Assembly (NCBI GenBank): GCA_905236985.1
Contig: CAJORF010000099.1
Coordinates: forward strand, 1-64,000
Direction: 5' to 3'
DNA from: an uncultured Bacteroidaceae bacterium
Lineage (GTDB): Bacteria; Bacteroidota; Bacteroidia; Bacteroidales; Bacteroidaceae
Length of the DNA stretch: 64,000 bases
Shown: in pieces, positions 1 to 64,000 of the stretch
Layout of the letters: every line of letters begins with the position of its first letter
Numbering within the stretch: the first letter of the stretch is position 1
Made by a program: the position numbers and the translations under genes
The notes under the pieces: model-generated
Seen by the model: the letters and a program-made list of their open reading frames with translations, nothing else
What the model was told of the DNA's origin: nothing
The model's database searches: none

Positions 1-45
1 ATACTAAACGCAATTTATGCAGCCCAGCAAACTGGAGCCGATATA

Positions 46-432
46 TTAACGTTTGCTGAACTGGAAGCGACGACGTGCCTTGGGCTGACCGGGCTTTTTG
101 CGCTCGACCTCGCGGGGATCGCGTGTCATGAAGCCTTCAGCGCGGAGAGCTTTCTTGTCCTCGGCATTGATCTTGACGAGTGCGCGGGCGATAGCGAGGC
201 GGAGAGCCTGGCTCTGACCTGTGAAGCCGCCACCGAAGAGGTTCACCTTGATGTCATACTTCTCAACAGCGTCGAGCAGCACGAGGGGCTGCTTCACCAC
301 GAACTGGAGAATCGTGCTGGGGAAGTACTCGGTGAGGTCTTTCTTATTGATGGTAATCTTACCAGTGCCCTCTGTTACATAAACGCGGGCAACGGCGCTC
401 TTACGGCGTCCTAATGCATTTACTACTGCCAT
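46..432 (-). CDS. rpsI: 30S ribosomal protein S9
   Basis: Protein ends in GQPKARRRFQFSKR; S9 motifs GRRKSAVARV and GGGFTGQSQALRLAIARAL. Confidence 0.97.
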   Translation of the reverse strand: MAVVNALGRRKSAVARVYVTEGTGKITINKKDLTEYFPSTILQFVVKQPLVLLDAVEKYDIKVNLFGGGFTGQSQALRLAIARALVKINAEDKKALRAEGFMTRDPREVERKKPGQPKARRRFQFSKR

Positions 433-438
433 TTCTGT

Positions 439-900
439 TTACTTATAGAGGTTAATATCAATGGCCTTGGGGCTTTGTGCCTCGTGCTTGTGCTCGGGAC
501 CCTCGTAGATGTAGAGGTTGGTGATCAAGCGGCTGGCCAGTTTGTTCTTGGGAAGCATGCCCTTGACGACGCGGCGAAGGAGCTTCTCGTAGCCGTTTGG
601 CTTTGCGATGATGTCAGCGGGGGTGCTGGCCTTCTGTCCACCAGGATACATGCTGTAGCGCAGATAGACGCGGTCGGTCATCTTCTTACCCGTGAGCTGA
701 ATCTTGTCAGCGTTGACGATGATGACGTTGTCACCACAATCGACGTGAGGCGTGAAATTGGGCTTGTACTTGCCCCTGAGCAACTTAGCCACCTTAGTGG
801 CGAGACGACCGAGGATCTGGTCTGTTGCATCCACAACAACCCACTCCTTGGTGACTGTCTCCTTGTTGGCAGAAATGGTCTTGTAACTTAAAGTGTCCAT
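439..900 (-). CDS. rplM: 50S ribosomal protein L13
   Basis: L13 motifs (DATDQILGRLATKVAKLLRGKYKPNFTPHVDCGDNVIIVNADKIQLTGKK); adjacent to rpsI. Confidence 0.97.
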   Translation of the reverse strand: MDTLSYKTISANKETVTKEWVVVDATDQILGRLATKVAKLLRGKYKPNFTPHVDCGDNVIIVNADKIQLTGKKMTDRVYLRYSMYPGGQKASTPADIIAKPNGYEKLLRRVVKGMLPKNKLASRLITNLYIYEGPEHKHEAQSPKAIDINLYK

Positions 901-942
901 TCTTCGTTGTTAAATGTTTTTAATTGTACTACTAAAAATGTG

Positions 943-1080
943 TCTTTGCCGGGCTTTCACCGGCACGCAATGAATTTCTGCGATTCACTAACCGCTCTCC
1001 CAGGCCATGAGAAAAGCTATTAACACGCAGATTGTAAGCCCTTTATGGGGCTTCCTGATAATAATCGGCTTGCAAAGGTA
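943..1080 (-). promoter_or_regulatory. rplM-rpsI promoter and structured leader candidate
   Basis: Minus-strand TACCTTTG (1073-1080) with TTGC 18 nt upstream (1099-1102); leader hairpins TGCCGG/CCGGCA (947-952/960-965) and AAGCCC-cataaa-GGGCTT. Confidence 0.5.
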
Positions 1081-1222
1081 CGACTTTTTCGTCATTCCGC
1101 AAGTTTTTTTAGCAATTTTTTTCTTATTTATTCCCACATAAGTCACAAATAATGTTTACCTTTGCCGCCGAATTTTAAACCAGAAGCTCTATTTCAATCT
1201 TTTTTCACATCACTCACCCATT

Positions 1223-1927
1223 ATGAACAGACGTTTTTCATCACACCTATTATATATAAATATGCTGGCCGCCATCATCTGTCTGTCTGCTGTCTCATGC
1301 AGCAAAAACGAGACGTATGCCGAGCAGAAAGAGAAGGAACGCAAGGCCATCGCCAACTTCCTCAGCCGCGACATCAGCATCACCAATTCGGTGGGTGATA
1401 CGCTCATCCACGTCGGACGCATCAACGTCATCACCGAGGAACAGTTCCTGAAGCAGGACAGCATGACGGATGTCGAGAAGAACGAGTACGTCCTCTTCGG
1501 CGGCACAGGTGTGTATATGCAAATCGTGCGCAAGGGCGTAGGCCCCAAACTGGAGTCTGGCCAAAGCAAGCGCATCATCGCACGCTACACGGAGTTCAAC
1601 ATCTTGGCGGACTCTGTGCTGACCAGCAATGATGTGCTCTATTTTTCCACGACGCCTGACATTCTCGATGTCACCAACTCCTACGGCACCTTCACCGCTT
1701 CGTTCAACATTGAGAACGGCGGCGGTGCTATGTACCGTGCCTACCAATCCACCGAGGTGCCTTCGGGCTGGCTCATCCCCTTCACCTACATCCACATCGG
1801 ACGTCAGACCTCAGCCGAAGGCATCTCCAAGGTGCGCTTGATCATCCCGCATACGCAGGGACAGAGCCAGGCACGTTCCAGCGTCTATCCCTGCTTCTAC
1901 GAGATCCGCTATCAAGAGATGCGGTAG
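1223..1927 (+). CDS. DUF4827-like lipoprotein
   Basis: Lipoprotein signal (LSAVSCSKNE); whole-protein resemblance to the Bacteroidales DUF4827 family. Confidence 0.6.
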   Translation: MNRRFSSHLLYINMLAAIICLSAVSCSKNETYAEQKEKERKAIANFLSRDISITNSVGDTLIHVGRINVITEEQFLKQDSMTDVEKNEYVLFGGTGVYMQIVRKGVGPKLESGQSKRIIARYTEFNILADSVLTSNDVLYFSTTPDILDVTNSYGTFTASFNIENGGGAMYRAYQSTEVPSGWLIPFTYIHIGRQTSAEGISKVRLIIPHTQGQSQARSSVYPCFYEIRYQEMR

Positions 1928-1938
1928 GAGCATCCATC

Positions 1939-4900
1939 TTATCTTACAACTTTGTTGAGTACTTTCTTGCCACGGCTGACATAGATGCCTTGGCGCAGCT
2001 TGTTATTTGACATTCCCTGACCTTTCACCTTGCGTCCGCTAAGGTCGTACCAGTCCTCGGTCTCCTGTTCTCCGCTGACGAGGTCAATGGAGGTATAGGC
2101 TTTCTCGAGGTCGATGACATACGGCTCCCAAGGCGTGCCAATGTTGTCATCGCTGACAAACATCCGCGTCTTGTCGATGGTGAGGATTTCATCATTGATG
2201 CAGGCGCGTATGTCAAGGGGCTTGCTACTGCCCTGACCGGCGATGATGAGGATGTAGAGGCCGTTGTCGGCACGTGCTGCGGCGCGACATTCCTCGTCAA
2301 TAAAGACAGCGATCTCGGCGGTATCAACGACCTCCTCACCGTCCTTGAGCTGCACGACCATAGTCATGTTGTCGGGATAGTCATGCGGATCGACGGGATC
2401 GAAGATGCTGAGCGGAGCTGCCCGGCGTATGGGAGCGCGCAAATATGGCGAGATGGCCGCGGCGGTGCTGATGGAGGGATAGACAAACTGCTTGCTTTCT
2501 ACGTCCTCAGTGCTGTAGTACATGTATCCCTGTCCGCTCTCGAGCGCCTTGAGGTTGCCCTCCCAGGTGTAGCCTGAGTAGAGTGCGATGCCGGTCTGCG
2601 ACTTGATGCGGTCTCCCTTTTGTGGGTTGGCACCTGCCAGTGCCAGATCGACGTTCATCGTGGTGAGCGGTGTGTAGGCGATCCAGTTCCATCCCTTGTG
2701 GAGCTCCACAGGCGTCTCGCTGAGGTTGACTTGTCGTCCGGTGATGGAAAGCCTTTCGGGCAGCGGGTTGCTGTTGGCCTTGCGCTCAACCTTCATCTTG
2801 TACATGGTGTTGGCAGCGATTGTCAGGTTGCCGCTCCATAGCAATCCGTTACTCCATGCAGCTTGTGTGCCATGATTCTTGAGGATGACCGACCAGGTGT
2901 TGAGGCCGCTGAAGACCTGATCGAGATAGGTCGTCTGAGGCTCTACGCCAAGAGAGATCCAGTTCCAGTTCTGGTGTACGGCCATGAGTTGCTCGATCTT
3001 GTCGCTCTTCATCCAGATGGCTGGATTGTCGAAGTCGCCAATCAGCTTGTCATGCTCGAAGGGGATGCTGGGCTGCGGAGTACCTGTGGACGACTGGGTC
3101 TGGGCATTCGGCATGGTGAGGGTTGCTTCGGTGTATGCAACTCCCTTTGCGGCATCCCAAATGCGGAAGGTGACCTCCTTGCCGAGGTCGAAGCCCTCGA
3201 TATCATTGGCGAAGATGGTCATTGTGACGTAGGCAGCTCCTCGCACTTTCTCGGGTGATGCCAGTCCGCGGCACTCGCCGTCGATGAAAGCAGCGACCTG
3301 ACTCTCGGCATTCTCCATGAGGAGTCCGTTGATATAGAGTTGGCCAATGATGGTCATCTGATGCTCGTAGCGAGTGGGGTCGAAGCTCCAGTCAGGACGT
3401 TGTCCCTTGACGACCATGACGATGCGCAGGGGTTCGAGGATCTCATTGTTGCCTTGGAGTCCTATGGTCACTTCGTAGTTGCCGACAGGCACGAGCGGGT
3501 CAACCTTGAACCGGAGGGTCTTAGTCTTGAGCGGTGCGAGGTCATCGTTGCTCTCACTATCAACGAGGGACAGCCATTCAGGCATATTATATAAGGTGTA
3601 GTACTCGGTGTTGCCACTCTTGTTTTGAATGTCAACGTCGAAGGTGTAGTCGTTGCCATACATCTTGTTGATATTCACGGAGTCCTTAGTCCACGTGAGC
3701 GTGTTCTGCTGCACGAAGGCAGTCCAACGGATGGGTGCTGAGGTGTTGCCGTGCAAATCATGTATATCGTCGATGGTGATGTTGAGCGTTGTGCCTTCGA
3801 TATCACGCGGCGATATGGTGGAACTGTTGAGACTGATGACGATTTTGCGTTCCGAAGCCACTGGCTTGGCGATGATGCGCGTCTCGGAGGGGGCATTCTT
3901 CAAAGGCGGTGCCGATGCAACGATATACAGATTTCCGTGCAGTGCGACACTGTCTTTCTTCGTGATGCCCGGTGCCATATTCTCGGTGGACATTACAATT
4001 TTTTTCTCGCCGTTCTCAACGCCCCATTTGTTGAAGGGATAGTAGGCGGAGAGTCCTCGTGAATAGATGTCGGCAGTGTCGAGTTCGTTGTACATATTAG
4101 CCAGCAGTCGCTTCTCGGTGATGGCAGCGTTCCAGATGCGCAGCTCGTCGAAGAAAGCCATGTCACAACCTATGCCAAGCCGTATGGAGTCACCCTCAAT
4201 GGGCGGCACATCGGCCTCGGCAATGACGGCTATTCGCCTTCCGTTGAGATAGAAACTTGCAGCCTGTCCGCGAACGACATTGAGTGCGAAGTGTTGCCAT
4301 GTGCTATTTTCATAGAAGAAGTCGGAAGACGCCACGACCTGTGTCTTGTTGCCGTATTCGAAGTGAATGTTATGAGCGTTGTCGTAGTAGAGTCGGAGGC
4401 GGTTGTTCGGGTTCGAGCCAGTCTGGAATATGACTGCCGTGCTGTCGATAACAGACTGTGGGTCGTGCCAAAGCTCGATGGCGTAGCTGTCGCCCGGGCT
4501 GGTGTTGATGCGTGAAATATCGGCTGCGATACCGCTGGGTTTGTCGATGCGCGCGGCGTAGTTCGTGTTTTCGAGGAGCCATCTGCCATTGACGAAGAAG
4601 TCGTGCGTATGGCGGGCGTCAGCTGCCAGATGACCGTGACCCTCGTTCATGGGCCAGTAGTTGGTGAGGCCATAGACATAGTTGTCCTTCGCCTGGTATT
4701 TGGTAGCAGCTGCCTCGTGAACATCACGGTAGATATTGAAGAGGCTCAGGTCGTGGATAGCACCATTCATCTTGCCGATATAGAGGTAGTTGTCATCAGC
4801 GTAGCTGACGGCGTCGATTTCCTTTACGGTGACCCTCTGCGCATTGAAGAGCTCGACGGAGGTCGTGTCGTACTGTGCAAGAACGGAGAAAGTCATGTCG

Positions 4901-7900
4901 CTGCTCTTGTAGCTTACGACGATGTATGTCCAGGTGTTCTTAGGCAATACATCATTGCTTGTGTAGGTTCTTCCGGCAATGGCGACGACAATACGTCCGA
5001 ACTCGTCCACCAACAATGCGAACTTGTCGAGGCCCTCACCCTGATGGATGATGGTGCCTTTATCTTCCCACTTGAACCAGAAGTCCAAGGAGAAATCGCC
5101 ACTGATGAAAATGGGGTTGTAGGTCATCATATCATCGCCGTAGGGCAGTAACCGCAGTGCTACTTCGTGGTTGACGGGTTGCTGGTTGAGCTTTGCGGTG
5201 ACGATGACGTTCTTGTCGCCCACGTAGCCGGGTACGATGTTTTCGTTGAATTCCACGCTGAGCTCGTCGCCGTAGCCATAAATGCCGTTGGTGGGCTGCG
5301 GTGTGGTGAGGGCCATAGGACGGGTCATATCCTTGACGACGGTGACGGGTTCGCTATAGACGCGTATCATCTCTGTGTCGTAGGGGGTGGTGGTGAAGGC
5401 GCGGAAGGAGTAGGTTCCCTCGGGGAAGTTGGTCTGCTCCTTCATGTTCACTGTGACGCGCAGGTCGCCCGTCTTTGGCAGTATGCTGAAACTGGTGCTC
5501 GTGGAGTCCTTGGGATTGACCACGAAGGTGTGGTAGTCCTGCCATTGCGTGCTGCCCTCGAAGCGGTACTGTAGTCCTACGTCATGCAGGTTCTTGAACT
5601 GGCGGTCGAAGTTGGTGATCTTTGCCTCCAGCAGCCCGTTGGTGTTTGCGGCGTTGACCACGGGTTCGTTGATGACGAGGTCAACGGGCGACGACGAGGG
5701 CTTGAAGTGGACGTTGAGGGTGACCGAGTCGTAGATCTTGAAGGGCTGGAACTGCGAGGCGTAGTTGATTTGGATGCCTGTGTAGTCGAGCACGCTCTGG
5801 TCGGTCTGGCGCACGGTGATGACTTTCGTCGTGGCGACGCCCGGGTCGAGATAGACGGTGCGTCCGCTCATGGGGACACCGTCCATGAGGAGCTCGAGTC
5901 CGTTGGTATTAGTACCTTCCACGATGATGAGGTTGTAGAGAAGCGGTACTTCCTGATTGGTCGTGGAGCCGTTCTTCAGGTGGAGGGTGAACTCGCCCAT
6001 CGATCCCGCCGGAACGTCGGTGAGGGTAGCGCTCTTGGCGCCTACCTTGCCGTCGGTGCTGATGGAGATGACGGGCTTCTCCATCTGCTCTGTGCCGTAG
6101 GAGAGGATGTGCTCGCCCTTATCGTGGAACTGCGTCTTCTCTTCGTCCTCGAAGGGGTTGTAGCTCTGACCGCCCCTCAGCAGGAAGATATCGCTCCATC
6201 CGCGCGGCGAATTGAAAATATCTACGGTGAAGTCCGTACCCGGATTGCCGTCGTTGAAGTCGTAGTCGAACTCGGCGTAGGTCTTCTCGTTGTCGTCGTA
6301 CTCGCCGTCCTCGTTGACCCAGGTGTGTCCTACCTCGGCCTTGAACTCCCAGTTGGCACCGAACGAAGCGCCTGCCGAGACGCCAATCCTGTGCTTGACG
6401 GAGCCTAATCCAGTGAGGCTGTAGGAGTCGGAGGAGATGTTGGATTCGGTGGTATCGCGCCGCTCGCTGTAGGCATAGCCCGTGCCGCCGTCGAAGGAGC
6501 GGTTCTGGTCGAAGTACTTGGCGCGGTCGTTGAAGGCCTTGATCTTGTCTTCCTCGTTCCAACTGAGCACCTGATGCCAGCGCTCGATGGCTGAGTTGTA
6601 GCTGAGCACCATATCGCTGGAGCGCCCCAGTCGTCCCTGCTTCCACACGTAGGTAGAGTCCTTTCCGTAGTTGGGGTCATCGGGCTCGAGCCACGTGAGA
6701 TAGACGTCCTGGTCGGTGTTGTTGACATAGTTGACGGCAGCGATACTGTCCTTGTATTCGAGCAGCGCATTGCGCGTCTCCTCGATCTTGGGTAGCATGG
6801 TGTTGATGATGTCGTACTGCGAGTAGGTGAAACCTGTGCGGATGCTGTCGCTCATGCTGATAGCGTCCTTCAGTCCCAGTACGATGCCCGAGGCTTCGCG
6901 ATGGAAACCGAGCTTGCGGCACTGACCGATGATCAGGTTGTGCGATGTGCCGATGAAGACGTCGCCGGCAGCGCCCACATACTTGGAGCCGGTGCCAGTG
7001 GAGATGCTGTTGGCGGTGGTCTTCACCCAGGTCTTGTCGGTCTTGGTAGTCCATTCGCCCGTGCCTTTCTCGCCGACGGTGGCGATGGTGTTGACATTGG
7101 ACGTGGTGACAATCATGACTCCCATGCCCACGCCCTGCATGAGGCGCGAGCCCCAGATGAGCTCTGCCGAGAGCTGTTCAGATGCCGACCACTTGCGTAT
7201 GCGGTTCTCAATCTTGGTGTTGATGGTACCGGTCTTCCATGTGGTCTTGGACTTGGAGCCCGGCGGGTCGCGCAGCACCATCGACACGATATCAGGTCCC
7301 TGAGTGACGAAGTTGTTGCCGTCGGTGAGCTCGCCCAGGACGATACCGTTGAGCTGTATGGGGGCGTAGGTGCGCTTGTTGCGCTCGAAGGAGAGGCGGA
7401 ACTGGCGCGTGTAGGGAGCCGTGATATTGGGCAAGCCCGTGGTGAACTTCACCTCGTTGTATCCGTCTTCGTCGAGCAGCAGCTGGTTGCGTTTCAGGTT
7501 GTATATATCGCCGGCCTTGAGATCGGTCACGCTGGGATCTACGACTTTGGCCACGACGTCCTGCTTGTCGCTCATCTCATTCTCGATGGTGAGCTTCTGG
7601 CCGTTCAGCGGGATGGTGTCGCAGACGGCGGGATTGCTGTCGTGGTTGACATAAGCCTCGAAACCGTGCAGCTTGAAGGTGTACGACGTGTTGCGGGCGA
7701 AGATGGGGAACTCGTAGGTGTATTTGATGGAATTGTCGTCCTCTACCGTCCAGATGTCGGTGATGTCCGTCGTCTCTGTGGAGCTGACGCTGTAGTTCTT
7801 GAGCTCGCGTTCGCCAAAGGCTCCGTTGCCGTTGACCTGCCACATCTGTATCTGGGGTTCGGCAAAATAGGTGCGGACGAGCTTGGTGTTGTACTTGTAG

Positions 7901-10900
7901 TACTGCCATACGCTGTCGGCACCTTCGACGGCCACTTTCAGCGAATCGGAGATGTCTTTCTTCACGTTGGTAAGGTCAATCTCGGAGAGCGTGTTGAACT
8001 CGATATCGGGATTGCTCTCCACACGTATGCTCTTGGTAGAATACTTCAGCGGCGGCAGCAGGGCCGAGAACTCGCCCGTCTGCGGGTCGGTCTTGATGTA
8101 GATGTATTTAGCGTTGTCGCCGGTGCCCGTCCACGACATACTTTGGATGCTCGTCGTGTCGCTCTCCCACGCACGCTCGACGGCGGCCGAGGTGATGTGG
8201 TCGTCCTGACAGTTGAAGGAGAAGGATTCGTTGTTCAGCTTCAGCTGTAGTATGGCCATACCAATATTATTATTTGAGAGTCCGAAGCCTACGGCCAGCG
8301 TGTCGTTGCGCTCGCCGCCACTGACACGGCCGACGAAGTTCACCAGCGTGGAGTCGGCAAAGTCATGGGTGAGTGCACGGTCGAAGTTGTGAACGCCCGT
8401 CGTCGGGAAGCGTCCGCCTTCGACCATCGTGTGCCCGTCGAGTTTAGCTTCGACATAATGCTCGCCGATGGGCACCGAGATCTCGTAGTAGCCGTTGGCA
8501 TCGGTCTTCTTTGTCTCGCCGTTGCCGGTGACCAGCTCACCATCAACATAGAACATGACGCCCTCGGCAGGGATATTTGTTCCTGCATAATAGACGTAGC
8601 CCGCCATGGGGAAGCTGCTGACGTCCTCGAAATCGATGTTATTGGCGGTGAGGCTCGTCGGGCTGACGAACATGGAGCGCGTGTTGGGGTTGAACTGATG
8701 AATGCCCAACGAAGGCACGAGCTTGTAGTTTGTGCCGCCCTGCTGGAAAGGCACGCCGCGAATGATGTAGTCGCCCTCGGCATCAGTAAGGCCATAGAGC
8801 TTCAGCAGCTCCGGCACGAGGGCCGACGGGCGCGCGTTGATGCCCACTTCGGGATGGTTAAGCTGATAAATGCCGTCCTGACGCGCTACGTCGAAGGCGT
8901 AATCGACAATGTTTATTCCTTCGTCGAGCGGCCAGTAGAGGAAGAGGCCGTCCTCGCTGCCGCCCAGGATGCGCGTGTAATTGGCCGTGATCTCTTTATC
9001 GGAGAGGGCCCGGCTCCACAGACGTATGTCGTCCACATAACCCTCAAAAGAGAGGTCCATGGTGCGGTTGGAGCCGCCAACGGAGAACACCGTATGACCT
9101 AACTCAAAGGCGTCCCATCCTCTATCGCTGACGTTCATCGTGGCCGAGCGCAGAGTGTCGGAGCCAACGTAGAAGGTCCACTGGCCGTTGTCGTACACGG
9201 CGGCCAAGTGGGTGAAATCGCTGTTGTCGAACTTGAGGTCGGGGAACCGCTGCACACTCCCCGATGCGCCGCCGGAGAAGTCGCTGACGCGCAGGAAGTA
9301 GTGAGTGCCGTCCTCTGTCTCCATGCCCAGCTCGAGGGCGTTGTTCAATCGGCAGAGGCTCCTGACGGCTGCACCGTTGGCGCTCATGGGCTGGAACCAC
9401 AGCTGTAGCGTGAGGGGCTTCTGTCCGTTGAGCTTGTCCTTTTCCTTGTCGTCGGCTGGTATCCAAGTGAGTCCCTTGCCCTCGCCTGTGATGTGGCGCG
9501 ACAGGAACTGCGGCGACTCGCTCGTAGCATCGACGCTGGACTTCACTAGGCTCACGCGCGCACCGGCAACGGCTGTTCCCGTGCCGTAGGAGATATGTCC
9601 CGTGATGGTGCCGCGAGCCTGCGAGAAGCCGGGCGTCACCTGAGCGTCGGTCTGCACCAACTGGTCTTCACACTTGGCGCCATAGGCCACGACGCTATAT
9701 TCATAGTAGGAGCCAGCCATCACGCGGTCGTCTTTGTAAGAATATTCCGACTGATGACCCTTGATTTCATTGGTGAGAAGGGTCCATTCGCTGGTGCCGA
9801 CGGGACGGCGCAGCACGCTGAAAAGGATATCATCGTCGCCAGGTCGTTCCACCTTCCACTTCACTTCGACGAACTTTTCCTCGGTGCCTGTCGTGGCTTT
9901 CACCTCGCTGATGTAGGCACCGGCGGGCAGATTGCACACCAGCGTATCGGAGTAGAGCTCCTTGCCGTTGATAGTCGTCATGATGCGATAGACGAACTGG
10001 TCGCACACCGAGCCGCCGGATTCGAGGTACGAGGCCGAGCTTTCATTAATGTCGATGGGCAGCGTGGTGAGAGGCGTCCAGGTGGTGGTGCCCAAGCGAC
10101 GCTTGTCGATGCGCCACTCACAGCCGCTGAGCTGCACGTTGTACTCCCATGTCAGATGTATGCCTGACAGGTCGCTACGGTCCTGTGCCAGCTTGATAGG
10201 CACTTCCATCTTGGTATTCACCGTGGCCTCTTCCCACAGGTCATATTTCGTGTGAACGTCGCCTTCGCCCGGCAGTTCGGTCAGTTTGTTTTCAAATTTC
10301 TCTTTCAGGAAGTCGGGGAGGAACACGACGCGATAGACATATATCTTGTCGTAGTCGATGTTGTCATCCTCCACCTTTAGTTTTGTGCTGGTGCCGCTAA
10401 TCTCCTGAAGCACCTCATACTCGCTCGTAGGCCGTCCCTTCTCGTAGCGGAGCACATACCATGTACCGTCGGTCTGACACTCTATCGTGACAGGCCTGTT
10501 GTTGAAAAAATCCGAGATCGATTTCTTGCGCGTCCATTGTATAATGGTCTTCTTCTTCCATTTGTCAAATTCTGCTGTGAGCACATCCACGCGTGTATAG
10601 GGATTGAACATGATACCCTCGTCGTAGGCGGCGTCGGATGGAGCGTGAAGCATGTATAGGTAATGGTCGCTGCCGGAATAGCGCATCGTATGCCGCTTCA
10701 CATCGGCGGTGTAATCGAGCTTATAGATGCGCAGTGGCACGGTATAGGACTTCACAGGGATGGTGAACGTGTATTCGGCGTTCTGGTCCGTGCCGCCTGA
10801 GCGGCTTTCAGCGTTGAGCCGATAATAGACTCTCTCGGTGGTATAGGTGCTCGTGCGATAACTCACTAAGCCGTCGAAATATTTGTCCAAATAGCGCGTA

Positions 10901-11577
10901 TTGGATTCCGTGGCAGGCGTGCCGCTGACCTTAAAGACGTAGTTGCCTTCATCGTCGAGCTCCACACTGTATTTGGGCATCATATTCTTGTACGATGAGA
11001 TATTCAAACTGCGTTCATACTGGAAATTACGCACTTCATTGCCATCGTCCCACTTGGTGCAGCACGCGATATAAATCTTTCTGACTCCGTCGCGCAAATC
11101 CCATTCCGTAGGCTGGTACTCCAGCGTGAACATATACTTGAACGTCCCAGTGTCTTGAATTCTACTGAAATAGACGGGACGTGTGGACCAATTCACGGTA
11201 GGAGTCTGGTAACCCACGAAATCGGCCTCGGCAATGTCTGTCCTGATACCTTCGGCATTCTCGATGGTCACGACGACGTGTGTGGAATTCTTGTCATCTA
11301 CCGTGCCGTAGTTGACGCGGATGTCCCAGTTCCATTTGTACATGTGCTTGCTGACGTCGAACATGTAGTATGTTCTGAAGTCCATAAAATTCTTCTTCGT
11401 GTTGTCGGTCTGATAACGGAACGTGTATTCGCCGCCATCGGAGTCCTGTCCGTTATCCTTCGCCGTCGTCGAGTACTTCCACGTAGAAGGAGCATAATAA
11501 GCCCACGTCGGCGAGGCGCTGGCCAATAGCACCAGGAATGTTATTGCCAGTAGTCTAAGGTAATGATTCTGTCTCAT
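1939..11577 (-). CDS. Giant secreted multidomain protein (3212 aa) with LamG-like and Fn3-like modules and a C-terminal sorting-like tail
   Basis: Signal peptide MRQNHYLRLLAITFLVLLASASPTWA; repeated LamG-like segments (LYWPLDEG, NYWPMNEG, AYYPFNKWG); tail WYDLSGRKVKGQGMSNNKLRQGIYVSRGKKVLNKVVR. Confidence 0.85.
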   Translation of the reverse strand: MRQNHYLRLLAITFLVLLASASPTWAYYAPSTWKYSTTAKDNGQDSDGGEYTFRYQTDNTKKNFMDFRTYYMFDVSKHMYKWNWDIRVNYGTVDDKNSTHVVVTIENAEGIRTDIAEADFVGYQTPTVNWSTRPVYFSRIQDTGTFKYMFTLEYQPTEWDLRDGVRKIYIACCTKWDDGNEVRNFQYERSLNISSYKNMMPKYSVELDDEGNYVFKVSGTPATESNTRYLDKYFDGLVSYRTSTYTTERVYYRLNAESRSGGTDQNAEYTFTIPVKSYTVPLRIYKLDYTADVKRHTMRYSGSDHYLYMLHAPSDAAYDEGIMFNPYTRVDVLTAEFDKWKKKTIIQWTRKKSISDFFNNRPVTIECQTDGTWYVLRYEKGRPTSEYEVLQEISGTSTKLKVEDDNIDYDKIYVYRVVFLPDFLKEKFENKLTELPGEGDVHTKYDLWEEATVNTKMEVPIKLAQDRSDLSGIHLTWEYNVQLSGCEWRIDKRRLGTTTWTPLTTLPIDINESSASYLESGGSVCDQFVYRIMTTINGKELYSDTLVCNLPAGAYISEVKATTGTEEKFVEVKWKVERPGDDDILFSVLRRPVGTSEWTLLTNEIKGHQSEYSYKDDRVMAGSYYEYSVVAYGAKCEDQLVQTDAQVTPGFSQARGTITGHISYGTGTAVAGARVSLVKSSVDATSESPQFLSRHITGEGKGLTWIPADDKEKDKLNGQKPLTLQLWFQPMSANGAAVRSLCRLNNALELGMETEDGTHYFLRVSDFSGGASGSVQRFPDLKFDNSDFTHLAAVYDNGQWTFYVGSDTLRSATMNVSDRGWDAFELGHTVFSVGGSNRTMDLSFEGYVDDIRLWSRALSDKEITANYTRILGGSEDGLFLYWPLDEGINIVDYAFDVARQDGIYQLNHPEVGINARPSALVPELLKLYGLTDAEGDYIIRGVPFQQGGTNYKLVPSLGIHQFNPNTRSMFVSPTSLTANNIDFEDVSSFPMAGYVYYAGTNIPAEGVMFYVDGELVTGNGETKKTDANGYYEISVPIGEHYVEAKLDGHTMVEGGRFPTTGVHNFDRALTHDFADSTLVNFVGRVSGGERNDTLAVGFGLSNNNIGMAILQLKLNNESFSFNCQDDHITSAAVERAWESDTTSIQSMSWTGTGDNAKYIYIKTDPQTGEFSALLPPLKYSTKSIRVESNPDIEFNTLSEIDLTNVKKDISDSLKVAVEGADSVWQYYKYNTKLVRTYFAEPQIQMWQVNGNGAFGERELKNYSVSSTETTDITDIWTVEDDNSIKYTYEFPIFARNTSYTFKLHGFEAYVNHDSNPAVCDTIPLNGQKLTIENEMSDKQDVVAKVVDPSVTDLKAGDIYNLKRNQLLLDEDGYNEVKFTTGLPNITAPYTRQFRLSFERNKRTYAPIQLNGIVLGELTDGNNFVTQGPDIVSMVLRDPPGSKSKTTWKTGTINTKIENRIRKWSASEQLSAELIWGSRLMQGVGMGVMIVTTSNVNTIATVGEKGTGEWTTKTDKTWVKTTANSISTGTGSKYVGAAGDVFIGTSHNLIIGQCRKLGFHREASGIVLGLKDAISMSDSIRTGFTYSQYDIINTMLPKIEETRNALLEYKDSIAAVNYVNNTDQDVYLTWLEPDDPNYGKDSTYVWKQGRLGRSSDMVLSYNSAIERWHQVLSWNEEDKIKAFNDRAKYFDQNRSFDGGTGYAYSERRDTTESNISSDSYSLTGLGSVKHRIGVSAGASFGANWEFKAEVGHTWVNEDGEYDDNEKTYAEFDYDFNDGNPGTDFTVDIFNSPRGWSDIFLLRGGQSYNPFEDEEKTQFHDKGEHILSYGTEQMEKPVISISTDGKVGAKSATLTDVPAGSMGEFTLHLKNGSTTNQEVPLLYNLIIVEGTNTNGLELLMDGVPMSGRTVYLDPGVATTKVITVRQTDQSVLDYTGIQINYASQFQPFKIYDSVTLNVHFKPSSSPVDLVINEPVVNAANTNGLLEAKITNFDRQFKNLHDVGLQYRFEGSTQWQDYHTFVVNPKDSTSTSFSILPKTGDLRVTVNMKEQTNFPEGTYSFRAFTTTPYDTEMIRVYSEPVTVVKDMTRPMALTTPQPTNGIYGYGDELSVEFNENIVPGYVGDKNVIVTAKLNQQPVNHEVALRLLPYGDDMMTYNPIFISGDFSLDFWFKWEDKGTIIHQGEGLDKFALLVDEFGRIVVAIAGRTYTSNDVLPKNTWTYIVVSYKSSDMTFSVLAQYDTTSVELFNAQRVTVKEIDAVSYADDNYLYIGKMNGAIHDLSLFNIYRDVHEAAATKYQAKDNYVYGLTNYWPMNEGHGHLAADARHTHDFFVNGRWLLENTNYAARIDKPSGIAADISRINTSPGDSYAIELWHDPQSVIDSTAVIFQTGSNPNNRLRLYYDNAHNIHFEYGNKTQVVASSDFFYENSTWQHFALNVVRGQAASFYLNGRRIAVIAEADVPPIEGDSIRLGIGCDMAFFDELRIWNAAITEKRLLANMYNELDTADIYSRGLSAYYPFNKWGVENGEKKIVMSTENMAPGITKKDSVALHGNLYIVASAPPLKNAPSETRIIAKPVASERKIVISLNSSTISPRDIEGTTLNITIDDIHDLHGNTSAPIRWTAFVQQNTLTWTKDSVNINKMYGNDYTFDVDIQNKSGNTEYYTLYNMPEWLSLVDSESNDDLAPLKTKTLRFKVDPLVPVGNYEVTIGLQGNNEILEPLRIVMVVKGQRPDWSFDPTRYEHQMTIIGQLYINGLLMENAESQVAAFIDGECRGLASPEKVRGAAYVTMTIFANDIEGFDLGKEVTFRIWDAAKGVAYTEATLTMPNAQTQSSTGTPQPSIPFEHDKLIGDFDNPAIWMKSDKIEQLMAVHQNWNWISLGVEPQTTYLDQVFSGLNTWSVILKNHGTQAAWSNGLLWSGNLTIAANTMYKMKVERKANSNPLPERLSITGRQVNLSETPVELHKGWNWIAYTPLTTMNVDLALAGANPQKGDRIKSQTGIALYSGYTWEGNLKALESGQGYMYYSTEDVESKQFVYPSISTAAAISPYLRAPIRRAAPLSIFDPVDPHDYPDNMTMVVQLKDGEEVVDTAEIAVFIDEECRAAARADNGLYILIIAGQGSSKPLDIRACINDEILTIDKTRMFVSDDNIGTPWEPYVIDLEKAYTSIDLVSGEQETEDWYDLSGRKVKGQGMSNNKLRQGIYVSRGKKVLNKVVR

Positions 11578-11602
11578 AGTCGTATCTTATTGTTGAGTTA
11601 GG

Positions 11603-12547
11603 TTATTGTTGTTTAGTTAGTCTAAGGTCTGTTGCCACAACGAATTCGCCTTCTTTGAGCCGAGCTGTGGCAGTGCCGGTGTAAGTGCCTAATGAGTTGG
11701 TCACGGTGAAGCGATAAACGACGGACTCAGAAGTTGGCACCATGGCAACATAGACCTCCGTCCGCCCCGATGCACTGATGGTGAGTGGGCCTGAGAAGTT
11801 CGTTGCTGTTGCATGAACATCATCCTTCGACTTTACAGCCGTGTCATCCATCGCCGCTACGGTAGCCGAATGCGGATATTTGCCCCCACGTGAATCATTT
11901 GGATAAGTATCATCATAACTGATCTCAAGCGTGTTGATGGGAATGGCAGCGGAGCCGTCGGTGAACGAGAACTTGCACAGCGTGAGCAAGCTCTTCATCA
12001 GACCCATCGAGGCCGTGGCTGTGTTTGCAGTCACAGCGGTCACCGTAGCTACGCCGTAAACGTAATGGAAAGAATTTGCCACATCATCGAGATCACCAGT
12101 TTGATCTGCGAGATTGATGGTGAAGGTCTTCGCTGCTGTAAACGTAGTAGTCGGATAGACAACAGCGATATCATCGCTTAGGGCACAAGTAACAGAGCCC
12201 GAGAACTGCGAGAAAGCAGCAGTCTGAGTAGCCGTTAGTGGCCCTGTGACAAGTTGAGATAATTCCGCTTTTGTTTGATCCAGATTACAATACGTCAGCG
12301 CATCCCCCGCCTTCCACGATGCCGTCATCGTTGAACCATTTTCCGTCAGAATCGCCCTAGTCAGCGCGCTCTTCGTCGCTGTGTTGTCCTCCACCTGTGT
12401 GATGACGAGATGACGTGTCTTCACTTCATTTACGTCAGTCGGGGTAACCACATCCTCGTTCTTCTCCGAGCAGCCCGTTGCCGCTATCAGCAGCACTGCG
12501 CTCATGAGCCAGTTCATCAAAAGGTTAGTATGGATACGATTTTTCAT
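11603..12547 (-). CDS. Fimbrillin-like lipoprotein
   Basis: Lipobox LIAATGCSEKNE; features seen in Bacteroidales fimbrillin-like proteins (ATKSALTRAILTENGSTMTASWKAGDALTYCN). Confidence 0.65.
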   Translation of the reverse strand: MKNRIHTNLLMNWLMSAVLLIAATGCSEKNEDVVTPTDVNEVKTRHLVITQVEDNTATKSALTRAILTENGSTMTASWKAGDALTYCNLDQTKAELSQLVTGPLTATQTAAFSQFSGSVTCALSDDIAVVYPTTTFTAAKTFTINLADQTGDLDDVANSFHYVYGVATVTAVTANTATASMGLMKSLLTLCKFSFTDGSAAIPINTLEISYDDTYPNDSRGGKYPHSATVAAMDDTAVKSKDDVHATATNFSGPLTISASGRTEVYVAMVPTSESVVYRFTVTNSLGTYTGTATARLKEGEFVVATDLRLTKQQ

Positions 12548-12604
12548 TTTTTCTATCTTTAAATGTTATATTCTTTCATTCTTTAATTGTTTTATTCTTG
12601 CATT

Positions 12605-12814
12605 TTACTGTTTGCTCCAGTCATCGTCCCAGACGTCCTGAGCGCCCTGACTTTTTACGGGGGTATTTGGTTGACTAAAGCCGCAACTGGTAGATTCCTT
12701 ATATCCGGACATCGTTCCGCTTATGCCGCCCTGTTGGCTCGTTTGAAGCAGGCACTGTTCATGCTGAAGATATACTACCGTCAGCATCGGCTGTTGATAT
12801 GTTTTGTATGTCAT
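12605..12814 (-). CDS. Small peptide with C-terminal VWDDDWSKQ
   Basis: 69 aa ORF immediately upstream of the fimbrillin-like gene; shares N- and C-terminal motifs with ORF 18121-18318; textbook promoter upstream. Confidence 0.7.
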   Translation of the reverse strand: MTYKTYQQPMLTVVYLQHEQCLLQTSQQGGISGTMSGYKESTSCGFSQPNTPVKSQGAQDVWDDDWSKQ

Positions 12815-12852
12815 AGTAAATAGAATGTTTTTTAAGTGGTTCTAACTGGGCG

Positions 12853-12884
12853 CAAATATAAGTATTTTCATACGTTACAGCAAA
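12853..12884 (-). promoter_or_regulatory. Bacteroidetes-type promoter for peptide/fimbrillin/giant-protein operon
   Basis: Minus strand TTTG (12881-12884) N20 TATATTTG (12853-12860), ~38 nt before the peptide ATG. Confidence 0.7.
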
Positions 12885-13646
12885 CTTTTGGGCAAAAAAA
12901 ATACAGAAAAACCTCTCATTCGCCTCACAAATAGCCCGCACAGAAAAAATGATGCAGACGATACACTCGAAAAAAAACATCATTTTGTTCGTTTCAGGCT
13001 CAGAGGACAATAAGCTAAAAACCCACCCTTTTTTTGCCTCGCGCGCGTTAGCAGCAGCAGCAGCCACATTTTCTTTTATTTTCTTTTGTGCACTTTTCTT
13101 TTTTTCTTTGATTCTTACTTTTCAATTTTGGACTTTTCAGGCTCAGTCGCGAAATGCCTGCTGCAACAGTAATGATGTTTGGAACACCTGGGTTTTCCAA
13201 GCCAAAAGCATAGGCAAATCAGAAAAAAACTGAAGGAGGCTGACTTAGAACAGGCTTTTCGGACTGAGCCACATAGGCACAGATGATAACATAGGTCGTA
13301 AGACCACAGGCATCAGAAGAGGTGTTTTTTATGTTTTTGTCTTCATCAATCGATTGCTCAACAAGAGACTTTTTAAGGAAAAGAAATAGGAATAATTAAG
13401 TTGAAACGCACAATGACTTAGAATAATCACGTTCAGTAATTTGAAATATATTAGTTCTCATCATTTCTGGATTAAACTCTTGATCATTCCCGATTATTTC
13501 TTTCAAAAAACATCGACAAGCCGATTCGCTTCTAAAAGAGAGTGAAAAGGGGGAAAAAAGGGCTCAAAATGGTGTATTCTGCACACTCATAAATGTGGTT
13601 TTAAGGCCTATTTCAGGGCATCTTGAAAGATTTTTGGACATTTTCG

Positions 13647-13677
13647 TTTGTCCGTTCACAAATAATACGTATCTTTG
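13647..13677 (+). promoter_or_regulatory. Bacteroidetes-type promoter for the 1397-aa gene
   Basis: TTTG (13647-13650) N19 TATCTTTG (13670-13677). Confidence 0.7.
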
Positions 13678-13789
13678 TGCTGCTTTTGCGCATATAAGGC
13701 ACCTTTTTGCGCGATTCCACAACTTTACTATTTTACTCTATAATCGACAAAGAACTAACAAACTATAACTAAAACTTTACTATTAAACA

Positions 13790-16700
13790 ATGAAAAAAAT
13801 CTTATTTCTATTAATGGCTCTGCTGACGGTGGGTGTCAGCGGAGTGTGGGCTGAAGATTATAGCGGAAGCTATTATTACATCAGCACAAGCACCCAATCA
13901 CACTACGGCTTTTATAACGGGAATAATGCAACAAACTATGGCAGTACTTCCGCTAAAACTAGTGCTGTTTTATTTAAATTTGAAAAGACGGGGACATATG
14001 ATGAGTATTATTGGTATAATTGTACAAGCAAGAAATATATCTCCGTTGATGAGAGTGGAAATCTTTTATCCGCAAACAGTTATAGTGATACAGATGCTTT
14101 TAAGTGGTATATTATCGATAATGGCGATGGGACAGTTAAAATCACTGATAAGGCCAACTACAATAGTGGATCACCAAGTAATGCATTGGTTACATTAGGT
14201 GGCAATGGTTCTTGGTGGGGTGTTAACGATTTGTCTAATAGCACCTACACGAACAAGGCATGGAAGTTGATTCCTGCTGTTGAGATGAAAAAGCCTTACT
14301 ATATTGGCCTTGGACGTGGTGAGAATCGTTACCTCCAATATAGTAGCGATGACAACAAGATGAAGCAGGTTGTAGCTAGCACAAAAGACCTCAGCCATGT
14401 CTGGTACTTTACTGACGAAGGTGATGGCGTAATAAATATCCATCCTATAACAAGTTCTTCCGCTATGGGCTATGCTTCAGATGCAGGTGGCGGAGCTGAT
14501 AAAATTTCTACAACAAATACGATAAAATCCTTTAAGCTTACACCTACAGATCAAACCACCTTCCCAATTGCTTTCTTAGCGAGTGGTCTAAGTGCTACTC
14601 TCTACATAAGTAACTTTGGAGGCACCAATAATGCCAATATGGGTTTGTATGGTACAATTGCCGATGCTGGCACACGTATGAAGGTTGAAGATGCAAGTTT
14701 AAGTGTTAACGCATACATTGGTGCAACTAAAACTATAGGTGCGACTGAATGGAAGACTCAAAGCAACTGGTTACTTTGCGATACTTGGAACAGCAACGGC
14801 CCTGGATATTCAAGTTCCAACATGTGGTCACCTATATACTTGAATGGTGTAACGGCCACTGGAATAGCGTTTGACGGATGGGCATTACAGTTAAGTCTTG
14901 TAAACTCCTCATTGACAGCAACAACAGGAAAAATACAAACCGATGGGGATGGGACATTAACAATTGATGTGGACAAAGAGTCAACACTTGATTTGACGTT
15001 AACATCATCAAATAATAACCCAGGTACTCATGTTTTCAATATTGATGGTTCGTTGACAATTAATATGGGGGATAACGCGTGGAATAATTCTAGCAGTACC
15101 AATAACATTAACCTTGGAACAACAGGAAGCTTCACCTTTACCGCGAACAGTGCTATAACAATAGGAACAAATCCGAACTTTACTATAAATGCAACCTTGG
15201 CAGATCCTGGAGCATCATATAATACGGTTGAATCGCAAACCCTTGCAACATTTACAAATGTCACCATCACGACATTATCAGTTAACATTTCTGGTACAGA
15301 CGGATGGACATCGGTTGATAGTAAAGCAGCATTGGAAACCCAAACTAGTGCCGGTAAATATTATTTCTTAGAAAACACATCATCTGGTGTTGTCTTGTAC
15401 ATGTATAAGCAAACAGTATATAACGTCCCTGCAGAAACTACAGTTAATCTCAGTGAAATAGACGGTTATTCATCCTATGAAGTATTCAATGTTCCGTCGG
15501 GTGCAACACTTAATGTCGATGTCGATAACTTTGATTTGACTAAGATTCATGGTGCAGGCACAATTACATTTAATGATGCAACTACAACAACCAGTAATAT
15601 AGCGAGCGACTTCACGGGCACGTTAAATGTTAACAATGCAAGTGCCACAGTTACTATCAATGGTAATCTTGGAGCTTGTACCTTACAGAAAACATTGGGT
15701 ACTCTCAACTATGCTGGTAACGACTTAAATGGAACCACTCTTGATGGTGTGGTGCTAAACAGCACTACAGCACGAATTACAACCAGCAATACAGTCAATA
15801 TCAAGAATCTTGCAGGCTGTAATCTTCCTAACCCAAGCGGGAATTATGGCTATGTATTTATTGGCAGTGGCGGAACGATTAATTTATATGGCACTTGTGA
15901 CTTTACTAAGAAAGCAGACGGAACAACGGCCGAGAGCAGCAACCTTGGCTATGGTTCCGGGGTAAGTATTGTGGTCAAAGAGGGGGCTACCGTTACGGTA
16001 GGAGTGGTATATAATTCTGGAACAGATAATGCTTCGGTTACGGTAGAAAGCGATGCCATTCTTAATACTATAGGTTGGACGCACGCTGATAACGTATTAT
16101 ATGCAACTAATTTGACGAACAACGGTACTATAAATTTAAGTACGGGAAGACTCCATGAAAATATTGGTACAAGTGTAGTACATACAACGCTTAGTGGCAG
16201 TGGCACATTGAATATTGCAGAAGGGGCGACGTTGGAAGTCTCTTCAGTCCCAAGCGCGATAACTCTATCTGGTGCTGGCACAGTAAAACTTACCATATTC
16301 CCAAATAGTACAGCACCCACTATGACCGACTGGACGGGCGCAGTAACTCTACCAGATAAAAGTTCTCAAACTGCAGAAATCGAACGTATTCTAAATGTTT
16401 GGGGTAACGAAAATTCAACGATTAAAATAAATAATCTGAATGGTTATTTTTCAACAGGAGCAACCGTAACGCCTACATTAAACATATTGTCAGGTAAGAC
16501 TCTTACTATCAATGATGGATACTCTGGAGATGTCGCATATCCAACATTTAAAAAAGTGACAGGTGAAGGGAATTTTTCACTAACATTTAATCCAAATAAA
16601 GTATTTCGCATTAATATAAATACACTAATAAACTTTACCGGAACCTTGACTGGTCAATACAAGCCAATCGTTGTAGAAAACCTTGTCTTGGCATCTGCTC

Positions 16701-17983
16701 CCAATCTCAATGATAGGCTATTTAAGACATCAGGAACTGTTACTTATTCCAAGCCAGATTCTAAACTCTATATTGGTGAGACCGAGAAAACTGCGGCTTA
16801 TGCATGGGAGGAAAAAACTGTTGACGAAGTTAAAGGTTACTATATCACCGAATCTGTTCCAGCAAATATTGCAGATGCAATTGCTCTTGTTACTCCATAT
16901 TACAATGGTGGCCATGTTGGAGCAGGCCTTGGTAAATATACAATCTCACTTGGCGAAACGTCGTATGCAAATATGAAAGATTTTGGAGATGCGGTTACGG
17001 CCTGGGCAACGATAGGAGATTGTGTTGAGCCGACAATCGTCATCAATATGCCAACAAATGGTTTTTACCGTTTTACAAGCCAGAACAATTTGGCTCAGAC
17101 AGAAAACGTTGGCAAATATCTTCATAACTACTTAACCGATGGGGCTCTTGCATTAAACTCGACAGAAGATAAAACTACAATTTTCTATGTTGACTGTACG
17201 AATAACACGCTTCTATCATACGATAATGGCCGATATCTCAACAATTATAACGTAGAACCTGCTGTAGGTAGTAGTTCTACTTGGACAATCGAGGAAGGAT
17301 CAGAACTTGGTAAATATGCTTTGAAATGGGCAGACGGATGGTATGCTTCTGATTGGAATACAACAGATAATATAACCTATGGCCGAAAAGATGCCAATGC
17401 ATTGTGGGCTATCGAACCAGTAGAGGAACTCCCCATCACGTTGAATCAAGTAGGAGCAAATTATTTTGCAACATTCTGTGCTCCTTTAGATGTTACGCTT
17501 GATGGCGCTACTGCTTATACGCTTTCCAAAGAGGGAACAGATAAATTGAGACTCTCTGCGGGTTCTTCAACCGTTGCCGGTGGTACTCCTGTACTACTTA
17601 TAGGAACTAGTGCGTCAGCTACTGCAACAATCACCTCTAGTACGGCAGCACCTATTACGGACGAAACCGCTCTTACAGGAACTTACGAAGCTAAGGCCAT
17701 TAATGGTGAAACTGATTATGTACTGGGAACAGACGAGACAAAGATCGGTTTCTTCCATTGGGTGGATAATACATTAAAGGGCTTCAGAGCTTATCTTACT
17801 GGCGAAACAATGGCAGGCGTAAAAGGCTTCTACATTGATGAAGAACAGCTGACAGGAATCGAAGAAATAGTAGGTGAAATAGCGACAGAGAATGATGTCA
17901 TCTACAATCTTGCTGGCCAGCGTTTGGGCAAGCCTCAGAAAGGCGTAAACATTATCAATGGCAAGAAAGTAATAGTAAAATAA
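13790..17983 (+). CDS. Large secreted repetitive protein (beta-solenoid-like) with C-terminal sorting-like tail
   Basis: Signal peptide MKKILFLLMALLTVGVSGVWA; Thr/Asn/Gly-rich body; tail DVIYNLAGQRLGKPQKGVNIINGKKVIVK. Confidence 0.8.
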   Translation: MKKILFLLMALLTVGVSGVWAEDYSGSYYYISTSTQSHYGFYNGNNATNYGSTSAKTSAVLFKFEKTGTYDEYYWYNCTSKKYISVDESGNLLSANSYSDTDAFKWYIIDNGDGTVKITDKANYNSGSPSNALVTLGGNGSWWGVNDLSNSTYTNKAWKLIPAVEMKKPYYIGLGRGENRYLQYSSDDNKMKQVVASTKDLSHVWYFTDEGDGVINIHPITSSSAMGYASDAGGGADKISTTNTIKSFKLTPTDQTTFPIAFLASGLSATLYISNFGGTNNANMGLYGTIADAGTRMKVEDASLSVNAYIGATKTIGATEWKTQSNWLLCDTWNSNGPGYSSSNMWSPIYLNGVTATGIAFDGWALQLSLVNSSLTATTGKIQTDGDGTLTIDVDKESTLDLTLTSSNNNPGTHVFNIDGSLTINMGDNAWNNSSSTNNINLGTTGSFTFTANSAITIGTNPNFTINATLADPGASYNTVESQTLATFTNVTITTLSVNISGTDGWTSVDSKAALETQTSAGKYYFLENTSSGVVLYMYKQTVYNVPAETTVNLSEIDGYSSYEVFNVPSGATLNVDVDNFDLTKIHGAGTITFNDATTTTSNIASDFTGTLNVNNASATVTINGNLGACTLQKTLGTLNYAGNDLNGTTLDGVVLNSTTARITTSNTVNIKNLAGCNLPNPSGNYGYVFIGSGGTINLYGTCDFTKKADGTTAESSNLGYGSGVSIVVKEGATVTVGVVYNSGTDNASVTVESDAILNTIGWTHADNVLYATNLTNNGTINLSTGRLHENIGTSVVHTTLSGSGTLNIAEGATLEVSSVPSAITLSGAGTVKLTIFPNSTAPTMTDWTGAVTLPDKSSQTAEIERILNVWGNENSTIKINNLNGYFSTGATVTPTLNILSGKTLTINDGYSGDVAYPTFKKVTGEGNFSLTFNPNKVFRININTLINFTGTLTGQYKPIVVENLVLASAPNLNDRLFKTSGTVTYSKPDSKLYIGETEKTAAYAWEEKTVDEVKGYYITESVPANIADAIALVTPYYNGGHVGAGLGKYTISLGETSYANMKDFGDAVTAWATIGDCVEPTIVINMPTNGFYRFTSQNNLAQTENVGKYLHNYLTDGALALNSTEDKTTIFYVDCTNNTLLSYDNGRYLNNYNVEPAVGSSSTWTIEEGSELGKYALKWADGWYASDWNTTDNITYGRKDANALWAIEPVEELPITLNQVGANYFATFCAPLDVTLDGATAYTLSKEGTDKLRLSAGSSTVAGGTPVLLIGTSASATATITSSTAAPITDETALTGTYEAKAINGETDYVLGTDETKIGFFHWVDNTLKGFRAYLTGETMAGVKGFYIDEEQLTGIEEIVGEIATENDVIYNLAGQRLGKPQKGVNIINGKKVIVK

Positions 17984-17994
17984 AATTTATGATC

Positions 17995-18084
17995 AATTCG
18001 TGAGTTAATTCATGATCATTCGTGTAAAAACAGAAAACATTCATATCTTCTAACATTAATTGGCCATGAATTAGCCCACGAATT
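17995..18084. repeat. Imperfect 20-bp inverted repeat between 1397-aa gene and downstream peptide gene
   Basis: AATTCGTGAGTTAATTCATG (17995-18014) versus CATGAATTAGCCCACGAATT (18065-18084), 18/20 complementary. Confidence 0.75.
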
Positions 18085-18120
18085 ATTCTCGAATTATTTT
18101 AGTAACCTATAACAAATATA

Positions 18121-18318
18121 ATGATTATGAAAAAGAGATATATCACCCCTTCTACTTTTACAGTTCGCATTGAATTAGAGAACCGTATTCTACAAATCTC
18201 AACAATAGATGTTGTCGATAATGGAGATCCGGTACAAAGTTTAAGAGGCGGTTGGGTCAAAGAGAATACTGCCGACCGCTCAGGCTACAACGTCTGGGAC
18301 GATGACTGGAGCAAGTGA
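18121..18318 (+). CDS. Small peptide with C-terminal VWDDDWSK
   Basis: 65 aa ORF following the 1397-aa gene; MKKRYITPSTFTVRIELENRILQIS...VWDDDWSK matches the pattern of ORF 12605-12814. Confidence 0.75.
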   Translation: MIMKKRYITPSTFTVRIELENRILQISTIDVVDNGDPVQSLRGGWVKENTADRSGYNVWDDDWSK

Positions 18319-18398
18319 ATGATGGTTCACTGTTCATGTTTAAAGTTTCAGTTTTTTCCTGAGCTTGTCGAAGGACATGATTATTCAATAGAATTCAA

Positions 18399-18437
18399 GG
18401 AGGCTGGGCAGTGGTGCCCAGCCTCCTTTCTTGTTCT
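18399..18437 (+). terminator. Rho-independent terminator
   Basis: Perfect 12-bp stem GGAGGCTGGGCA-GTGG-TGCCCAGCCTCC followed by TTTCTTGTTCT. Confidence 0.85.
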
Positions 18438-18513
18438 GTCAGATGGTACTAATGCCCGATTGCCTCAGCCGTTTAGTAGGAAGTGAAATGTTTACGAGTC
18501 TGAGGAGATTTCG

Positions 18514-18603
18514 TTAGAGTGCTGTTGTGTCGAAGGCCTTTTCGAGATCGTCGGCACTGAGGCGCATGAGGTCTTCCTGATCGAGACCGCGTTTGCCAGC
18601 GAG
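18514..18603 (-). pseudogene. 3'-terminal relic of a CbbX/SpoVK-like AAA+ paralog
   Basis: Minus strand reads LAGKRGLDQEDLMRLSADDLEKAFDTTAL*, resembling LAGRRNLTATQLSTLEASDLKKAF of ORF 24053-25099. Confidence 0.6.
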
Positions 18604-18737
18604 GCAACCTCACTGCGACACAGCTCTCCACACTCGAAGCTTCAGACCTCAAGAAGGCGTTCGCTGGTGTCAAGCTCACGCAGAACGTCACCCGATAAAA
18701 AATATTTTTTCAAGATAGACTACAGACTACAGCCGCC
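18604..18737 (+). repeat. Left arm of ~134-bp inverted repeat; carries 3' fragment of an AAA+ gene
   Basis: Plus strand encodes NLTATQLSTLEASDLKKAFAGVKLTQNVTR*; ~96% identical to the reverse complement of 24013-24147 by manual alignment. Confidence 0.9.
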
Positions 18738-18738
18738 C

Positions 18739-20049
18739 CTAATCTTCGTGCCGGCAGAAACGGCCCTCAATGCCTGAAAGTGGTATGTTTTCCATCCATT
18801 GCTGGTTGACATACGGTAGCATGCTGAAACGAAGGCCATGAAGCGACAACTCAGGGAACTCATTGGTGACGAAGGTACGTAATGACTTGGCCTTGACGTT
18901 CTCCTCAGCCTTGACTTCGCAGGGGAAAACCTGACCGTCGTACTGGACGAGAAACTCTATCTCGAGTTGGGAGTTGTCCTTACTGTAGTAATAGGGCTGA
19001 ATATCTCCGATGCCAACAAGCTCTTGAAGAAAATAATTCTCAGTATAGGCTCCCTTGAACTCTGTAAAGGCATTGTCACCAAGAAGCATATCCTGCGGAC
19101 GTGAGTCGGAGAGCAGAGCGAGGAGACCGCAGTCGAGCAGATAGATCTTAAAGGCATCATTATCCTTATAGAACTTAAGCGGATATTTGGGGGTCGAAAC
19201 ACGATACACCTTGTACACGAGACCCGCATCGACGAGCCATTGGATAGCAGCTTCGTAGTCAGCGGCACGGGCTCCCTTCCTGATAGCTCCAAAGATGAAC
19301 TTCTTATTCTCCTTGGCAAGTTGAGCGGGAATGCAGTCCCAGACCTGACGGATGCGATGGATCATCGTTTTGCCGTGCTTACCGAAATCGAGATAGTAAG
19401 TCTGTAGGATGTCAGCCTGAACTTGTCGAACGACTTTGGGGTCTGAGGTCTCAACCCACTTACCCACAGCCTCAGGCATTCCTCCCACGAAATAATACTG
19501 GCGTAGCATCTCAGTGAGCAGGTCGTGAAGGGTGTGGAGAAGCGGCCAGTCTGCAGAAAGGATGGCATCGCAGAGTTGTTTTCTGTTCATGGCAAGGAGA
19601 AATTCGGTGAAGGTCATGGGGTACATCTTTATCGTGTTAACCTTACCAACGGGGAAACTCTCATCTTCACTCAAGGCAAGCCCCAGAAGCGAACCTGCGG
19701 CCACGACGTGGAGAGACCGCAAATCTTCGCAGAAATATTTTAGCGAGGCGATGCCATTAGGAACCTCCTGAATCTCATCGAAGAAAAGGAGTGTACGGCC
19801 CGGCTCAATCTTCACCTCATAATTGACCTCAATAGCATGGATAATGCGCTGGATTTCGAAATCGCGGAAGAGGGTTTCGACAAAGGCGTTGTTGTGGCAA
19901 TTGACATAGACAAGGTTCTGGAATTCGCGATGGCCAAGTTCCTTCAGAATATAGGTCTTGCCAACCTGACGAGCTCCAAGAAGAATAAGGGGTTTGCGTT
20001 CTGGAGCGTCTTTCCAGGCGAGAAGCTTATGATATACAGTCCTTTCCAT
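18739..20049 (-). CDS. ATP-binding protein, AAA_14/DUF4143 family
   Basis: Walker A LLGARQVGKT, Walker B LLFFDEIQE, AAAGSLLGLAL, C-terminal EFLVQYDGQVFPCEVKAEENVKAKSL. Confidence 0.88.
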   Translation of the reverse strand: MERTVYHKLLAWKDAPERKPLILLGARQVGKTYILKELGHREFQNLVYVNCHNNAFVETLFRDFEIQRIIHAIEVNYEVKIEPGRTLLFFDEIQEVPNGIASLKYFCEDLRSLHVVAAGSLLGLALSEDESFPVGKVNTIKMYPMTFTEFLLAMNRKQLCDAILSADWPLLHTLHDLLTEMLRQYYFVGGMPEAVGKWVETSDPKVVRQVQADILQTYYLDFGKHGKTMIHRIRQVWDCIPAQLAKENKKFIFGAIRKGARAADYEAAIQWLVDAGLVYKVYRVSTPKYPLKFYKDNDAFKIYLLDCGLLALLSDSRPQDMLLGDNAFTEFKGAYTENYFLQELVGIGDIQPYYYSKDNSQLEIEFLVQYDGQVFPCEVKAEENVKAKSLRTFVTNEFPELSLHGLRFSMLPYVNQQWMENIPLSGIEGRFCRHED

Positions 20050-20075
20050 ACAATACTCATTGATTATTTCGGCTG

Positions 20076-20107
20076 CAAAATTACACTTTTATGAGGGAAC
20101 AACCAAA
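20076..20107 (-). promoter_or_regulatory. Promoter of AAA_14/DUF4143 gene
   Basis: Minus strand TTTG (20104-20107) N20 TAATTTTG (20076-20083), 27 nt before ATG at 20049. Confidence 0.6.
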
Positions 20108-20195
20108 TAAAACCACACTTTTATGAGGGAATATCCTGCAAAAACCACACTTTTATGAGGGAATATCCTGCAAAAACCACACTTTTATGAGGGAA
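20083..20195. repeat. Four copies of ACACTTTTATGAGGGAA at exact 32-bp spacing
   Basis: Copies start at 20083, 20115, 20147, 20179; copies 2-4 lie in a tandem 32-bp unit CCACACTTTTATGAGGGAATATCCTGCAAAAA. Confidence 0.95.
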
Positions 20196-20605
20196 TGCAC
20201 TTCGCAACTATTTCCAAAATGGAAACAGTTCAGCAGGAAAACAATTGTGAGGTCCGACATTAGGTGGTCAGTCAGATTCTACACTAGGATTTGTCAGGAC
20301 CGAAAGGGTATTCGGCCACTCAGTTAAGAGATATGCGGCTTTTTTACGAGGCTCGGCTGCTACTGGATACAAATTCGTCGGCCGTGGCAGATGAATTACT
20401 AGACAATCCGACTACAGCTATCGCCGAATCTCAATATTACAAAATCGACCATCCATGGTGACGGGAACACACATGCGCGATGCTGTCCAATCCAGACTGC
20501 GGCGCGCCATACAAGCACAAGACGTCACCGCCTTCAGCGAAAAAATGTCTCTCGCGAATGACAATGCAAAGGTACAACAACAATCACGTATGCGAAAAGA
20601 TATGG

Positions 20606-21745
20606 CTAAAGGAGATGAGAAAACGGCTGCCGTCTTAGCCATAGTTTGAAAAGAGAGTCGTTGAAGGCAATCTCTTGTCCTTCCACGTCAATAAGATCCT
20701 TCTTTAATAAGGCTTTCTTGATAGATTGTATGTTTGCAGAAGATTCCAGTCGGTACTTCTTGATGACATCCTTACGGCTGAAACCCGTAGTGACACCATT
20801 GGCGAGTGCCCGCAAGAAATTGAGCTGCAGTTCAGACAGCTGTTCCACTTCTCTCTGGAAAAACACCTTATTCTGTTCCAAGAGGTCATCGATGGCGGTA
20901 ATGATGTCCTTATTCGTAACAACCTTGTCCGTCTTATACCATACCACCCATGCAAGGTGCTGCACGTAGGAGGACAGATTTTCCGTGGCCTCACAGATTC
21001 TGGCTGCTTGTTCTTTCGATATGGCCTTTCCCGTATCCTGAAACTTGGCACAAATAAATAATACCCATTGCTCTGTAGGAATTTTCTTTAGGAACATCAT
21101 GTCGCCGAACTTATAGAATGGCTTGCTCGTGTCATTGAAGATGTTTTCCATCAAGTGTTTCTTACTCCCAAACATACAATAAGTAACATGCTGCTGATGT
21201 TGCCATACGGAGCGCAGTTTCTTTTGGAACGTATCGGAGTCCGTAAAGTCCGCAATCTGTTGAAATTCATCCAAACATACTACAATATGTGCGTTCTTCT
21301 TCTGAGCAATTCTCTCCGGAAGTTGTAGGATTTCTGTCTCGGTGGCATCCTTCTTATTCCATTCAAACGAAAGTGAGAAGTCGTTCATGGGATCCGAACC
21401 GAAGGAGAACTTCGGCGAGATACTCGAGAGTAGTGTCTTTGCCATCTCAACCCATTCATCGAGTTTCGATGAAGTCTGTTTGATGACAGCCGAGGCAAAG
21501 GCATGATAAAACTCGTATTCCGACTTGCACTGGAAAATGTCGATAAAGACAAATTGGATGTCATGCCTGTCGATTTCTGAAATAACCTTTTTCACCAACG
21601 ACGTCTTGCCCCATCGACGAGGAGAGATGAGGATGGTGTTGATGCCATGTGTGAGATTAGCAGTCAGACGCTTGGCATCTTCTGCTCTGTCGGTAAAAAA
21701 ACGGCCCTCCGCAGCCTTGCCAAAAACAAAAGGATTCTCAATCAT
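20606..21745 (-). CDS. ATP-binding protein (archaeal-ATPase-like AAA family)
   Basis: Walker A ISPRRWGKTSL, Walker B IVVCLDEFQQI; start MIENPFVFGKA at 21745 preferred over the ORF start because the promoter lies inside the longer ORF. Confidence 0.85.
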   Translation of the reverse strand: MIENPFVFGKAAEGRFFTDRAEDAKRLTANLTHGINTILISPRRWGKTSLVKKVISEIDRHDIQFVFIDIFQCKSEYEFYHAFASAVIKQTSSKLDEWVEMAKTLLSSISPKFSFGSDPMNDFSLSFEWNKKDATETEILQLPERIAQKKNAHIVVCLDEFQQIADFTDSDTFQKKLRSVWQHQQHVTYCMFGSKKHLMENIFNDTSKPFYKFGDMMFLKKIPTEQWVLFICAKFQDTGKAISKEQAARICEATENLSSYVQHLAWVVWYKTDKVVTNKDIITAIDDLLEQNKVFFQREVEQLSELQLNFLRALANGVTTGFSRKDVIKKYRLESSANIQSIKKALLKKDLIDVEGQEIAFNDSLFKLWLRRQPFSHLL

Positions 21746-21774
21746 TATATCTCTAACAATTAAATTTTCTGGCG

Positions 21775-21821
21775 CAAAGTTATGTAATAAATCTGTTACT
21801 AACAAATTTGTTACTAACAAA
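21775..21821 (-). promoter_or_regulatory. Promoter with direct repeats upstream of ATPase gene
   Basis: Minus TTTG (21803-21806) N20 TAACTTTG (21775-21782); direct repeat TGTTACTAACAAA at 21794-21806 and 21809-21821. Confidence 0.6.
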
Positions 21822-22036
21822 GTTATTACTTTTAACATTTATAGCCATTTCAGACTTGGTTTGATGATGAATAGCGCAAGGAAATCACGACACCTCAAAT
21901 GGGGTGTAATGGGCACAAAAAAGAGGGAGAAAAGGGGGTATTGAGATACAGAGACGCGAGAAAAAAAATTTTTGTTTGAAATAAACTACAGACTACAGCC
22001 GGAGATAACGCATCAGGGGCGCCGATGTGGGCTCCG

Positions 22037-23350
22037 TCACATTTCCTCTAATGACAAGGCTTGTAATGAGAGATGGTATTGTCCGAACGCTGAAGATGGC
22101 AACATTTTAACTTTACGTTCCAATTCAGAGAGACTGATTTTCTTAGAATTACGTTTAATCTCAGCAACAATGCCTGTGTGATCGAATTCATTGAGAGCTA
22201 TCATGTCTATTTCGTTTTCACCCTTACGATCCCACCAATTGCCTATCAATGTGTATTGGCCTGTTTCCATCGTAGCCTGTTGGAAATATTGCTCCAACGT
22301 CCGACCAGAGAACTGTTCGTACTGTTGACCTATGTGTTGGCGAAGCAAGGAAAGCTGCTGACGTTCCACGAGCGATTGGTATGGCCACACGAAACGGAAC
22401 CAGAAGCGCAGGAACTGATCCGATATCTCGTATGCACTGGTCTTACTGTTGGGCTTGGCTAAAAGAGGTTTCAAACGTGAGATGACATGGAAGTTCTTCT
22501 CCAAGTTCTGCAGAAAAGATCCCATATCCTTTTGCATAGCTCCATCGATGTCAGAGCGTCGGTTCAGACCTGCTGCTATCAGTTGGAGGATGGAGAAATA
22601 GGTTGTACCCTCATCGCCGAACTCCTGATTCATCAAGTCGCGCCCCTCGGTAAGGAAGTAGAAGTCCTGCCTACAGAAATAGTTGAGCATCTTCTCCTTG
22701 GTGTAGCAGCCGGAATCCATCAGCAGCTCCACGTATTTTGCTACGCCACCGGTTAACATATAGAGGCATAACAAATCTTCATTTTTATAGTCGGGTTTGT
22801 GGTCGTGGAAAATCTGCTTAAGTACATCTATTGAGAATGGCAGCAGTGTGAACTTGGAAGTGGGACGACCATAGAGAGGTTCGTTCTCATCATCAAAGAT
22901 ACGCTTCATCAGCGAACGAATACTGCCCATCGTGATGAGATTGATGTGGGACTCGTTGTGGTAGCGGTCCCACAGGTCTTGCATCTCACTGAAGATGGCC
23001 GGATTCACCTTGTAGAGATTTTGGAATTCATCGAACACGACTGTGAAGTGTCGCTGAAGAGACTCACGCATCACTACTTCAAAGAAGTCGCGGAAACGGG
23101 TGAGACGTCCATAGACCTTTATGCCTAATTGTGCTTCGACGGCCTGTTGGAACTTGCCACAAAGCACCGCCTCGTTGTCTTTCGAGACGAAGAGATAAGC
23201 GTACTGACGGCCTTTGAAGGCTTTGGTAATAAGCGAGGTCTTGCCTACACGCCTACGTCCCATCAATACAGTGAATGTAGCACTTCTTTCCGCCTGTCGT
23301 TCATTCTCTTGCATGATGGCAATCTCAGTATCACGATTATAGAATCTCAT
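22037..23350 (-). CDS. ATP-binding protein (AAA ATPase, DUF234-like C-terminus)
   Basis: Walker A LMGRRRVGKTSL, Walker B TVVFDEFQNL, C-terminal NWWDRKGENEIDMIALNEFDHTGIVAEIKRN. Confidence 0.85.
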   Translation of the reverse strand: MRFYNRDTEIAIMQENERQAERSATFTVLMGRRRVGKTSLITKAFKGRQYAYLFVSKDNEAVLCGKFQQAVEAQLGIKVYGRLTRFRDFFEVVMRESLQRHFTVVFDEFQNLYKVNPAIFSEMQDLWDRYHNESHINLITMGSIRSLMKRIFDDENEPLYGRPTSKFTLLPFSIDVLKQIFHDHKPDYKNEDLLCLYMLTGGVAKYVELLMDSGCYTKEKMLNYFCRQDFYFLTEGRDLMNQEFGDEGTTYFSILQLIAAGLNRRSDIDGAMQKDMGSFLQNLEKNFHVISRLKPLLAKPNSKTSAYEISDQFLRFWFRFVWPYQSLVERQQLSLLRQHIGQQYEQFSGRTLEQYFQQATMETGQYTLIGNWWDRKGENEIDMIALNEFDHTGIVAEIKRNSKKISLSELERKVKMLPSSAFGQYHLSLQALSLEEM

Positions 23351-23368
23351 AAATGTAAATTACGATTT

Positions 23369-23404
23369 ATATAAATAGCCATTTATATTTGCGCTGCAAA
23401 AGTA
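23369..23404 (-). promoter_or_regulatory. -7 box and palindromic operator candidate upstream of ATPase gene
   Basis: Minus TACTTTTG (23397-23404); ATATAAAT-agcc-ATTTATAT palindrome (23369-23388) between -7 box and ATG. Confidence 0.5.
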
Positions 23405-23608
23405 CTAAAAAGAATGATAAGTGAAGAATGAAAAAGTGAAAAAGTGTATTGATTCATGGCAATTCAAAGCAAAAACAACTTTCAAGAAGGAGAAAAAGGC
23501 AAAATATTTGGAGACAAACAAAAAAAGCCCTCCCGAGGGAACGGGAAGGCCAATGATTCAAAGCAGCAGGATGTCCTCAATACAGGAGCTGCACGGATGT
23601 TTTCATAT

Positions 23609-23932
23609 TTAGGCGATGCGGTAGCGGGGGATGGCATAGTAGGTCATGCCGTAGTCCTCGCGCTTGCCCTTGAAGCCCTGGGCGGTGAGGGCGATGCCGA
23701 TCTGCACCTTCGTGCCGTGGACGGGTTGGATGAAGGGGTATTCGTGGGCTACGGTGTTGAGGACTTCGGACATCGTGATGGCCGCGCAGGGTTCGTCGGG
23801 CGCGGGCAGACGGAAGCACTCGGTCACGATGCGCTCCATATCGACGGTCGAACGGTAGGGCTCGTTGTGACGCTGGATGGTGCGGGTCTCCTCTTCGGTG
23901 AACCAATAGCGCTCGCCGTTCTGCAGCTCAGC
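23609..23932 (-). pseudogene. C-terminal relic resembling VapE/DUF3874-type proteins
   Basis: Minus strand ELQNGERYWFTEEETRTIQRHNEPYRSTVDMERIVTECFRLP...YYAIPRYRIA*; in-frame stop just upstream and no N-terminal part. Confidence 0.5.
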
Positions 23933-24012
23933 TCAGGGACTCATGGGACAACCCCGCCTACGGCATCACGGCCATGGGCGAAGGCAGCCATCGCGTTTAT
24001 ATATTAAGGTGA

Positions 24013-24147
24013 GGCGGCTGTAGTCTGTAGTCTGTTTTGAAAAAAATATTTTTTATCGGGTGACGTTCTGCGTGAGCTTGACGGCCGCGAACGCCTTCTT
24101 GAGGTCTGAAGCTTCGAGTGTGGAGAGCTGTGTCGCAGTGAGGTTGC
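24013..24147 (-). repeat. Right arm of ~134-bp inverted repeat
   Basis: Reverse complement matches 18604-18737 with about 5 substitutions and 1 indel. Confidence 0.9.
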
Positions 24148-25099
24148 GTCGTCCGGCGAGGCGGTTGGCCTGTTCCTGAATGGCTTTCTCGAACACATTA
24201 CGCACGTAACGGGCATTGCCGAAGTTGTGGTCCTTGTGTGCCACGGCATATTCCAACCGTTCCTGGAGCATCGTCTCGCCGTCGTCGGTCAGCGTATATT
24301 GTCCCTTCTTGGCATACATCTTGAAGATGTCCACGAGATCGGCGGCCGAGTAGTCGGGGAAGTTGATGTAGCGGTTGAAGCGCGACTGGAGACCCGGATT
24401 GGAGTCAATGAAGCGCTGCATCTCATTGGGGTAGCCTGCGATGATGACCACGAGTTTGTCGCGGTCGTCCTCCATGCGCTTGAGGAGCGTGGAGACAGCT
24501 TCCTGACCATAGTCGCGCCCTGGGTCTTCGGGTGTCAGTGAGTAGGCTTCGTCGATGAAGAGGACGCCGTTGAGGGCCGAGTCGATGACGGCGTTGGTCT
24601 TCACCGCTGTCTCGCCGAGGTACTGTCCGACGAGTCCTGCACGGTCGGTCTCTACGGTGTGGCCCTTCTTGAGGATGCCGAGGTCTTTGTAGATACGTGC
24701 CACGATGCGCGCCACGGTGGTCTTACCCGTACCGGGGCTGCCGGTGAAGACGAGATGGTAGGACATCTTGGGCGTCTTCATGCCCTTCTCCTCACGTTGT
24801 TTCTGCACCTTGACGAAGTTGGCGAGTGAGTGCACCTCATTCTTGACGGCCTCGAGGCCGATGAGCTCGTCGAGTTCCTCGTAGGGGTCGCCTTCGATGG
24901 CGGCATTGATGGTGACAGTGTCGCGCTCGCCGCCGTAGTCCAGCGATTGATTGCTCTTGGATGGACCTTCGGGATTCTCGATGTCGCTGCCGCTATTCTC
25001 GCCATCTTCGGTGACAACGGCAACAATAGTCAGGACACCCATGACAATGAAGGCGACTGCGACGATAATAATGACGATTTGTTTGCTACTGAATTCCAT
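24053..25099 (-). CDS. CbbX/SpoVK-like AAA+ ATPase with N-terminal transmembrane segment
   Basis: DELIGLEAVKNEVHSLANFVKVQKQREEKGMKTPKMSYHLVFTGSPGTGKTTVARIVARIYKDLG; NGVLFIDEAYSL; N-terminal IVIIIVAVAFIVMGVLTIVAVV. Confidence 0.88.
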   Translation of the reverse strand: MEFSSKQIVIIIVAVAFIVMGVLTIVAVVTEDGENSGSDIENPEGPSKSNQSLDYGGERDTVTINAAIEGDPYEELDELIGLEAVKNEVHSLANFVKVQKQREEKGMKTPKMSYHLVFTGSPGTGKTTVARIVARIYKDLGILKKGHTVETDRAGLVGQYLGETAVKTNAVIDSALNGVLFIDEAYSLTPEDPGRDYGQEAVSTLLKRMEDDRDKLVVIIAGYPNEMQRFIDSNPGLQSRFNRYINFPDYSAADLVDIFKMYAKKGQYTLTDDGETMLQERLEYAVAHKDHNFGNARYVRNVFEKAIQEQANRLAGRRNLTATQLSTLEASDLKKAFAAVKLTQNVTR

Positions 25100-25583
25100 A
25101 GTAAAGAGTGAAAAATGAAAGAGTGAAAAGGGTTGCGTTAACGTTAACGTTTTCGTGAGATTTCATCATCTCAATGATGACATAGATGAGGAAGGGGAAG
25201 GCGTAGAAAACCATATCTATGGCATCGAAGGTACCAGGGAGGAGGCCAGCCCATTGCATGAGTTCGGAGCCTACGCCTAAGGCGGGGATGAAAGCGGCTA
25301 TGAGCAGGCGACTCTGCACGCTGTTCTCTGAGAGGATGGCATCGATGATGAGGATGTATGCTGTTGCCCAAAGGGCTCCGGGGAGGCTGTAGAGGAACCA
25401 GTTGGGCACTGCCCAACCCGCAACGAACATCCGTCCGTGCTGCACAATGATGCCAAAGCCCAAATCCCATGCGACCTTGTGGATGAGGAGCAAGGGCGGT
25501 CGCATGAGGAGATAGATGCACCCGCCGATGATCAGCAGGAGGATCGACAGGGAAATCTTCTCAGAGGACAGAATAGGGCGCAT
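25086..25583 (-). CDS. Hypothetical membrane protein, possibly VanZ-like
   Basis: Multiple hydrophobic segments; ends inside the AAA+ start region. Confidence 0.55.
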   Translation of the reverse strand: MRPILSSEKISLSILLLIIGGCIYLLMRPPLLLIHKVAWDLGFGIIVQHGRMFVAGWAVPNWFLYSLPGALWATAYILIIDAILSENSVQSRLLIAAFIPALGVGSELMQWAGLLPGTFDAIDMVFYAFPFLIYVIIEMMKSHENVNVNATLFTLSFFTLYYGIQ

Positions 25584-25606
25584 CTAAAGTGAAAGCGTGA
25601 AGGATG

Positions 25607-27013
25607 TTAGAAAAGGAACTTGACGGCGTCGTTGAAGAGGGCAAGGGCCATGAGGGCAAAGAGGAGAGCCATGCCGACGTATTGCGCGCGTTCCATAAAC
25701 TTATCCGAGGGCGGGCGGCGGGTCACGGCTTCGACAAGGAGGAAGAATATATGACCGCCATCAAGCCCCGGAATGGGCAGGATGTTCATCACAGCAAGGA
25801 TGATGGAGATGAAAGCGGTGATGTTCCAGAAAGCCTCCCAGTTCCATGAGGCGGGGAAGAGGTTGCCGATGGTGCCGAAGGAGCCTACGCTCTTCGCTCC
25901 CTTCTTGGTGAAGATATACTTCAGGTCGCTGACATAACCCTTCAACGTCTCCCAACCGTATGTGATGCCGGCGGGCAGACTCTCCCAGAAACCGTAGTCG
26001 TGGTGGATGTAAGCTTCCTGGTAGTATGTGATATAGTGTAATTGTGTGACACCCATCAGGTAATGCTCATCGAGGGTGAGGGTAACGGTGTCCGGCGCCG
26101 CTCCTTCGTTGGCAAAGACGATGGGCAGCTGACGCAGCTTCAGGCTGTCCTCATGCGAACAACCGACGGCAAGGATGTCGGCCTTGCGTCCCATGATGGC
26201 ATTGAAGTCGCTCCACCACTGTATGTCATGACCATCGACGCTAAGAATACGCGCACCCTTCTTCATGCCAGCCTGAGCGGCAGCGGAAGCAGGCACAACG
26301 CTATCAATGCGAGAGGGCACATTAACGGAGAGGAAGCGTGGATCCTGTTCGATCATCTCCAGCAGGTTAACCCCCTCCTCGGGCATCGTGATCTCCACTT
26401 CCTTACCGTCGCGGAGCACCGTGACGACCTTGGCCTCGGAGATGGCGCGATAGACTGTGCCGTCCCAGCCTTCAAGTGCTTCACCATCCACTTTCACAGG
26501 GATGTCGCCATCGACAAAGCCGAGTTGTTCAGCCATCTCGTTATAGGAGAAGCCATCGCTGATGTTGCGCATGGGCAACGTGTTGCTACCCCAGACGAAG
26601 AGGATCATGGCATAGATGAACAGCGCGAGGAGGAAATTGACCAGCACGCCGCCTACCATGATAAGGAAACGCTGATAGACGGGTTTGGCACGGAACTCAT
26701 CGGGTCGGACGGGCTGCTTCATCTGCTCCGTGTCGAGGCTCTCATCAATCATGCCGGCTATCTTGACGTAGCCGCCAAGAGGAATCCATCCGATACCGTA
26801 CTCGGTCTCATTATCCGCCATCTTGGGGAAGAGACGTGTGAACCACTTATCCTTCGTCGAGAAGAGATGGAACTTCCAGTCAAAGAACATAAAGAACTTC
26901 TCCACGCGCACCTTGAAGAGCTTGGAGAAGAAGAAATGGCCGCCCTCATGCAGGACGATGAGGATGGCAAAACAGAGAATCAATTGAAAGGTTTTAATCC
27001 AAAAAACGCTCAT
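25607..27013 (-). CDS. rseP: RIP metalloprotease RseP (site-2 protease)
   Basis: HEGGHFFFSKLFKVRVEKF active-site motif, PDZ region, LPIPGLDGGHIFFLLVEA. Confidence 0.93.
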   Translation of the reverse strand: MSVFWIKTFQLILCFAILIVLHEGGHFFFSKLFKVRVEKFFMFFDWKFHLFSTKDKWFTRLFPKMADNETEYGIGWIPLGGYVKIAGMIDESLDTEQMKQPVRPDEFRAKPVYQRFLIMVGGVLVNFLLALFIYAMILFVWGSNTLPMRNISDGFSYNEMAEQLGFVDGDIPVKVDGEALEGWDGTVYRAISEAKVVTVLRDGKEVEITMPEEGVNLLEMIEQDPRFLSVNVPSRIDSVVPASAAAQAGMKKGARILSVDGHDIQWWSDFNAIMGRKADILAVGCSHEDSLKLRQLPIVFANEGAAPDTVTLTLDEHYLMGVTQLHYITYYQEAYIHHDYGFWESLPAGITYGWETLKGYVSDLKYIFTKKGAKSVGSFGTIGNLFPASWNWEAFWNITAFISIILAVMNILPIPGLDGGHIFFLLVEAVTRRPPSDKFMERAQYVGMALLFALMALALFNDAVKFLF

Positions 27014-27020
27014 ATAAATT

Positions 27021-27519
27021 TTCGTTTAACGTTTAATGTTTAACGTTTAACGATGTGTTACCAATCGTTTGTTAAGCAGTAAAACTAATGAATAATAGAT
27101 TATTGAATTCTTTCTTGAATATTCTGTTTGAGTTTGGATAGCATTTGTGAAACCCGTGAAAAGCTTTCGGATAATGAATCCAATTTATCTTGTTCCAAAA
27201 AACCTAATCCTACTGAAAGGTCCAACTGGCTCCAGACCTCAGAAAGCGATCCATAGGCTACGGAAATATGATATAATTGTTCTTTAGGAGAAAGTCGTCC
27301 CATTCCTTCAGCTATGTTTGATGTTAACGAAATTGCAGCCCGTCGTATTTGCGAACATAAAGCGAACTTTTCCTCAACAGGAAAGGTTTTCTGCAACTGA
27401 TATATATTTATAACTAATTGTCTTGAAAGTTGATAAACTTCTAATCGCTCAAAAGAAAACATATAAACGAATTATTATAGCTGCGAAGATTAAACGCTAA
27501 ACGTTAAACGTTAAACGAA
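27021..27519. repeat. 30-bp inverted repeats bracketing a four-helix-bundle gene
   Basis: TTCGTTTAACGTTTAATGTTTAACGTTTAA (27021-27050) versus reverse complement of 27490-27519, 28/30 match. Confidence 0.85.
27100..27462 (-). CDS. Four helix bundle protein (23S rRNA intervening-sequence protein family)
   Basis: FERLEVYQLSRQLVINIYQLQKTFPVEEKFALCSQIRRAAISLTSNIAEGMGRLSPKE is characteristic of the family. Confidence 0.93.
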   Translation of the reverse strand: MFSFERLEVYQLSRQLVINIYQLQKTFPVEEKFALCSQIRRAAISLTSNIAEGMGRLSPKEQLYHISVAYGSLSEVWSQLDLSVGLGFLEQDKLDSLSESFSRVSQMLSKLKQNIQERIQ

Positions 27520-28679
27520 CTTGAGAGGAATGCGGCGGCGATGCGGCGCGCTTGAGCGTCGCTCTGTAAGTAATCCTCGTAAGTGGGTTGTTTGATGAAG
27601 GTGGCGCGCTGGAGTGTTTCCTCAATGATATCAGCCATTTGCAGGAAACGGCAGCGACCTTCGAGGAAGGCACGGTTGACAATCTCGTTGGCTGCATTGA
27701 CGATGCAGGGGGCATTGCCACCGCGATGGAGTGCAACGTAAGCGAGGGCGAGACAGCGGAAACGGTCGGTGTCGGGACGCTCGAAGGTCAGGTCGTGCAT
27801 GGTGAACCAGTCGAGGCGGTCGAAGTCGCTCTGCAAACGCTCGGGGAAGGAGAAGGCCAGCTGGATCGGGACGCGCATGTCAGGCACACCGAGCTGCGCC
27901 TTGACAGCACCGTCGGCAAACTGCACAGCACTATGCACAACGCTCTGCGGATGCACGACAACCTGAATGTGTTCGGGCTCCACACCGAAGAGCCATTTGG
28001 CCTCGATGACCTCGAAGCCTTTGTTCATCATCGAAGCGGAGTCGATGGTGATCTTGGCTCCCATATCCCAGTTGGGATGCTTGAGTGCCATGGCGGGCGT
28101 GACGGTCTCGAGCTGCTCACAGGTGAAGGTGCGGAAGGGACCGCCCGAAGCGGTGAGGATGATCTTCTCGATGGGTGACACTTCACCCATCATGCTCTGG
28201 AAGATCGCAGAGTGCTCACTATCGACAGGGAGAATAGGCACTTGATACTGACGGCAGAGGCCATTGATGAGTTCGCCTGCCACAACCATTGTCTCCTTGT
28301 TGGCCAATGCGATGGGTTTGCCCGCGCGAATGGCGGCTATCGTAGGCGGCAGACCAGCGAAACCGACCATGGCCGTGAGCACCATATCCACTTCGGGGGA
28401 TTCCACCACTTGGCACAGGGCATCAGCACCGGCATAGACGGCAATGGGCAGGTCAGCGAGGGCATCGCGCAGCGGCTCGTAGTGCGACTCGTCAGCGATG
28501 ACCACGGCAGCGGGTTTGAACTGACGTGCCTGCTCAGCGAGCAGTTCCCAGCGGTGGTTGGCGGTGAGGACACGTGCCTCGAAGCGGTCAGCGTGTGCTG
28601 CGATGACCTGCAGGGCCTGCGTGCCGATAGAGCCTGTGGAGCCGAGGATGGCTATTTGTTTTGGTGTCTCTTGGTTCAT
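27504..28679 (-). CDS. dxr: 1-deoxy-D-xylulose-5-phosphate reductoisomerase
   Basis: IAILGSTGSIGTQALQVI; LPVDSEHSAIFQ; LTASGGPFR; HPNWDMGAKITIDSASMMNKG. Confidence 0.97.
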   Translation of the reverse strand: MNQETPKQIAILGSTGSIGTQALQVIAAHADRFEARVLTANHRWELLAEQARQFKPAAVVIADESHYEPLRDALADLPIAVYAGADALCQVVESPEVDMVLTAMVGFAGLPPTIAAIRAGKPIALANKETMVVAGELINGLCRQYQVPILPVDSEHSAIFQSMMGEVSPIEKIILTASGGPFRTFTCEQLETVTPAMALKHPNWDMGAKITIDSASMMNKGFEVIEAKWLFGVEPEHIQVVVHPQSVVHSAVQFADGAVKAQLGVPDMRVPIQLAFSFPERLQSDFDRLDWFTMHDLTFERPDTDRFRCLALAYVALHRGGNAPCIVNAANEIVNRAFLEGRCRFLQMADIIEETLQRATFIKQPTYEDYLQSDAQARRIAAAFLSSSFNV

Positions 28680-28716
28680 ATAGGATTCTGATTGTTGCGA
28701 TGGAATCGCAACGGAA

Positions 28717-29262
28717 TTAACGGTTCAGGGTCAATAATTCGTCGGGAACGCTGACGTAGAGGCGACGCTCGCGGTGGTCAGCACGGAGGATGAAATCTTC
28801 GTGGGCAGGGATGAGGATTTCCTTGCCGTCGGGCGTTGTCACTTCGAGGAGGACGTTGGAGGTCTGGTCATAGACGGCGGTGACGGAGCCGAGGGGAAGA
28901 CCCTCGGAAGAACCCTCGTGAACACTAACGACTTCGAAGCCTTTGAAATGCAACCAGGTGAGTTCTTCCTCGTCCATCTCGGAGGGCGTGAGGGCCTTGG
29001 GAAAGAAGACGTCGGCACCGATAAGGGCTTGGGCACTGTCAGCGGTGTCGATATCCTCGAACTTCAGCAGGGCTACGGTGTCCGAGCGAAAGCGCCACTC
29101 CTCAAGGAAGAAAGGCACCAGCAGGCCATCGAGGCGCAGGAAGAGGTAGTCGGCCTCAACCCGATCCCAGACATCGTCGGAAAACTGGAAAGCCACTTCG
29201 CCCCGCACGCCGTGCGTGCGCGTGAGCGTACCGATTTGATATACCTCCTCCTCCCTAATCAT
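28717..29262 (-). CDS. rimM: Ribosome maturation factor RimM
   Basis: YQIGTLTRTHGVRGEVAFQF; start MIREEEVYQIG chosen, slightly overlapping murA end. Confidence 0.9.
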   Translation of the reverse strand: MIREEEVYQIGTLTRTHGVRGEVAFQFSDDVWDRVEADYLFLRLDGLLVPFFLEEWRFRSDTVALLKFEDIDTADSAQALIGADVFFPKALTPSEMDEEELTWLHFKGFEVVSVHEGSSEGLPLGSVTAVYDQTSNVLLEVTTPDGKEILIPAHEDFILRADHRERRLYVSVPDELLTLNR

Positions 29263-30565
29263 TCTTTCTCTTGATGCAAGCACCGAGGGCATTGAAGCGG
29301 CGTTCGATGTCCTCATAGCCTCGGTCAATCTGTTGGATGTTACTGATGGTACTTTCGCCTTCGGCGCTCATGGCTGCAATGACCAGAGCGATACCCGCAC
29401 GAATGTCAGGTGACGTCATGCGGCCTCCCCGCAGACGGATCTTGTTGTCATGCCCCACAACGACAGCGCGGTGTGGGTCACAGAGGATGATCTGTGCACC
29501 CATATCAATGAGCTTATCCACGAAGAACAGACGGCTCTCAAACATCTTCTGATGGATGAGCACACTGCCGTTGGCCTGCGTGGAGACCACGAGCAGCACA
29601 CTCAGCAAGTCGGGCGTGAGACCTGGCCAAGGTGCATCGCTGAACGTCATGAACGAGCCATCGATGAATGACTCTATCTCATAGTGGTCGTGGCAAGGAA
29701 CATAGATGTGATCACCTTGTCGCTGAACGGAAATGCCCATGCGACGGAAGGTATAAGGGATGATGCCGAGGTCGTCGTAGCTGACATCCTTGATGAGAAT
29801 GCCATCGCCGCACATCGCCGCCATACCGATGAATGATCCCACCTCAATCATATCGGGCAGGATGCGATGACCAGTGCCGTGCAGCTCACTGACGCCGTGT
29901 ATGGTCAGCAGGTTGGAGGCGATGCCCTCAATGTGAGCACCCATCGCATTGAGCATCCGACAGAGCTGTTGGATATATGGCTCGCAGGCAGCGTTGTAGA
30001 TGGTTGTCGTGCCCTGAGCGAGCACAGCAGCCATGATGATATTGGCCGTACCCGTGACTGAGGCTTCGTCCAAGAGCATATACGTTCCCTTGAGTCCGTT
30101 GGCAGTGATAGTGAACACACTGCGTTCGGCATCATAGCGGAACTTTGCGCCCAGCTTCTCCATACCAAGGAAATGCGTATCGACGCGACGACGACCAATC
30201 TTGTCGCCCCCCGGCTTTGACACCAGTGCCTTGCCATAACGGGCAAGCAACGGCCCAAGGAACATGATACTGCCCCTCAGACGCGCCGAGCAGCTGAGGT
30301 AGTGATCACTCTCGAGATAGCTGAGATTCACTGCATCAGCCTGAAAGGTATAATCGCCTTTGCCGTTCTGAGTCACCTTGACGCCTATCTCCTGCAAGAG
30401 TTGGATCTGGTTGTTGACGTCAGCAATATCAGGGATATTCTGGATGCGCACAGGCTCGTCAGTCAACAAGGTCGCACAGAGCACCTGCAAGGCTTCGTTC
30501 TTGGCGCCCTGCGGTGTGATCTCTCCTGAGAGTCGGTGCCCGCCTTCGATCTGGAATGAACTCAT
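29255..30565 (-). CDS. murA: UDP-N-acetylglucosamine 1-carboxyvinyltransferase
   Basis: GAKNEALQVLCATLL; GPLLARYGKALVSKPGGDKIGRRRVDTHFLGMEKLGA. Confidence 0.96.
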   Translation of the reverse strand: MSSFQIEGGHRLSGEITPQGAKNEALQVLCATLLTDEPVRIQNIPDIADVNNQIQLLQEIGVKVTQNGKGDYTFQADAVNLSYLESDHYLSCSARLRGSIMFLGPLLARYGKALVSKPGGDKIGRRRVDTHFLGMEKLGAKFRYDAERSVFTITANGLKGTYMLLDEASVTGTANIIMAAVLAQGTTTIYNAACEPYIQQLCRMLNAMGAHIEGIASNLLTIHGVSELHGTGHRILPDMIEVGSFIGMAAMCGDGILIKDVSYDDLGIIPYTFRRMGISVQRQGDHIYVPCHDHYEIESFIDGSFMTFSDAPWPGLTPDLLSVLLVVSTQANGSVLIHQKMFESRLFFVDKLIDMGAQIILCDPHRAVVVGHDNKIRLRGGRMTSPDIRAGIALVIAAMSAEGESTISNIQQIDRGYEDIERRFNALGACIKRKND

Positions 30566-30627
30566 ACTTGTTCGTTTAACGTTTAGCGTTTAATTATTGC
30601 GTTGAGCGTTTAACGACGAATTAGGCT

Positions 30628-31218
30628 TTAGCGTTTCCGTTTTTTCTTGCTGGCATTGCTACCCGGCAGATGACCATTGGCCACCGATGCAAAATGGAAA
30701 TCCTCGGGGACGGCCACGTTGCCATCGGTGTAGCTCTTCACATCAGCCGCCACCTTACGCTCGTCCATCGCGTCGCGGTTCCAATTGTAGAGACTGCGTT
30801 TCATGTAGTTGGCCATCATTGCCATGAGCTCCTCGCGCTCGGGACCTTCAGGCAGATCCTTGAGCTTATGCATGAAACTCTCCGTCAGATGACCATAATG
30901 GCGGTAGCGGATGCGCTTCATCGGATATTTCAGGGGCTTGGGCCGCGACGTGATATCCTCTGGCTTAATGACCTCGAAGGGATAGTCGATGTCGAGCTGG
31001 TAATTGGAGAGGATGGCCAGCTGATCCCATAGCTTGTGCTCGTAGTCGGGCTGTTGGGAGTCGTTGGGATTCATCGTCGCCATGACAGCTATGATGCTCT
31101 CCGCACACTCCTGCCGTTCCTCCCTGTCTTCGATCAGTAGGCAGATATCGACCATCTCCTGTATGATGCGCCCGTATTCGGGCAGTATCATTTTCTCACG
31201 TTGGGTGTTATAAGTCAT
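30628..31218 (-). CDS. DUF4290 domain-containing protein
   Basis: MTYNTQREKMILPEYGRIIQEMVDICLLIEDREERQECAESII is typical of the Bacteroidetes DUF4290 family. Confidence 0.85.
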   Translation of the reverse strand: MTYNTQREKMILPEYGRIIQEMVDICLLIEDREERQECAESIIAVMATMNPNDSQQPDYEHKLWDQLAILSNYQLDIDYPFEVIKPEDITSRPKPLKYPMKRIRYRHYGHLTESFMHKLKDLPEGPEREELMAMMANYMKRSLYNWNRDAMDERKVAADVKSYTDGNVAVPEDFHFASVANGHLPGSNASKKKRKR

Positions 31219-31223
31219 ATATT

Positions 31224-31255
31224 GATTTGACGATTTGACGATTTAACGATTTGAC
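31224..31255. repeat. Four tandem octamers GATTTGAC/GATTTAAC
   Basis: GATTTGAC GATTTGAC GATTTAAC GATTTGAC. Confidence 0.9.
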
Positions 31256-31259
31256 AATA

Positions 31260-31961
31260 TCAGCTCTCATGCAGCAAGTCCTTTGGCTTGGTGGCGATGA
31301 AGTCCTTGAGGTAGAAGGGCTCGAAGTAAGCCACATCGACGGTTTCGCCGCGACTGAGGGCACGTGCTGCCAGCGGGTACATGTGCTTGGCCAAAGGTTG
31401 AATGCCATCGAGGAAATGGGCATTGGGGTGAGTGATCACCTCGCGGCACTTGGCAGCCCCGTCGCCAAAGAAATAGACAGGGGCACGGTCGAGCCATTCC
31501 AGATAGGTGCCGGCATCAACGATGTCTGCCTGCACGGGACGCAGGGCTTTCAGTGCACGGTCATAGACAGCAGCATAGACCTCCATTCGGCGGGCATCAA
31601 TCATCGGCACAAAGAGTGCCTCATCGGGGATGTCATCGCGATAAAGAAGCAGAGGTACACAGAGCAGCTCCAACGTAGGCACCGCCACGAGGGGTACGCC
31701 ACGACCGTAAGCTACACCCTTGGCCATCGATACACCGATGCGCAAACCCGTGTAGCTGCCCGGTCCCTGGCTCACGGCCACCGCATCCAAGGGGATGGCG
31801 TGACTTTCGGCAAAGCTCAGTGCCTCCTCGACAAAGACACCGCAGCGCGTAGCGTGGTTAGGGCCGTCAGCATCGGTCTGTTCAAAGATGACGTGAGCAT
31901 CCTCGCTCACCGCCACCGAACAAACCTTCGTGCTGGTTTCAATATGTAGGATACAAGACAC
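31260..31961 (-). CDS. tsaB: tRNA threonylcarbamoyladenosine biosynthesis protein TsaB
   Basis: ILHIETSTKVCSVAVSED; VAVSQGPGSYTGLRIGVSMAKGVAYG. Confidence 0.94.
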   Translation of the reverse strand: MSCILHIETSTKVCSVAVSEDAHVIFEQTDADGPNHATRCGVFVEEALSFAESHAIPLDAVAVSQGPGSYTGLRIGVSMAKGVAYGRGVPLVAVPTLELLCVPLLLYRDDIPDEALFVPMIDARRMEVYAAVYDRALKALRPVQADIVDAGTYLEWLDRAPVYFFGDGAAKCREVITHPNAHFLDGIQPLAKHMYPLAARALSRGETVDVAYFEPFYLKDFIATKPKDLLHES

Positions 31962-32188
31962 GCTAATTTACGATTTGACGATTTACAATTGACTATTTGA
32001 TGATTTACAATTAACGATTTGGGGCTGAAACAGCATTTACGGGTGCAAAGATAGGTATAATTTGCGATTTATGACTGACAATTTACGATTTTTTATTACC
32101 TTTGCGCCCGAATTACGATGAAATCACATATCGTGTGTCGTAAAACCGTAAATCGTATAATTGTAAATCGTCAAATTGTCCAATCAAT

Positions 32189-33067
32189 ATGATTCTTTCC
32201 ATGACAGGCTACGGCAAGGCTTCTGCCGAGTTCCGCGACAAGAAAATCACCGCCGAGATCAAATCAGTCAACAGCAAGGCACTTGACTTGCAGACGCGCA
32301 TCGCTCCCATCTATCGCGAGAAGGAGATGGAACTGCGCAGCATGATATCCTTGGCTTTAGAGCGCGGTAAGGTGGATTTCAGCCTCTACATCGAGCGCGA
32401 TGATTCCAACGCCGCAGCACCCATTAACCGCAGCATCCTGAAAAGCTATGTCGAACAGATTCGTGACATCGTCGATGAATACGACCTCGATGAACCCGAG
32501 GAGCATTGGATGCCAACGCTTCTGCGACTGCCCGACGTGCTGACACGGACGGAGGTCGTCGAACTGACCGATGAGGAGTGGGCCGTGGCACGCGAGGCAG
32601 CTCAACAAGCCATCGACCATCTCATGGACTTCCGCCGTCAAGAGGGTGAAGCCTTGCAAGAGAAGTTCAACGAGAAGATTGCCAACATCACCGAGCTCCT
32701 CGCACAGATCGAGCCCTACGAGCAGGCTCGCTTGGAGAAGATTCGCAGCCGCATCATTGACGGACTGAATAGCATACCAGAAGTGCAGGTGGATCGCAAC
32801 CGCCTCGAACAGGAGATGATCTACTACATCGAGAAGCTCGACATCAACGAGGAGAAGCAGCGTCTGGCCAACCACCTCCGTTACTTCACTGAGACAATGG
32901 AAAGCGGTCACGGTCAGGGAAAGAAGCTCGGTTTCATCGCTCAGGAAATGGGACGCGAGATCAACACTACGGGCAGCAAGGCCAACATCGCTGAGATGCA
33001 GAACATCGTCGTGCGCATGAAGGACGAGTTAGAACAGATTAAGGAACAGGTATTGAATGTGATGTAA
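32189..33067 (+). CDS. YicC family protein (endoribonuclease)
   Basis: MILSMTGYGKASAEF...SVNSKALDLQTRI...GKKLGFIAQEMGREINTTGSKAN. Confidence 0.95.
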   Translation: MILSMTGYGKASAEFRDKKITAEIKSVNSKALDLQTRIAPIYREKEMELRSMISLALERGKVDFSLYIERDDSNAAAPINRSILKSYVEQIRDIVDEYDLDEPEEHWMPTLLRLPDVLTRTEVVELTDEEWAVAREAAQQAIDHLMDFRRQEGEALQEKFNEKIANITELLAQIEPYEQARLEKIRSRIIDGLNSIPEVQVDRNRLEQEMIYYIEKLDINEEKQRLANHLRYFTETMESGHGQGKKLGFIAQEMGREINTTGSKANIAEMQNIVVRMKDELEQIKEQVLNVM

Positions 33068-33069
33068 TT

Positions 33070-33636
33070 ATGAGCAAAGTCATCATCTTCTGTGCTCCCA
33101 GCGGTAGCGGCAAGAGCACCATCATCAACAGTCTGATGCCCCGCGAGGAATTGAATCTGTCATTCTCCGTGTCAGCCACGACCCGCCCGCCGCGCGGTCA
33201 GGAACGCGATGGCGTGGAGTACCTCTTTATGTCGCCCGAGCAGTTCCGCGAGCACATCGCCGACGACGATTTCATTGAATTTGAGGAGGTCTATACCGAT
33301 CGCTTCTATGGAACACTGAAGCAGCAGGTGGAGAAGCAGTTAGCTGCTGGACAGAACGTCATCTTCGATGTGGATGTGCATGGTGGAGTGCGCCTGAAGG
33401 AATACTTCGGTGACCGTGCCCTCAGCCTCTTCATCCAGCCGCCCAGCATCGATGAGCTGCGTCGCCGTCTCGAAGGGCGGGCTACAGATGCACCTGAGGT
33501 CATTGAGCAACGTCTCGACCGCGCTGCCTACGAACTCTCCTTCGCTCCGCGCTTCGACCGCATAGTGATCAACGATAACCTTGAGAAGGCGAAGGCCGAA
33601 GCTTACGAGCTCATTTCAGCTTTTCTCAACATCTAA
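33070..33636 (+). CDS. gmk: Guanylate kinase
   Basis: IIFCAPSGSGKSTIINSLM; SVSATTRPPRGQERDGVEYLFMSPEQF. Confidence 0.96.
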   Translation: MSKVIIFCAPSGSGKSTIINSLMPREELNLSFSVSATTRPPRGQERDGVEYLFMSPEQFREHIADDDFIEFEEVYTDRFYGTLKQQVEKQLAAGQNVIFDVDVHGGVRLKEYFGDRALSLFIQPPSIDELRRRLEGRATDAPEVIEQRLDRAAYELSFAPRFDRIVINDNLEKAKAEAYELISAFLNI

Positions 33637-33698
33637 TCCAGTATCTCCGCAACTTCCAGTTATTCCAGATATTCCATTTTTCCGGTATTCCCATTGAT

Positions 33699-34298
33699 AT
33701 GACCACAGGCTTATACGGCGGCAGCTTCAACCCCATTCACACAGGCCACATCGCTTTGGGGGAGTGGTTGACTCGTCACGCTTTGGTTGACGAGTTGTGG
33801 TTTCTTGTCACGCCGCAGAACCCGCTGAAGCCCGCCTCGGGGCTCTTGGATGACGCTGCCCGTCTGCGATTGGCACGCTTGGCCATTGGCAGGCGCCGCC
33901 GCTTGCGCGTCTCAGATTTTGAGTTCCATCTGCCGCGTCCGTCGTATATGGTTCACACCTTGGAAGCCCTGCGCAAGACATACCCAGAGCGCGACTTTGT
34001 GCTCATCATCGGAGCCGACAACTGGCATCGTTTCCCTCAGTGGTATCAGTCCGATGAGATCCTTCGTCACCATCGTCTCATCATCTATCCTCGCCCAGGT
34101 TATCCCATTGATGAAGCCGCATTGCCCGAGGGTGTCACGATGGTCAACACGCCACTCTATGACATCTCATCAACTCAAATCCGCGAGGCCATAGCCAGCA
34201 ATCCCACCTATAACGGCCTTGGCCTTGCTCCCCGCGTGTGGGCGGAAATCAAGGCCAAGGGCTATTATCTCATCTCACCATCACCTTCTTGCCATTAA
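33699..34298 (+). CDS. nadD: Nicotinate-nucleotide adenylyltransferase
   Basis: TGLYGGSFNPIHTGHIALGEWL; LIIGADNWHRFPQWYQ; DISSTQIREAI. Confidence 0.94.
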   Translation: MTTGLYGGSFNPIHTGHIALGEWLTRHALVDELWFLVTPQNPLKPASGLLDDAARLRLARLAIGRRRRLRVSDFEFHLPRPSYMVHTLEALRKTYPERDFVLIIGADNWHRFPQWYQSDEILRHHRLIIYPRPGYPIDEAALPEGVTMVNTPLYDISSTQIREAIASNPTYNGLGLAPRVWAEIKAKGYYLISPSPSCH

Positions 34299-37122
34299 TG
34301 ATGTAGATGCCGCGTTGAAGCGGTGTGCTGTTCGACATACGTCTGCCACTGAGGTCGAAGATGCCTTGAGAAGTGGTGACAGGAGCATCCGCTTCGAGAC
34401 CTTCGATGGCGGTGAAGTCAGTGCCTGTGCGACCTGCCATGATGGTGAGCAGTTTCACGTCCTGTGCAGAGAGCGCACGTTTATAGACAAGCAGGTCATC
34501 AATGTAGCAATCCGCTGAACCCCAGAAGGAGCCTGTACCGAGCTGCATATAAGACGCAGAACGCAGGAAGCTGAGCACTGCGCTGTAGGCGGCACTTCCG
34601 CCAAACGATTTCTGTGCTTTCTTCACGCCATCAACATAAAGGCTGACACCACTCGAAGTGATCGTGACGGTGACGAAAGCCCACTTATCCGTAGGCAGGT
34701 AGTTGGTTGCACCATTGTTGGGATGGTTGATGTCAAACCAGGTGGAGCCATTGTTGAAACCAATATAGGCGTTGCCCGTCATGAAGAGGCGCGCCGTAGC
34801 ATCGTTAGCCTCATTGTTGGCAAAGCTCCAGATGGCATCCCAATGATTGTCGGAGGACATCTTCAGCCACATCGCAATGGTCATGCCACGCAGACTGGTC
34901 AGTCCCTTCAGCGGATTGTCCATCACCGTGTAGCTGGCATCTGCGCTGGCACCGAAGTACTGATGCACCACCGAACTTGCACGGTCAGCGTCGCGCCCAA
35001 TGGTTGGTGCCGTGCCACTGCCCAATGCCTTGAATGTTGGTTTCTGTGTGCGGTCAATCTGATTGGGTGTAATCTTCGACGTGAAAGGATAATGCGCTAC
35101 GCAGTCAGTGAGGTAGTCGCCGTCGGGAAGGTCATCGTCGGCACCTGCTGTGACATTAAAGACCTGGGTATAAGTCACATTATCGCAGGAGATGGTGCAG
35201 GCCAAGGTCACTGATGTGCTGTGATCAGGTACGGTGTAACGTCCTTTCGAAGAGATGACGTCTGGCTCGCTGCTGGTCCATGTGATCTTGGCTCCGAGGT
35301 AAGGCGTGTCGGGCAGGTCGATGTTCGCGCTCACCGTCTGTCCGTCCTTCAGCGAGATGGTGTTGGCACGTGCAGTATAAGCCACAGCAAAGCGCGGGTC
35401 GATATGGTAAGCCCACAGCTGAACGCCGCACGAAGCGCCACTCTCAGCTGTCGCCGTGATGCCAATGGCAGGAATGTTGGTGCCATCGAGCGTCTGAGGA
35501 ACGACAACGCCCTTGTAGGTTACTCCGCCCAGGGTCAGGGTGATATAGCCTGTGCCGTCAGTCATGCTCCAAGTGCCAGACTTCGCACCCGTAATCCTGC
35601 CCTCAGCCGTCAGCTTGACGGTGATGGGTGTCACCTCCTCCATATTCTGATGATCCATCTTATACTTATGGATAAGTACATCGTAGCTGCCAGCCATTTC
35701 CTCTGCGGTGAAAGCACAGCCGCTCTTGATGCTCTCATTGTTGACCTCTTCGCCATCGAACTGGAAGGGAGCCGAGCAAAGCCAACCATTCTCGTTGAGG
35801 AACAATTGGCGCGTGCGCACCTGATGTCCGATCGTGCCGTCGTTGAACTTCGTGTGATAGATGACGAAGGAGCGACCGTTCTGATCCGTGATGGCACTGT
35901 TGTGTCCCTGTGCACACTCGCCCACCGTCTGTAAGCCCCAACCATTGTAAGCACCCATCAGCTTCATTCCACCGTTGGTCTGTGCGTTCTTGCCGAAGTT
36001 CAGCCAGTAGCGGTTGTGGTAACAGGCATCGAGATTAGCGGCATCGAGGTACTGTCCATCGGGCGTTGCAGAGCGGAAGACGCGCATCTCATAGCCACCG
36101 TCGGGATCAAAACCACCATAGCTGAGGAAGAGGTAGTAGTAATCACCGATGTGCTTGATGTAGGGGCCTTCACCGCTGCTGTAGTAGCCGCCAGCGATGC
36201 GCTTGCCGAAGTATGGATCGGAGAGGGCGCGTCCCTGACCGTCGTTCTGAACGGGATAAGTGATGGTGTAGTCACGCAGACCCGTCTGCTTGTCCAATTT
36301 CAGGATGAAGATACCGCCGCTCCATGAACCGTAAGCCAGCCACAACTCGCCTTCTTCATCGAAGAACACATTGGGGTCGATGTCATTCGTCCAGTACTGT
36401 CCCCAGTCGCTGCCACGGTTGTAACGGGAAGGCAATGACGACTGTTCCCCGATGACCAGTTCGAGATCCGTTTTCTTCCATGAGATCTCAGGCGTTGTCG
36501 TGTTGCGGAAACCGGAGTAGTGAACGGGACCTTGATAGACGTAAGGACCTGTGATGCGGTCAGCTGTCAGCAGCACGATGACCGAGTGCCAGTTATCACC
36601 GTTCAAGCTCATATACATCATCCACTTGCCCGAATTGGGGTTGTAGAGCAGGTCGGGGGCCCACATCATCCCATCAATTTTCCAGTCCGCCTGGTCGCCG
36701 TGTGCCCAGTCCTTGGCATCGAATGGGCCGAATGTCACTTCCTGTGGTGAATCGCCGACGAGGGCAGTGACCGTCTTCGTCTGGTTGGTCGTGAAAGCAT
36801 TGGAGTAGTGAGTGGATGTGACGGAGCCGTTGGCGTTGACGATGCCGAACAAGTTGCTGTTATCCACAGCAGCCCAGTTCACCATATTATCTGTAGAGCG
36901 CGCCCAGCCTCGATGCGAGCCAATGATAAAATAGGTCTTGCCTGTGGAATATACCACACTGGGGTCATGGACACTGGCCCAGGTGCGCGTCTTGGTTTTG
37001 TAAAGCGAGTTGATTTCGGATGCCGTCAGCTCGATGGTCTCTTGCGCGCAGATAGATGTAAAGGGCATGAGGGCCACGACAAGCACCAAAAATGATGTCA
37101 GAAAATGTCTGTAAAGTTTCAT
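34270..37122 (-). CDS. Secreted GH43-family arabinanase-like glycoside hydrolase with LamG-like domain and sorting-like tail
   Basis: Start MKLYRHFLTSFLVLVVALMPFTSICA (37122); DPSVVYSTGKTYFIIGSHRG, MWAPDLLYNPNSGKWMMYMS, GEGPYIKHIGDYYYLFLSYG; tail FDLSGRRMSNSTPLQRGIYIINGKKVMVR. Confidence 0.88.
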   Translation of the reverse strand: MKLYRHFLTSFLVLVVALMPFTSICAQETIELTASEINSLYKTKTRTWASVHDPSVVYSTGKTYFIIGSHRGWARSTDNMVNWAAVDNSNLFGIVNANGSVTSTHYSNAFTTNQTKTVTALVGDSPQEVTFGPFDAKDWAHGDQADWKIDGMMWAPDLLYNPNSGKWMMYMSLNGDNWHSVIVLLTADRITGPYVYQGPVHYSGFRNTTTPEISWKKTDLELVIGEQSSLPSRYNRGSDWGQYWTNDIDPNVFFDEEGELWLAYGSWSGGIFILKLDKQTGLRDYTITYPVQNDGQGRALSDPYFGKRIAGGYYSSGEGPYIKHIGDYYYLFLSYGGFDPDGGYEMRVFRSATPDGQYLDAANLDACYHNRYWLNFGKNAQTNGGMKLMGAYNGWGLQTVGECAQGHNSAITDQNGRSFVIYHTKFNDGTIGHQVRTRQLFLNENGWLCSAPFQFDGEEVNNESIKSGCAFTAEEMAGSYDVLIHKYKMDHQNMEEVTPITVKLTAEGRITGAKSGTWSMTDGTGYITLTLGGVTYKGVVVPQTLDGTNIPAIGITATAESGASCGVQLWAYHIDPRFAVAYTARANTISLKDGQTVSANIDLPDTPYLGAKITWTSSEPDVISSKGRYTVPDHSTSVTLACTISCDNVTYTQVFNVTAGADDDLPDGDYLTDCVAHYPFTSKITPNQIDRTQKPTFKALGSGTAPTIGRDADRASSVVHQYFGASADASYTVMDNPLKGLTSLRGMTIAMWLKMSSDNHWDAIWSFANNEANDATARLFMTGNAYIGFNNGSTWFDINHPNNGATNYLPTDKWAFVTVTITSSGVSLYVDGVKKAQKSFGGSAAYSAVLSFLRSASYMQLGTGSFWGSADCYIDDLLVYKRALSAQDVKLLTIMAGRTGTDFTAIEGLEADAPVTTSQGIFDLSGRRMSNSTPLQRGIYIINGKKVMVR

Positions 37123-37345
37123 AAACAGGGCATAAAGGAGTTTTTTGCAGGACAAAGGTACGGCGTTTTGATGATTTTCCTTAACACTTTGCCCCCTTTT
37201 AACGTCATTTAATATAAATAAGGTGTAACTTTTTGGCGGTTTCCGTAAAAAACTATTCCTTTGCAGCGCAAATCCAGAGTAAATCGCCCATATAGCGCAT
37301 CTGGATGATTTATCGCAACCATCTAAAACGAATAAAAGAACGACT

Positions 37346-38185
37346 ATGAAAAAAATCATCCTCCTGCTCACGGCAGGTCTTCTGCTGACCTCCTGCGCCA
37401 GCAAGAAGAAGTTCAAGGAGCTGCAGTCCAACTACAACTCCCTGCAGACCGAGTACCAAGCTGCTCAGGTCAAGCTCGCCGAGAACCGCGTCACCATTAA
37501 GTCGCTGGAAGAGCGCCTCGCCGATGCCAAGGCCGAGAACGAGAAGCTCTCAAAAGCGTATGCCGCACTGCAAGGCTCCTTTGACAAGAACCTCGAGCAG
37601 GGCAACGTGAACATCGCCAAGCTCGTCGATGAAATCAATGCCTCCAACAAGTTCATCAAGCAGCTCGTCGAGGCCAAGGACAAGAGCGACAGCCTCAATG
37701 TCGTGCTCACCAACAATCTCACCCGCTCACTCTCCAAGGAGGAGCTGAAGGACGTCGATGTACAGGTGCTCAAGGGTGTGGTCTATATCTCGCTGGCCGA
37801 CAATATGCTCTACAAGAGCGGCGACTATCAGATCAACGATCGCGCAGCTGAGACCTTGGAGAAGATTGCCAAGATCATCAATGACTACCGCGACTACGAA
37901 GTGCTTATCGAGGGCAACACCGATAATGTGCCTATCAGCCGCGAGAACATCCGTAACAACTGGGATCTTGCTGCACTCCGTGCATCCAGCGTCGTACAGG
38001 AACTGCAGAACCGCTATGGTGTTGACCCGAAGCGTCTGACAGCCGGCAGCCGTGGTGAGTACAATCCCATCGCCAGCAACGACACTCCCGCTGGTCGTCA
38101 GCGTAACCGCCGCACCCAGATCATCATCACTCCGAAGCTCGACGAGTTCCTGGAGCTGATTGATCAGGCTCCCGCAGAGGAATAA
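37346..38185 (+). CDS. OmpA-family peptidoglycan-binding lipoprotein
   Basis: Lipobox LLTSCASKK; coiled coil; IEGNTDNVPIS...RASSVVQELQNRYGVDPKRLTAGSRGEYNPIASNDTPAGRQRNRRTQIIITPK. Confidence 0.92.
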   Translation: MKKIILLLTAGLLLTSCASKKKFKELQSNYNSLQTEYQAAQVKLAENRVTIKSLEERLADAKAENEKLSKAYAALQGSFDKNLEQGNVNIAKLVDEINASNKFIKQLVEAKDKSDSLNVVLTNNLTRSLSKEELKDVDVQVLKGVVYISLADNMLYKSGDYQINDRAAETLEKIAKIINDYRDYEVLIEGNTDNVPISRENIRNNWDLAALRASSVVQELQNRYGVDPKRLTAGSRGEYNPIASNDTPAGRQRNRRTQIIITPKLDEFLELIDQAPAEE

Positions 38186-39750
38186 ACGGCTTCAGCGCAG
38201 CGTTCGCCATCGATAGCTGCGCTGACAATACCACCTGCATAACCGGCACCTTCGCCGCATGGATAGAGACCTTCCAACCTGATGTGTTGGAGGGTCTCTC
38301 CGTTTCTAATGATGCGGACAGGTGACGAAGTGCGTGTTTCCACTCCGATGACCGTGGCTTCATTGGTTAGGAAGCCATGACTCTTGCGGCCAAATGCACG
38401 GAAGCCTTCCTGTAAGCGTGTGGCAATCATCTTAGGCATCCAGAAATGTAAAGGCGATGACACAAGGCCAGGAGCATAGCTACTCTCAGGCAGATCATCG
38501 CTGAGACGTCCGTTCACAAAGTCTGCCATGCGCTGGGCAGGAGCCGTTTGCCGACGACCGCCCTGCTGCCAAGCCAGACGTTCCAAGGATTCCTGAAAGG
38601 CCATCATACGCAGATTGCCTTCCCCATCGATGTCCTCTGGCCTGACTTCCACAACCATCCCCGAATTGCTCCATCTGCCATTGCGATGGCTGGGGCTCAT
38701 CCCGTTCACCACTACCTGCTCCGGTCCCGTCGCCGCAGGAACGACGAAACCACCCGGACACATACAGAAGCTATAGACACCGCGATCGTCACATTGTTGT
38801 ACAAAAGCATACTCAGCAGCTGGCAACCAGCGACCGCGACCTTCACGACTGTGATATTGGATCTGATCAATCAGTACTGATGGATGCTCCAGACGCACGC
38901 CCACCGCAATACCCTTGGCTTCAATCTCGATGTTCCGAGCATCCAACAAACGATAGACATCGCGAGCCGAATGGCCTGTGGCCAGGATCACAGGACCCAA
39001 AAATTCCTGCTCCCGATCTTCCTCAGCACCCCCAGCAGCTGCACCTAATCGGCGGCACAGACATCCCCGCACCTTGTTGCCCTCGATGATCAAATCCGTC
39101 ATCTTGGTCTCAAAATGCACCTCGCCGCCACACTGGAGAATCGTGTTGCGCATATTCTCAATGACACGCGGCAAGCGGTCTGTGCCGATGTGGGGATGGG
39201 CATCGCTGAGAATCGTCGGTGACGCGCCGTGCTGGCAGAAGACATTCAGGATCTTCTCCACCGAACCGCGCTTCTTCGAACGGGTATAGAGCTTTCCGTC
39301 AGAGTAGGCCCCCGCCCCACCCTCACCGAACGAATAGTTACTTTCAGGGTCCACACTATGTTCGCGTGCAATTCGCGCCAAGTCTTTTTTACGGTCGTGA
39401 ACGTTCTTTCCACGTTCTATGACAATAGGCCGCAAACCCAGCTCAATGAGACGCAAGGCCGCAAAAAGGCCGCCCGGGCCAGCACCGACGACTACCACCT
39501 GTGGCCGACCTTCGACATGAGGGTATTCGATGCGTTCGAATGACTCAGCATCAGGCTCTTCATCCATCCAGACACGCACGGTCAGGTTCACCATCACCTG
39601 ACGTTGGCGGGCATCAATGCTGCGCTTTACCACCCGAAGGCCCTTCAAACGACGGCTATCCACGCCTTTCTCCTGAACGAGAAAAGTTCGGATAGCTGCT
39701 TCCGAGGCTGCCACCTGCGGCAGTACTCTCAACTGAATATCTTGTACCAT
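38164..39750 (-). CDS. FAD-dependent oxidoreductase (BaiN/DUF4062-unrelated NAD(P)/FAD protein family)
   Basis: VVVVGAGPGGLFAALRLIELGLRPIVIERG; YSFGEGGAGAYSDGKLYTRSKKRGS; GGIVSAAIDGERCAE. Confidence 0.88.
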   Translation of the reverse strand: MVQDIQLRVLPQVAASEAAIRTFLVQEKGVDSRRLKGLRVVKRSIDARQRQVMVNLTVRVWMDEEPDAESFERIEYPHVEGRPQVVVVGAGPGGLFAALRLIELGLRPIVIERGKNVHDRKKDLARIAREHSVDPESNYSFGEGGAGAYSDGKLYTRSKKRGSVEKILNVFCQHGASPTILSDAHPHIGTDRLPRVIENMRNTILQCGGEVHFETKMTDLIIEGNKVRGCLCRRLGAAAGGAEEDREQEFLGPVILATGHSARDVYRLLDARNIEIEAKGIAVGVRLEHPSVLIDQIQYHSREGRGRWLPAAEYAFVQQCDDRGVYSFCMCPGGFVVPAATGPEQVVVNGMSPSHRNGRWSNSGMVVEVRPEDIDGEGNLRMMAFQESLERLAWQQGGRRQTAPAQRMADFVNGRLSDDLPESSYAPGLVSSPLHFWMPKMIATRLQEGFRAFGRKSHGFLTNEATVIGVETRTSSPVRIIRNGETLQHIRLEGLYPCGEGAGYAGGIVSAAIDGERCAEAVYSSAGA

Positions 39751-41120
39751 TACGAATTACTTTCAAGCCCCATTGCCCTTGCCTTCTCGATGACAAATTG
39801 CAGGGCTGCATCATGCTCATTAGGAATCACTCCAGCGAGGACGGCATCTTTGAGTGCCGTCTTCAGCACACCGACTTCACGACAGGGAGGCAGGTGGAAA
39901 CGCTGCATGATCTCCTCGCCATCGACGGGCGGTTGGAAAGTGCGGATGCGGTCGCGCTCCTTGAGGTCCACGAGTTTCTCCCGCACAAGTTGGAAGTTGT
40001 CGAGGAAACGCTGCTTGCGCTGCTGGTTCTTCGATGTGATGTCAGCCTCGCACAGCAGCATCAGGTCATCGATGTCACCACCAGCTTCGAAGAGCAGACG
40101 GCGCACGGCACTGTCCGTGACCTCCTCGTCGGCAATCACGATGGGACGCATGTGTAGCGACACCAATTTCTTGACATATTCCATCCGTTCGTCCGTGGGC
40201 AACTTCAGGCGGCGAAAGATATGCGGCACCATTTTCTCGCCGATAAAGTTATGGTTGTGGAACGTCCAGCCCAACTGCGGATCCCAGCGTTTGGACTTGG
40301 GCTTGCCAATATCATGCAGCAGTGCCGCCCAGCGAAGCCATAGGGAATGTTCTTCGCTATACGTCAGACTTTCAGCTTCCAACGTTTTCTGCGCACGCAC
40401 GACATTCGTCAGCACCTCAAGCGTATGCCAGAAGTTATCCTTATGGGCGCGACCGGCAACAGCTTCCACGCCCTGCATAGCAGCCAGCTCAGGAAAGATG
40501 ATGTCGAGGAGACCGCTCTGGAAGAGGAGTTCCCAACCACGGGCTGGAGCATCGGAAGCCATGATCTGCTGCAGCTCGTCGGCGATGCGCTCACCAGAGA
40601 CCTTACGTATGGCTTCGCGGTTCACCTGCACAGCCTCGAAGGTTGCAGGCTCTATCTCAAAGTTGAATTGCGTGGCAAAGCGAATTGCACGCATCATTTG
40701 CAGCGGATCGTCGGCAAACGTGCCAACAGGGTCAAAGGTTGTGGCGATGATGCGGTCTTCGAGATCCCAGACACCATCGTAGGGATCGATGAGCTCGCCC
40801 AATCGACCCGGCTTGAGACACACGGCAAGGGTGTTGATGGTGAAATCCTGCCGCTGCTGCGCCTCCTCGAGCGTGTGTTCTTCCACAAAACGGACACGGC
40901 TGTCGCAGTCCGTGCGTTGCTCAACAGCTTCCTTTAGCCCCTTGGCGTTGCCTACGATGACAACTTCGACATCATCGGAATCCCGCTCAAGGAAAAGGTC
41001 GCGAACGAAACCGCCAATGATATAACACTCCACACCCATTGCATCGGCAGTCTCACCGATGGTGTGGAAGAAGGGTTTGTCCAATAATGCGGCCAGTTGT
41101 TCGCGATTGAGCAGTCTCAT
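39750..41120 (-). CDS. CCA tRNA nucleotidyltransferase / poly(A) polymerase family with HD domain
   Basis: CYIIGGFVRDLFLERDSDDVEVVIVG; RMMRAIRFATQFNFEI-like DPLQMMRAIRFATQ; LLHDIGKPKS; start MRLLNREQL at 41120. Confidence 0.92.
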   Translation of the reverse strand: MRLLNREQLAALLDKPFFHTIGETADAMGVECYIIGGFVRDLFLERDSDDVEVVIVGNAKGLKEAVEQRTDCDSRVRFVEEHTLEEAQQRQDFTINTLAVCLKPGRLGELIDPYDGVWDLEDRIIATTFDPVGTFADDPLQMMRAIRFATQFNFEIEPATFEAVQVNREAIRKVSGERIADELQQIMASDAPARGWELLFQSGLLDIIFPELAAMQGVEAVAGRAHKDNFWHTLEVLTNVVRAQKTLEAESLTYSEEHSLWLRWAALLHDIGKPKSKRWDPQLGWTFHNHNFIGEKMVPHIFRRLKLPTDERMEYVKKLVSLHMRPIVIADEEVTDSAVRRLLFEAGGDIDDLMLLCEADITSKNQQRKQRFLDNFQLVREKLVDLKERDRIRTFQPPVDGEEIMQRFHLPPCREVGVLKTALKDAVLAGVIPNEHDAALQFVIEKARAMGLESNS

Positions 41121-41223
41121 TTTGTTAATGATGTTGAAATCGGCTGCAAAAGTAATAAAAAAAGTTGAGATGGGGCCTTTTCTATTCGAGAGATTTGTGG
41201 AAAGCTCTAAATTTGCGCTCGAA

Positions 41224-41673
41224 ATGAAACAACGATACGCGATATTAGTGCTTTCGACAGCTCTCCTGACGGCGAGTTGCAAGACATCAGTGGAGGCCAC
41301 CGAAGATAACGCCACAACCATGCTCGATGAAGCACGCGAGCTGTTGGCCAACAAACACTACGCTGCCGCACGCGATACCATCATGAGCCTGCGCCGACAG
41401 CATCCGACCGCCTTAGAAGCACGTCGGGCAGCCATACTGACGCTTGACAGTGTGGAACTCATGGAGACGCGCGACAGCCTCTTACGCTTCGAGGACAGCC
41501 TCAACGCAGTCCGCGAACACTTCAAGACCATGCTCCCGCGCATGAACGGCAAGACCAACGAAGACTACTACGTGGAACAACGGCGCATCTTCGAGATGCA
41601 AAACCACTACGATGAGCTGTGCGCCAAAGCAAAATTCTACCTTCGAAAGATCGACATAGATTCTAAAGAGTAA
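41224..41673 (+). CDS. Small lipoprotein, coiled-coil
   Basis: MKQRYAILVLSTALLTASCKTS lipoprotein signal. Confidence 0.7.
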   Translation: MKQRYAILVLSTALLTASCKTSVEATEDNATTMLDEARELLANKHYAAARDTIMSLRRQHPTALEARRAAILTLDSVELMETRDSLLRFEDSLNAVREHFKTMLPRMNGKTNEDYYVEQRRIFEMQNHYDELCAKAKFYLRKIDIDSKE

Positions 41674-41677
41674 TTTT

Positions 41678-44254
41678 TTAGAACGAATAGCCGACAGCGA
41701 TGTGGAAGCCGAGGGAATCCCAGAAACGTCGCATATTGTAGTAACCGGAGCGACCCGTATCGTAGGGCGCATGAATGCCAACGCCTATATCGAAGCGTAG
41801 GACAAGGAAATCAAGATCATAACGCAAACCAGCACCCGAGCCGAGAGCGATATCCTCGCCGAAGTGATGAGCATCGATCGTTCCACCCGGACGATCCGCG
41901 TCGGGGTGCATCAGCCAGACATTTCCTGCATCCACGAACACCGCACCTTCGAGACTTCCCACAATCGGGAAACGGTACTCAATGTTAGCTTCAAGCTTCA
42001 GGTCACCCACTTGATTCACATAGCTCCAGCTGGAGTTGGCAGGATGATAGCGCCCCGGACCAATCGAACGCACGGCAAAAGCACGGATGCTGTTGGCACC
42101 GCCCACATTGAAAAGGTCGGAATAGGGGGCTATTGTACTGTTGCCGTAGCTCCAGACGGCACCGGCAAAGAGACGCGCGGCGATGCACGAACGGGCTGTG
42201 ATGGGGAATGTCTCGCGCCACTCGGCACTGAGCTTGAAGTATTGTGCGAATGGCACACCCAAGAGTTTCTTGTCCTGCTCAGCAAAGCTGCGACCGGCGA
42301 TGGCATAGATGCCGCTGGTGATGTTGCCTGCCTCCTTGACCGATGCGATGAGCGTGCGTTGACGCTTTGAGTCGCGCCAGCGACGGCTATAGGTGAGCGT
42401 GTAACCCATCGATGGTACAAGCTGGTTGCGCATCGAGACATTGAGTGACTGATTGGCATTCATGATGGAGTCGAAACGCTGTGTCGTGTGGGTAAGCATC
42501 GTGTAATCCAAGCGCAGGGGCGTGAGCTCATGGCGCAGACGGTACTGACGGCGATAGGTGTAGGTGAGTCGTGCACCGAAGTTAATCATCCTGAAATAAC
42601 CCGAGCGGTTCATCCAATCGACATCGATGCGGTAGTTAGTGGTTCCCTCGGCACGGCGATTGAGCTGAGATGCCAAACCGAAGAAGCGGATGCGGGGATA
42701 GGTGAGCGAAGTGGACGCTCCAAGTTCGAAGGAGTTGAGAAGGCCACGGTTGGCGTTGCCGTCCGTCACCGACGATCCCGTCTGCCATTCATAGCTGCCA
42801 CCAACCTTGAAGCTGACGGTCTCGGCACCACGGAAAGCGTTGTGCTTCGTCATCCCCCAAGACACTCCAGGGCCGAGCAGCCCGTTACTCTTATTGGTGA
42901 CCTTGGCTTCGAACTCGCTGTCCCACGGTTTGTCCAAGATGGCGAAGATGTTGACGTCGAGTGTATCGCACGTGTCTGTGGTGTCGCGCGGCGTGTAGTT
43001 CACCTGAATGTTAGAGAACACGCCCATACTGGCCAGTTTGTTCTGTATGAGTTCTTGCAAACGCTGACGATAGAGCATACCTGGCTCGTAGAAGAGGTAG
43101 TGGCGAATGGCGCCAAAACGAAGTGGCGGTTGCTCGGTGGCTCCACCCCAACGGAGGGTGCAGCTGCGGTATCCGATGCTGTCTGTAACCTCGGTTTCGC
43201 CATAAGGGAGCACGGTGATCGATGTGCGTCCCATATAGAAACGGTTGTCGGCTTGCGCCGGCATGTCCTTTCGCGGGCGCACCTGCAAATGTGCCGTGAG
43301 GGGCGTTTGCAGTGTGTCTGCGCGATAGGCAATGTACTCGGGTCGAAAATAGTAGAAGCCATTGTTGCGGAAGAGCTCGCTGAGACGCTTGCGCTCGGCA
43401 TCGAGATCAGCGGCACTGAAGGGAGCCCCCTCGCGCAGGAGGCTCTTCGAGGCCGTGGCGCGGATGAGGCTGTCGGTGACTGCTCCAAAGTTCTGATACT
43501 CGATGGTGCCAAAGCGGAAAAGCGGACCGGGATAGACGCTATAGGCTATCTTGGCCTTGCGCTCATCCTTGCCATAGGGATAGACCTCGTAATCGACAGA
43601 ACCGTGGAAGAATCCGTAGGCGCGCAGTGTCTGACGAGCGGCCTGAATACGCAGACGCGGATTAGCCATGCTGATGGTGCGTGGCTGAGTAGCGAAGCTG
43701 TTGTAGAGCCACCGACCGAAGCCGGTCTTAGCATTGACGAAGTTCTTGTAGAAGATGAGACCTAATGAGAAAGGCCAGCGAATCGATGAACTGCCGAAGA
43801 AACTGGCGTTGGGTTTGTAGGAGAGTGCCGCGTTGACCTCGTTGCGGGCAATGGAGGTGGCACTATCGACAAAAGCAATCTCATGGCGCAGCGAGTCGCG
43901 CTCATGATCGTTGAGGAGAGTGTCGCGACGCAGACGTTCGAGCTTCGTGCGCGCATCGACATTTCCGGAGAAGAGGTCTTCGATGGTATAGACAGCCTTG
44001 GCCACAGCGGTAATGACACCCGTGGAGTCGCGTTGCGCGCGCTTTTTCGCTTTGGGGTCGCTGGCCTTATGTCCATAGGCGATCTCCGAGATACCCGTAT
44101 ATAACATCTCATCCTCAGGCAGTTTAAGGGAGGCGCAGGAGAGGAAAGTGAAAAATGAAAGTATGAAAAGTGAAAAATAAAGAACACCTCGGATATTTGC
44201 AATACCCGAACGATGCCGTACTTTTAAAGTGCTATGGTAACTTTTATTTTTCAT
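41678..44254 (-). CDS. BamA/TamA-family outer membrane protein (TamL-like)
   Basis: Lipobox LSCASLKLPEDEMLYTGI; POTRA-like repeats; C-terminal barrel with FNVGGANSIRAFAVRSIGPG; adjacent to TamB-like gene. Confidence 0.9.
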   Translation of the reverse strand: MKNKSYHSTLKVRHRSGIANIRGVLYFSLFILSFFTFLSCASLKLPEDEMLYTGISEIAYGHKASDPKAKKRAQRDSTGVITAVAKAVYTIEDLFSGNVDARTKLERLRRDTLLNDHERDSLRHEIAFVDSATSIARNEVNAALSYKPNASFFGSSSIRWPFSLGLIFYKNFVNAKTGFGRWLYNSFATQPRTISMANPRLRIQAARQTLRAYGFFHGSVDYEVYPYGKDERKAKIAYSVYPGPLFRFGTIEYQNFGAVTDSLIRATASKSLLREGAPFSAADLDAERKRLSELFRNNGFYYFRPEYIAYRADTLQTPLTAHLQVRPRKDMPAQADNRFYMGRTSITVLPYGETEVTDSIGYRSCTLRWGGATEQPPLRFGAIRHYLFYEPGMLYRQRLQELIQNKLASMGVFSNIQVNYTPRDTTDTCDTLDVNIFAILDKPWDSEFEAKVTNKSNGLLGPGVSWGMTKHNAFRGAETVSFKVGGSYEWQTGSSVTDGNANRGLLNSFELGASTSLTYPRIRFFGLASQLNRRAEGTTNYRIDVDWMNRSGYFRMINFGARLTYTYRRQYRLRHELTPLRLDYTMLTHTTQRFDSIMNANQSLNVSMRNQLVPSMGYTLTYSRRWRDSKRQRTLIASVKEAGNITSGIYAIAGRSFAEQDKKLLGVPFAQYFKLSAEWRETFPITARSCIAARLFAGAVWSYGNSTIAPYSDLFNVGGANSIRAFAVRSIGPGRYHPANSSWSYVNQVGDLKLEANIEYRFPIVGSLEGAVFVDAGNVWLMHPDADRPGGTIDAHHFGEDIALGSGAGLRYDLDFLVLRFDIGVGIHAPYDTGRSGYYNMRRFWDSLGFHIAVGYSF

Positions 44255-44257
44255 TCT

Positions 44258-47200
44258 TCATTCTTCACTCTTTTTCTTAAACAAGAACAGTTCCCCGAGC
44301 TTATTCGTCTTACGTCGTAGTACGAGACCAGCACCCATCTCCGTGACCTGACCGTCGAGGATGGACTCGTAGTTCTTGTCGTAGAAGAGGTTGACGTAGC
44401 GGGTCGCGCTGTTGTCTAAGCGGTACTCGATACTGAGGTTGTCAATGATGGACTCACCCGTGTTCTGAGCATCCTCGCCAGTGCTAACCTTGCCACCCAC
44501 AATGACGCTGATGCGGTTGCCCCAGAAACGCTTAGCGAAGCGGAAACTATAGTCCGTCGTTGTGCCGCCCGTGGCTCCCGTACCTTGCTCCAGACCGACG
44601 GAGAGGTCGATGGACTTCAGTGCCTTACTGGTGATGTTCGATATCTGCCCTTGCAGGAAAGCGTTCAGAGCGTTCTGCCCCGTCACGCCACCACTCGTAT
44701 TTGCGCCAGCATCATTAATGTACATTCCAGTGGCGAGCATCGTCAAGGCCAGACGTCCGCGCTGCTCCTTGCTCATCGCGTTGAGCTCACCCTTGATGGT
44801 CAAATCCTCGGGGGCATCGAGGGTGAACTCCAAACCTAAATTCTCCAGCGTCTGCGTCAAACTCAGTCCGACGTCGAAGTTCACGCTGCGTGGCTGCTGA
44901 TTCTCTGTGACAGTCGTGCGCATACGCTCGGTAGCAGTGATGTTGAGCGCTGGGTTCAGAATTGGACCTCGGAACTCCACGTAGCTGCCGCTCTTGATCT
45001 GGAACTCCTTGAGCGGAATCACCATCATCGTGTATTTGATGGTTCCAGTGTTGACGGTGTAGCGTCCATTGAGCTGGAGATCCTTCTCAGGTGAATAGGT
45101 CATCAAGAGCTCGCCACCACCCTCGAGATCGATATAGCTCGAACCGTCTGGGCTGAGCAGGCAATGCAGCTGTGCCACCTCTTCGATCTCGATACCCATG
45201 ACGAGGTTGATGTGCTGCGGTTTGGCTCTCTCCTCCGTGGCAACGAATGTGGAGTCGGTGAAATCGACGAACTCTACAAGGTTATCCAACTGATCCTCGA
45301 CAGTCAGCGGTGAGTCTGTCAGCACGTAGGTCAAGTCGGTGTTGCCCAAGAGCTTCAATCGTCCCATCACGCGAAGATTATCGAGCGTCCCCTGTATATT
45401 GGCATTGAAATCCACGAAGGCGTTGCCATAGGCGAGCGACTTGGTGGTCTTTTTGGCATTGATGAGCTCGAAGTCCTTGGCGGTCATGGTGGCATCAACA
45501 CGGATGCGGTCGAGGTTAGCGAAGTTGATGCTGCCGTCGAGTGTGAAGGGACTGTCGTTCGTGGAATAGACCTTCAGCTGATTGAAGTCAAGACTGCTGC
45601 CCGTGATAGGCATACGGCTGTCTGCAAAGCGCAGGTTCAAGCCGTAAGAGGCGGAGATACATTTGAGCCCCACCGTCTGCAGCTCGCCATCAACCAACGG
45701 TTTCGAGGTAGTGCCACCAACGTGGACGGCTCCGATGGCGACGCCCTCCAAGCGAGCCACAGCGTTAGGCAGGAAGCCATTGAGAAGCGAGAAGGGCAGA
45801 CGATCCAGCGTCGCATCGACGTCGAGATGGTCCTCCGAGCCTTTCGGCGCGTATGTACCGGTGAACGACGCCACAGGCATACCCGTCTGCAACAGGCTGC
45901 CATCAATGAAATGACTACCGTCGGCGTTTGGAAGATAGACGGCTTGCACACCCACTTGACCAAAGTCAGCGCTCTCATAGCGCAGTTCATCGACATTGAT
46001 GTCAGCCGCCACACTGAGATGTTCCGAGGTCTGGATGAGATGAGCATCACCTTGCAGGAAACCGCCTAAACGCGGTGCGTAAGGCAGTACGGTCATCAGC
46101 TCGCCCAGATTCAGATGGTTGATAGAGACGGTCAAATCCTGCAGAGCCTCGTCATTAGGCGAGGAATAGAGGTGAACGCCTGTGCCATCATCGGCGAGAA
46201 GGTCAACGTTTGCTTCCACTCGATTACCCTTTCCGAGCATGACGAAATTATCGGCATTGAGGCGGAAGTTACGGAAGGCGATGATGGGGGTGAGCGGGTC
46301 AAGGTGGAACAGGTAGCCCTCCTCGGTGAATTTGGCGCTCAATCCCAGATCAACACCCTTGCGTCCGCGATCATCATAATATAAGATATCTGCTCCAGCG
46401 AGCCCGTCGGTGTTGAGATAGGCATTCAGACGCGCCTGAAAACTGATCTGCGGATTGCGTTTGTTGTTATGGATGCGTGCGTCGAAGCGTACATTGGTGG
46501 AGTCCTGATAGGCGTGAAGACCGATAGTATCCAAGAGGATAGCCCCCGTGTGGAGGGCATAGATACGACCGCCGCCATTGATGCCCGTGACAGGATCCAG
46601 TCGCAGTCCGATGCGCAGGGCTTCGAAGTCATAACCCATCGAGGCAGCAATGTCATGCAACGGGTTTTCCTGTCCCGAGGTGACACGCAAATCAAGCTGG
46701 GGCAGACGCTGCGTCAAGGCGAGCAGGTCGAAGCGGCGGTCTGTGATCTGTCGGTTCAGCTCGTCGGTGAAATGATTGAGTTGGGTGAGTAGCTTGTCGT
46801 AGCCCACATGACCGCGCAGACGCAGTTCGAGGTCCCCACTCGTGATGTGTACGTTGGTGGAGTCGCGCAACAGCAAGGCGTTCAACGTAATATCCTCGGG
46901 GTAAAAGATGCTGTCGTATGGCATGACAACAATATCGTTGATCTCTCCTTCGAGGCGGTGCTCATGCTTCATATCTGTCGAGCCACCGATATGCAACTTC
47001 ATCGAGGTCTTCAGGGGATGATCCACGATTCCAAGCCCGAGCAGGTCGGCCTGACTGATGTCGGCGGCTAAAGTCAGGGCGATAGTGCGGTTGAAGTGCG
47101 CCTCCACATCGGCGGCCATCACCAGCAGGGCGTTATCAGCGGTAAGGTGTGCCGTGCCATGTCCACGTTCCACCTTAGCCGCGAGCGTCGTACCACGCAA

Positions 47201-48589
47201 GTCGAAGTGGTCGTAGGTGAGCTGCTCTATGCCGACATGTGCTTCGAGGCGAGTGGAGGAGCTCATGAGGTCGGTGCCAGTGCCAGACAGCGTAGCGGTA
47301 GCTGTCAGAGTCCCCGTTGCCAGATGAGGCAGGAAATGTCGCAGTTGTACATTGCTCACCTTCACCTTGGCATCATAATCGAGCTGTCCAGCGGTATCCA
47401 CGTAGCCGTCGAGCATGAGCAGGCCTTCACCCTCTCGCAGCTCGCTTTTCACCGAATAACGCGGGCCGTCGATGTCAGCTAAGCCGCTCAAGAGTATAGG
47501 CACCAGTCGGATGCCGTCGAGGGAGCCGCCAGTCAAGCCACGTACCCAGTCGATATCTTCCGTCTGAAGATTAAAAGAAACGGATCCTTGACGCGCCGCG
47601 GAATCCAAGAGGTTGATCATATCGCCTCGAGCATCAAGCAAAAGGGAGCCGGGCAGTGTGACATCAACATGTCGAAAAGCCACAGAATCGATATTACCAT
47701 TCAGAGAGATGCCAACGCCCAACGGCTTGTCGGGATACGCCTCTGCAAAGCCGTCAGGCAGGTAGGATCTGACAAGGCGGAGGATATCACCTTTCGAGAA
47801 TGTCGTGTGCAGGTCGATATCCATTGTGCCCCCAGCCCCTGACACGAAGGCTTTGAAGTCCATATCCACCTCCGCCGCGATTCCAGATGATGGGGTGCGC
47901 AGCATCACCTTCGGCACCTGCAGGTGCTCTGCCCCCAAGTCAAGTGCCATACTATCGGCAGCGAGAGCAAAGGAATCAAGTTCCAGAACGGTGCTGTCAG
48001 CCAACATCAGTCGTGCATGAGATTCATCGATGGCAATGCGGGCAATACAAATCTGCCAATCTACTGGTTCCGATGTCGTGGTGTCTTCCAAAGTCGTGTC
48101 GCGCAACACAACATCAGCATCCACTCCGCGCGCCGTGACCTCGTCCAATGCCAAGCGATGCGACCTGAGATCGATGCCATCGCGGGCTTTCAGCTCCTGC
48201 AACCGTCCGTTCACCACAACAGACGCTATCATCTCCTTCGTGTTGACCACGGCATCGCTGAGTGTCAGTCCCTCCAAACCGATGCGCTGATCCATCACTT
48301 CGCTGAAATCCAAATCGATTACAGCACCACACGCGGCAATGAGCGTATCACCCTCACCATCGCACACGACCAGATCCTTCACATCCAAGTCCAGCAGCGG
48401 CGTGATCCGCAGCCGCTCCACATGGATATCATACCCCGTCTGCTCAGAGGCATACGTCGCCAACCACCGTACAACGAAGTCCTGCACCGGCGGGAGATAG
48501 AAGAGAAGGACGAGCAGGGCGACCAACACAAATGGTAACGTCACCACTACAGCAGTCCATTTCAACAGACGTTTCATACCTTTATTCAC
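44258..48589 (-). CDS. tamB: TamB / DUF490 translocation and assembly module protein
   Basis: 1443 aa, N-terminal anchor, AsmA-like repeats, C-terminal LNALSKEQRGR-like segment (ELNAMSKEQRGRLALTMLATG). Confidence 0.9.
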   Translation of the reverse strand: MNKGMKRLLKWTAVVVTLPFVLVALLVLLFYLPPVQDFVVRWLATYASEQTGYDIHVERLRITPLLDLDVKDLVVCDGEGDTLIAACGAVIDLDFSEVMDQRIGLEGLTLSDAVVNTKEMIASVVVNGRLQELKARDGIDLRSHRLALDEVTARGVDADVVLRDTTLEDTTTSEPVDWQICIARIAIDESHARLMLADSTVLELDSFALAADSMALDLGAEHLQVPKVMLRTPSSGIAAEVDMDFKAFVSGAGGTMDIDLHTTFSKGDILRLVRSYLPDGFAEAYPDKPLGVGISLNGNIDSVAFRHVDVTLPGSLLLDARGDMINLLDSAARQGSVSFNLQTEDIDWVRGLTGGSLDGIRLVPILLSGLADIDGPRYSVKSELREGEGLLMLDGYVDTAGQLDYDAKVKVSNVQLRHFLPHLATGTLTATATLSGTGTDLMSSSTRLEAHVGIEQLTYDHFDLRGTTLAAKVERGHGTAHLTADNALLVMAADVEAHFNRTIALTLAADISQADLLGLGIVDHPLKTSMKLHIGGSTDMKHEHRLEGEINDIVVMPYDSIFYPEDITLNALLLRDSTNVHITSGDLELRLRGHVGYDKLLTQLNHFTDELNRQITDRRFDLLALTQRLPQLDLRVTSGQENPLHDIAASMGYDFEALRIGLRLDPVTGINGGGRIYALHTGAILLDTIGLHAYQDSTNVRFDARIHNNKRNPQISFQARLNAYLNTDGLAGADILYYDDRGRKGVDLGLSAKFTEEGYLFHLDPLTPIIAFRNFRLNADNFVMLGKGNRVEANVDLLADDGTGVHLYSSPNDEALQDLTVSINHLNLGELMTVLPYAPRLGGFLQGDAHLIQTSEHLSVAADINVDELRYESADFGQVGVQAVYLPNADGSHFIDGSLLQTGMPVASFTGTYAPKGSEDHLDVDATLDRLPFSLLNGFLPNAVARLEGVAIGAVHVGGTTSKPLVDGELQTVGLKCISASYGLNLRFADSRMPITGSSLDFNQLKVYSTNDSPFTLDGSINFANLDRIRVDATMTAKDFELINAKKTTKSLAYGNAFVDFNANIQGTLDNLRVMGRLKLLGNTDLTYVLTDSPLTVEDQLDNLVEFVDFTDSTFVATEERAKPQHINLVMGIEIEEVAQLHCLLSPDGSSYIDLEGGGELLMTYSPEKDLQLNGRYTVNTGTIKYTMMVIPLKEFQIKSGSYVEFRGPILNPALNITATERMRTTVTENQQPRSVNFDVGLSLTQTLENLGLEFTLDAPEDLTIKGELNAMSKEQRGRLALTMLATGMYINDAGANTSGGVTGQNALNAFLQGQISNITSKALKSIDLSVGLEQGTGATGGTTTDYSFRFAKRFWGNRISVIVGGKVSTGEDAQNTGESIIDNLSIEYRLDNSATRYVNLFYDKNYESILDGQVTEMGAGLVLRRKTNKLGELFLFKKKSEE

Positions 48590-48629
48590 AGCGAAGTAGC
48601 ATGCTTTTAAAACTTAACACCACCTTCCA

Positions 48630-50804
48630 TCAGGCGGAGCGCATGGAGAGGGAGATGCGACCACGCCGGCGATCGACTTCGGTGACACGGACACGGACGT
48701 GCTGATGGAGATGGACAACATCTGTGGGATGGCTGACAAACTTGTCAGCGAGCTGCGAGATGTGGACGAGGCCGTCCTGATGTACGCCAATATCTACAAA
48801 GGCACCAAAGTTGGTAATGTTGGTGACAATGCCAGGGAGCTCCATGCCAGGGATGAGATCGTCGATGGAAGTGACGCGGCTGTCGAAGTCGAACTCCTCA
48901 AGTGCCTCGCGCGGGTCGCGGCCTGGTTTTTCCAGCTCATGCATAATGTCAGTGAGGGTGGGCAGACCCACTTCGGCGTTCACATATTTCTGGACATCCA
49001 CACGTGCTCGTAAGTCTTTCTGTTGGATGAGGTCAATGACTTTGCAACCCTGGTCCTTGGCCATTTGTTCCACAAGAGCATAGCGTTCAGGGTGTACGGC
49101 ACTGTTGTCAAGCGGGTTCTTAGCATCACTAATGCGCAAGAAACCTGCACATTGCTCGAATGCCGATGGTCCAAGGCGCGGCACTTTTTTCAATTGGGCG
49201 CGCGAGGTGAAGGCACCGTTCTCGCGACGATAGTCAACGATGTTCTTGGCCAAAGCGGGGCCAAGACCGCTAACATAGGTAAGGAGGTGGACGGATGCTG
49301 TATTGAGGTTCACTCCAACGCTATTGACACAACTCTCAACGGTCTGGTCGAGGCTGCGCTTGAGCTTCGCCTGATCCACATCATGTTGGTACTGTCCTAC
49401 GCCAATGCTCTTAGGGTCAATCTTGACCAACTCGGCCAAGGGATCCATCAGGCGGCGTCCAATGCTGACGGCTCCGCGCACTGTGACATCTTCGTTGGGG
49501 AACTCGTCGCGTGCGACCTTGGAGGCAGAATAGACAGAGGCACCATCTTCGCTAACCACATAGATTGGCATCCCGTCAGCAATCATCTCCACAAAGCCTT
49601 TGGTCTCGCGGCTGGCGGTACCGTTGCCGATGGCAATGGCTTCAATCTTATAGCGTTGGATCATCGAGGCGAGAGCGTCAGCAGCCTCAGCAGGCTTGCG
49701 CACAGGCGGATGGGGGAAGATGGCCTCGTGGTAGAGAAGGTTGCCCTGAGCATCCAGACACACGACTTTGCATCCCGTGCGGAAGCCTGGGTCGATGCCC
49801 ATCACACGTTTCTGTCCGAGAGGAGCACCGAGGAGCAACTGGCGCAGGTTCTCAGCGAATACGCGAATGGCTTCCTCATCGGCTTGCTCCTTGCTCGAAG
49901 CGGCAAACTCATTCTCGATGGAGGGACAAAGCAAGCGCTTATACCCGTCGGCAACAGCCTCAGAAACCAACATCGCGCAGCCTCCCTCCCCCCTAGTGGG
50001 AGCGGTCTTCCACTGCCTTTGCAATTTCTCTATACACTCGTCGTCATCGATGGTGATGCTCACGCGAAGGACACCCTCGGCCTCACCACGACGCATAGCC
50101 AGAAGGCGATGCGAGGAGCAACGCTTGAGGGGTTCGCTCCAGTCGAAGTAGTCGGAGAACTTTTGGGCTTCGTCGGTGTCGGCCTTAGCCTTAATGACCT
50201 TCGACGTGATGAACGCCGTGCGACGGAAAGTGCCACGGACGGTCTGGCGGCTACGCTCATCTTCGCTGACGATCTCGGCGATGATGTCCTGTGCGCCGCG
50301 CAAGGCATCCTCGGCTGTTGCAACGGCATCGCTGATGAAACGCTGAGCTGCACGCTCGGGGTTAGGCTCACCACGCAACAGCATGAGTGCCAATGGCTCA
50401 AGTCCTTGTTCGCGAGCCACCTGAGCACGAGTGCGACGCTTGGGCTTGTAGGGGAGATAGAGGTCCTCGAGTGCCGTTGCATCCCAACAGTCGGCGATGC
50501 GCGCCGCGAGCTCGGGGGTCATCTTGTCCTGCTCGGTGATGGTCTTGATGATGGTCTCCTTGCGCTTGGCCAGTTCCTTGAACCGGTCGTTCTGCTCGGC
50601 GATGGCGGCTATCTGCACCTCGTCGAGCGAACCAGTGCGCTCCTTGCGGTAGCGGGCGATGAAGGGAATTGTAGCACCATCGTCCAAGAGAGTCAGTGTG
50701 CCTTCTACCTGCCGTTCGCGTATTCCGAGGCGTTCGGCTATGATACGTGCAAATATATTCGGATGCTTGTCCTCCTGCTTCGTCATGATGGCTGCAGTTG
50801 TCAT
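48630..50804 (-). CDS. tex: Tex family RNA-binding transcription accessory protein
   Basis: TIPFIARYRKERTGSLDEVQI; GIDPGFRTGCKVVCLD; GAVSIGRRLMDPLAELVKIDPKSIGVGQYQHDV; S1 domain GIVTNITNFGAFVDIGVHQDGLVHISQL. Confidence 0.96.
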   Translation of the reverse strand: MTTAAIMTKQEDKHPNIFARIIAERLGIRERQVEGTLTLLDDGATIPFIARYRKERTGSLDEVQIAAIAEQNDRFKELAKRKETIIKTITEQDKMTPELAARIADCWDATALEDLYLPYKPKRRTRAQVAREQGLEPLALMLLRGEPNPERAAQRFISDAVATAEDALRGAQDIIAEIVSEDERSRQTVRGTFRRTAFITSKVIKAKADTDEAQKFSDYFDWSEPLKRCSSHRLLAMRRGEAEGVLRVSITIDDDECIEKLQRQWKTAPTRGEGGCAMLVSEAVADGYKRLLCPSIENEFAASSKEQADEEAIRVFAENLRQLLLGAPLGQKRVMGIDPGFRTGCKVVCLDAQGNLLYHEAIFPHPPVRKPAEAADALASMIQRYKIEAIAIGNGTASRETKGFVEMIADGMPIYVVSEDGASVYSASKVARDEFPNEDVTVRGAVSIGRRLMDPLAELVKIDPKSIGVGQYQHDVDQAKLKRSLDQTVESCVNSVGVNLNTASVHLLTYVSGLGPALAKNIVDYRRENGAFTSRAQLKKVPRLGPSAFEQCAGFLRISDAKNPLDNSAVHPERYALVEQMAKDQGCKVIDLIQQKDLRARVDVQKYVNAEVGLPTLTDIMHELEKPGRDPREALEEFDFDSRVTSIDDLIPGMELPGIVTNITNFGAFVDIGVHQDGLVHISQLADKFVSHPTDVVHLHQHVRVRVTEVDRRRGRISLSMRSA

Positions 50805-51165
50805 AGTGCTCTGTTGCTTAGGTTCTTATAGGCGGGATTGGTTCTTCTTCCGCGCAATGATGTCGATATGACTGCACAAAGTTACATTTTTTCTTATTCC
50901 CGACAAAAGTTTTTCACAGAAATGTGTTCTCTATAGCCAAAATGACACACGTCAGGTGAAATGTGCCTTGCACATGGCGAGCAGCAAGCAGACCTATTTT
51001 TTCAAAGATATTCATTCTTTTCTTTTTGACAGCAAAAAAGTAGTACCTATGCAAACAAATGAACTTTCTTATCCCGAACTGACGTACACATTATTTATAG
51101 AAACCGATGAAGCGTTCTATTCGTATGATTAACAAAAATTGCAGGAATCAGTATCTTTGGAAGCC

Positions 51166-51558
51166 ATGACACTCAAGCTGTTATTCTTTGTGCTGGTTAC
51201 ATAGTCCTATGCCCAGAACCATACAGCGAAGAATAAGCCGAAGGGAGAAACGCTTTTACAGGTGCTCGAAAAGCGTAACTATGCTGGCCCCAAGACCAAA
51301 TATCCCGTGGCTTCTCGAGAGTTTTTGCGTAAGGCAAAAGATGTAACAGATCAACCCCTCAACTTCCCCGATCTCGTATGGTTCCCAGGCGAATGGGAAG
51401 AGGTGAAGGCGATCCTCGTTTCACCTCACTACTTATATAATCATGTAGAATCAGTAAACGATAAGGCGTGGTACACTATTGGTGGTTTGCGCCTCAGTTC
51501 ACGTCCATCCGCTAAGGGTTTTTATCTCTACAATGGAAAAAAGGTTGTCATCAGATGA
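51166..51558 (+). pseudogene. Degraded secreted deiminase-family (PAD/agmatine-deiminase-like) gene
   Basis: MTLKLLFFVLVT*SYAQNHTAKNKPKGETLLQVLEKRNYAGP...FPDLVWFPGEWEEVKAILVSPHY...WYTIGGLRLSSRPSAKGFYLYNGKKVVIR: amber stop in the signal peptide, N-terminal fragment joined directly to a C-terminal sorting tail. Confidence 0.65.
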
Positions 51559-51778
51559 AATGAGCGATAGGTCAAAAAAACAAGAATGAACCTCTTACAG
51601 TTCTCCAACGTCAGTCCGCTGTGGTTGTTCAGGTTCTTCTTCAGGTCGGTGAAGATGCAATCCCTGTTGAGCGAGAAGAACTCCACCAAAGGCATGAACC
51701 GAGTTGAGACCATTAGGGGCGGATGCCATATACTACAACCTAAACGGTCAGCGTGTGATGAATCTGTTAGGCATGCGC

Positions 51779-53719
51779 CTATAACACTTGCATCTCACAA
51801 CGTTGACAGTCAAAGCGAAGGGGGAAAGTGCGGCCATCGGAAAGACGAAGGGAGAGAGGCTCGCGAAAGGGTAACCGATGACCATCGTGCTTACAGGCTC
51901 CAAGGGCGTGAAGGAGGCAGAAACGACAGGTCATGAGGGGGGTAGCAGACACTGTGGACTCGCACACTCCCCCCGAGGACTTTCCCCCCGCCCTCCCTGT
52001 TCGGGAGGGAGCAGTTACCTTAGAGGATAGAGATATGCAGCTTTCAGAACATCCTGCTCCCTCTCTAACAGGGAGGGCAGAGGGAGCGTCCGAGTCCAAG
52101 GCGGAAGTAGAATCTGCGATAAGGCTATCCACCACTTTCCTTCTCCAGTCGGCCAGGACGGAGGAGGGTATGAACCAGTTATCGGAGAGGTGAATGGTAA
52201 TGTCAGCGTCGTTGGTGATGAAAGGGGTGTCGCCAAGACGAGAGAGTTGGCGACGGATGTTGTCAGTTTGAGGAGTACGAGCAAGCTCGTGAGGATAGGG
52301 GAAAAGCCCCTCCCCCTGACTCCTCCTTTTTGGAAAGGGAGTAGGATGCGCCTGAGTATCTTTCATCCTTAATCTTTCCTCTTTTCTCTCAATTGTGAGG
52401 CGGAAGCCATCAGAGGTGTCTTCCAAGAGCCAACAGACAAGGAGGCGACGTTCGGCTGTGGGACGGGAGAGGATGCGCTCGAAGGCGGCATCATAGTTGC
52501 GATAGAGTGGCATTCCCTTACGTAGGAGCGAGAGGACAGAAGGATCTGCGGGATAGAGGTAGCCGTGCTCATCGACGCGGTTAACGCGGAAGCCTTGAAG
52601 ACGGCCTTCGACATCGATGAAACAGAGGCCATCACCGTTGGTAAAGGAAGCGGAACCTGCGATAGCCAGGGGCGCTGTCGATTTCACGTGACCCACAGGT
52701 TCGCCGATAGCCTTGGGGGTGGAGAAGCATGCCATATCGGGCTTGCGTCCATGAAGAAAGTAGTCGGTGAAGCGTCGGTTAAAGCTCTTGTTGACGTTGG
52801 GAATGAAGGAGATAACGGAGGAGCCGTAGGAGGAACGGCAGAAATCGTCGGGACGGCGGGCTATGATCTCATCGATGCGCTGACGGTAGTAGGCAGTAGT
52901 ATTCTTGACGTAGGAAACGTCCTTGAGACGACCTTCAATCTTGAATGAGGAGGCACCGGCATCCATGAGGGCTTCGAGCTCGGTAGCGCGGTTCATGTCG
53001 CGAAGAGAGAGGAGGTGGAGCTGTTTTTTCAACACCTTTCCGTCGGCATCAATGAGGTCGAAAGGGAGGCGGCAGAACTGGGCGCACTCGCCACGGTTGG
53101 CACTGCGGCCAAAGCAGTATTCAGAGGCATAGCAACGACCGCTGTAGCTGACGCAGAGGGCACCGTGGACGAAGACTTCAAGGGGCATCTCAGGAACAGC
53201 GGCGTGGATGGCGCGGATGGCTTCAAGGGAGAGCTCGCGAGCGAGGACAGTCTGCGTATAGCCAGCATCAAAGCGGGCGCGGACATCGTCAGCGGTGCGA
53301 TTGTCCATCTGGGTAGAGGAGTGGAGAGGGAGGGAGGATCGCACAAATATTTGCTCCACCAAACCGGAGGAAGGGGGAAGGGAACCTTCGGAGAAGGAGG
53401 GGGGAAGGATGCGAGAGTCTTGGGTGATGAGGGCATCGACATGGATGGAGGCGAGCTCGTTGATGAGGGTTTGGACAGCGGGGAACTCGTCATCATGGAG
53501 GAGCGTGTTGAGGGTCACATAAATGCGGACGCCGAAGAGATGAGCATAACGGACGAGGGAGGCGATATCCTCGATGCTGTTGCCTGCCGCTGCACGTGCT
53601 CCGAAACGCGGTGCACCGATATAGACGGCATCCGCACCATGACGGATGGCTTCGATACCACATTCAAGGTTACGGGCGGGAGCAAGGAGTTCAATCGTCC
53701 TCATTCTCTCATTTATCAT
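51779..53719 (-). CDS. U32 family peptidase
   Basis: IELLAPARNLECGIEAIRHGADAVYIG; VFVHGALCVSYSGRCYASEYCFGRSANRGECAQFCRLPF. Confidence 0.95.
   Translation of the reverse strand: MINERMRTIELLAPARNLECGIEAIRHGADAVYIGAPRFGARAAAGNSIEDIASLVRYAHLFGVRIYVTLNTLLHDDEFPAVQTLINELASIHVDALITQDSRILPPSFSEGSLPPSSGLVEQIFVRSSLPLHSSTQMDNRTADDVRARFDAGYTQTVLARELSLEAIRAIHAAVPEMPLEVFVHGALCVSYSGRCYASEYCFGRSANRGECAQFCRLPFDLIDADGKVLKKQLHLLSLRDMNRATELEALMDAGASSFKIEGRLKDVSYVKNTTAYYRQRIDEIIARRPDDFCRSSYGSSVISFIPNVNKSFNRRFTDYFLHGRKPDMACFSTPKAIGEPVGHVKSTAPLAIAGSASFTNGDGLCFIDVEGRLQGFRVNRVDEHGYLYPADPSVLSLLRKGMPLYRNYDAAFERILSRPTAERRLLVCWLLEDTSDGFRLTIERKEERLRMKDTQAHPTPFPKRRSQGEGLFPYPHELARTPQTDNIRRQLSRLGDTPFITNDADITIHLSDNWFIPSSVLADWRRKVVDSLIADSTSALDSDAPSALPVREGAGCSESCISLSSKVTAPSRTGRAGGKSSGGVCESTVSATPLMTCRFCLLHALGACKHDGHRLPFREPLSLRLSDGRTFPLRFDCQRCEMQVL
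51990..52078. repeat. GC-rich palindromic element inside U32 peptidase CDS
   Basis: GCCCTCCCTGTTCGGGAGGGAGCAG (51990-52014) versus CTGCTCCCTCTCTAACAGGGAGGGC (52054-52078), 23/25 complementary. Confidence 0.9.
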
Positions 53720-53724
53720 TATCG

Positions 53725-54642
53725 TTAGTGTATGGCCTCAATATTGTAGGGAGTCTCCTGATAGACGTAGTAGTTGAGCCAGTTAGTGAAGAGGAGGTTG
53801 GCATGGGCGCGCCAGGTGACAACAGGGCCGAGGGAGGGGTTATCGGCGCGGTAGTAGTGGCGGGGAATGTCTATGGGGAGGCCCTTGCTGAGGTCGCGAC
53901 GGTACTCGGTGTCGAGGGTCAGGGACGAATACTCGGCGTGGCCTGTGATGAAGAACTCACGCCCCTCGCGCGCCATGACGATGCTGACGCCCGACTCCTC
54001 GGATTCGGCGATGATGGTGAGGTCATCTACTGCTTCGATGTCAGCGCGGTGGATCTCAGTGTGGCGGCTGTGCGGCATATAGAAGAGGTCATCGAAGCCA
54101 CGGAAGATGGGGAGAGTGGGCTCCAAAGGCCGCTGCGGGAAGATGCCGAACATCTTGGCTGGCAGCGGGTACTTGGGAATGCCGTAATGGTAGTATAGAC
54201 CTGCCTGCGCTGCCCAACAGATGTAAAGTGTCGAGGTGACGTGCGTGCGAGCCCAAGCGAAGATCTCAGTCATCTCAGGCCAATAAGTGACCTCTTCGAA
54301 GTCTAAATGCTCGACGGGCGCGCCAGTGATAATCATCCCATCGAACTTCTCATGGCGCAAAATCTCAAAGTCCTTGTAGAAAGCTCGCATGTGCTCAATG
54401 GGCGTGTTTTTGCTCGTATGGCTCTTAATCTTCATGAAGGTGAGATCGAGCTGGAGAGGCGAGTTGGAGAGCACGCGGATGAGGTCAGTTTCTGTTGTGA
54501 TCTTAATGGGCATGAGGTTGAGCACGACGATGCGCAATGGACGGATGTCCTGTGTGGCAGCACGCGTGGAGCCCATCACGAAGATGTTCTCTTTTTCGAG
54601 GAGGGATATGGCAGGTAGCCGGTCAGGGAGAGTTAGAGGCAT
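53725..54642 (-). CDS. metA: Homoserine O-acyltransferase
   Basis: LRIVVLNLMPIKITTETDLIRVLSNSPLQLDLTFMKIKSHTSKNTPIEHM; FDGMIITGAPVEHLDFEEVTYWPEM. Confidence 0.97.
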   Translation of the reverse strand: MPLTLPDRLPAISLLEKENIFVMGSTRAATQDIRPLRIVVLNLMPIKITTETDLIRVLSNSPLQLDLTFMKIKSHTSKNTPIEHMRAFYKDFEILRHEKFDGMIITGAPVEHLDFEEVTYWPEMTEIFAWARTHVTSTLYICWAAQAGLYYHYGIPKYPLPAKMFGIFPQRPLEPTLPIFRGFDDLFYMPHSRHTEIHRADIEAVDDLTIIAESEESGVSIVMAREGREFFITGHAEYSSLTLDTEYRRDLSKGLPIDIPRHYYRADNPSLGPVVTWRAHANLLFTNWLNYYVYQETPYNIEAIH

Positions 54643-54650
54643 AGAAAAAA

Positions 54651-54796
54651 AGTTTAAAGTTTAAGGTTTAAAGTTTAATGAAGATTCTTGTAAATTATCG
54701 AGATCTCAGTTTAAAGTTTAATGAGTTCAGAGATGGACTTCTATTCTCCGTCTTGAAGGTATTCTCATTAAAACTTTAAACCTTAAACTTTAAACT
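54651..54796. repeat. 29/30-bp inverted repeat of GTTTAAA words in the metA/M13-peptidase gap
   Basis: AGTTTAAAGTTTAAGGTTTAAAGTTTAAT (54651-54679) versus ATTAAAACTTTAAACCTTAAACTTTAAACT (54767-54796), one indel. Confidence 0.9.
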
Positions 54797-54805
54797 CCAA
54801 GGAGC

Positions 54806-56833
54806 TTACCAAATGGTGACACGATTTTCTTTGGGCACAAACATAGGATCATTCTCGGTGATGCCAAAAGCATCATACCATGCATCGATATGAGGCAGAG
54901 CACCATTAACGCGCCAACGACCGAGTGCGTGGGGATCGGACTTGGTGCGCTTACGGATCTCCTCGTCACGAATATTGGCTGCCCATACGCCAGCGTATGC
55001 CAGGAAGAAGCGCTGTTCGGGTGTAAAGCCATCCTCGGTGGCGAGGGGAACATTCTTCGTAGCGTTCTTAAAAGCCTGGAAGGCCACCTGTAAGCCGCCG
55101 TGGTCAGCCATATTCTCGCCAAGAGTGAGCTGTCCGTTGGCACAGAGGCCAGGCAACACTTCGATACCATCGAAGAAATGACGCATGACCTGTGTGCGCT
55201 CCTCGAAGCGGCGCGTATCTTCCTCTGTCCACCACTGACGCAGATTGCCATCCTTGTCGAACTTGGCACCCTGATCATCGAAGCCATGAGTCATCTCGTG
55301 ACCGATAACGACACCTATGGCACCGTAGTTGAAAGCATCGTCGGCATTCATGTCAAAGAATGGAGGCTGGAGAATGCCTGCGGGGAAACATATCTCATTG
55401 GTAGTGGGGTTATAGTAGGCGTTGACAGTCTGTGGCGTCATATACCATACAGTATTATCGACAGGCTTGTTGAGCTTCTTGTCAATCATATCACGAACAG
55501 CCCACATGGAAGCGTTTTTGACGTTCTCCCAATAAATAGGGCCAACCTCAAGCGTAGAGTAGTCGCGCCACTTGTCGGGATAACCCACCTTGACAATGAA
55601 GGCATTGAGTTTGTCGTGAGCCACAGCTTTGGTGCTGTCACTCATCCATTCCTGAGCGTCGATACGCTCGCCGAGAGCAATCTGCAGATTCTTGACCAGC
55701 TGCACCATGCGTTCTTTGGCTGCTGCAGGGAAGTACTTCGCCACGTAAAGCTGACCGACTGCCTCACCGAGTGCCATTTCAGTGGCCGATACGGCACGCT
55801 TCCAGCGCGGACGATCCTCCTCGCGACCGCTCATGACGCGACCGAAGAAATCGAAGTTGATAGCACGCGTTTCATCGTCAAGACAACCAGCAGCGGCGTT
55901 GATGAGCTGCCAAGAGATATAATTCTTCAGCACGCGGATATCCGTGTCAGCCCAGATAGCTTCAATCTCATGAATGACCTCAGGCTGACCTACGCTAACA
56001 GCCTTAATGTCGTTGGCTCCGTGGATGTTGAAGTACTGCTTCCAGGCGATGCCAGGAAAGTCCTCCAGAAGCTGTGTAAAAGTCATCTTGTTGTAATTCT
56101 TCTCATCGTCGCGCAGTTCGGTGCGGGTACGGGAGATCTTGGCCAGACGCGTCTCAAGGGCAAGAACTTCGGCCACCTGTGCCGTCACATCGTCAGAAGC
56201 TATCTTGCAACGCGTGAAAAGATTAGCCATAAACTGTTTGTAAGCCTCGCGGATAGCTGTCGTGGCAGAGTCCGTGTCGAGGTAGTATTCACGCTGCCCC
56301 ATCACGAGACCGTCCTGAACAATCTGCAAGAGGTTGTTCTTGCTGTCCTTGATGTCAGCATCGATATAGAAGCCAAAGAGGCCATCGATGCCCTTGACTT
56401 GCAGGGAGGAATAGAGGCGGAAGAGCTCGTCCTTGTCGTAGCAGGCAGCAATGTTCTGGAGATCCTTGCGGATAGGTTCAATGCCCTGTTTATTGAGGCT
56501 GACGCTGTCCATGACGCTGTTATACATCATAGCAATTTTATCGGCGATGCTCCCAGCCTCGTTCTGCTGTGCTGCTACGTCCTCGATGAGTCCGCGCAGC
56601 TGTTCGTTGTTGTTCTCAGCCAGTTGATCAAAGCTACCGAAACGTGAGTATTCGGCTGTCAAGGGATGAGCAGCCATCCAACCGCCGCAGGCATACTGAT
56701 AGAAATCAGTACCAGGGATAGCTGTCGTATCGAGGTTATTGAAGTCTATGCCTGTGGTGAGAGCGGTCTGTTGCCCGCCGCATGCGGTAAGGAGCGGAAG
56801 AACCATAATGGAAATGATGTGTTTGATTTTCAT
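54806..56833 (-). CDS. pepO: M13 family metallopeptidase lipoprotein
   Basis: Lipobox LLTACGGQQ; VIGHEMTHGFDDQGAKFDKDGNLRQWW; ENMADHGGLQVA; C-terminal ENRVTIW. Confidence 0.94.
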   Translation of the reverse strand: MKIKHIISIMVLPLLTACGGQQTALTTGIDFNNLDTTAIPGTDFYQYACGGWMAAHPLTAEYSRFGSFDQLAENNNEQLRGLIEDVAAQQNEAGSIADKIAMMYNSVMDSVSLNKQGIEPIRKDLQNIAACYDKDELFRLYSSLQVKGIDGLFGFYIDADIKDSKNNLLQIVQDGLVMGQREYYLDTDSATTAIREAYKQFMANLFTRCKIASDDVTAQVAEVLALETRLAKISRTRTELRDDEKNYNKMTFTQLLEDFPGIAWKQYFNIHGANDIKAVSVGQPEVIHEIEAIWADTDIRVLKNYISWQLINAAAGCLDDETRAINFDFFGRVMSGREEDRPRWKRAVSATEMALGEAVGQLYVAKYFPAAAKERMVQLVKNLQIALGERIDAQEWMSDSTKAVAHDKLNAFIVKVGYPDKWRDYSTLEVGPIYWENVKNASMWAVRDMIDKKLNKPVDNTVWYMTPQTVNAYYNPTTNEICFPAGILQPPFFDMNADDAFNYGAIGVVIGHEMTHGFDDQGAKFDKDGNLRQWWTEEDTRRFEERTQVMRHFFDGIEVLPGLCANGQLTLGENMADHGGLQVAFQAFKNATKNVPLATEDGFTPEQRFFLAYAGVWAANIRDEEIRKRTKSDPHALGRWRVNGALPHIDAWYDAFGITENDPMFVPKENRVTIW

Positions 56834-56845
56834 AATGATATGTTT

Positions 56846-58822
56846 TTATGCATTAAGTGTTTCAGATGCTTCGAGCCAACGTGTTTCAGCTTCTTTGAGC
56901 TGAGTGCGAAGGCGAGTGTGACGTTCGTAGAGAGATGTGTCGGCAGCACCCTCGGGTGTAGAGAGCTGATCCTCGACGAGGTGGAGAGCAGCTTCAAGCT
57001 GGGCGATCTCCGCTTCCACCTCCTCCACCGCTTTCTCGAGCTTACGGCGCTGACGGGCAGCGGCTTTTTGTGCAGCATAGGAAGACTCTCCCCCCGCCCT
57101 CCCTGTTAGGGAGGGGAGAGGACCCTCTCCCCGCTCCCCCGTAATGGGGAGAGCCTCGCTTCGCTCGTTTTTTTCATACAAGCCGGAGGACGCCCCTCCC
57201 TCACGGGAGGGGACGGGGGTGGGTCTTTTTAGCCAATCATAAATCCCCCCAAGATGTTCGCGGACGCGACCGCCGCCAAAGCTATAGACCTTCTGCACGA
57301 GGCCATCGAGGAACTGGCGGTCGTGGCTGACCACGATGACGGTGCCATCGAAGGCGGCAATGGCTTCCTTCAAGACATCCTTAGACTTCATGTCGAGGTG
57401 GTTGGTTGGCTCATCGAGGATGAGGAAGTTGACGGGTTCGAGCAGGAGCTTGATCATCGCCAAGCGTGAACGTTCGCCGCCGGAGAGGACCTTCACCTTC
57501 TTGTCCGACTCCTCGCCGCCAAACATGAAAGCACCAAGGATGTCGCGAATGCGGGTGCGGATGTCGCCGCGTGCTACGCGGTCGATGGTATCGAAAACGG
57601 TGAGCTCGGGGTCAAGGAGCTGCGCCTGGTTTTGGGCGAAGTAACCGATTTGCACATTGTGTCCGACCTTGAGCGAGCCTTCGAAGGGAATCTCACCGAG
57701 GATACACTTGACGAGGGTGGATTTGCCTTCGCCGTTGCGCCCAACGAAAGCGACCTTCTCGCCTCGGCGGATGGTGAGGTTGACGTGAGCGATAACATAA
57801 GACCCCTGGGTGTAGCTCTTGGCCAAATCCTCGACAATCAAGGGAAAGTCGCCGCTGCGCTGACAAGGCGGGAACTTAAGGTGGAGCGCGCTGTTATCGA
57901 TGTCATCCACCTCGATGGGGACGATGCGGTTGAGCTGCTTGATGCGTTCCTGCACCTGCACGGCCTTAGTGGGCTTATAACGGAAACGCTCGATGAACTC
58001 TTTGAGGTCGGCTATCTCCTTCTGCTGATTCTCGTAGGCACGGAGCTGCTGCTCGCGACGTTCGGCACGCAGACGGACGTACTCGTCATATTTGACCTTG
58101 TAGTCCCAGATACGTCCGCAGGAGATTTCAAGCGTGCGATTGGTTACATTATTAATGAACGCGCGATCGTGCGAGACGAGGATAACGGCACAAGCACGCT
58201 GCTGGAGGTACTGTTCCAGCCATTGTATGCTCTCAATGTCGAGGTGGTTTGTAGGCTCATCGAGGAACAGCACCTCGGGTTTGCGCAGTAGGAGCTTGGC
58301 CAGCTCGATGCGCATACGCCATCCACCACTGAGCTCGCGTGTAGGGCGGTTAAAGTCTGTACGTTCGAAACCCAGCCCCATTAACGTCCGCTCCACTTCA
58401 GCGTGGTAGTTGAGCCCGCCGAGCATCTGGAAATGTTCCTCGGCACGGGTAAATCGCTCGACCAGAGAGAGATAAGCCTCGCTCTCGTAGTCTGTACGCT
58501 CAGCCATTTCCTGCTGCATCCGTTCGATGTCAGCCTGTAGGTCACTGATGTGGTCGAAGGCAAGGAGCGTCTCATCCATGACCGTGCGCTCGTCAGCCAA
58601 CTCCATGACCTGAGGTAGATAAGCCACTGATGTATCGCGGGAAACGGCGACGCTGCCACTCGTGGGCAACTGCTGCCCCGCCATAATCTTGAGTAGCGTA
58701 GATTTGCCTGCACCGTTCTTACCGGTGAGGGCGATACGGTCGCGGTCATTCACCACAAAGCTAACATCGGTGAACAGCGGTTTGGCACTGAATTCTACGG
58801 AAAGATGTTCAACGGAGATCAT
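56846..58822 (-). CDS. ABC-F family ATPase
   Basis: Two ABC domains (LTGKNGAGKSTLLKIM, VGRNGEGKSTLVKCIL), LSGGWRMRIELAKLLL, LSGGERSRLAMIKLLL, coiled-coil C-terminus. Confidence 0.95.
   Translation of the reverse strand: MISVEHLSVEFSAKPLFTDVSFVVNDRDRIALTGKNGAGKSTLLKIMAGQQLPTSGSVAVSRDTSVAYLPQVMELADERTVMDETLLAFDHISDLQADIERMQQEMAERTDYESEAYLSLVERFTRAEEHFQMLGGLNYHAEVERTLMGLGFERTDFNRPTRELSGGWRMRIELAKLLLRKPEVLFLDEPTNHLDIESIQWLEQYLQQRACAVILVSHDRAFINNVTNRTLEISCGRIWDYKVKYDEYVRLRAERREQQLRAYENQQKEIADLKEFIERFRYKPTKAVQVQERIKQLNRIVPIEVDDIDNSALHLKFPPCQRSGDFPLIVEDLAKSYTQGSYVIAHVNLTIRRGEKVAFVGRNGEGKSTLVKCILGEIPFEGSLKVGHNVQIGYFAQNQAQLLDPELTVFDTIDRVARGDIRTRIRDILGAFMFGGEESDKKVKVLSGGERSRLAMIKLLLEPVNFLILDEPTNHLDMKSKDVLKEAIAAFDGTVIVVSHDRQFLDGLVQKVYSFGGGRVREHLGGIYDWLKRPTPVPSREGGASSGLYEKNERSEALPITGERGEGPLPSLTGRAGGESSYAAQKAAARQRRKLEKAVEEVEAEIAQLEAALHLVEDQLSTPEGAADTSLYERHTRLRTQLKEAETRWLEASETLNA
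57076..57230. repeat. GC-rich palindromic elements inside ABC-F CDS
   Basis: CCCCCCGCCCTCCCTGTTAGGGAGGG near 57091-57116, CTCTCCCC...GGGGAGAG, and CGCCCCTCCCTCACGGGAGGGGACG; encode PTPVPSREGGASS...EALPITGERGEGPLPSLTGRAGGESS. Confidence 0.85.
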
Positions 58823-58857
58823 GTCGTGGATTCAAGAAAGATAGAGTAGCCGAGGTG

Positions 58858-59613
58858 TCAAGCGAAAGCCTGCCGTGCCTTTTTGAGCAGATCGGAGGCA
58901 AAGATGAAGTCAGTGAGCGCCTGGTTGTCGGAAGAAGCAACTTGTGTCTTGTCGCCCGTCCACTCCTGAAAGCCCTCCTTGATGAAGATGATGCTGTCGC
59001 CAATTCCCATGACAGAGTTCATGTCGTGAGTGTTGATGATCGTCGTCATCTGGTATTCAACTGTGATATCGTGGATAAGGGCATCGATAACGAGCGATGT
59101 CTTGGGGTCAAGGCCGCTGTTGGGCTCATCGCAGAAGAGGTACTTCGGATTGAGAGCTATGGCTCGTGCGATAGCGACACGTTTCTGCATTCCACCAGAT
59201 ATCTCGTCGGGGAACTTGTTCTGCGCCTCCAAGAGGTTCACGCGGTCGAGGCACTGTTGAGCGCGCTTGGTGCGGTCGCGCAGCGTCATCGACGAAAACA
59301 TATCCAGCGGAAACATCACATTCTCGAGCACGGACATACTGTCGAAGAGCGCAGCCGATTGGAAAATCATCCCCATCTCGCGACGCAAAAACGCTTTCTC
59401 CTTCTTTTTCATGCTTACGAAGTCACGTCCGTCATAGAGAACCTGCCCCTCGGTAGTTTCCAACAATCCGACAATGCACTTCATGAGCACCGTCTTACCC
59501 GAGCCGGACTGGCCGATGATCAAATTGGTCTGACCAGCGGGAAAGATGGTCGTGATTCCCTTGAGGACTTCCTTGTCCTCGAATGACTTATGAATGTTCT
59601 TGATTTCTATCAT
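58858..59613 (-). CDS. ABC transporter ATP-binding protein (MlaF-like)
   Basis: MIEIKNIHKSFEDKEVLKGITTIFPAGQTNLIIGQSGSGKTVLMKCIVGL; ISGGMQKRVAIARAIALNPKYLFCDEPNSGLDP. Confidence 0.92.
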   Translation of the reverse strand: MIEIKNIHKSFEDKEVLKGITTIFPAGQTNLIIGQSGSGKTVLMKCIVGLLETTEGQVLYDGRDFVSMKKKEKAFLRREMGMIFQSAALFDSMSVLENVMFPLDMFSSMTLRDRTKRAQQCLDRVNLLEAQNKFPDEISGGMQKRVAIARAIALNPKYLFCDEPNSGLDPKTSLVIDALIHDITVEYQMTTIINTHDMNSVMGIGDSIIFIKEGFQEWTGDKTQVASSDNQALTDFIFASDLLKKARQAFA

Positions 59614-59620
59614 CGTCGAT

Positions 59621-60367
59621 TCAGGAAAGAAGTTGAGTGAGGAAGATGTCTGCAAAAAGGATGAGCATAGAACAATGTACGACGCTGTCGGTGGAAGCCT
59701 TGCCAACCTCCACAGAGCCGCCCTCGACGGTGTAGCCGTAGAACGACGAGACGGAGGCGATGATGAAAGCGAAGAAGAAGGACTTGATGATAGACATCCA
59801 AACGAACCACTCGGTAAAAGAGTGCTGCAGGCCAAAGGTCAAGTCCTCAACGCTAAGGATACCTGTCAGACAGATTCCGTATGCTCCACCAAACCCCGCT
59901 ACCATGGAGAACACGACGAGCACGGGAATCATCGTGACGAGTCCCATAATCTTGGGCAGGATGAGGTAGGATGCCGAATTGACGCCCATAATTTCTAAGG
60001 CATCAATCTGCTGTGTCACGCGCATCGTACCAATCTCCGAAGCGATATTGGAACCGACTTTTCCCGACAGGATGAGACACATCACACTGGAGGAGAACTC
60101 CAGCAAGAGGATCTCGCGTGTCGTGTAGCCCGTAGAGAATCGCGGCATCCACGGGCTCTGGATATTCATCTTCATCTGAATACAGATGACGGCACCGATG
60201 AAGAAGGAAATCATCAGCACGATGCCAATGGAGTCAACGCCGAGTTTTTGCATCTCGCGGGTGTATTGTTTAAGGTACATACGGAGTCGCTCCGGACGAC
60301 TGAAGACCTTTGCCATCAGTTGCAGATAACGGCCAAAAGTGGCCAGTGGTTGTGTGATTATTTTCAT
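59621..60367 (-). CDS. MlaE-family lipid ABC transporter permease
   Basis: [54 protein letters not shown]; start [12 protein letters not shown]. Confidence 0.92.
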
Positions 60368-60485
60368 ATCTGGGTGCAAAAGTAGTCAAAAAAGACTAAA
60401 AGCAGGGACTTTGTTAGCAGTTTTTTTGTTGAAAGCAGTAGAAAGTGGCAAGAAATATGTACTTTTGCACCCTCAATCCACACTT

Positions 60486-61346
60486 ATGGCAGTAGAAACC
60501 CTCAATACAACCACATCTGTTGACCCTTCGAGCCCCGCTTGGTTGGCACCTCATCAGACCCACCCCCTGCGCCTCTGTGCCGAGCATCTGAAGAAGATCT
60601 ATGGCAAGCGCACAGTGGCTGATGACGTCAATTTCCATGTCGATCAGGGCGAGATTGTAGGTCTGTTGGGACCGAACGGCGCGGGCAAGACCACCTCGTT
60701 CTATATGACCACGGGGCTCGTCATCCCCAATGAGGGGCGCGTGTTCATTGGAAACGATGAAGTCACCGATCTGCCCGTCTATAAACGTGCCAAGGCTGGC
60801 ATAGGCTATCTGGCGCAGGAGGCGAGCGTGTTCCGCAAGATGACCGTCGAGGACAATATCGCCAGTGTGCTGGAGCTGCGTACCGACTGCAGTGAGCAAT
60901 ACAAGCGTGACAAGCTGGAGAACCTCATCCATGAGTTCCGCTTAGAGAAGGTGCGTAGGAATCTGGGCGACCGCCTCTCAGGTGGCGAGCGTCGCCGCAC
61001 GGAGATTGCCCGTTGTCTGGCCATCGACCCTAAGTTTGTGATGCTCGACGAGCCCTTTGCTGGTGTCGATCCCATCGCCGTGGAGGATATCCAGCTCATT
61101 GTGTGGAAGCTCAAGCGTATGAATATCGGCGTGCTCATTACCGACCACAATGTGGAGGAAACGCTCTGCATCACCGACCGCGCCTATATGCTCTTCGAGG
61201 GACGCATCCGCTTCAAGGGTACACCAGAGGAGCTGGCCAATAATGACATCGTTAAGGCCAAGTACCTGACCAACAGCTTCGTGCTTCGTCCGAAGGATTT
61301 CGAGTCCATGGAACGAGAACGTAACGAGACCAGCGAGGCCGAATAG
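60486..61346 (+). CDS. lptB: LPS export ABC transporter ATP-binding protein
   Basis: [93 protein letters not shown]. Confidence 0.95.
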
Positions 61347-61438
61347 AACGCCCGAACTGACCATCTGGTAGGCCACACCCTTTGTGATACATTATCTGTA
61401 CAATCTATCACCAAAAATATTTCTAAACGAAACAACTC

Positions 61439-62794
61439 ATGAACATTCAATTCGACAAGACTTCCAATGTGTCAGCAGAACTGACCATCTCTTTCGAGAA
61501 AGCAGACTATCAGGAGCGCGTAGAGAAAGCGCTCAAGAACTATAGAAAGAAAGCCGCACTGCCTGGATTCCGCCCTGGACAGGTGCCGATGAGCCTGATG
61601 AAGAAACGCTTCGGCGGAGAGATCACAGCCGAAGAGGTGCAGAAATTGCTCAGCGAGAAGCTCTATGGCTACCTGCGTGAGAATAAGGTGAACGTTTTAG
61701 GCGATCCACTCGCCAGCGAGAAGCAGCAGGCCATCGATTTCGATGCCGAACAGCTGGACTTCATCTTTGATATCGCTCTGGCTCCCAAGTTCGATGCCAA
61801 GCTCACCGACAAGGACAAAGTGCCTTATTACACTATTGAGATCACGGATCAGATGATCGACAGTCAGGAGAAGGCATTAGCCCAACGCGGCGGTCACTAC
61901 GACAAGGTCGATAGCTATCAGAAGGGTGACATGACTAAGGGTCACCTCGCAGAGCTCGACGAGGACGGCAACATCAAGGAAGGCGGTCTCGTGAAGGAAG
62001 ATGCCGTGATGCTCCCTGAATACTTCAAGAACGATGACCAAAAGGCTAAGTTCGAGGGTGTGAGTGTGAACACTGTCATCACCTTCAACCCCTCTGAGGC
62101 TTACGACGGCAGCACCATCGAGGTCAGCAGCCTCCTCGGTATCAGCAAGGAAAAAGCTGAGGATGTCAAGAGCAACTTCAGCTACCAAATCAACGAGATT
62201 ACCCGCTACGTTCCCGCTGAGATCAACCAGGAACTCTTCGACCAGATTTATGGCGAAGGCAATGTGAAGAGCGAGGAGGAGTTCCGTGCCCGCATCAAGG
62301 AAGAATTCCAACAGCAGTTCTCCCAGGACAGCGACTACCGCTTCCTCATTGACGTGCGCGAGTACCTCGAGAAACGCATCGGCGACCTCGAATGGCCAGA
62401 CGCGTTGCTCAAACGCATCATGCGCGTCAACAACCCCGAAAAGGAAGAAAGTTACGTCGAGGAGAACTACGCTGGCAGCATCAAGGAGCTCGAATGGCAC
62501 CTGATAAAGGAGCAGCTGGCTGATCAGACGGCTATCAAGGTGGAGCAGCCCGACGTACTCGAAACCGTCAAGGAGCAGACCCGCGCTCAGTTCGCACAGT
62601 ATGGTATGACCAATGTGCCTGATGAGGTAATCGAACGCTATGCCAACGAGCAGCTCCAGAAGGGAGAGAACCTCGATTCCTACGTGACACGTACCGTTGA
62701 GCGTAAGCTCCGCGTGGCTCTGAAAGAGGTTGTCAAGCTTCAGGAGAAGACCGTATCCATGGAAGAATTCAACAAGCTTTTTGAGAAGAAATAA
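61439..62794 (+). CDS. tig: Trigger factor
   Basis: ELTISFEKADYQERVEKALKNYRKKAALPGFRPGQVPMSLMKKRFG; adjacent to clpP/clpX. Confidence 0.94.
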   Translation: MNIQFDKTSNVSAELTISFEKADYQERVEKALKNYRKKAALPGFRPGQVPMSLMKKRFGGEITAEEVQKLLSEKLYGYLRENKVNVLGDPLASEKQQAIDFDAEQLDFIFDIALAPKFDAKLTDKDKVPYYTIEITDQMIDSQEKALAQRGGHYDKVDSYQKGDMTKGHLAELDEDGNIKEGGLVKEDAVMLPEYFKNDDQKAKFEGVSVNTVITFNPSEAYDGSTIEVSSLLGISKEKAEDVKSNFSYQINEITRYVPAEINQELFDQIYGEGNVKSEEEFRARIKEEFQQQFSQDSDYRFLIDVREYLEKRIGDLEWPDALLKRIMRVNNPEKEESYVEENYAGSIKELEWHLIKEQLADQTAIKVEQPDVLETVKEQTRAQFAQYGMTNVPDEVIERYANEQLQKGENLDSYVTRTVERKLRVALKEVVKLQEKTVSMEEFNKLFEKK

Positions 62795-63466
62795 ATGCAA
62801 CAGACCGATTTTCGCAAATTCGCCACAGCACATCTGGGCATCAACGGACAGGTGTTCGATGATTATGTAAGCCTTCAGAACCAATATCTGAATCCTTACA
62901 TCCTTGAAGAACGCCAACTCAATGTGACGCAGATGGATGTGTTCTCGCGCTTGATGATGGATCGCATCATCTTCCTAGGCACGCCCATCGATGACTATAC
63001 CGCCAACACGCTCCAGGCCCAGCTCCTCTACCTCGACAGCTCCGATCCGGGCAAGGACATCAGCATCTATCTGAACTCCCCCGGCGGTAGCGTCAGCGCA
63101 GGCTTAGGTATCTACGATACAATGCAGTTCATCACGTCGGACGTAGCCACTATCTGCACAGGTATGGCAGCCTCGATGGCTGCTGTGCTGCTTGTGGCTG
63201 GTAAAGAAGGTAAGCGCTCTGCCCTACCCCACAGCCGCGTCATGATCCACCAGCCCCTCGGCGGCGTACAGGGTCAGGCCAGTGATATCGAGATCGAAGC
63301 CCGCGAGATTCAGAAACTGAAGAAGGAGCTCTACCAGATCATCGCCGACCACAGCCACACCGACTATGACAAGGTATGGGCAGACAGCGACCGCAACTAC
63401 TGGATGACTGCGCAGGAAGCGCTCGACTACGGCATGATCGATCAGGTGCTGAAGCGCAAAGCATGA
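62795..63466 (+). CDS. clpP: ATP-dependent Clp protease proteolytic subunit
   Basis: IYLNSPGGSVSAGLGIYDTMQFI; CTGMAASMAAVLLVAGKEGKRSALPHSRVMIHQPLGG. Confidence 0.97.
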   Translation: MQQTDFRKFATAHLGINGQVFDDYVSLQNQYLNPYILEERQLNVTQMDVFSRLMMDRIIFLGTPIDDYTANTLQAQLLYLDSSDPGKDISIYLNSPGGSVSAGLGIYDTMQFITSDVATICTGMAASMAAVLLVAGKEGKRSALPHSRVMIHQPLGGVQGQASDIEIEAREIQKLKKELYQIIADHSHTDYDKVWADSDRNYWMTAQEALDYGMIDQVLKRKA

Positions 63467-63515
63467 GATGTTTCTCACCCACACGCGCGTACCTTATTAA
63501 ATAAGTAATAGCCTT

Positions 63516-64000
63516 ATGGCCAAAAAACAAGACAAGTGTTCCTTCTGTGGGCGCTCTTCGTCGGAGGTTCGTCTGCTGATTAGCGGTATCGACGGCTTCA
63601 TCTGCGAAGACTGCGCCGCACAGGCATATCAGATTGTTCAGGAGAACTTCAACAAGACGCCGGAGAAAAGTTCGACGGGTTTCGACTGGAAGCATCTCCC
63701 CAAGCCAACTGAGATCAAAGCCTATCTGGATCAGTATGTGATTGGGCAAGATGATGCTAAGCGCTATCTATCCGTTGCCGTCTATAACCACTACAAGCGC
63801 ATCAGCCAAGTGGTCACCGACGACGGCGTGGAGATCGAGAAGAGCAACGTCATCATGGTTGGTCCCACGGGCACAGGCAAGACGCTGATGGCTCGCACGA
63901 TAGCCAACCTTCTGAAAGTACCTTTCACCATCGTTGATGCGACAGTCTTCACAGAGGCCGGTTATGTAGGCGAGGACGTGGAGAGCATCCTTTCGCGTCT
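63516..64000 (+). CDS. clpX: ATP-dependent Clp protease ATP-binding subunit ClpX, 3' truncated by window end
   Basis: [33 protein letters not shown] zinc finger; [10 protein letters not shown]-type [21 protein letters not shown]. Confidence 0.96.

Follow-up and report, generated by a model that had tools for sequence, protein, structure and literature searches.

Small YxxP-leader peptides beside type IX secretion cargo genes as candidate RiPP precursors in Prevotella-like bacteria

Two peptide genes and their neighbours

The window (the whole 64,000-nucleotide stretch analysed, from contig CAJORF010000099.1 of an uncultured Bacteroidaceae bacterium) encodes two small peptides, P0001 and P0002, on opposite strands and approximately 5.3 kb apart (Table 1), with the translations quoted in an earlier note on this DNA. 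An MKK start lies at 18127 in P0002. When all six frames were scanned with an independent profile, built from 67 peptides of other genomes and none of the window genome, P0002 (E 1.8e-19) and P0001 (E 1.1e-11) were clearly separated from the next best match (E 0.083), and no further family ORF was found in the window. The likeness of the two peptides that had been described is greater than expected by chance, but only as seen through this family profile, as direct comparison of P0001 with P0002 within the genome gave an E of only 0.04–0.06. In agreement with the earlier note, neither peptide contains a signal-peptide-like stretch: the maximum Kyte–Doolittle mean over 15 residues was 0.7 and 0.4, versus 2.4 at the N-terminus of the neighbouring 1397-aa protein. 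An AlphaFold2 model of the peptide alone was set aside for its low confidence (pLDDT 65, pTM 0.20), being best over the first 20 residues.

Table 1 Features of the peptide-bearing region in the window and of the enzyme cluster on a separate contig (C123) of the same genome
Feature	Position	Strand	Description
Secreted protein, 3212 aa	1939..11577	-	Third gene in the peptide 1 unit; T9SS-type short C-terminal signal, YDLSGRKV...GIYVSRGKKVLNK
Lipoprotein, 314 aa	11603..12547	-	GCSEK lipobox; next gene after peptide 1
Peptide 1 (P0001), 69 aa	12605..12814	-	YQQP (YxxP) leader, Ser at Y+20, variable middle, VK...DVWDDDWSKQ end
Promoter-like motif	12853..12883	-	TTG-N20-TATATTTG, Bacteroidetes-type, upstream of peptide 1; motif only
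Promoter-like motif	13648..13677	+	TTG-N19-TATCTTTG, ahead of the gene for the 1397-aa cargo; motif only
Secreted protein, 1397 aa	13790..17983	+	T9SS cargo; short C-terminal signal IYNLAGQRLGKPQKGVNIINGKKVIVK
Peptide 2 (P0002), 65 aa	18121..18318	+	YITP (YxxP) leader, Ser at Y+20, variable middle, VK...YNVWDDDWSK end
Terminator-like hairpin	18397..18428	+	14-pair stem; closes the cargo and peptide 2 unit
HprK-like kinase	C123 33166-34062		TIGR04352, E 2e-5 (under NCBIfam cut-off)
SpI-like peptidase	C123 34072-34620		TIGR02228, E 0.005 (under NCBIfam cut-off)
PqqD-like RRE	C123 34689-34958		PF05402, E 7e-16

The promoter claimed ahead of P0001 was found as a Bacteroidetes-type motif match. P0001 is followed after 57 bp by the 314-aa lipoprotein gene and then by the 3212-aa ORF. 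The description of this lipoprotein as fimbrillin-like was without HMM support, its sole match (DUF4972, E 0.0055) being below the cut-off. Its position matches that of lipoproteins found after cis-encoded peptides in T9SS-less genomes. On the opposite strand, P0002 starts 137 bp past the stop of the 1397-aa ORF, and a motif scan found no promoter motif between the two. Both large proteins matched the tail profile (E 5.7e-28 for the 1397-aa and 1.6e-6 for the 3212-aa protein). In an AlphaFold2 model, the last 170 residues of the 1397-aa protein comprise a beta-rich penultimate domain (FRAYL/VKGF), a disordered linker that contains a cleavage-like TGI, and the short C-terminal signal; a Foldseek search of this C-terminal model against the PDB returned no significant match.

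The peptide family and its link to type IX secretion cargo

P0001 and P0002 belong to a large, unnamed family of Prevotella-like gut bacteria, with about 16 copies in the window genome. The family is present in 134 of the 201 genomes from the bacterial family, at up to 31 copies per genome; homologs, the lack of which would have counted against the earlier note, are many. Neither Pfam nor NCBIfam has a model for it, the peptide had no PDB match, plasmid records gave nothing relevant, and a literature search for the literal string WDDDW gave no relevant match. Its members open with a leader, in which YxxP is followed by a serine at Y+19/20, and run through a variable core to an acidic-aromatic end. 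Across 128 peptides the leader consensus is Y-x-x-P-x-[LTMI]-x-[VI]...[ML][IL]A-x-S, with serine exactly at Y+19 in 72% (background 9%) and within Y+18..20 in 113. A YxxP-type motif occurred in all 81 peptides analysed (50–70 aa, variable core), a retention that is partly a selection effect. The tail had been called invariant, an idea ruled out by copies collected CTD-first in the window genome: WDDDWS is one common version alongside WDIW, WDNEW, FWYFEW and others. Selection on the tail codons was nonetheless evident, with synonymous variation around a constant protein sequence (pN/pS of 0.05 in the tail core versus 1.08 just before it, in a sample in which most sequences had been chosen by that same tail core).

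The peptides are very strongly associated with one class of neighbour. In three sets of copies, 40 of 44, 26 of 29 and, in the window genome, 15 of 16 lay just 3' of a gene with a short C-terminal type IX secretion signal, at a median distance of 46 bp. The reported adjacency to large secreted proteins was upheld across genomes, though it is better narrowed to adjacency to T9SS cargo genes. SprA is encoded in the window genome, and the cargo tails fit the short-CTD definition (motifs B, D and E after a TGI-like cleavage region; PMC11969387). TIGR04183 (T9SS type A CTD) was discarded as a label, as it matched one of 19 tails, at E 0.037 and not above the cut-off; this marginal match was resolved via the short-CTD description (PMC11969387).

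The middle and C-terminal part of the peptide co-varies with the penultimate domain of its cargo (within-genome r 0.68, versus 0.46 with the CTD; r 0.31, p 0.018, in the window genome alone), a Mantel correlation that could arise from joint duplication alone. Together with the missing signal peptide and the placement of a single peptide directly 3' of each cargo gene, this pattern would also fit a dedicated cytoplasmic partner, which as a small chaperone or escort would maintain the giant T9SS cargo in an export-competent state, with no RiPP chemistry. This explanation is unlikely, however: only approximately 15 of the 93 tail genes in the window genome carry a peptide, members also occur in T9SS-less genomes beside lipoproteins and PqqD/HprK-like loci, and the leader serine and YxxP would be left unexplained.

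An enzyme cluster in trans and its cis counterparts

Genes for a PqqD-like RRE, an HprK-like kinase and a signal-peptidase-I (SpI)-like protein form one cluster per genome, which in the window genome lies on a separate contig (Table 1). In relatives, the kinase matched TIGR04352 at E 3e-6 and the peptidase TIGR02228 at E 1e-4 to 6e-8, scores that, as in the window genome, are under the NCBIfam cut-offs. Key residues are conserved in all three: the P-loop SGTGKST and NDDxP in the kinase, an invariant Ser, His (+38) and Asp (+28 or +15) with LppS-like spacing in the peptidase, and the equivalents of LppB N33 and D70 in the RRE (spacing 38 versus 37 in LppB). No peptide gene adjoins the cluster in the window genome, which leaves motif, co-occurrence and relatives as the basis of the in-trans link; reading of the ORF list likewise gave no NTP transferase or MsbA-like exporter around it.

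In seven T9SS-less genomes (G051, G070, G087, G163, G174, G185 and G228), a YxxP peptide is encoded in the enzyme locus itself, and an eighth (G046) has a cis YxxP peptide that the profile missed. For example, 12 kb of G051 encode PqqD, NTP_transf_5, the HprK-like kinase, Wza/Wzc, the YxxP peptide, a lipoprotein, SpI and an MsbA-like exporter, while in G087 the peptide and a lipoprotein accompany PqqD and an HprK::SpI fusion, and G185 encodes the peptide, a lipoprotein and PqqD adjoining an SpI::ABC protein. The remaining four loci are alike in combining a cis peptide with the machinery; NTP transferase and MsbA-like exporter genes were both found in G051 and G185.

Kinase and peptides also co-occur. 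Peptides were detected in 121 of 140 genomes with both T9SS and the HprK-like kinase, 5 of 15 with T9SS only, 8 of 27 with the kinase only and none of 19 with neither, and among T9SS-positive genomes the kinase predicts peptides (p 2e-5). The five exceptions with peptides and T9SS in which no kinase was detected are incomplete assemblies, and some of the 38 kinase-positive genomes without a detected peptide are accounted for by family members that the profile misses. PqqD, tried alone as a predictor, occurs in 185 of the 201 genomes (p 0.004, OR 5); it is too widespread to predict peptides well, and the kinase discriminates better.

The Prevotella cluster could instead serve another substrate, such as the conserved secreted protein of about 150 aa (KMYIFGFAASF...) encoded ahead of the kinase gene in several triads, with YxxP and the serine of the T9SS-linked peptides inherited and no longer used. 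The want of any YxxP ORF adjacent to the cluster in T9SS-positive genomes would agree with this, whereas the retention of YxxP, the presence of the serine in most peptides and the predictive value of the kinase within T9SS-positive genomes speak against it, and we regard it as improbable. A secreted or regulatory peptide with a leader that serves an unrelated exporter, such as a pheromone or leader-peptide regulator, is very improbable despite the conserved leader, the hypervariable middle and the promoter-headed operon of peptide 1, as the family lacks a double-glycine and a signal sequence, co-occurs strongly with the HprK-like kinase, and has most copies 3' of cargo with no conserved gene downstream, which makes cis-regulation of a following gene unlikely.

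Interpretation and comparison with known systems

The peptides are probably precursors of linear phosphopeptides, similar to the Linear Polyphosphorylated Peptides (LPP), that have multiplied in Prevotella-like bacteria and been placed beside T9SS surface-protein genes; the earlier suggestion of a precursor peptide is backed by the leader motif and the linkage to RiPP-type machinery. The dedicated-cofactor role also put forward in the earlier note found no support. In the mechanism that we infer, with its binding, phosphorylation, cleavage, export and action on cargo, each precursor would be produced together with the adjoining cargo and be trimmed and phosphorylated in trans by the kinase-and-protease system encoded elsewhere in the genome, and the freed variable core with its acidic-aromatic end would act with the co-expressed surface protein. 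More tentatively, this may amount to a genome-wide system in which one RRE/HprK-like/SpI-like set processes 10–30 dispersed precursors, each adapted to the last domain of its own T9SS protein, such that the phosphopeptide is a matched cargo accessory. If true, the LPP-like class would extend outside the Bacillota and gain its first functional clue, as LPPs are described as having unknown biological roles (PMC13381572). RiPP maturation would also be tied to type IX secretion, the main route for giant Prevotella surface proteins, and these abundant small ORFs, which lack annotation, would be accounted for, with one common enzyme set behind all these peptides.

On the cargo side, a TGI-like cleavage region and the short-CTD motifs B, D (GxY/GxN) and E give the tails of the neighbouring proteins a resemblance to the short-CTD cargo of Prevotella intermedia, and in the model of the neighbour a disordered linker leads to a small C-terminal unit; this likeness concerns the neighbour gene rather than the peptide, and a linked small ORF is absent from the main text of that paper (PMC11969387). 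On the peptide side, PQQ precursors and paeninodin-type lasso peptides also have a YxxP-type leader that a PqqD-like RRE recognises, and the latter likewise occur with an HprK-like kinase (PMC13381572). In contrast to lasso peptides, the core has no lasso ring pattern, and no macrolactam cyclase (C protein) or B2 peptidase was recognised among the ORFs around PqqD genes in the 12 neighbourhoods read. The HPr-rel-A system (TIGR04352 HprK_rel_A, TIGR04353 PqqD_rel_X) and ScmC of SynChlorMet similarly combine an HprK-related kinase with a PqqD-family chaperone in one locus, and matches to them here were weak but significant, all below the family cut-offs.

The closest comparison is with the LPP RiPPs themselves (LppA/B/K/S/N/D of Paenibacillus alginolyticus), which are reported as confined to the Bacillota with one to three precursors per cluster, the precursors being 35–200 aa in length with a YxxPxVLxHQxIxFETxxS leader, a core phosphorylated at S3 and C-termini that vary (PMC13381572). 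The full leader consensus is not reproduced here, as H-Q and F-E-T are not conserved, and the serine at Y+18 in LPP (core S3) lies one to two residues further on, at Y+19/20. Bacteroidota precursors are dispersed, at up to approximately 30 per genome, beside T9SS cargo and away from the enzymes, and they alone have a conserved acidic-aromatic C-terminus; precursor and enzymes are co-located in the T9SS-less relatives but not in the window genome. Nevertheless, both groups share the YxxP leader, a serine shortly after it, variable C-termini and the size range, as well as a discrete RRE, an HprK-like kinase and an archaeal-type SpI-like peptidase with Ser-His-Asp, and the T9SS-less Bacteroidota additionally share the NTP transferase, the MsbA-like exporter and the capsule-locus setting.

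The peptide family and its anatomy

The two small ORFs described in the earlier note, peptide 1 (69 aa) and peptide 2 (65 aa), were both found in the window as described. Compared directly, they resemble each other only weakly (own-genome search, E 0.04-0.06), but a family profile built from 67 peptides, all from other genomes, recovered these two and no other ORF when all six frames of the window were scanned (E 1.8e-19 for peptide 2, 1.1e-11 for peptide 1; best remaining match 0.083). The family has no covering model in Pfam or NCBIfam. The own genome holds about 16 copies, the same genus has matches (E <= 0.1) in 23 of 25 genomes (own counted; at most 15 copies per genome in that sample), and the same bacterial family has the peptide in 134 of 201, with a maximum of 31 copies in one. 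Across a phylum-wide sample of 248 genomes, matches were confined to the own genome and one class-mate. Relatives bearing names were rumen and gut Prevotellaceae/Bacteroidaceae MAGs.

From N to C terminus, the peptides comprise MKKxYxxP, an amphipathic stretch, [ML][IL]AxS, a variable middle rich in Asn, Ser, Gly and Asp, VK and an acidic-aromatic end. Serine occupies Y+19 in 72% of 128 peptides (background 9%) and falls at Y+18 to Y+20 in 113 of them; in peptides 1 and 2 it lies at Y+20. WDDDWS is the most frequent end among the collected sets, which were partly chosen by that end, and the proposed invariance of the tail did not hold, as own-genome copies chosen via cargo (exported surface proteins) end in WDIWGED, FWYFEW, FFDFQWE and WDIWADE, among others. 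In the WDDDW core, codon changes were synonymous only (pN/pS 0.05 versus 1.08 in the 10 preceding codons), with the reservation that 44 of the sequences compared had been found via that core. A match to the C-terminal part of the profile only, downstream of a cargo gene without an intact peptide, is possibly a decayed copy (see table).

Transcription units and neighbouring cargo genes

Peptide 1 has its own promoter-like motif (TTG-N20-TATATTTG) and is followed by the 314-aa lipoprotein gene and then by the gene for the 3212-aa protein, which carries a type IX secretion system (T9SS) tail. Peptide 2 starts 137 bp 3' of the 1397-aa ORF, upstream of which lies a promoter-like TTG-N19-TATCTTTG; no promoter-like motif was found in the gap between them, and a strong terminator-like hairpin lies 3' of the peptide. 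The ATPase gene downstream of peptide 2 showed no connection to it as far as seen.

The large cargo genes adjoining peptides encode products ending in IYNLAGQR..KGIYIVNGKKVxVK, and these tails match the short T9SS C-terminal signals (CTDs) of P. intermedia, which have a cleavage region around TGI, motif B, GxY/GxN in motif D, a basic motif E and three strands (PMC11969387). In an AlphaFold2 model of the last 170 residues of the 1397-aa protein (mean pLDDT 83), a beta-rich domain is followed by a disordered linker and then by a small unit at the C terminus, in which two strands were assigned (158-169) along with short bridges. SprA is encoded in the own genome.

The suggested association with large secreted genes was upheld, with peptide-found loci lying 3' of a T9SS-tail gene in 40/44 cases and, in a second set, 26/29 (median cargo-peptide distance 46 bp, n = 110 pairs). 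The own genome (2.8 Mb) has 93 short T9SS-type tails, only about 15 with a linked peptide; in the reverse, unbiased direction, a peptide followed 15 of 60 tail genes inspected. Nearly all of these 15 were among the 20 top-scoring tails with a FRAYL/VKGF penultimate domain, an enrichment that is partly circular because the tail profile was built from peptide-linked cargo. In within-genome comparisons, the peptide downstream of its leader co-varied more closely with the cargo penultimate domain than with the CTD (middle plus C-terminal portion, r 0.68 versus 0.46; own genome alone, r 0.31, p 0.018, versus 0.03), a pattern that joint duplication could produce. No paper on small ORFs linked to short-CTD cargo was found among the open-access papers searched.

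Candidate machinery in trans and in cis

The family leader points to RiPP machinery, as YxxP binds lasso, PQQ and linear polyphosphorylated peptide (LPP) leaders to a PqqD-like RRE (PMC13381572, PMC12710340). A PqqD-like RRE was present in 185/201 genomes and an HprK-like protein in 167/201, their genes lying <=3.5 kb apart in 80 of 84 genomes compared; in Prevotella-like genomes (loci L258, L264-L269) they flank an SpI-like gene. The own-genome triad lies outside the window. Its kinase family keeps SGTGKST and NDDxP, the SpI-like peptidase has retained a Ser, a His and an Asp whose spacing resembles that of S29/H68/D93 in the LPP peptidase LppS, and the kept Asn and Asp of the RRE correspond to N33/D70 of the LPP RRE, LppB. 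In Prevotella-like triads, a conserved secreted protein of ~150-180 aa (KMYIFGFAASF...) is encoded 5' of the HprK-like gene; it had no Pfam family above cut-off (one copy tested) and could serve this machinery as substrate or partner.

The peptide was present in 121/140 genomes that encode both SprA and an HprK-like kinase, 5/15 with SprA only, 8/27 with the kinase only and 0/19 with neither. Among T9SS+ genomes the kinase predicted peptide presence (p 2e-5), although such p-values are inflated by shared ancestry. Of the eight SprA-less genomes (of 201) with a match, G048, from the same genus, has 19 copies, mostly 3' of CTD genes, while the remaining 7/7 have the peptide inside a machinery locus. 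The HprK::SpI and SpI::ABC fusions at these loci support a functional set; the ABC part of the latter, in G185, is an MsbA-like exporter. The G163 lipoprotein is Mfa_like_1 by Pfam (the only one tested among G070, G163, G174 and G228), and G046 has a YESP peptide in the equivalent slot, though the profile scored this genome negative. Peptide 1, placed ahead of a lipoprotein gene, keeps the older-looking arrangement of these SprA-less loci. G240, which represents a different family of this class, has two YxxP peptides about 6 kb apart, each directly 5' of a lipoprotein gene; a simple motif search over a range of about 18 kb recognised neither a PqqD nor an HprK-like ORF.

Features and loci bearing on the peptide system
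Feature	Location	Strand	Match or content
Peptide 1	window:12605-12814	-	
Peptide 2	window:18121-18318	+	
AAA_14/DUF4143 ATPase	window:18739-20049	-	Pfam E 2e-28 and 1e-32
HprK-like kinase	G000 (own genome):C123:33166-34062		TIGR04352 E 2e-5
SpI-like peptidase	G000:C123:34072-34620		TIGR02228 E 0.005
RRE	G000:C123:34689-34958		PF05402 E 7e-16
C-terminal-only match	G000:C138:10125-10208	-	
Tail gene upstream of it	G000:C138:10395-10670		
KMYIFGFAASF... protein	L258:7688-8170, L265:7765-8202, L266:10947-11501, L269:7280-7747		
YxxP peptides, G240	L271:191-367, L271:6053-6208		
G051 locus	about 12 kb		PqqD, NTP_transf_5, HprK-like, Wza, Wzc, YxxP peptide, lipoprotein, OmpA-like, SpI, MsbA-like exporter
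G087 locus			PqqD, 403-aa HprK::SpI fusion, peptide, lipoprotein
G185 locus			peptide, lipoprotein, PqqD; NTP_transf_5 and SpI::ABC protein adjoining
G070, G163, G174, G228 loci			PqqD, NTP_transf_5-like, HprK-like, (Wza,) Wzc, peptide, lipoprotein

Proposed mechanism and relation to LPPs

Building on the observed peptide family, leader anatomy, gene linkage and enzyme genes, we propose that the RRE would dock on the leader YxxP, the leader-proximal Ser would become phosphorylated, cleavage would occur close to A|xS, and the acidic-aromatic core may act together with the co-expressed surface protein. The main rival is that the peptide is an escort of that protein without RiPP chemistry.

The proposed modification pathway has its closest counterpart in LPPs, whose precursors combine a YxxPxVLxHQxIxFETxxS leader with variable C-termini, whose core S3 is phosphorylated by an HprK-like kinase and whose cleavage by an SpI-like peptidase is RRE-dependent (PMC13381572). 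LPPs are stated to be Bacillota-restricted and of unknown biological role (PMC13381572), and the main text of a Bacteroidales RiPP-mining paper mentions neither HPr nor YxxP. In contrast to LPPs, the own-genome peptides depart from the exact leader consensus and are not clustered with their candidate enzymes; the system is therefore classed as an LPP-like variant, outside LPP membership proper.
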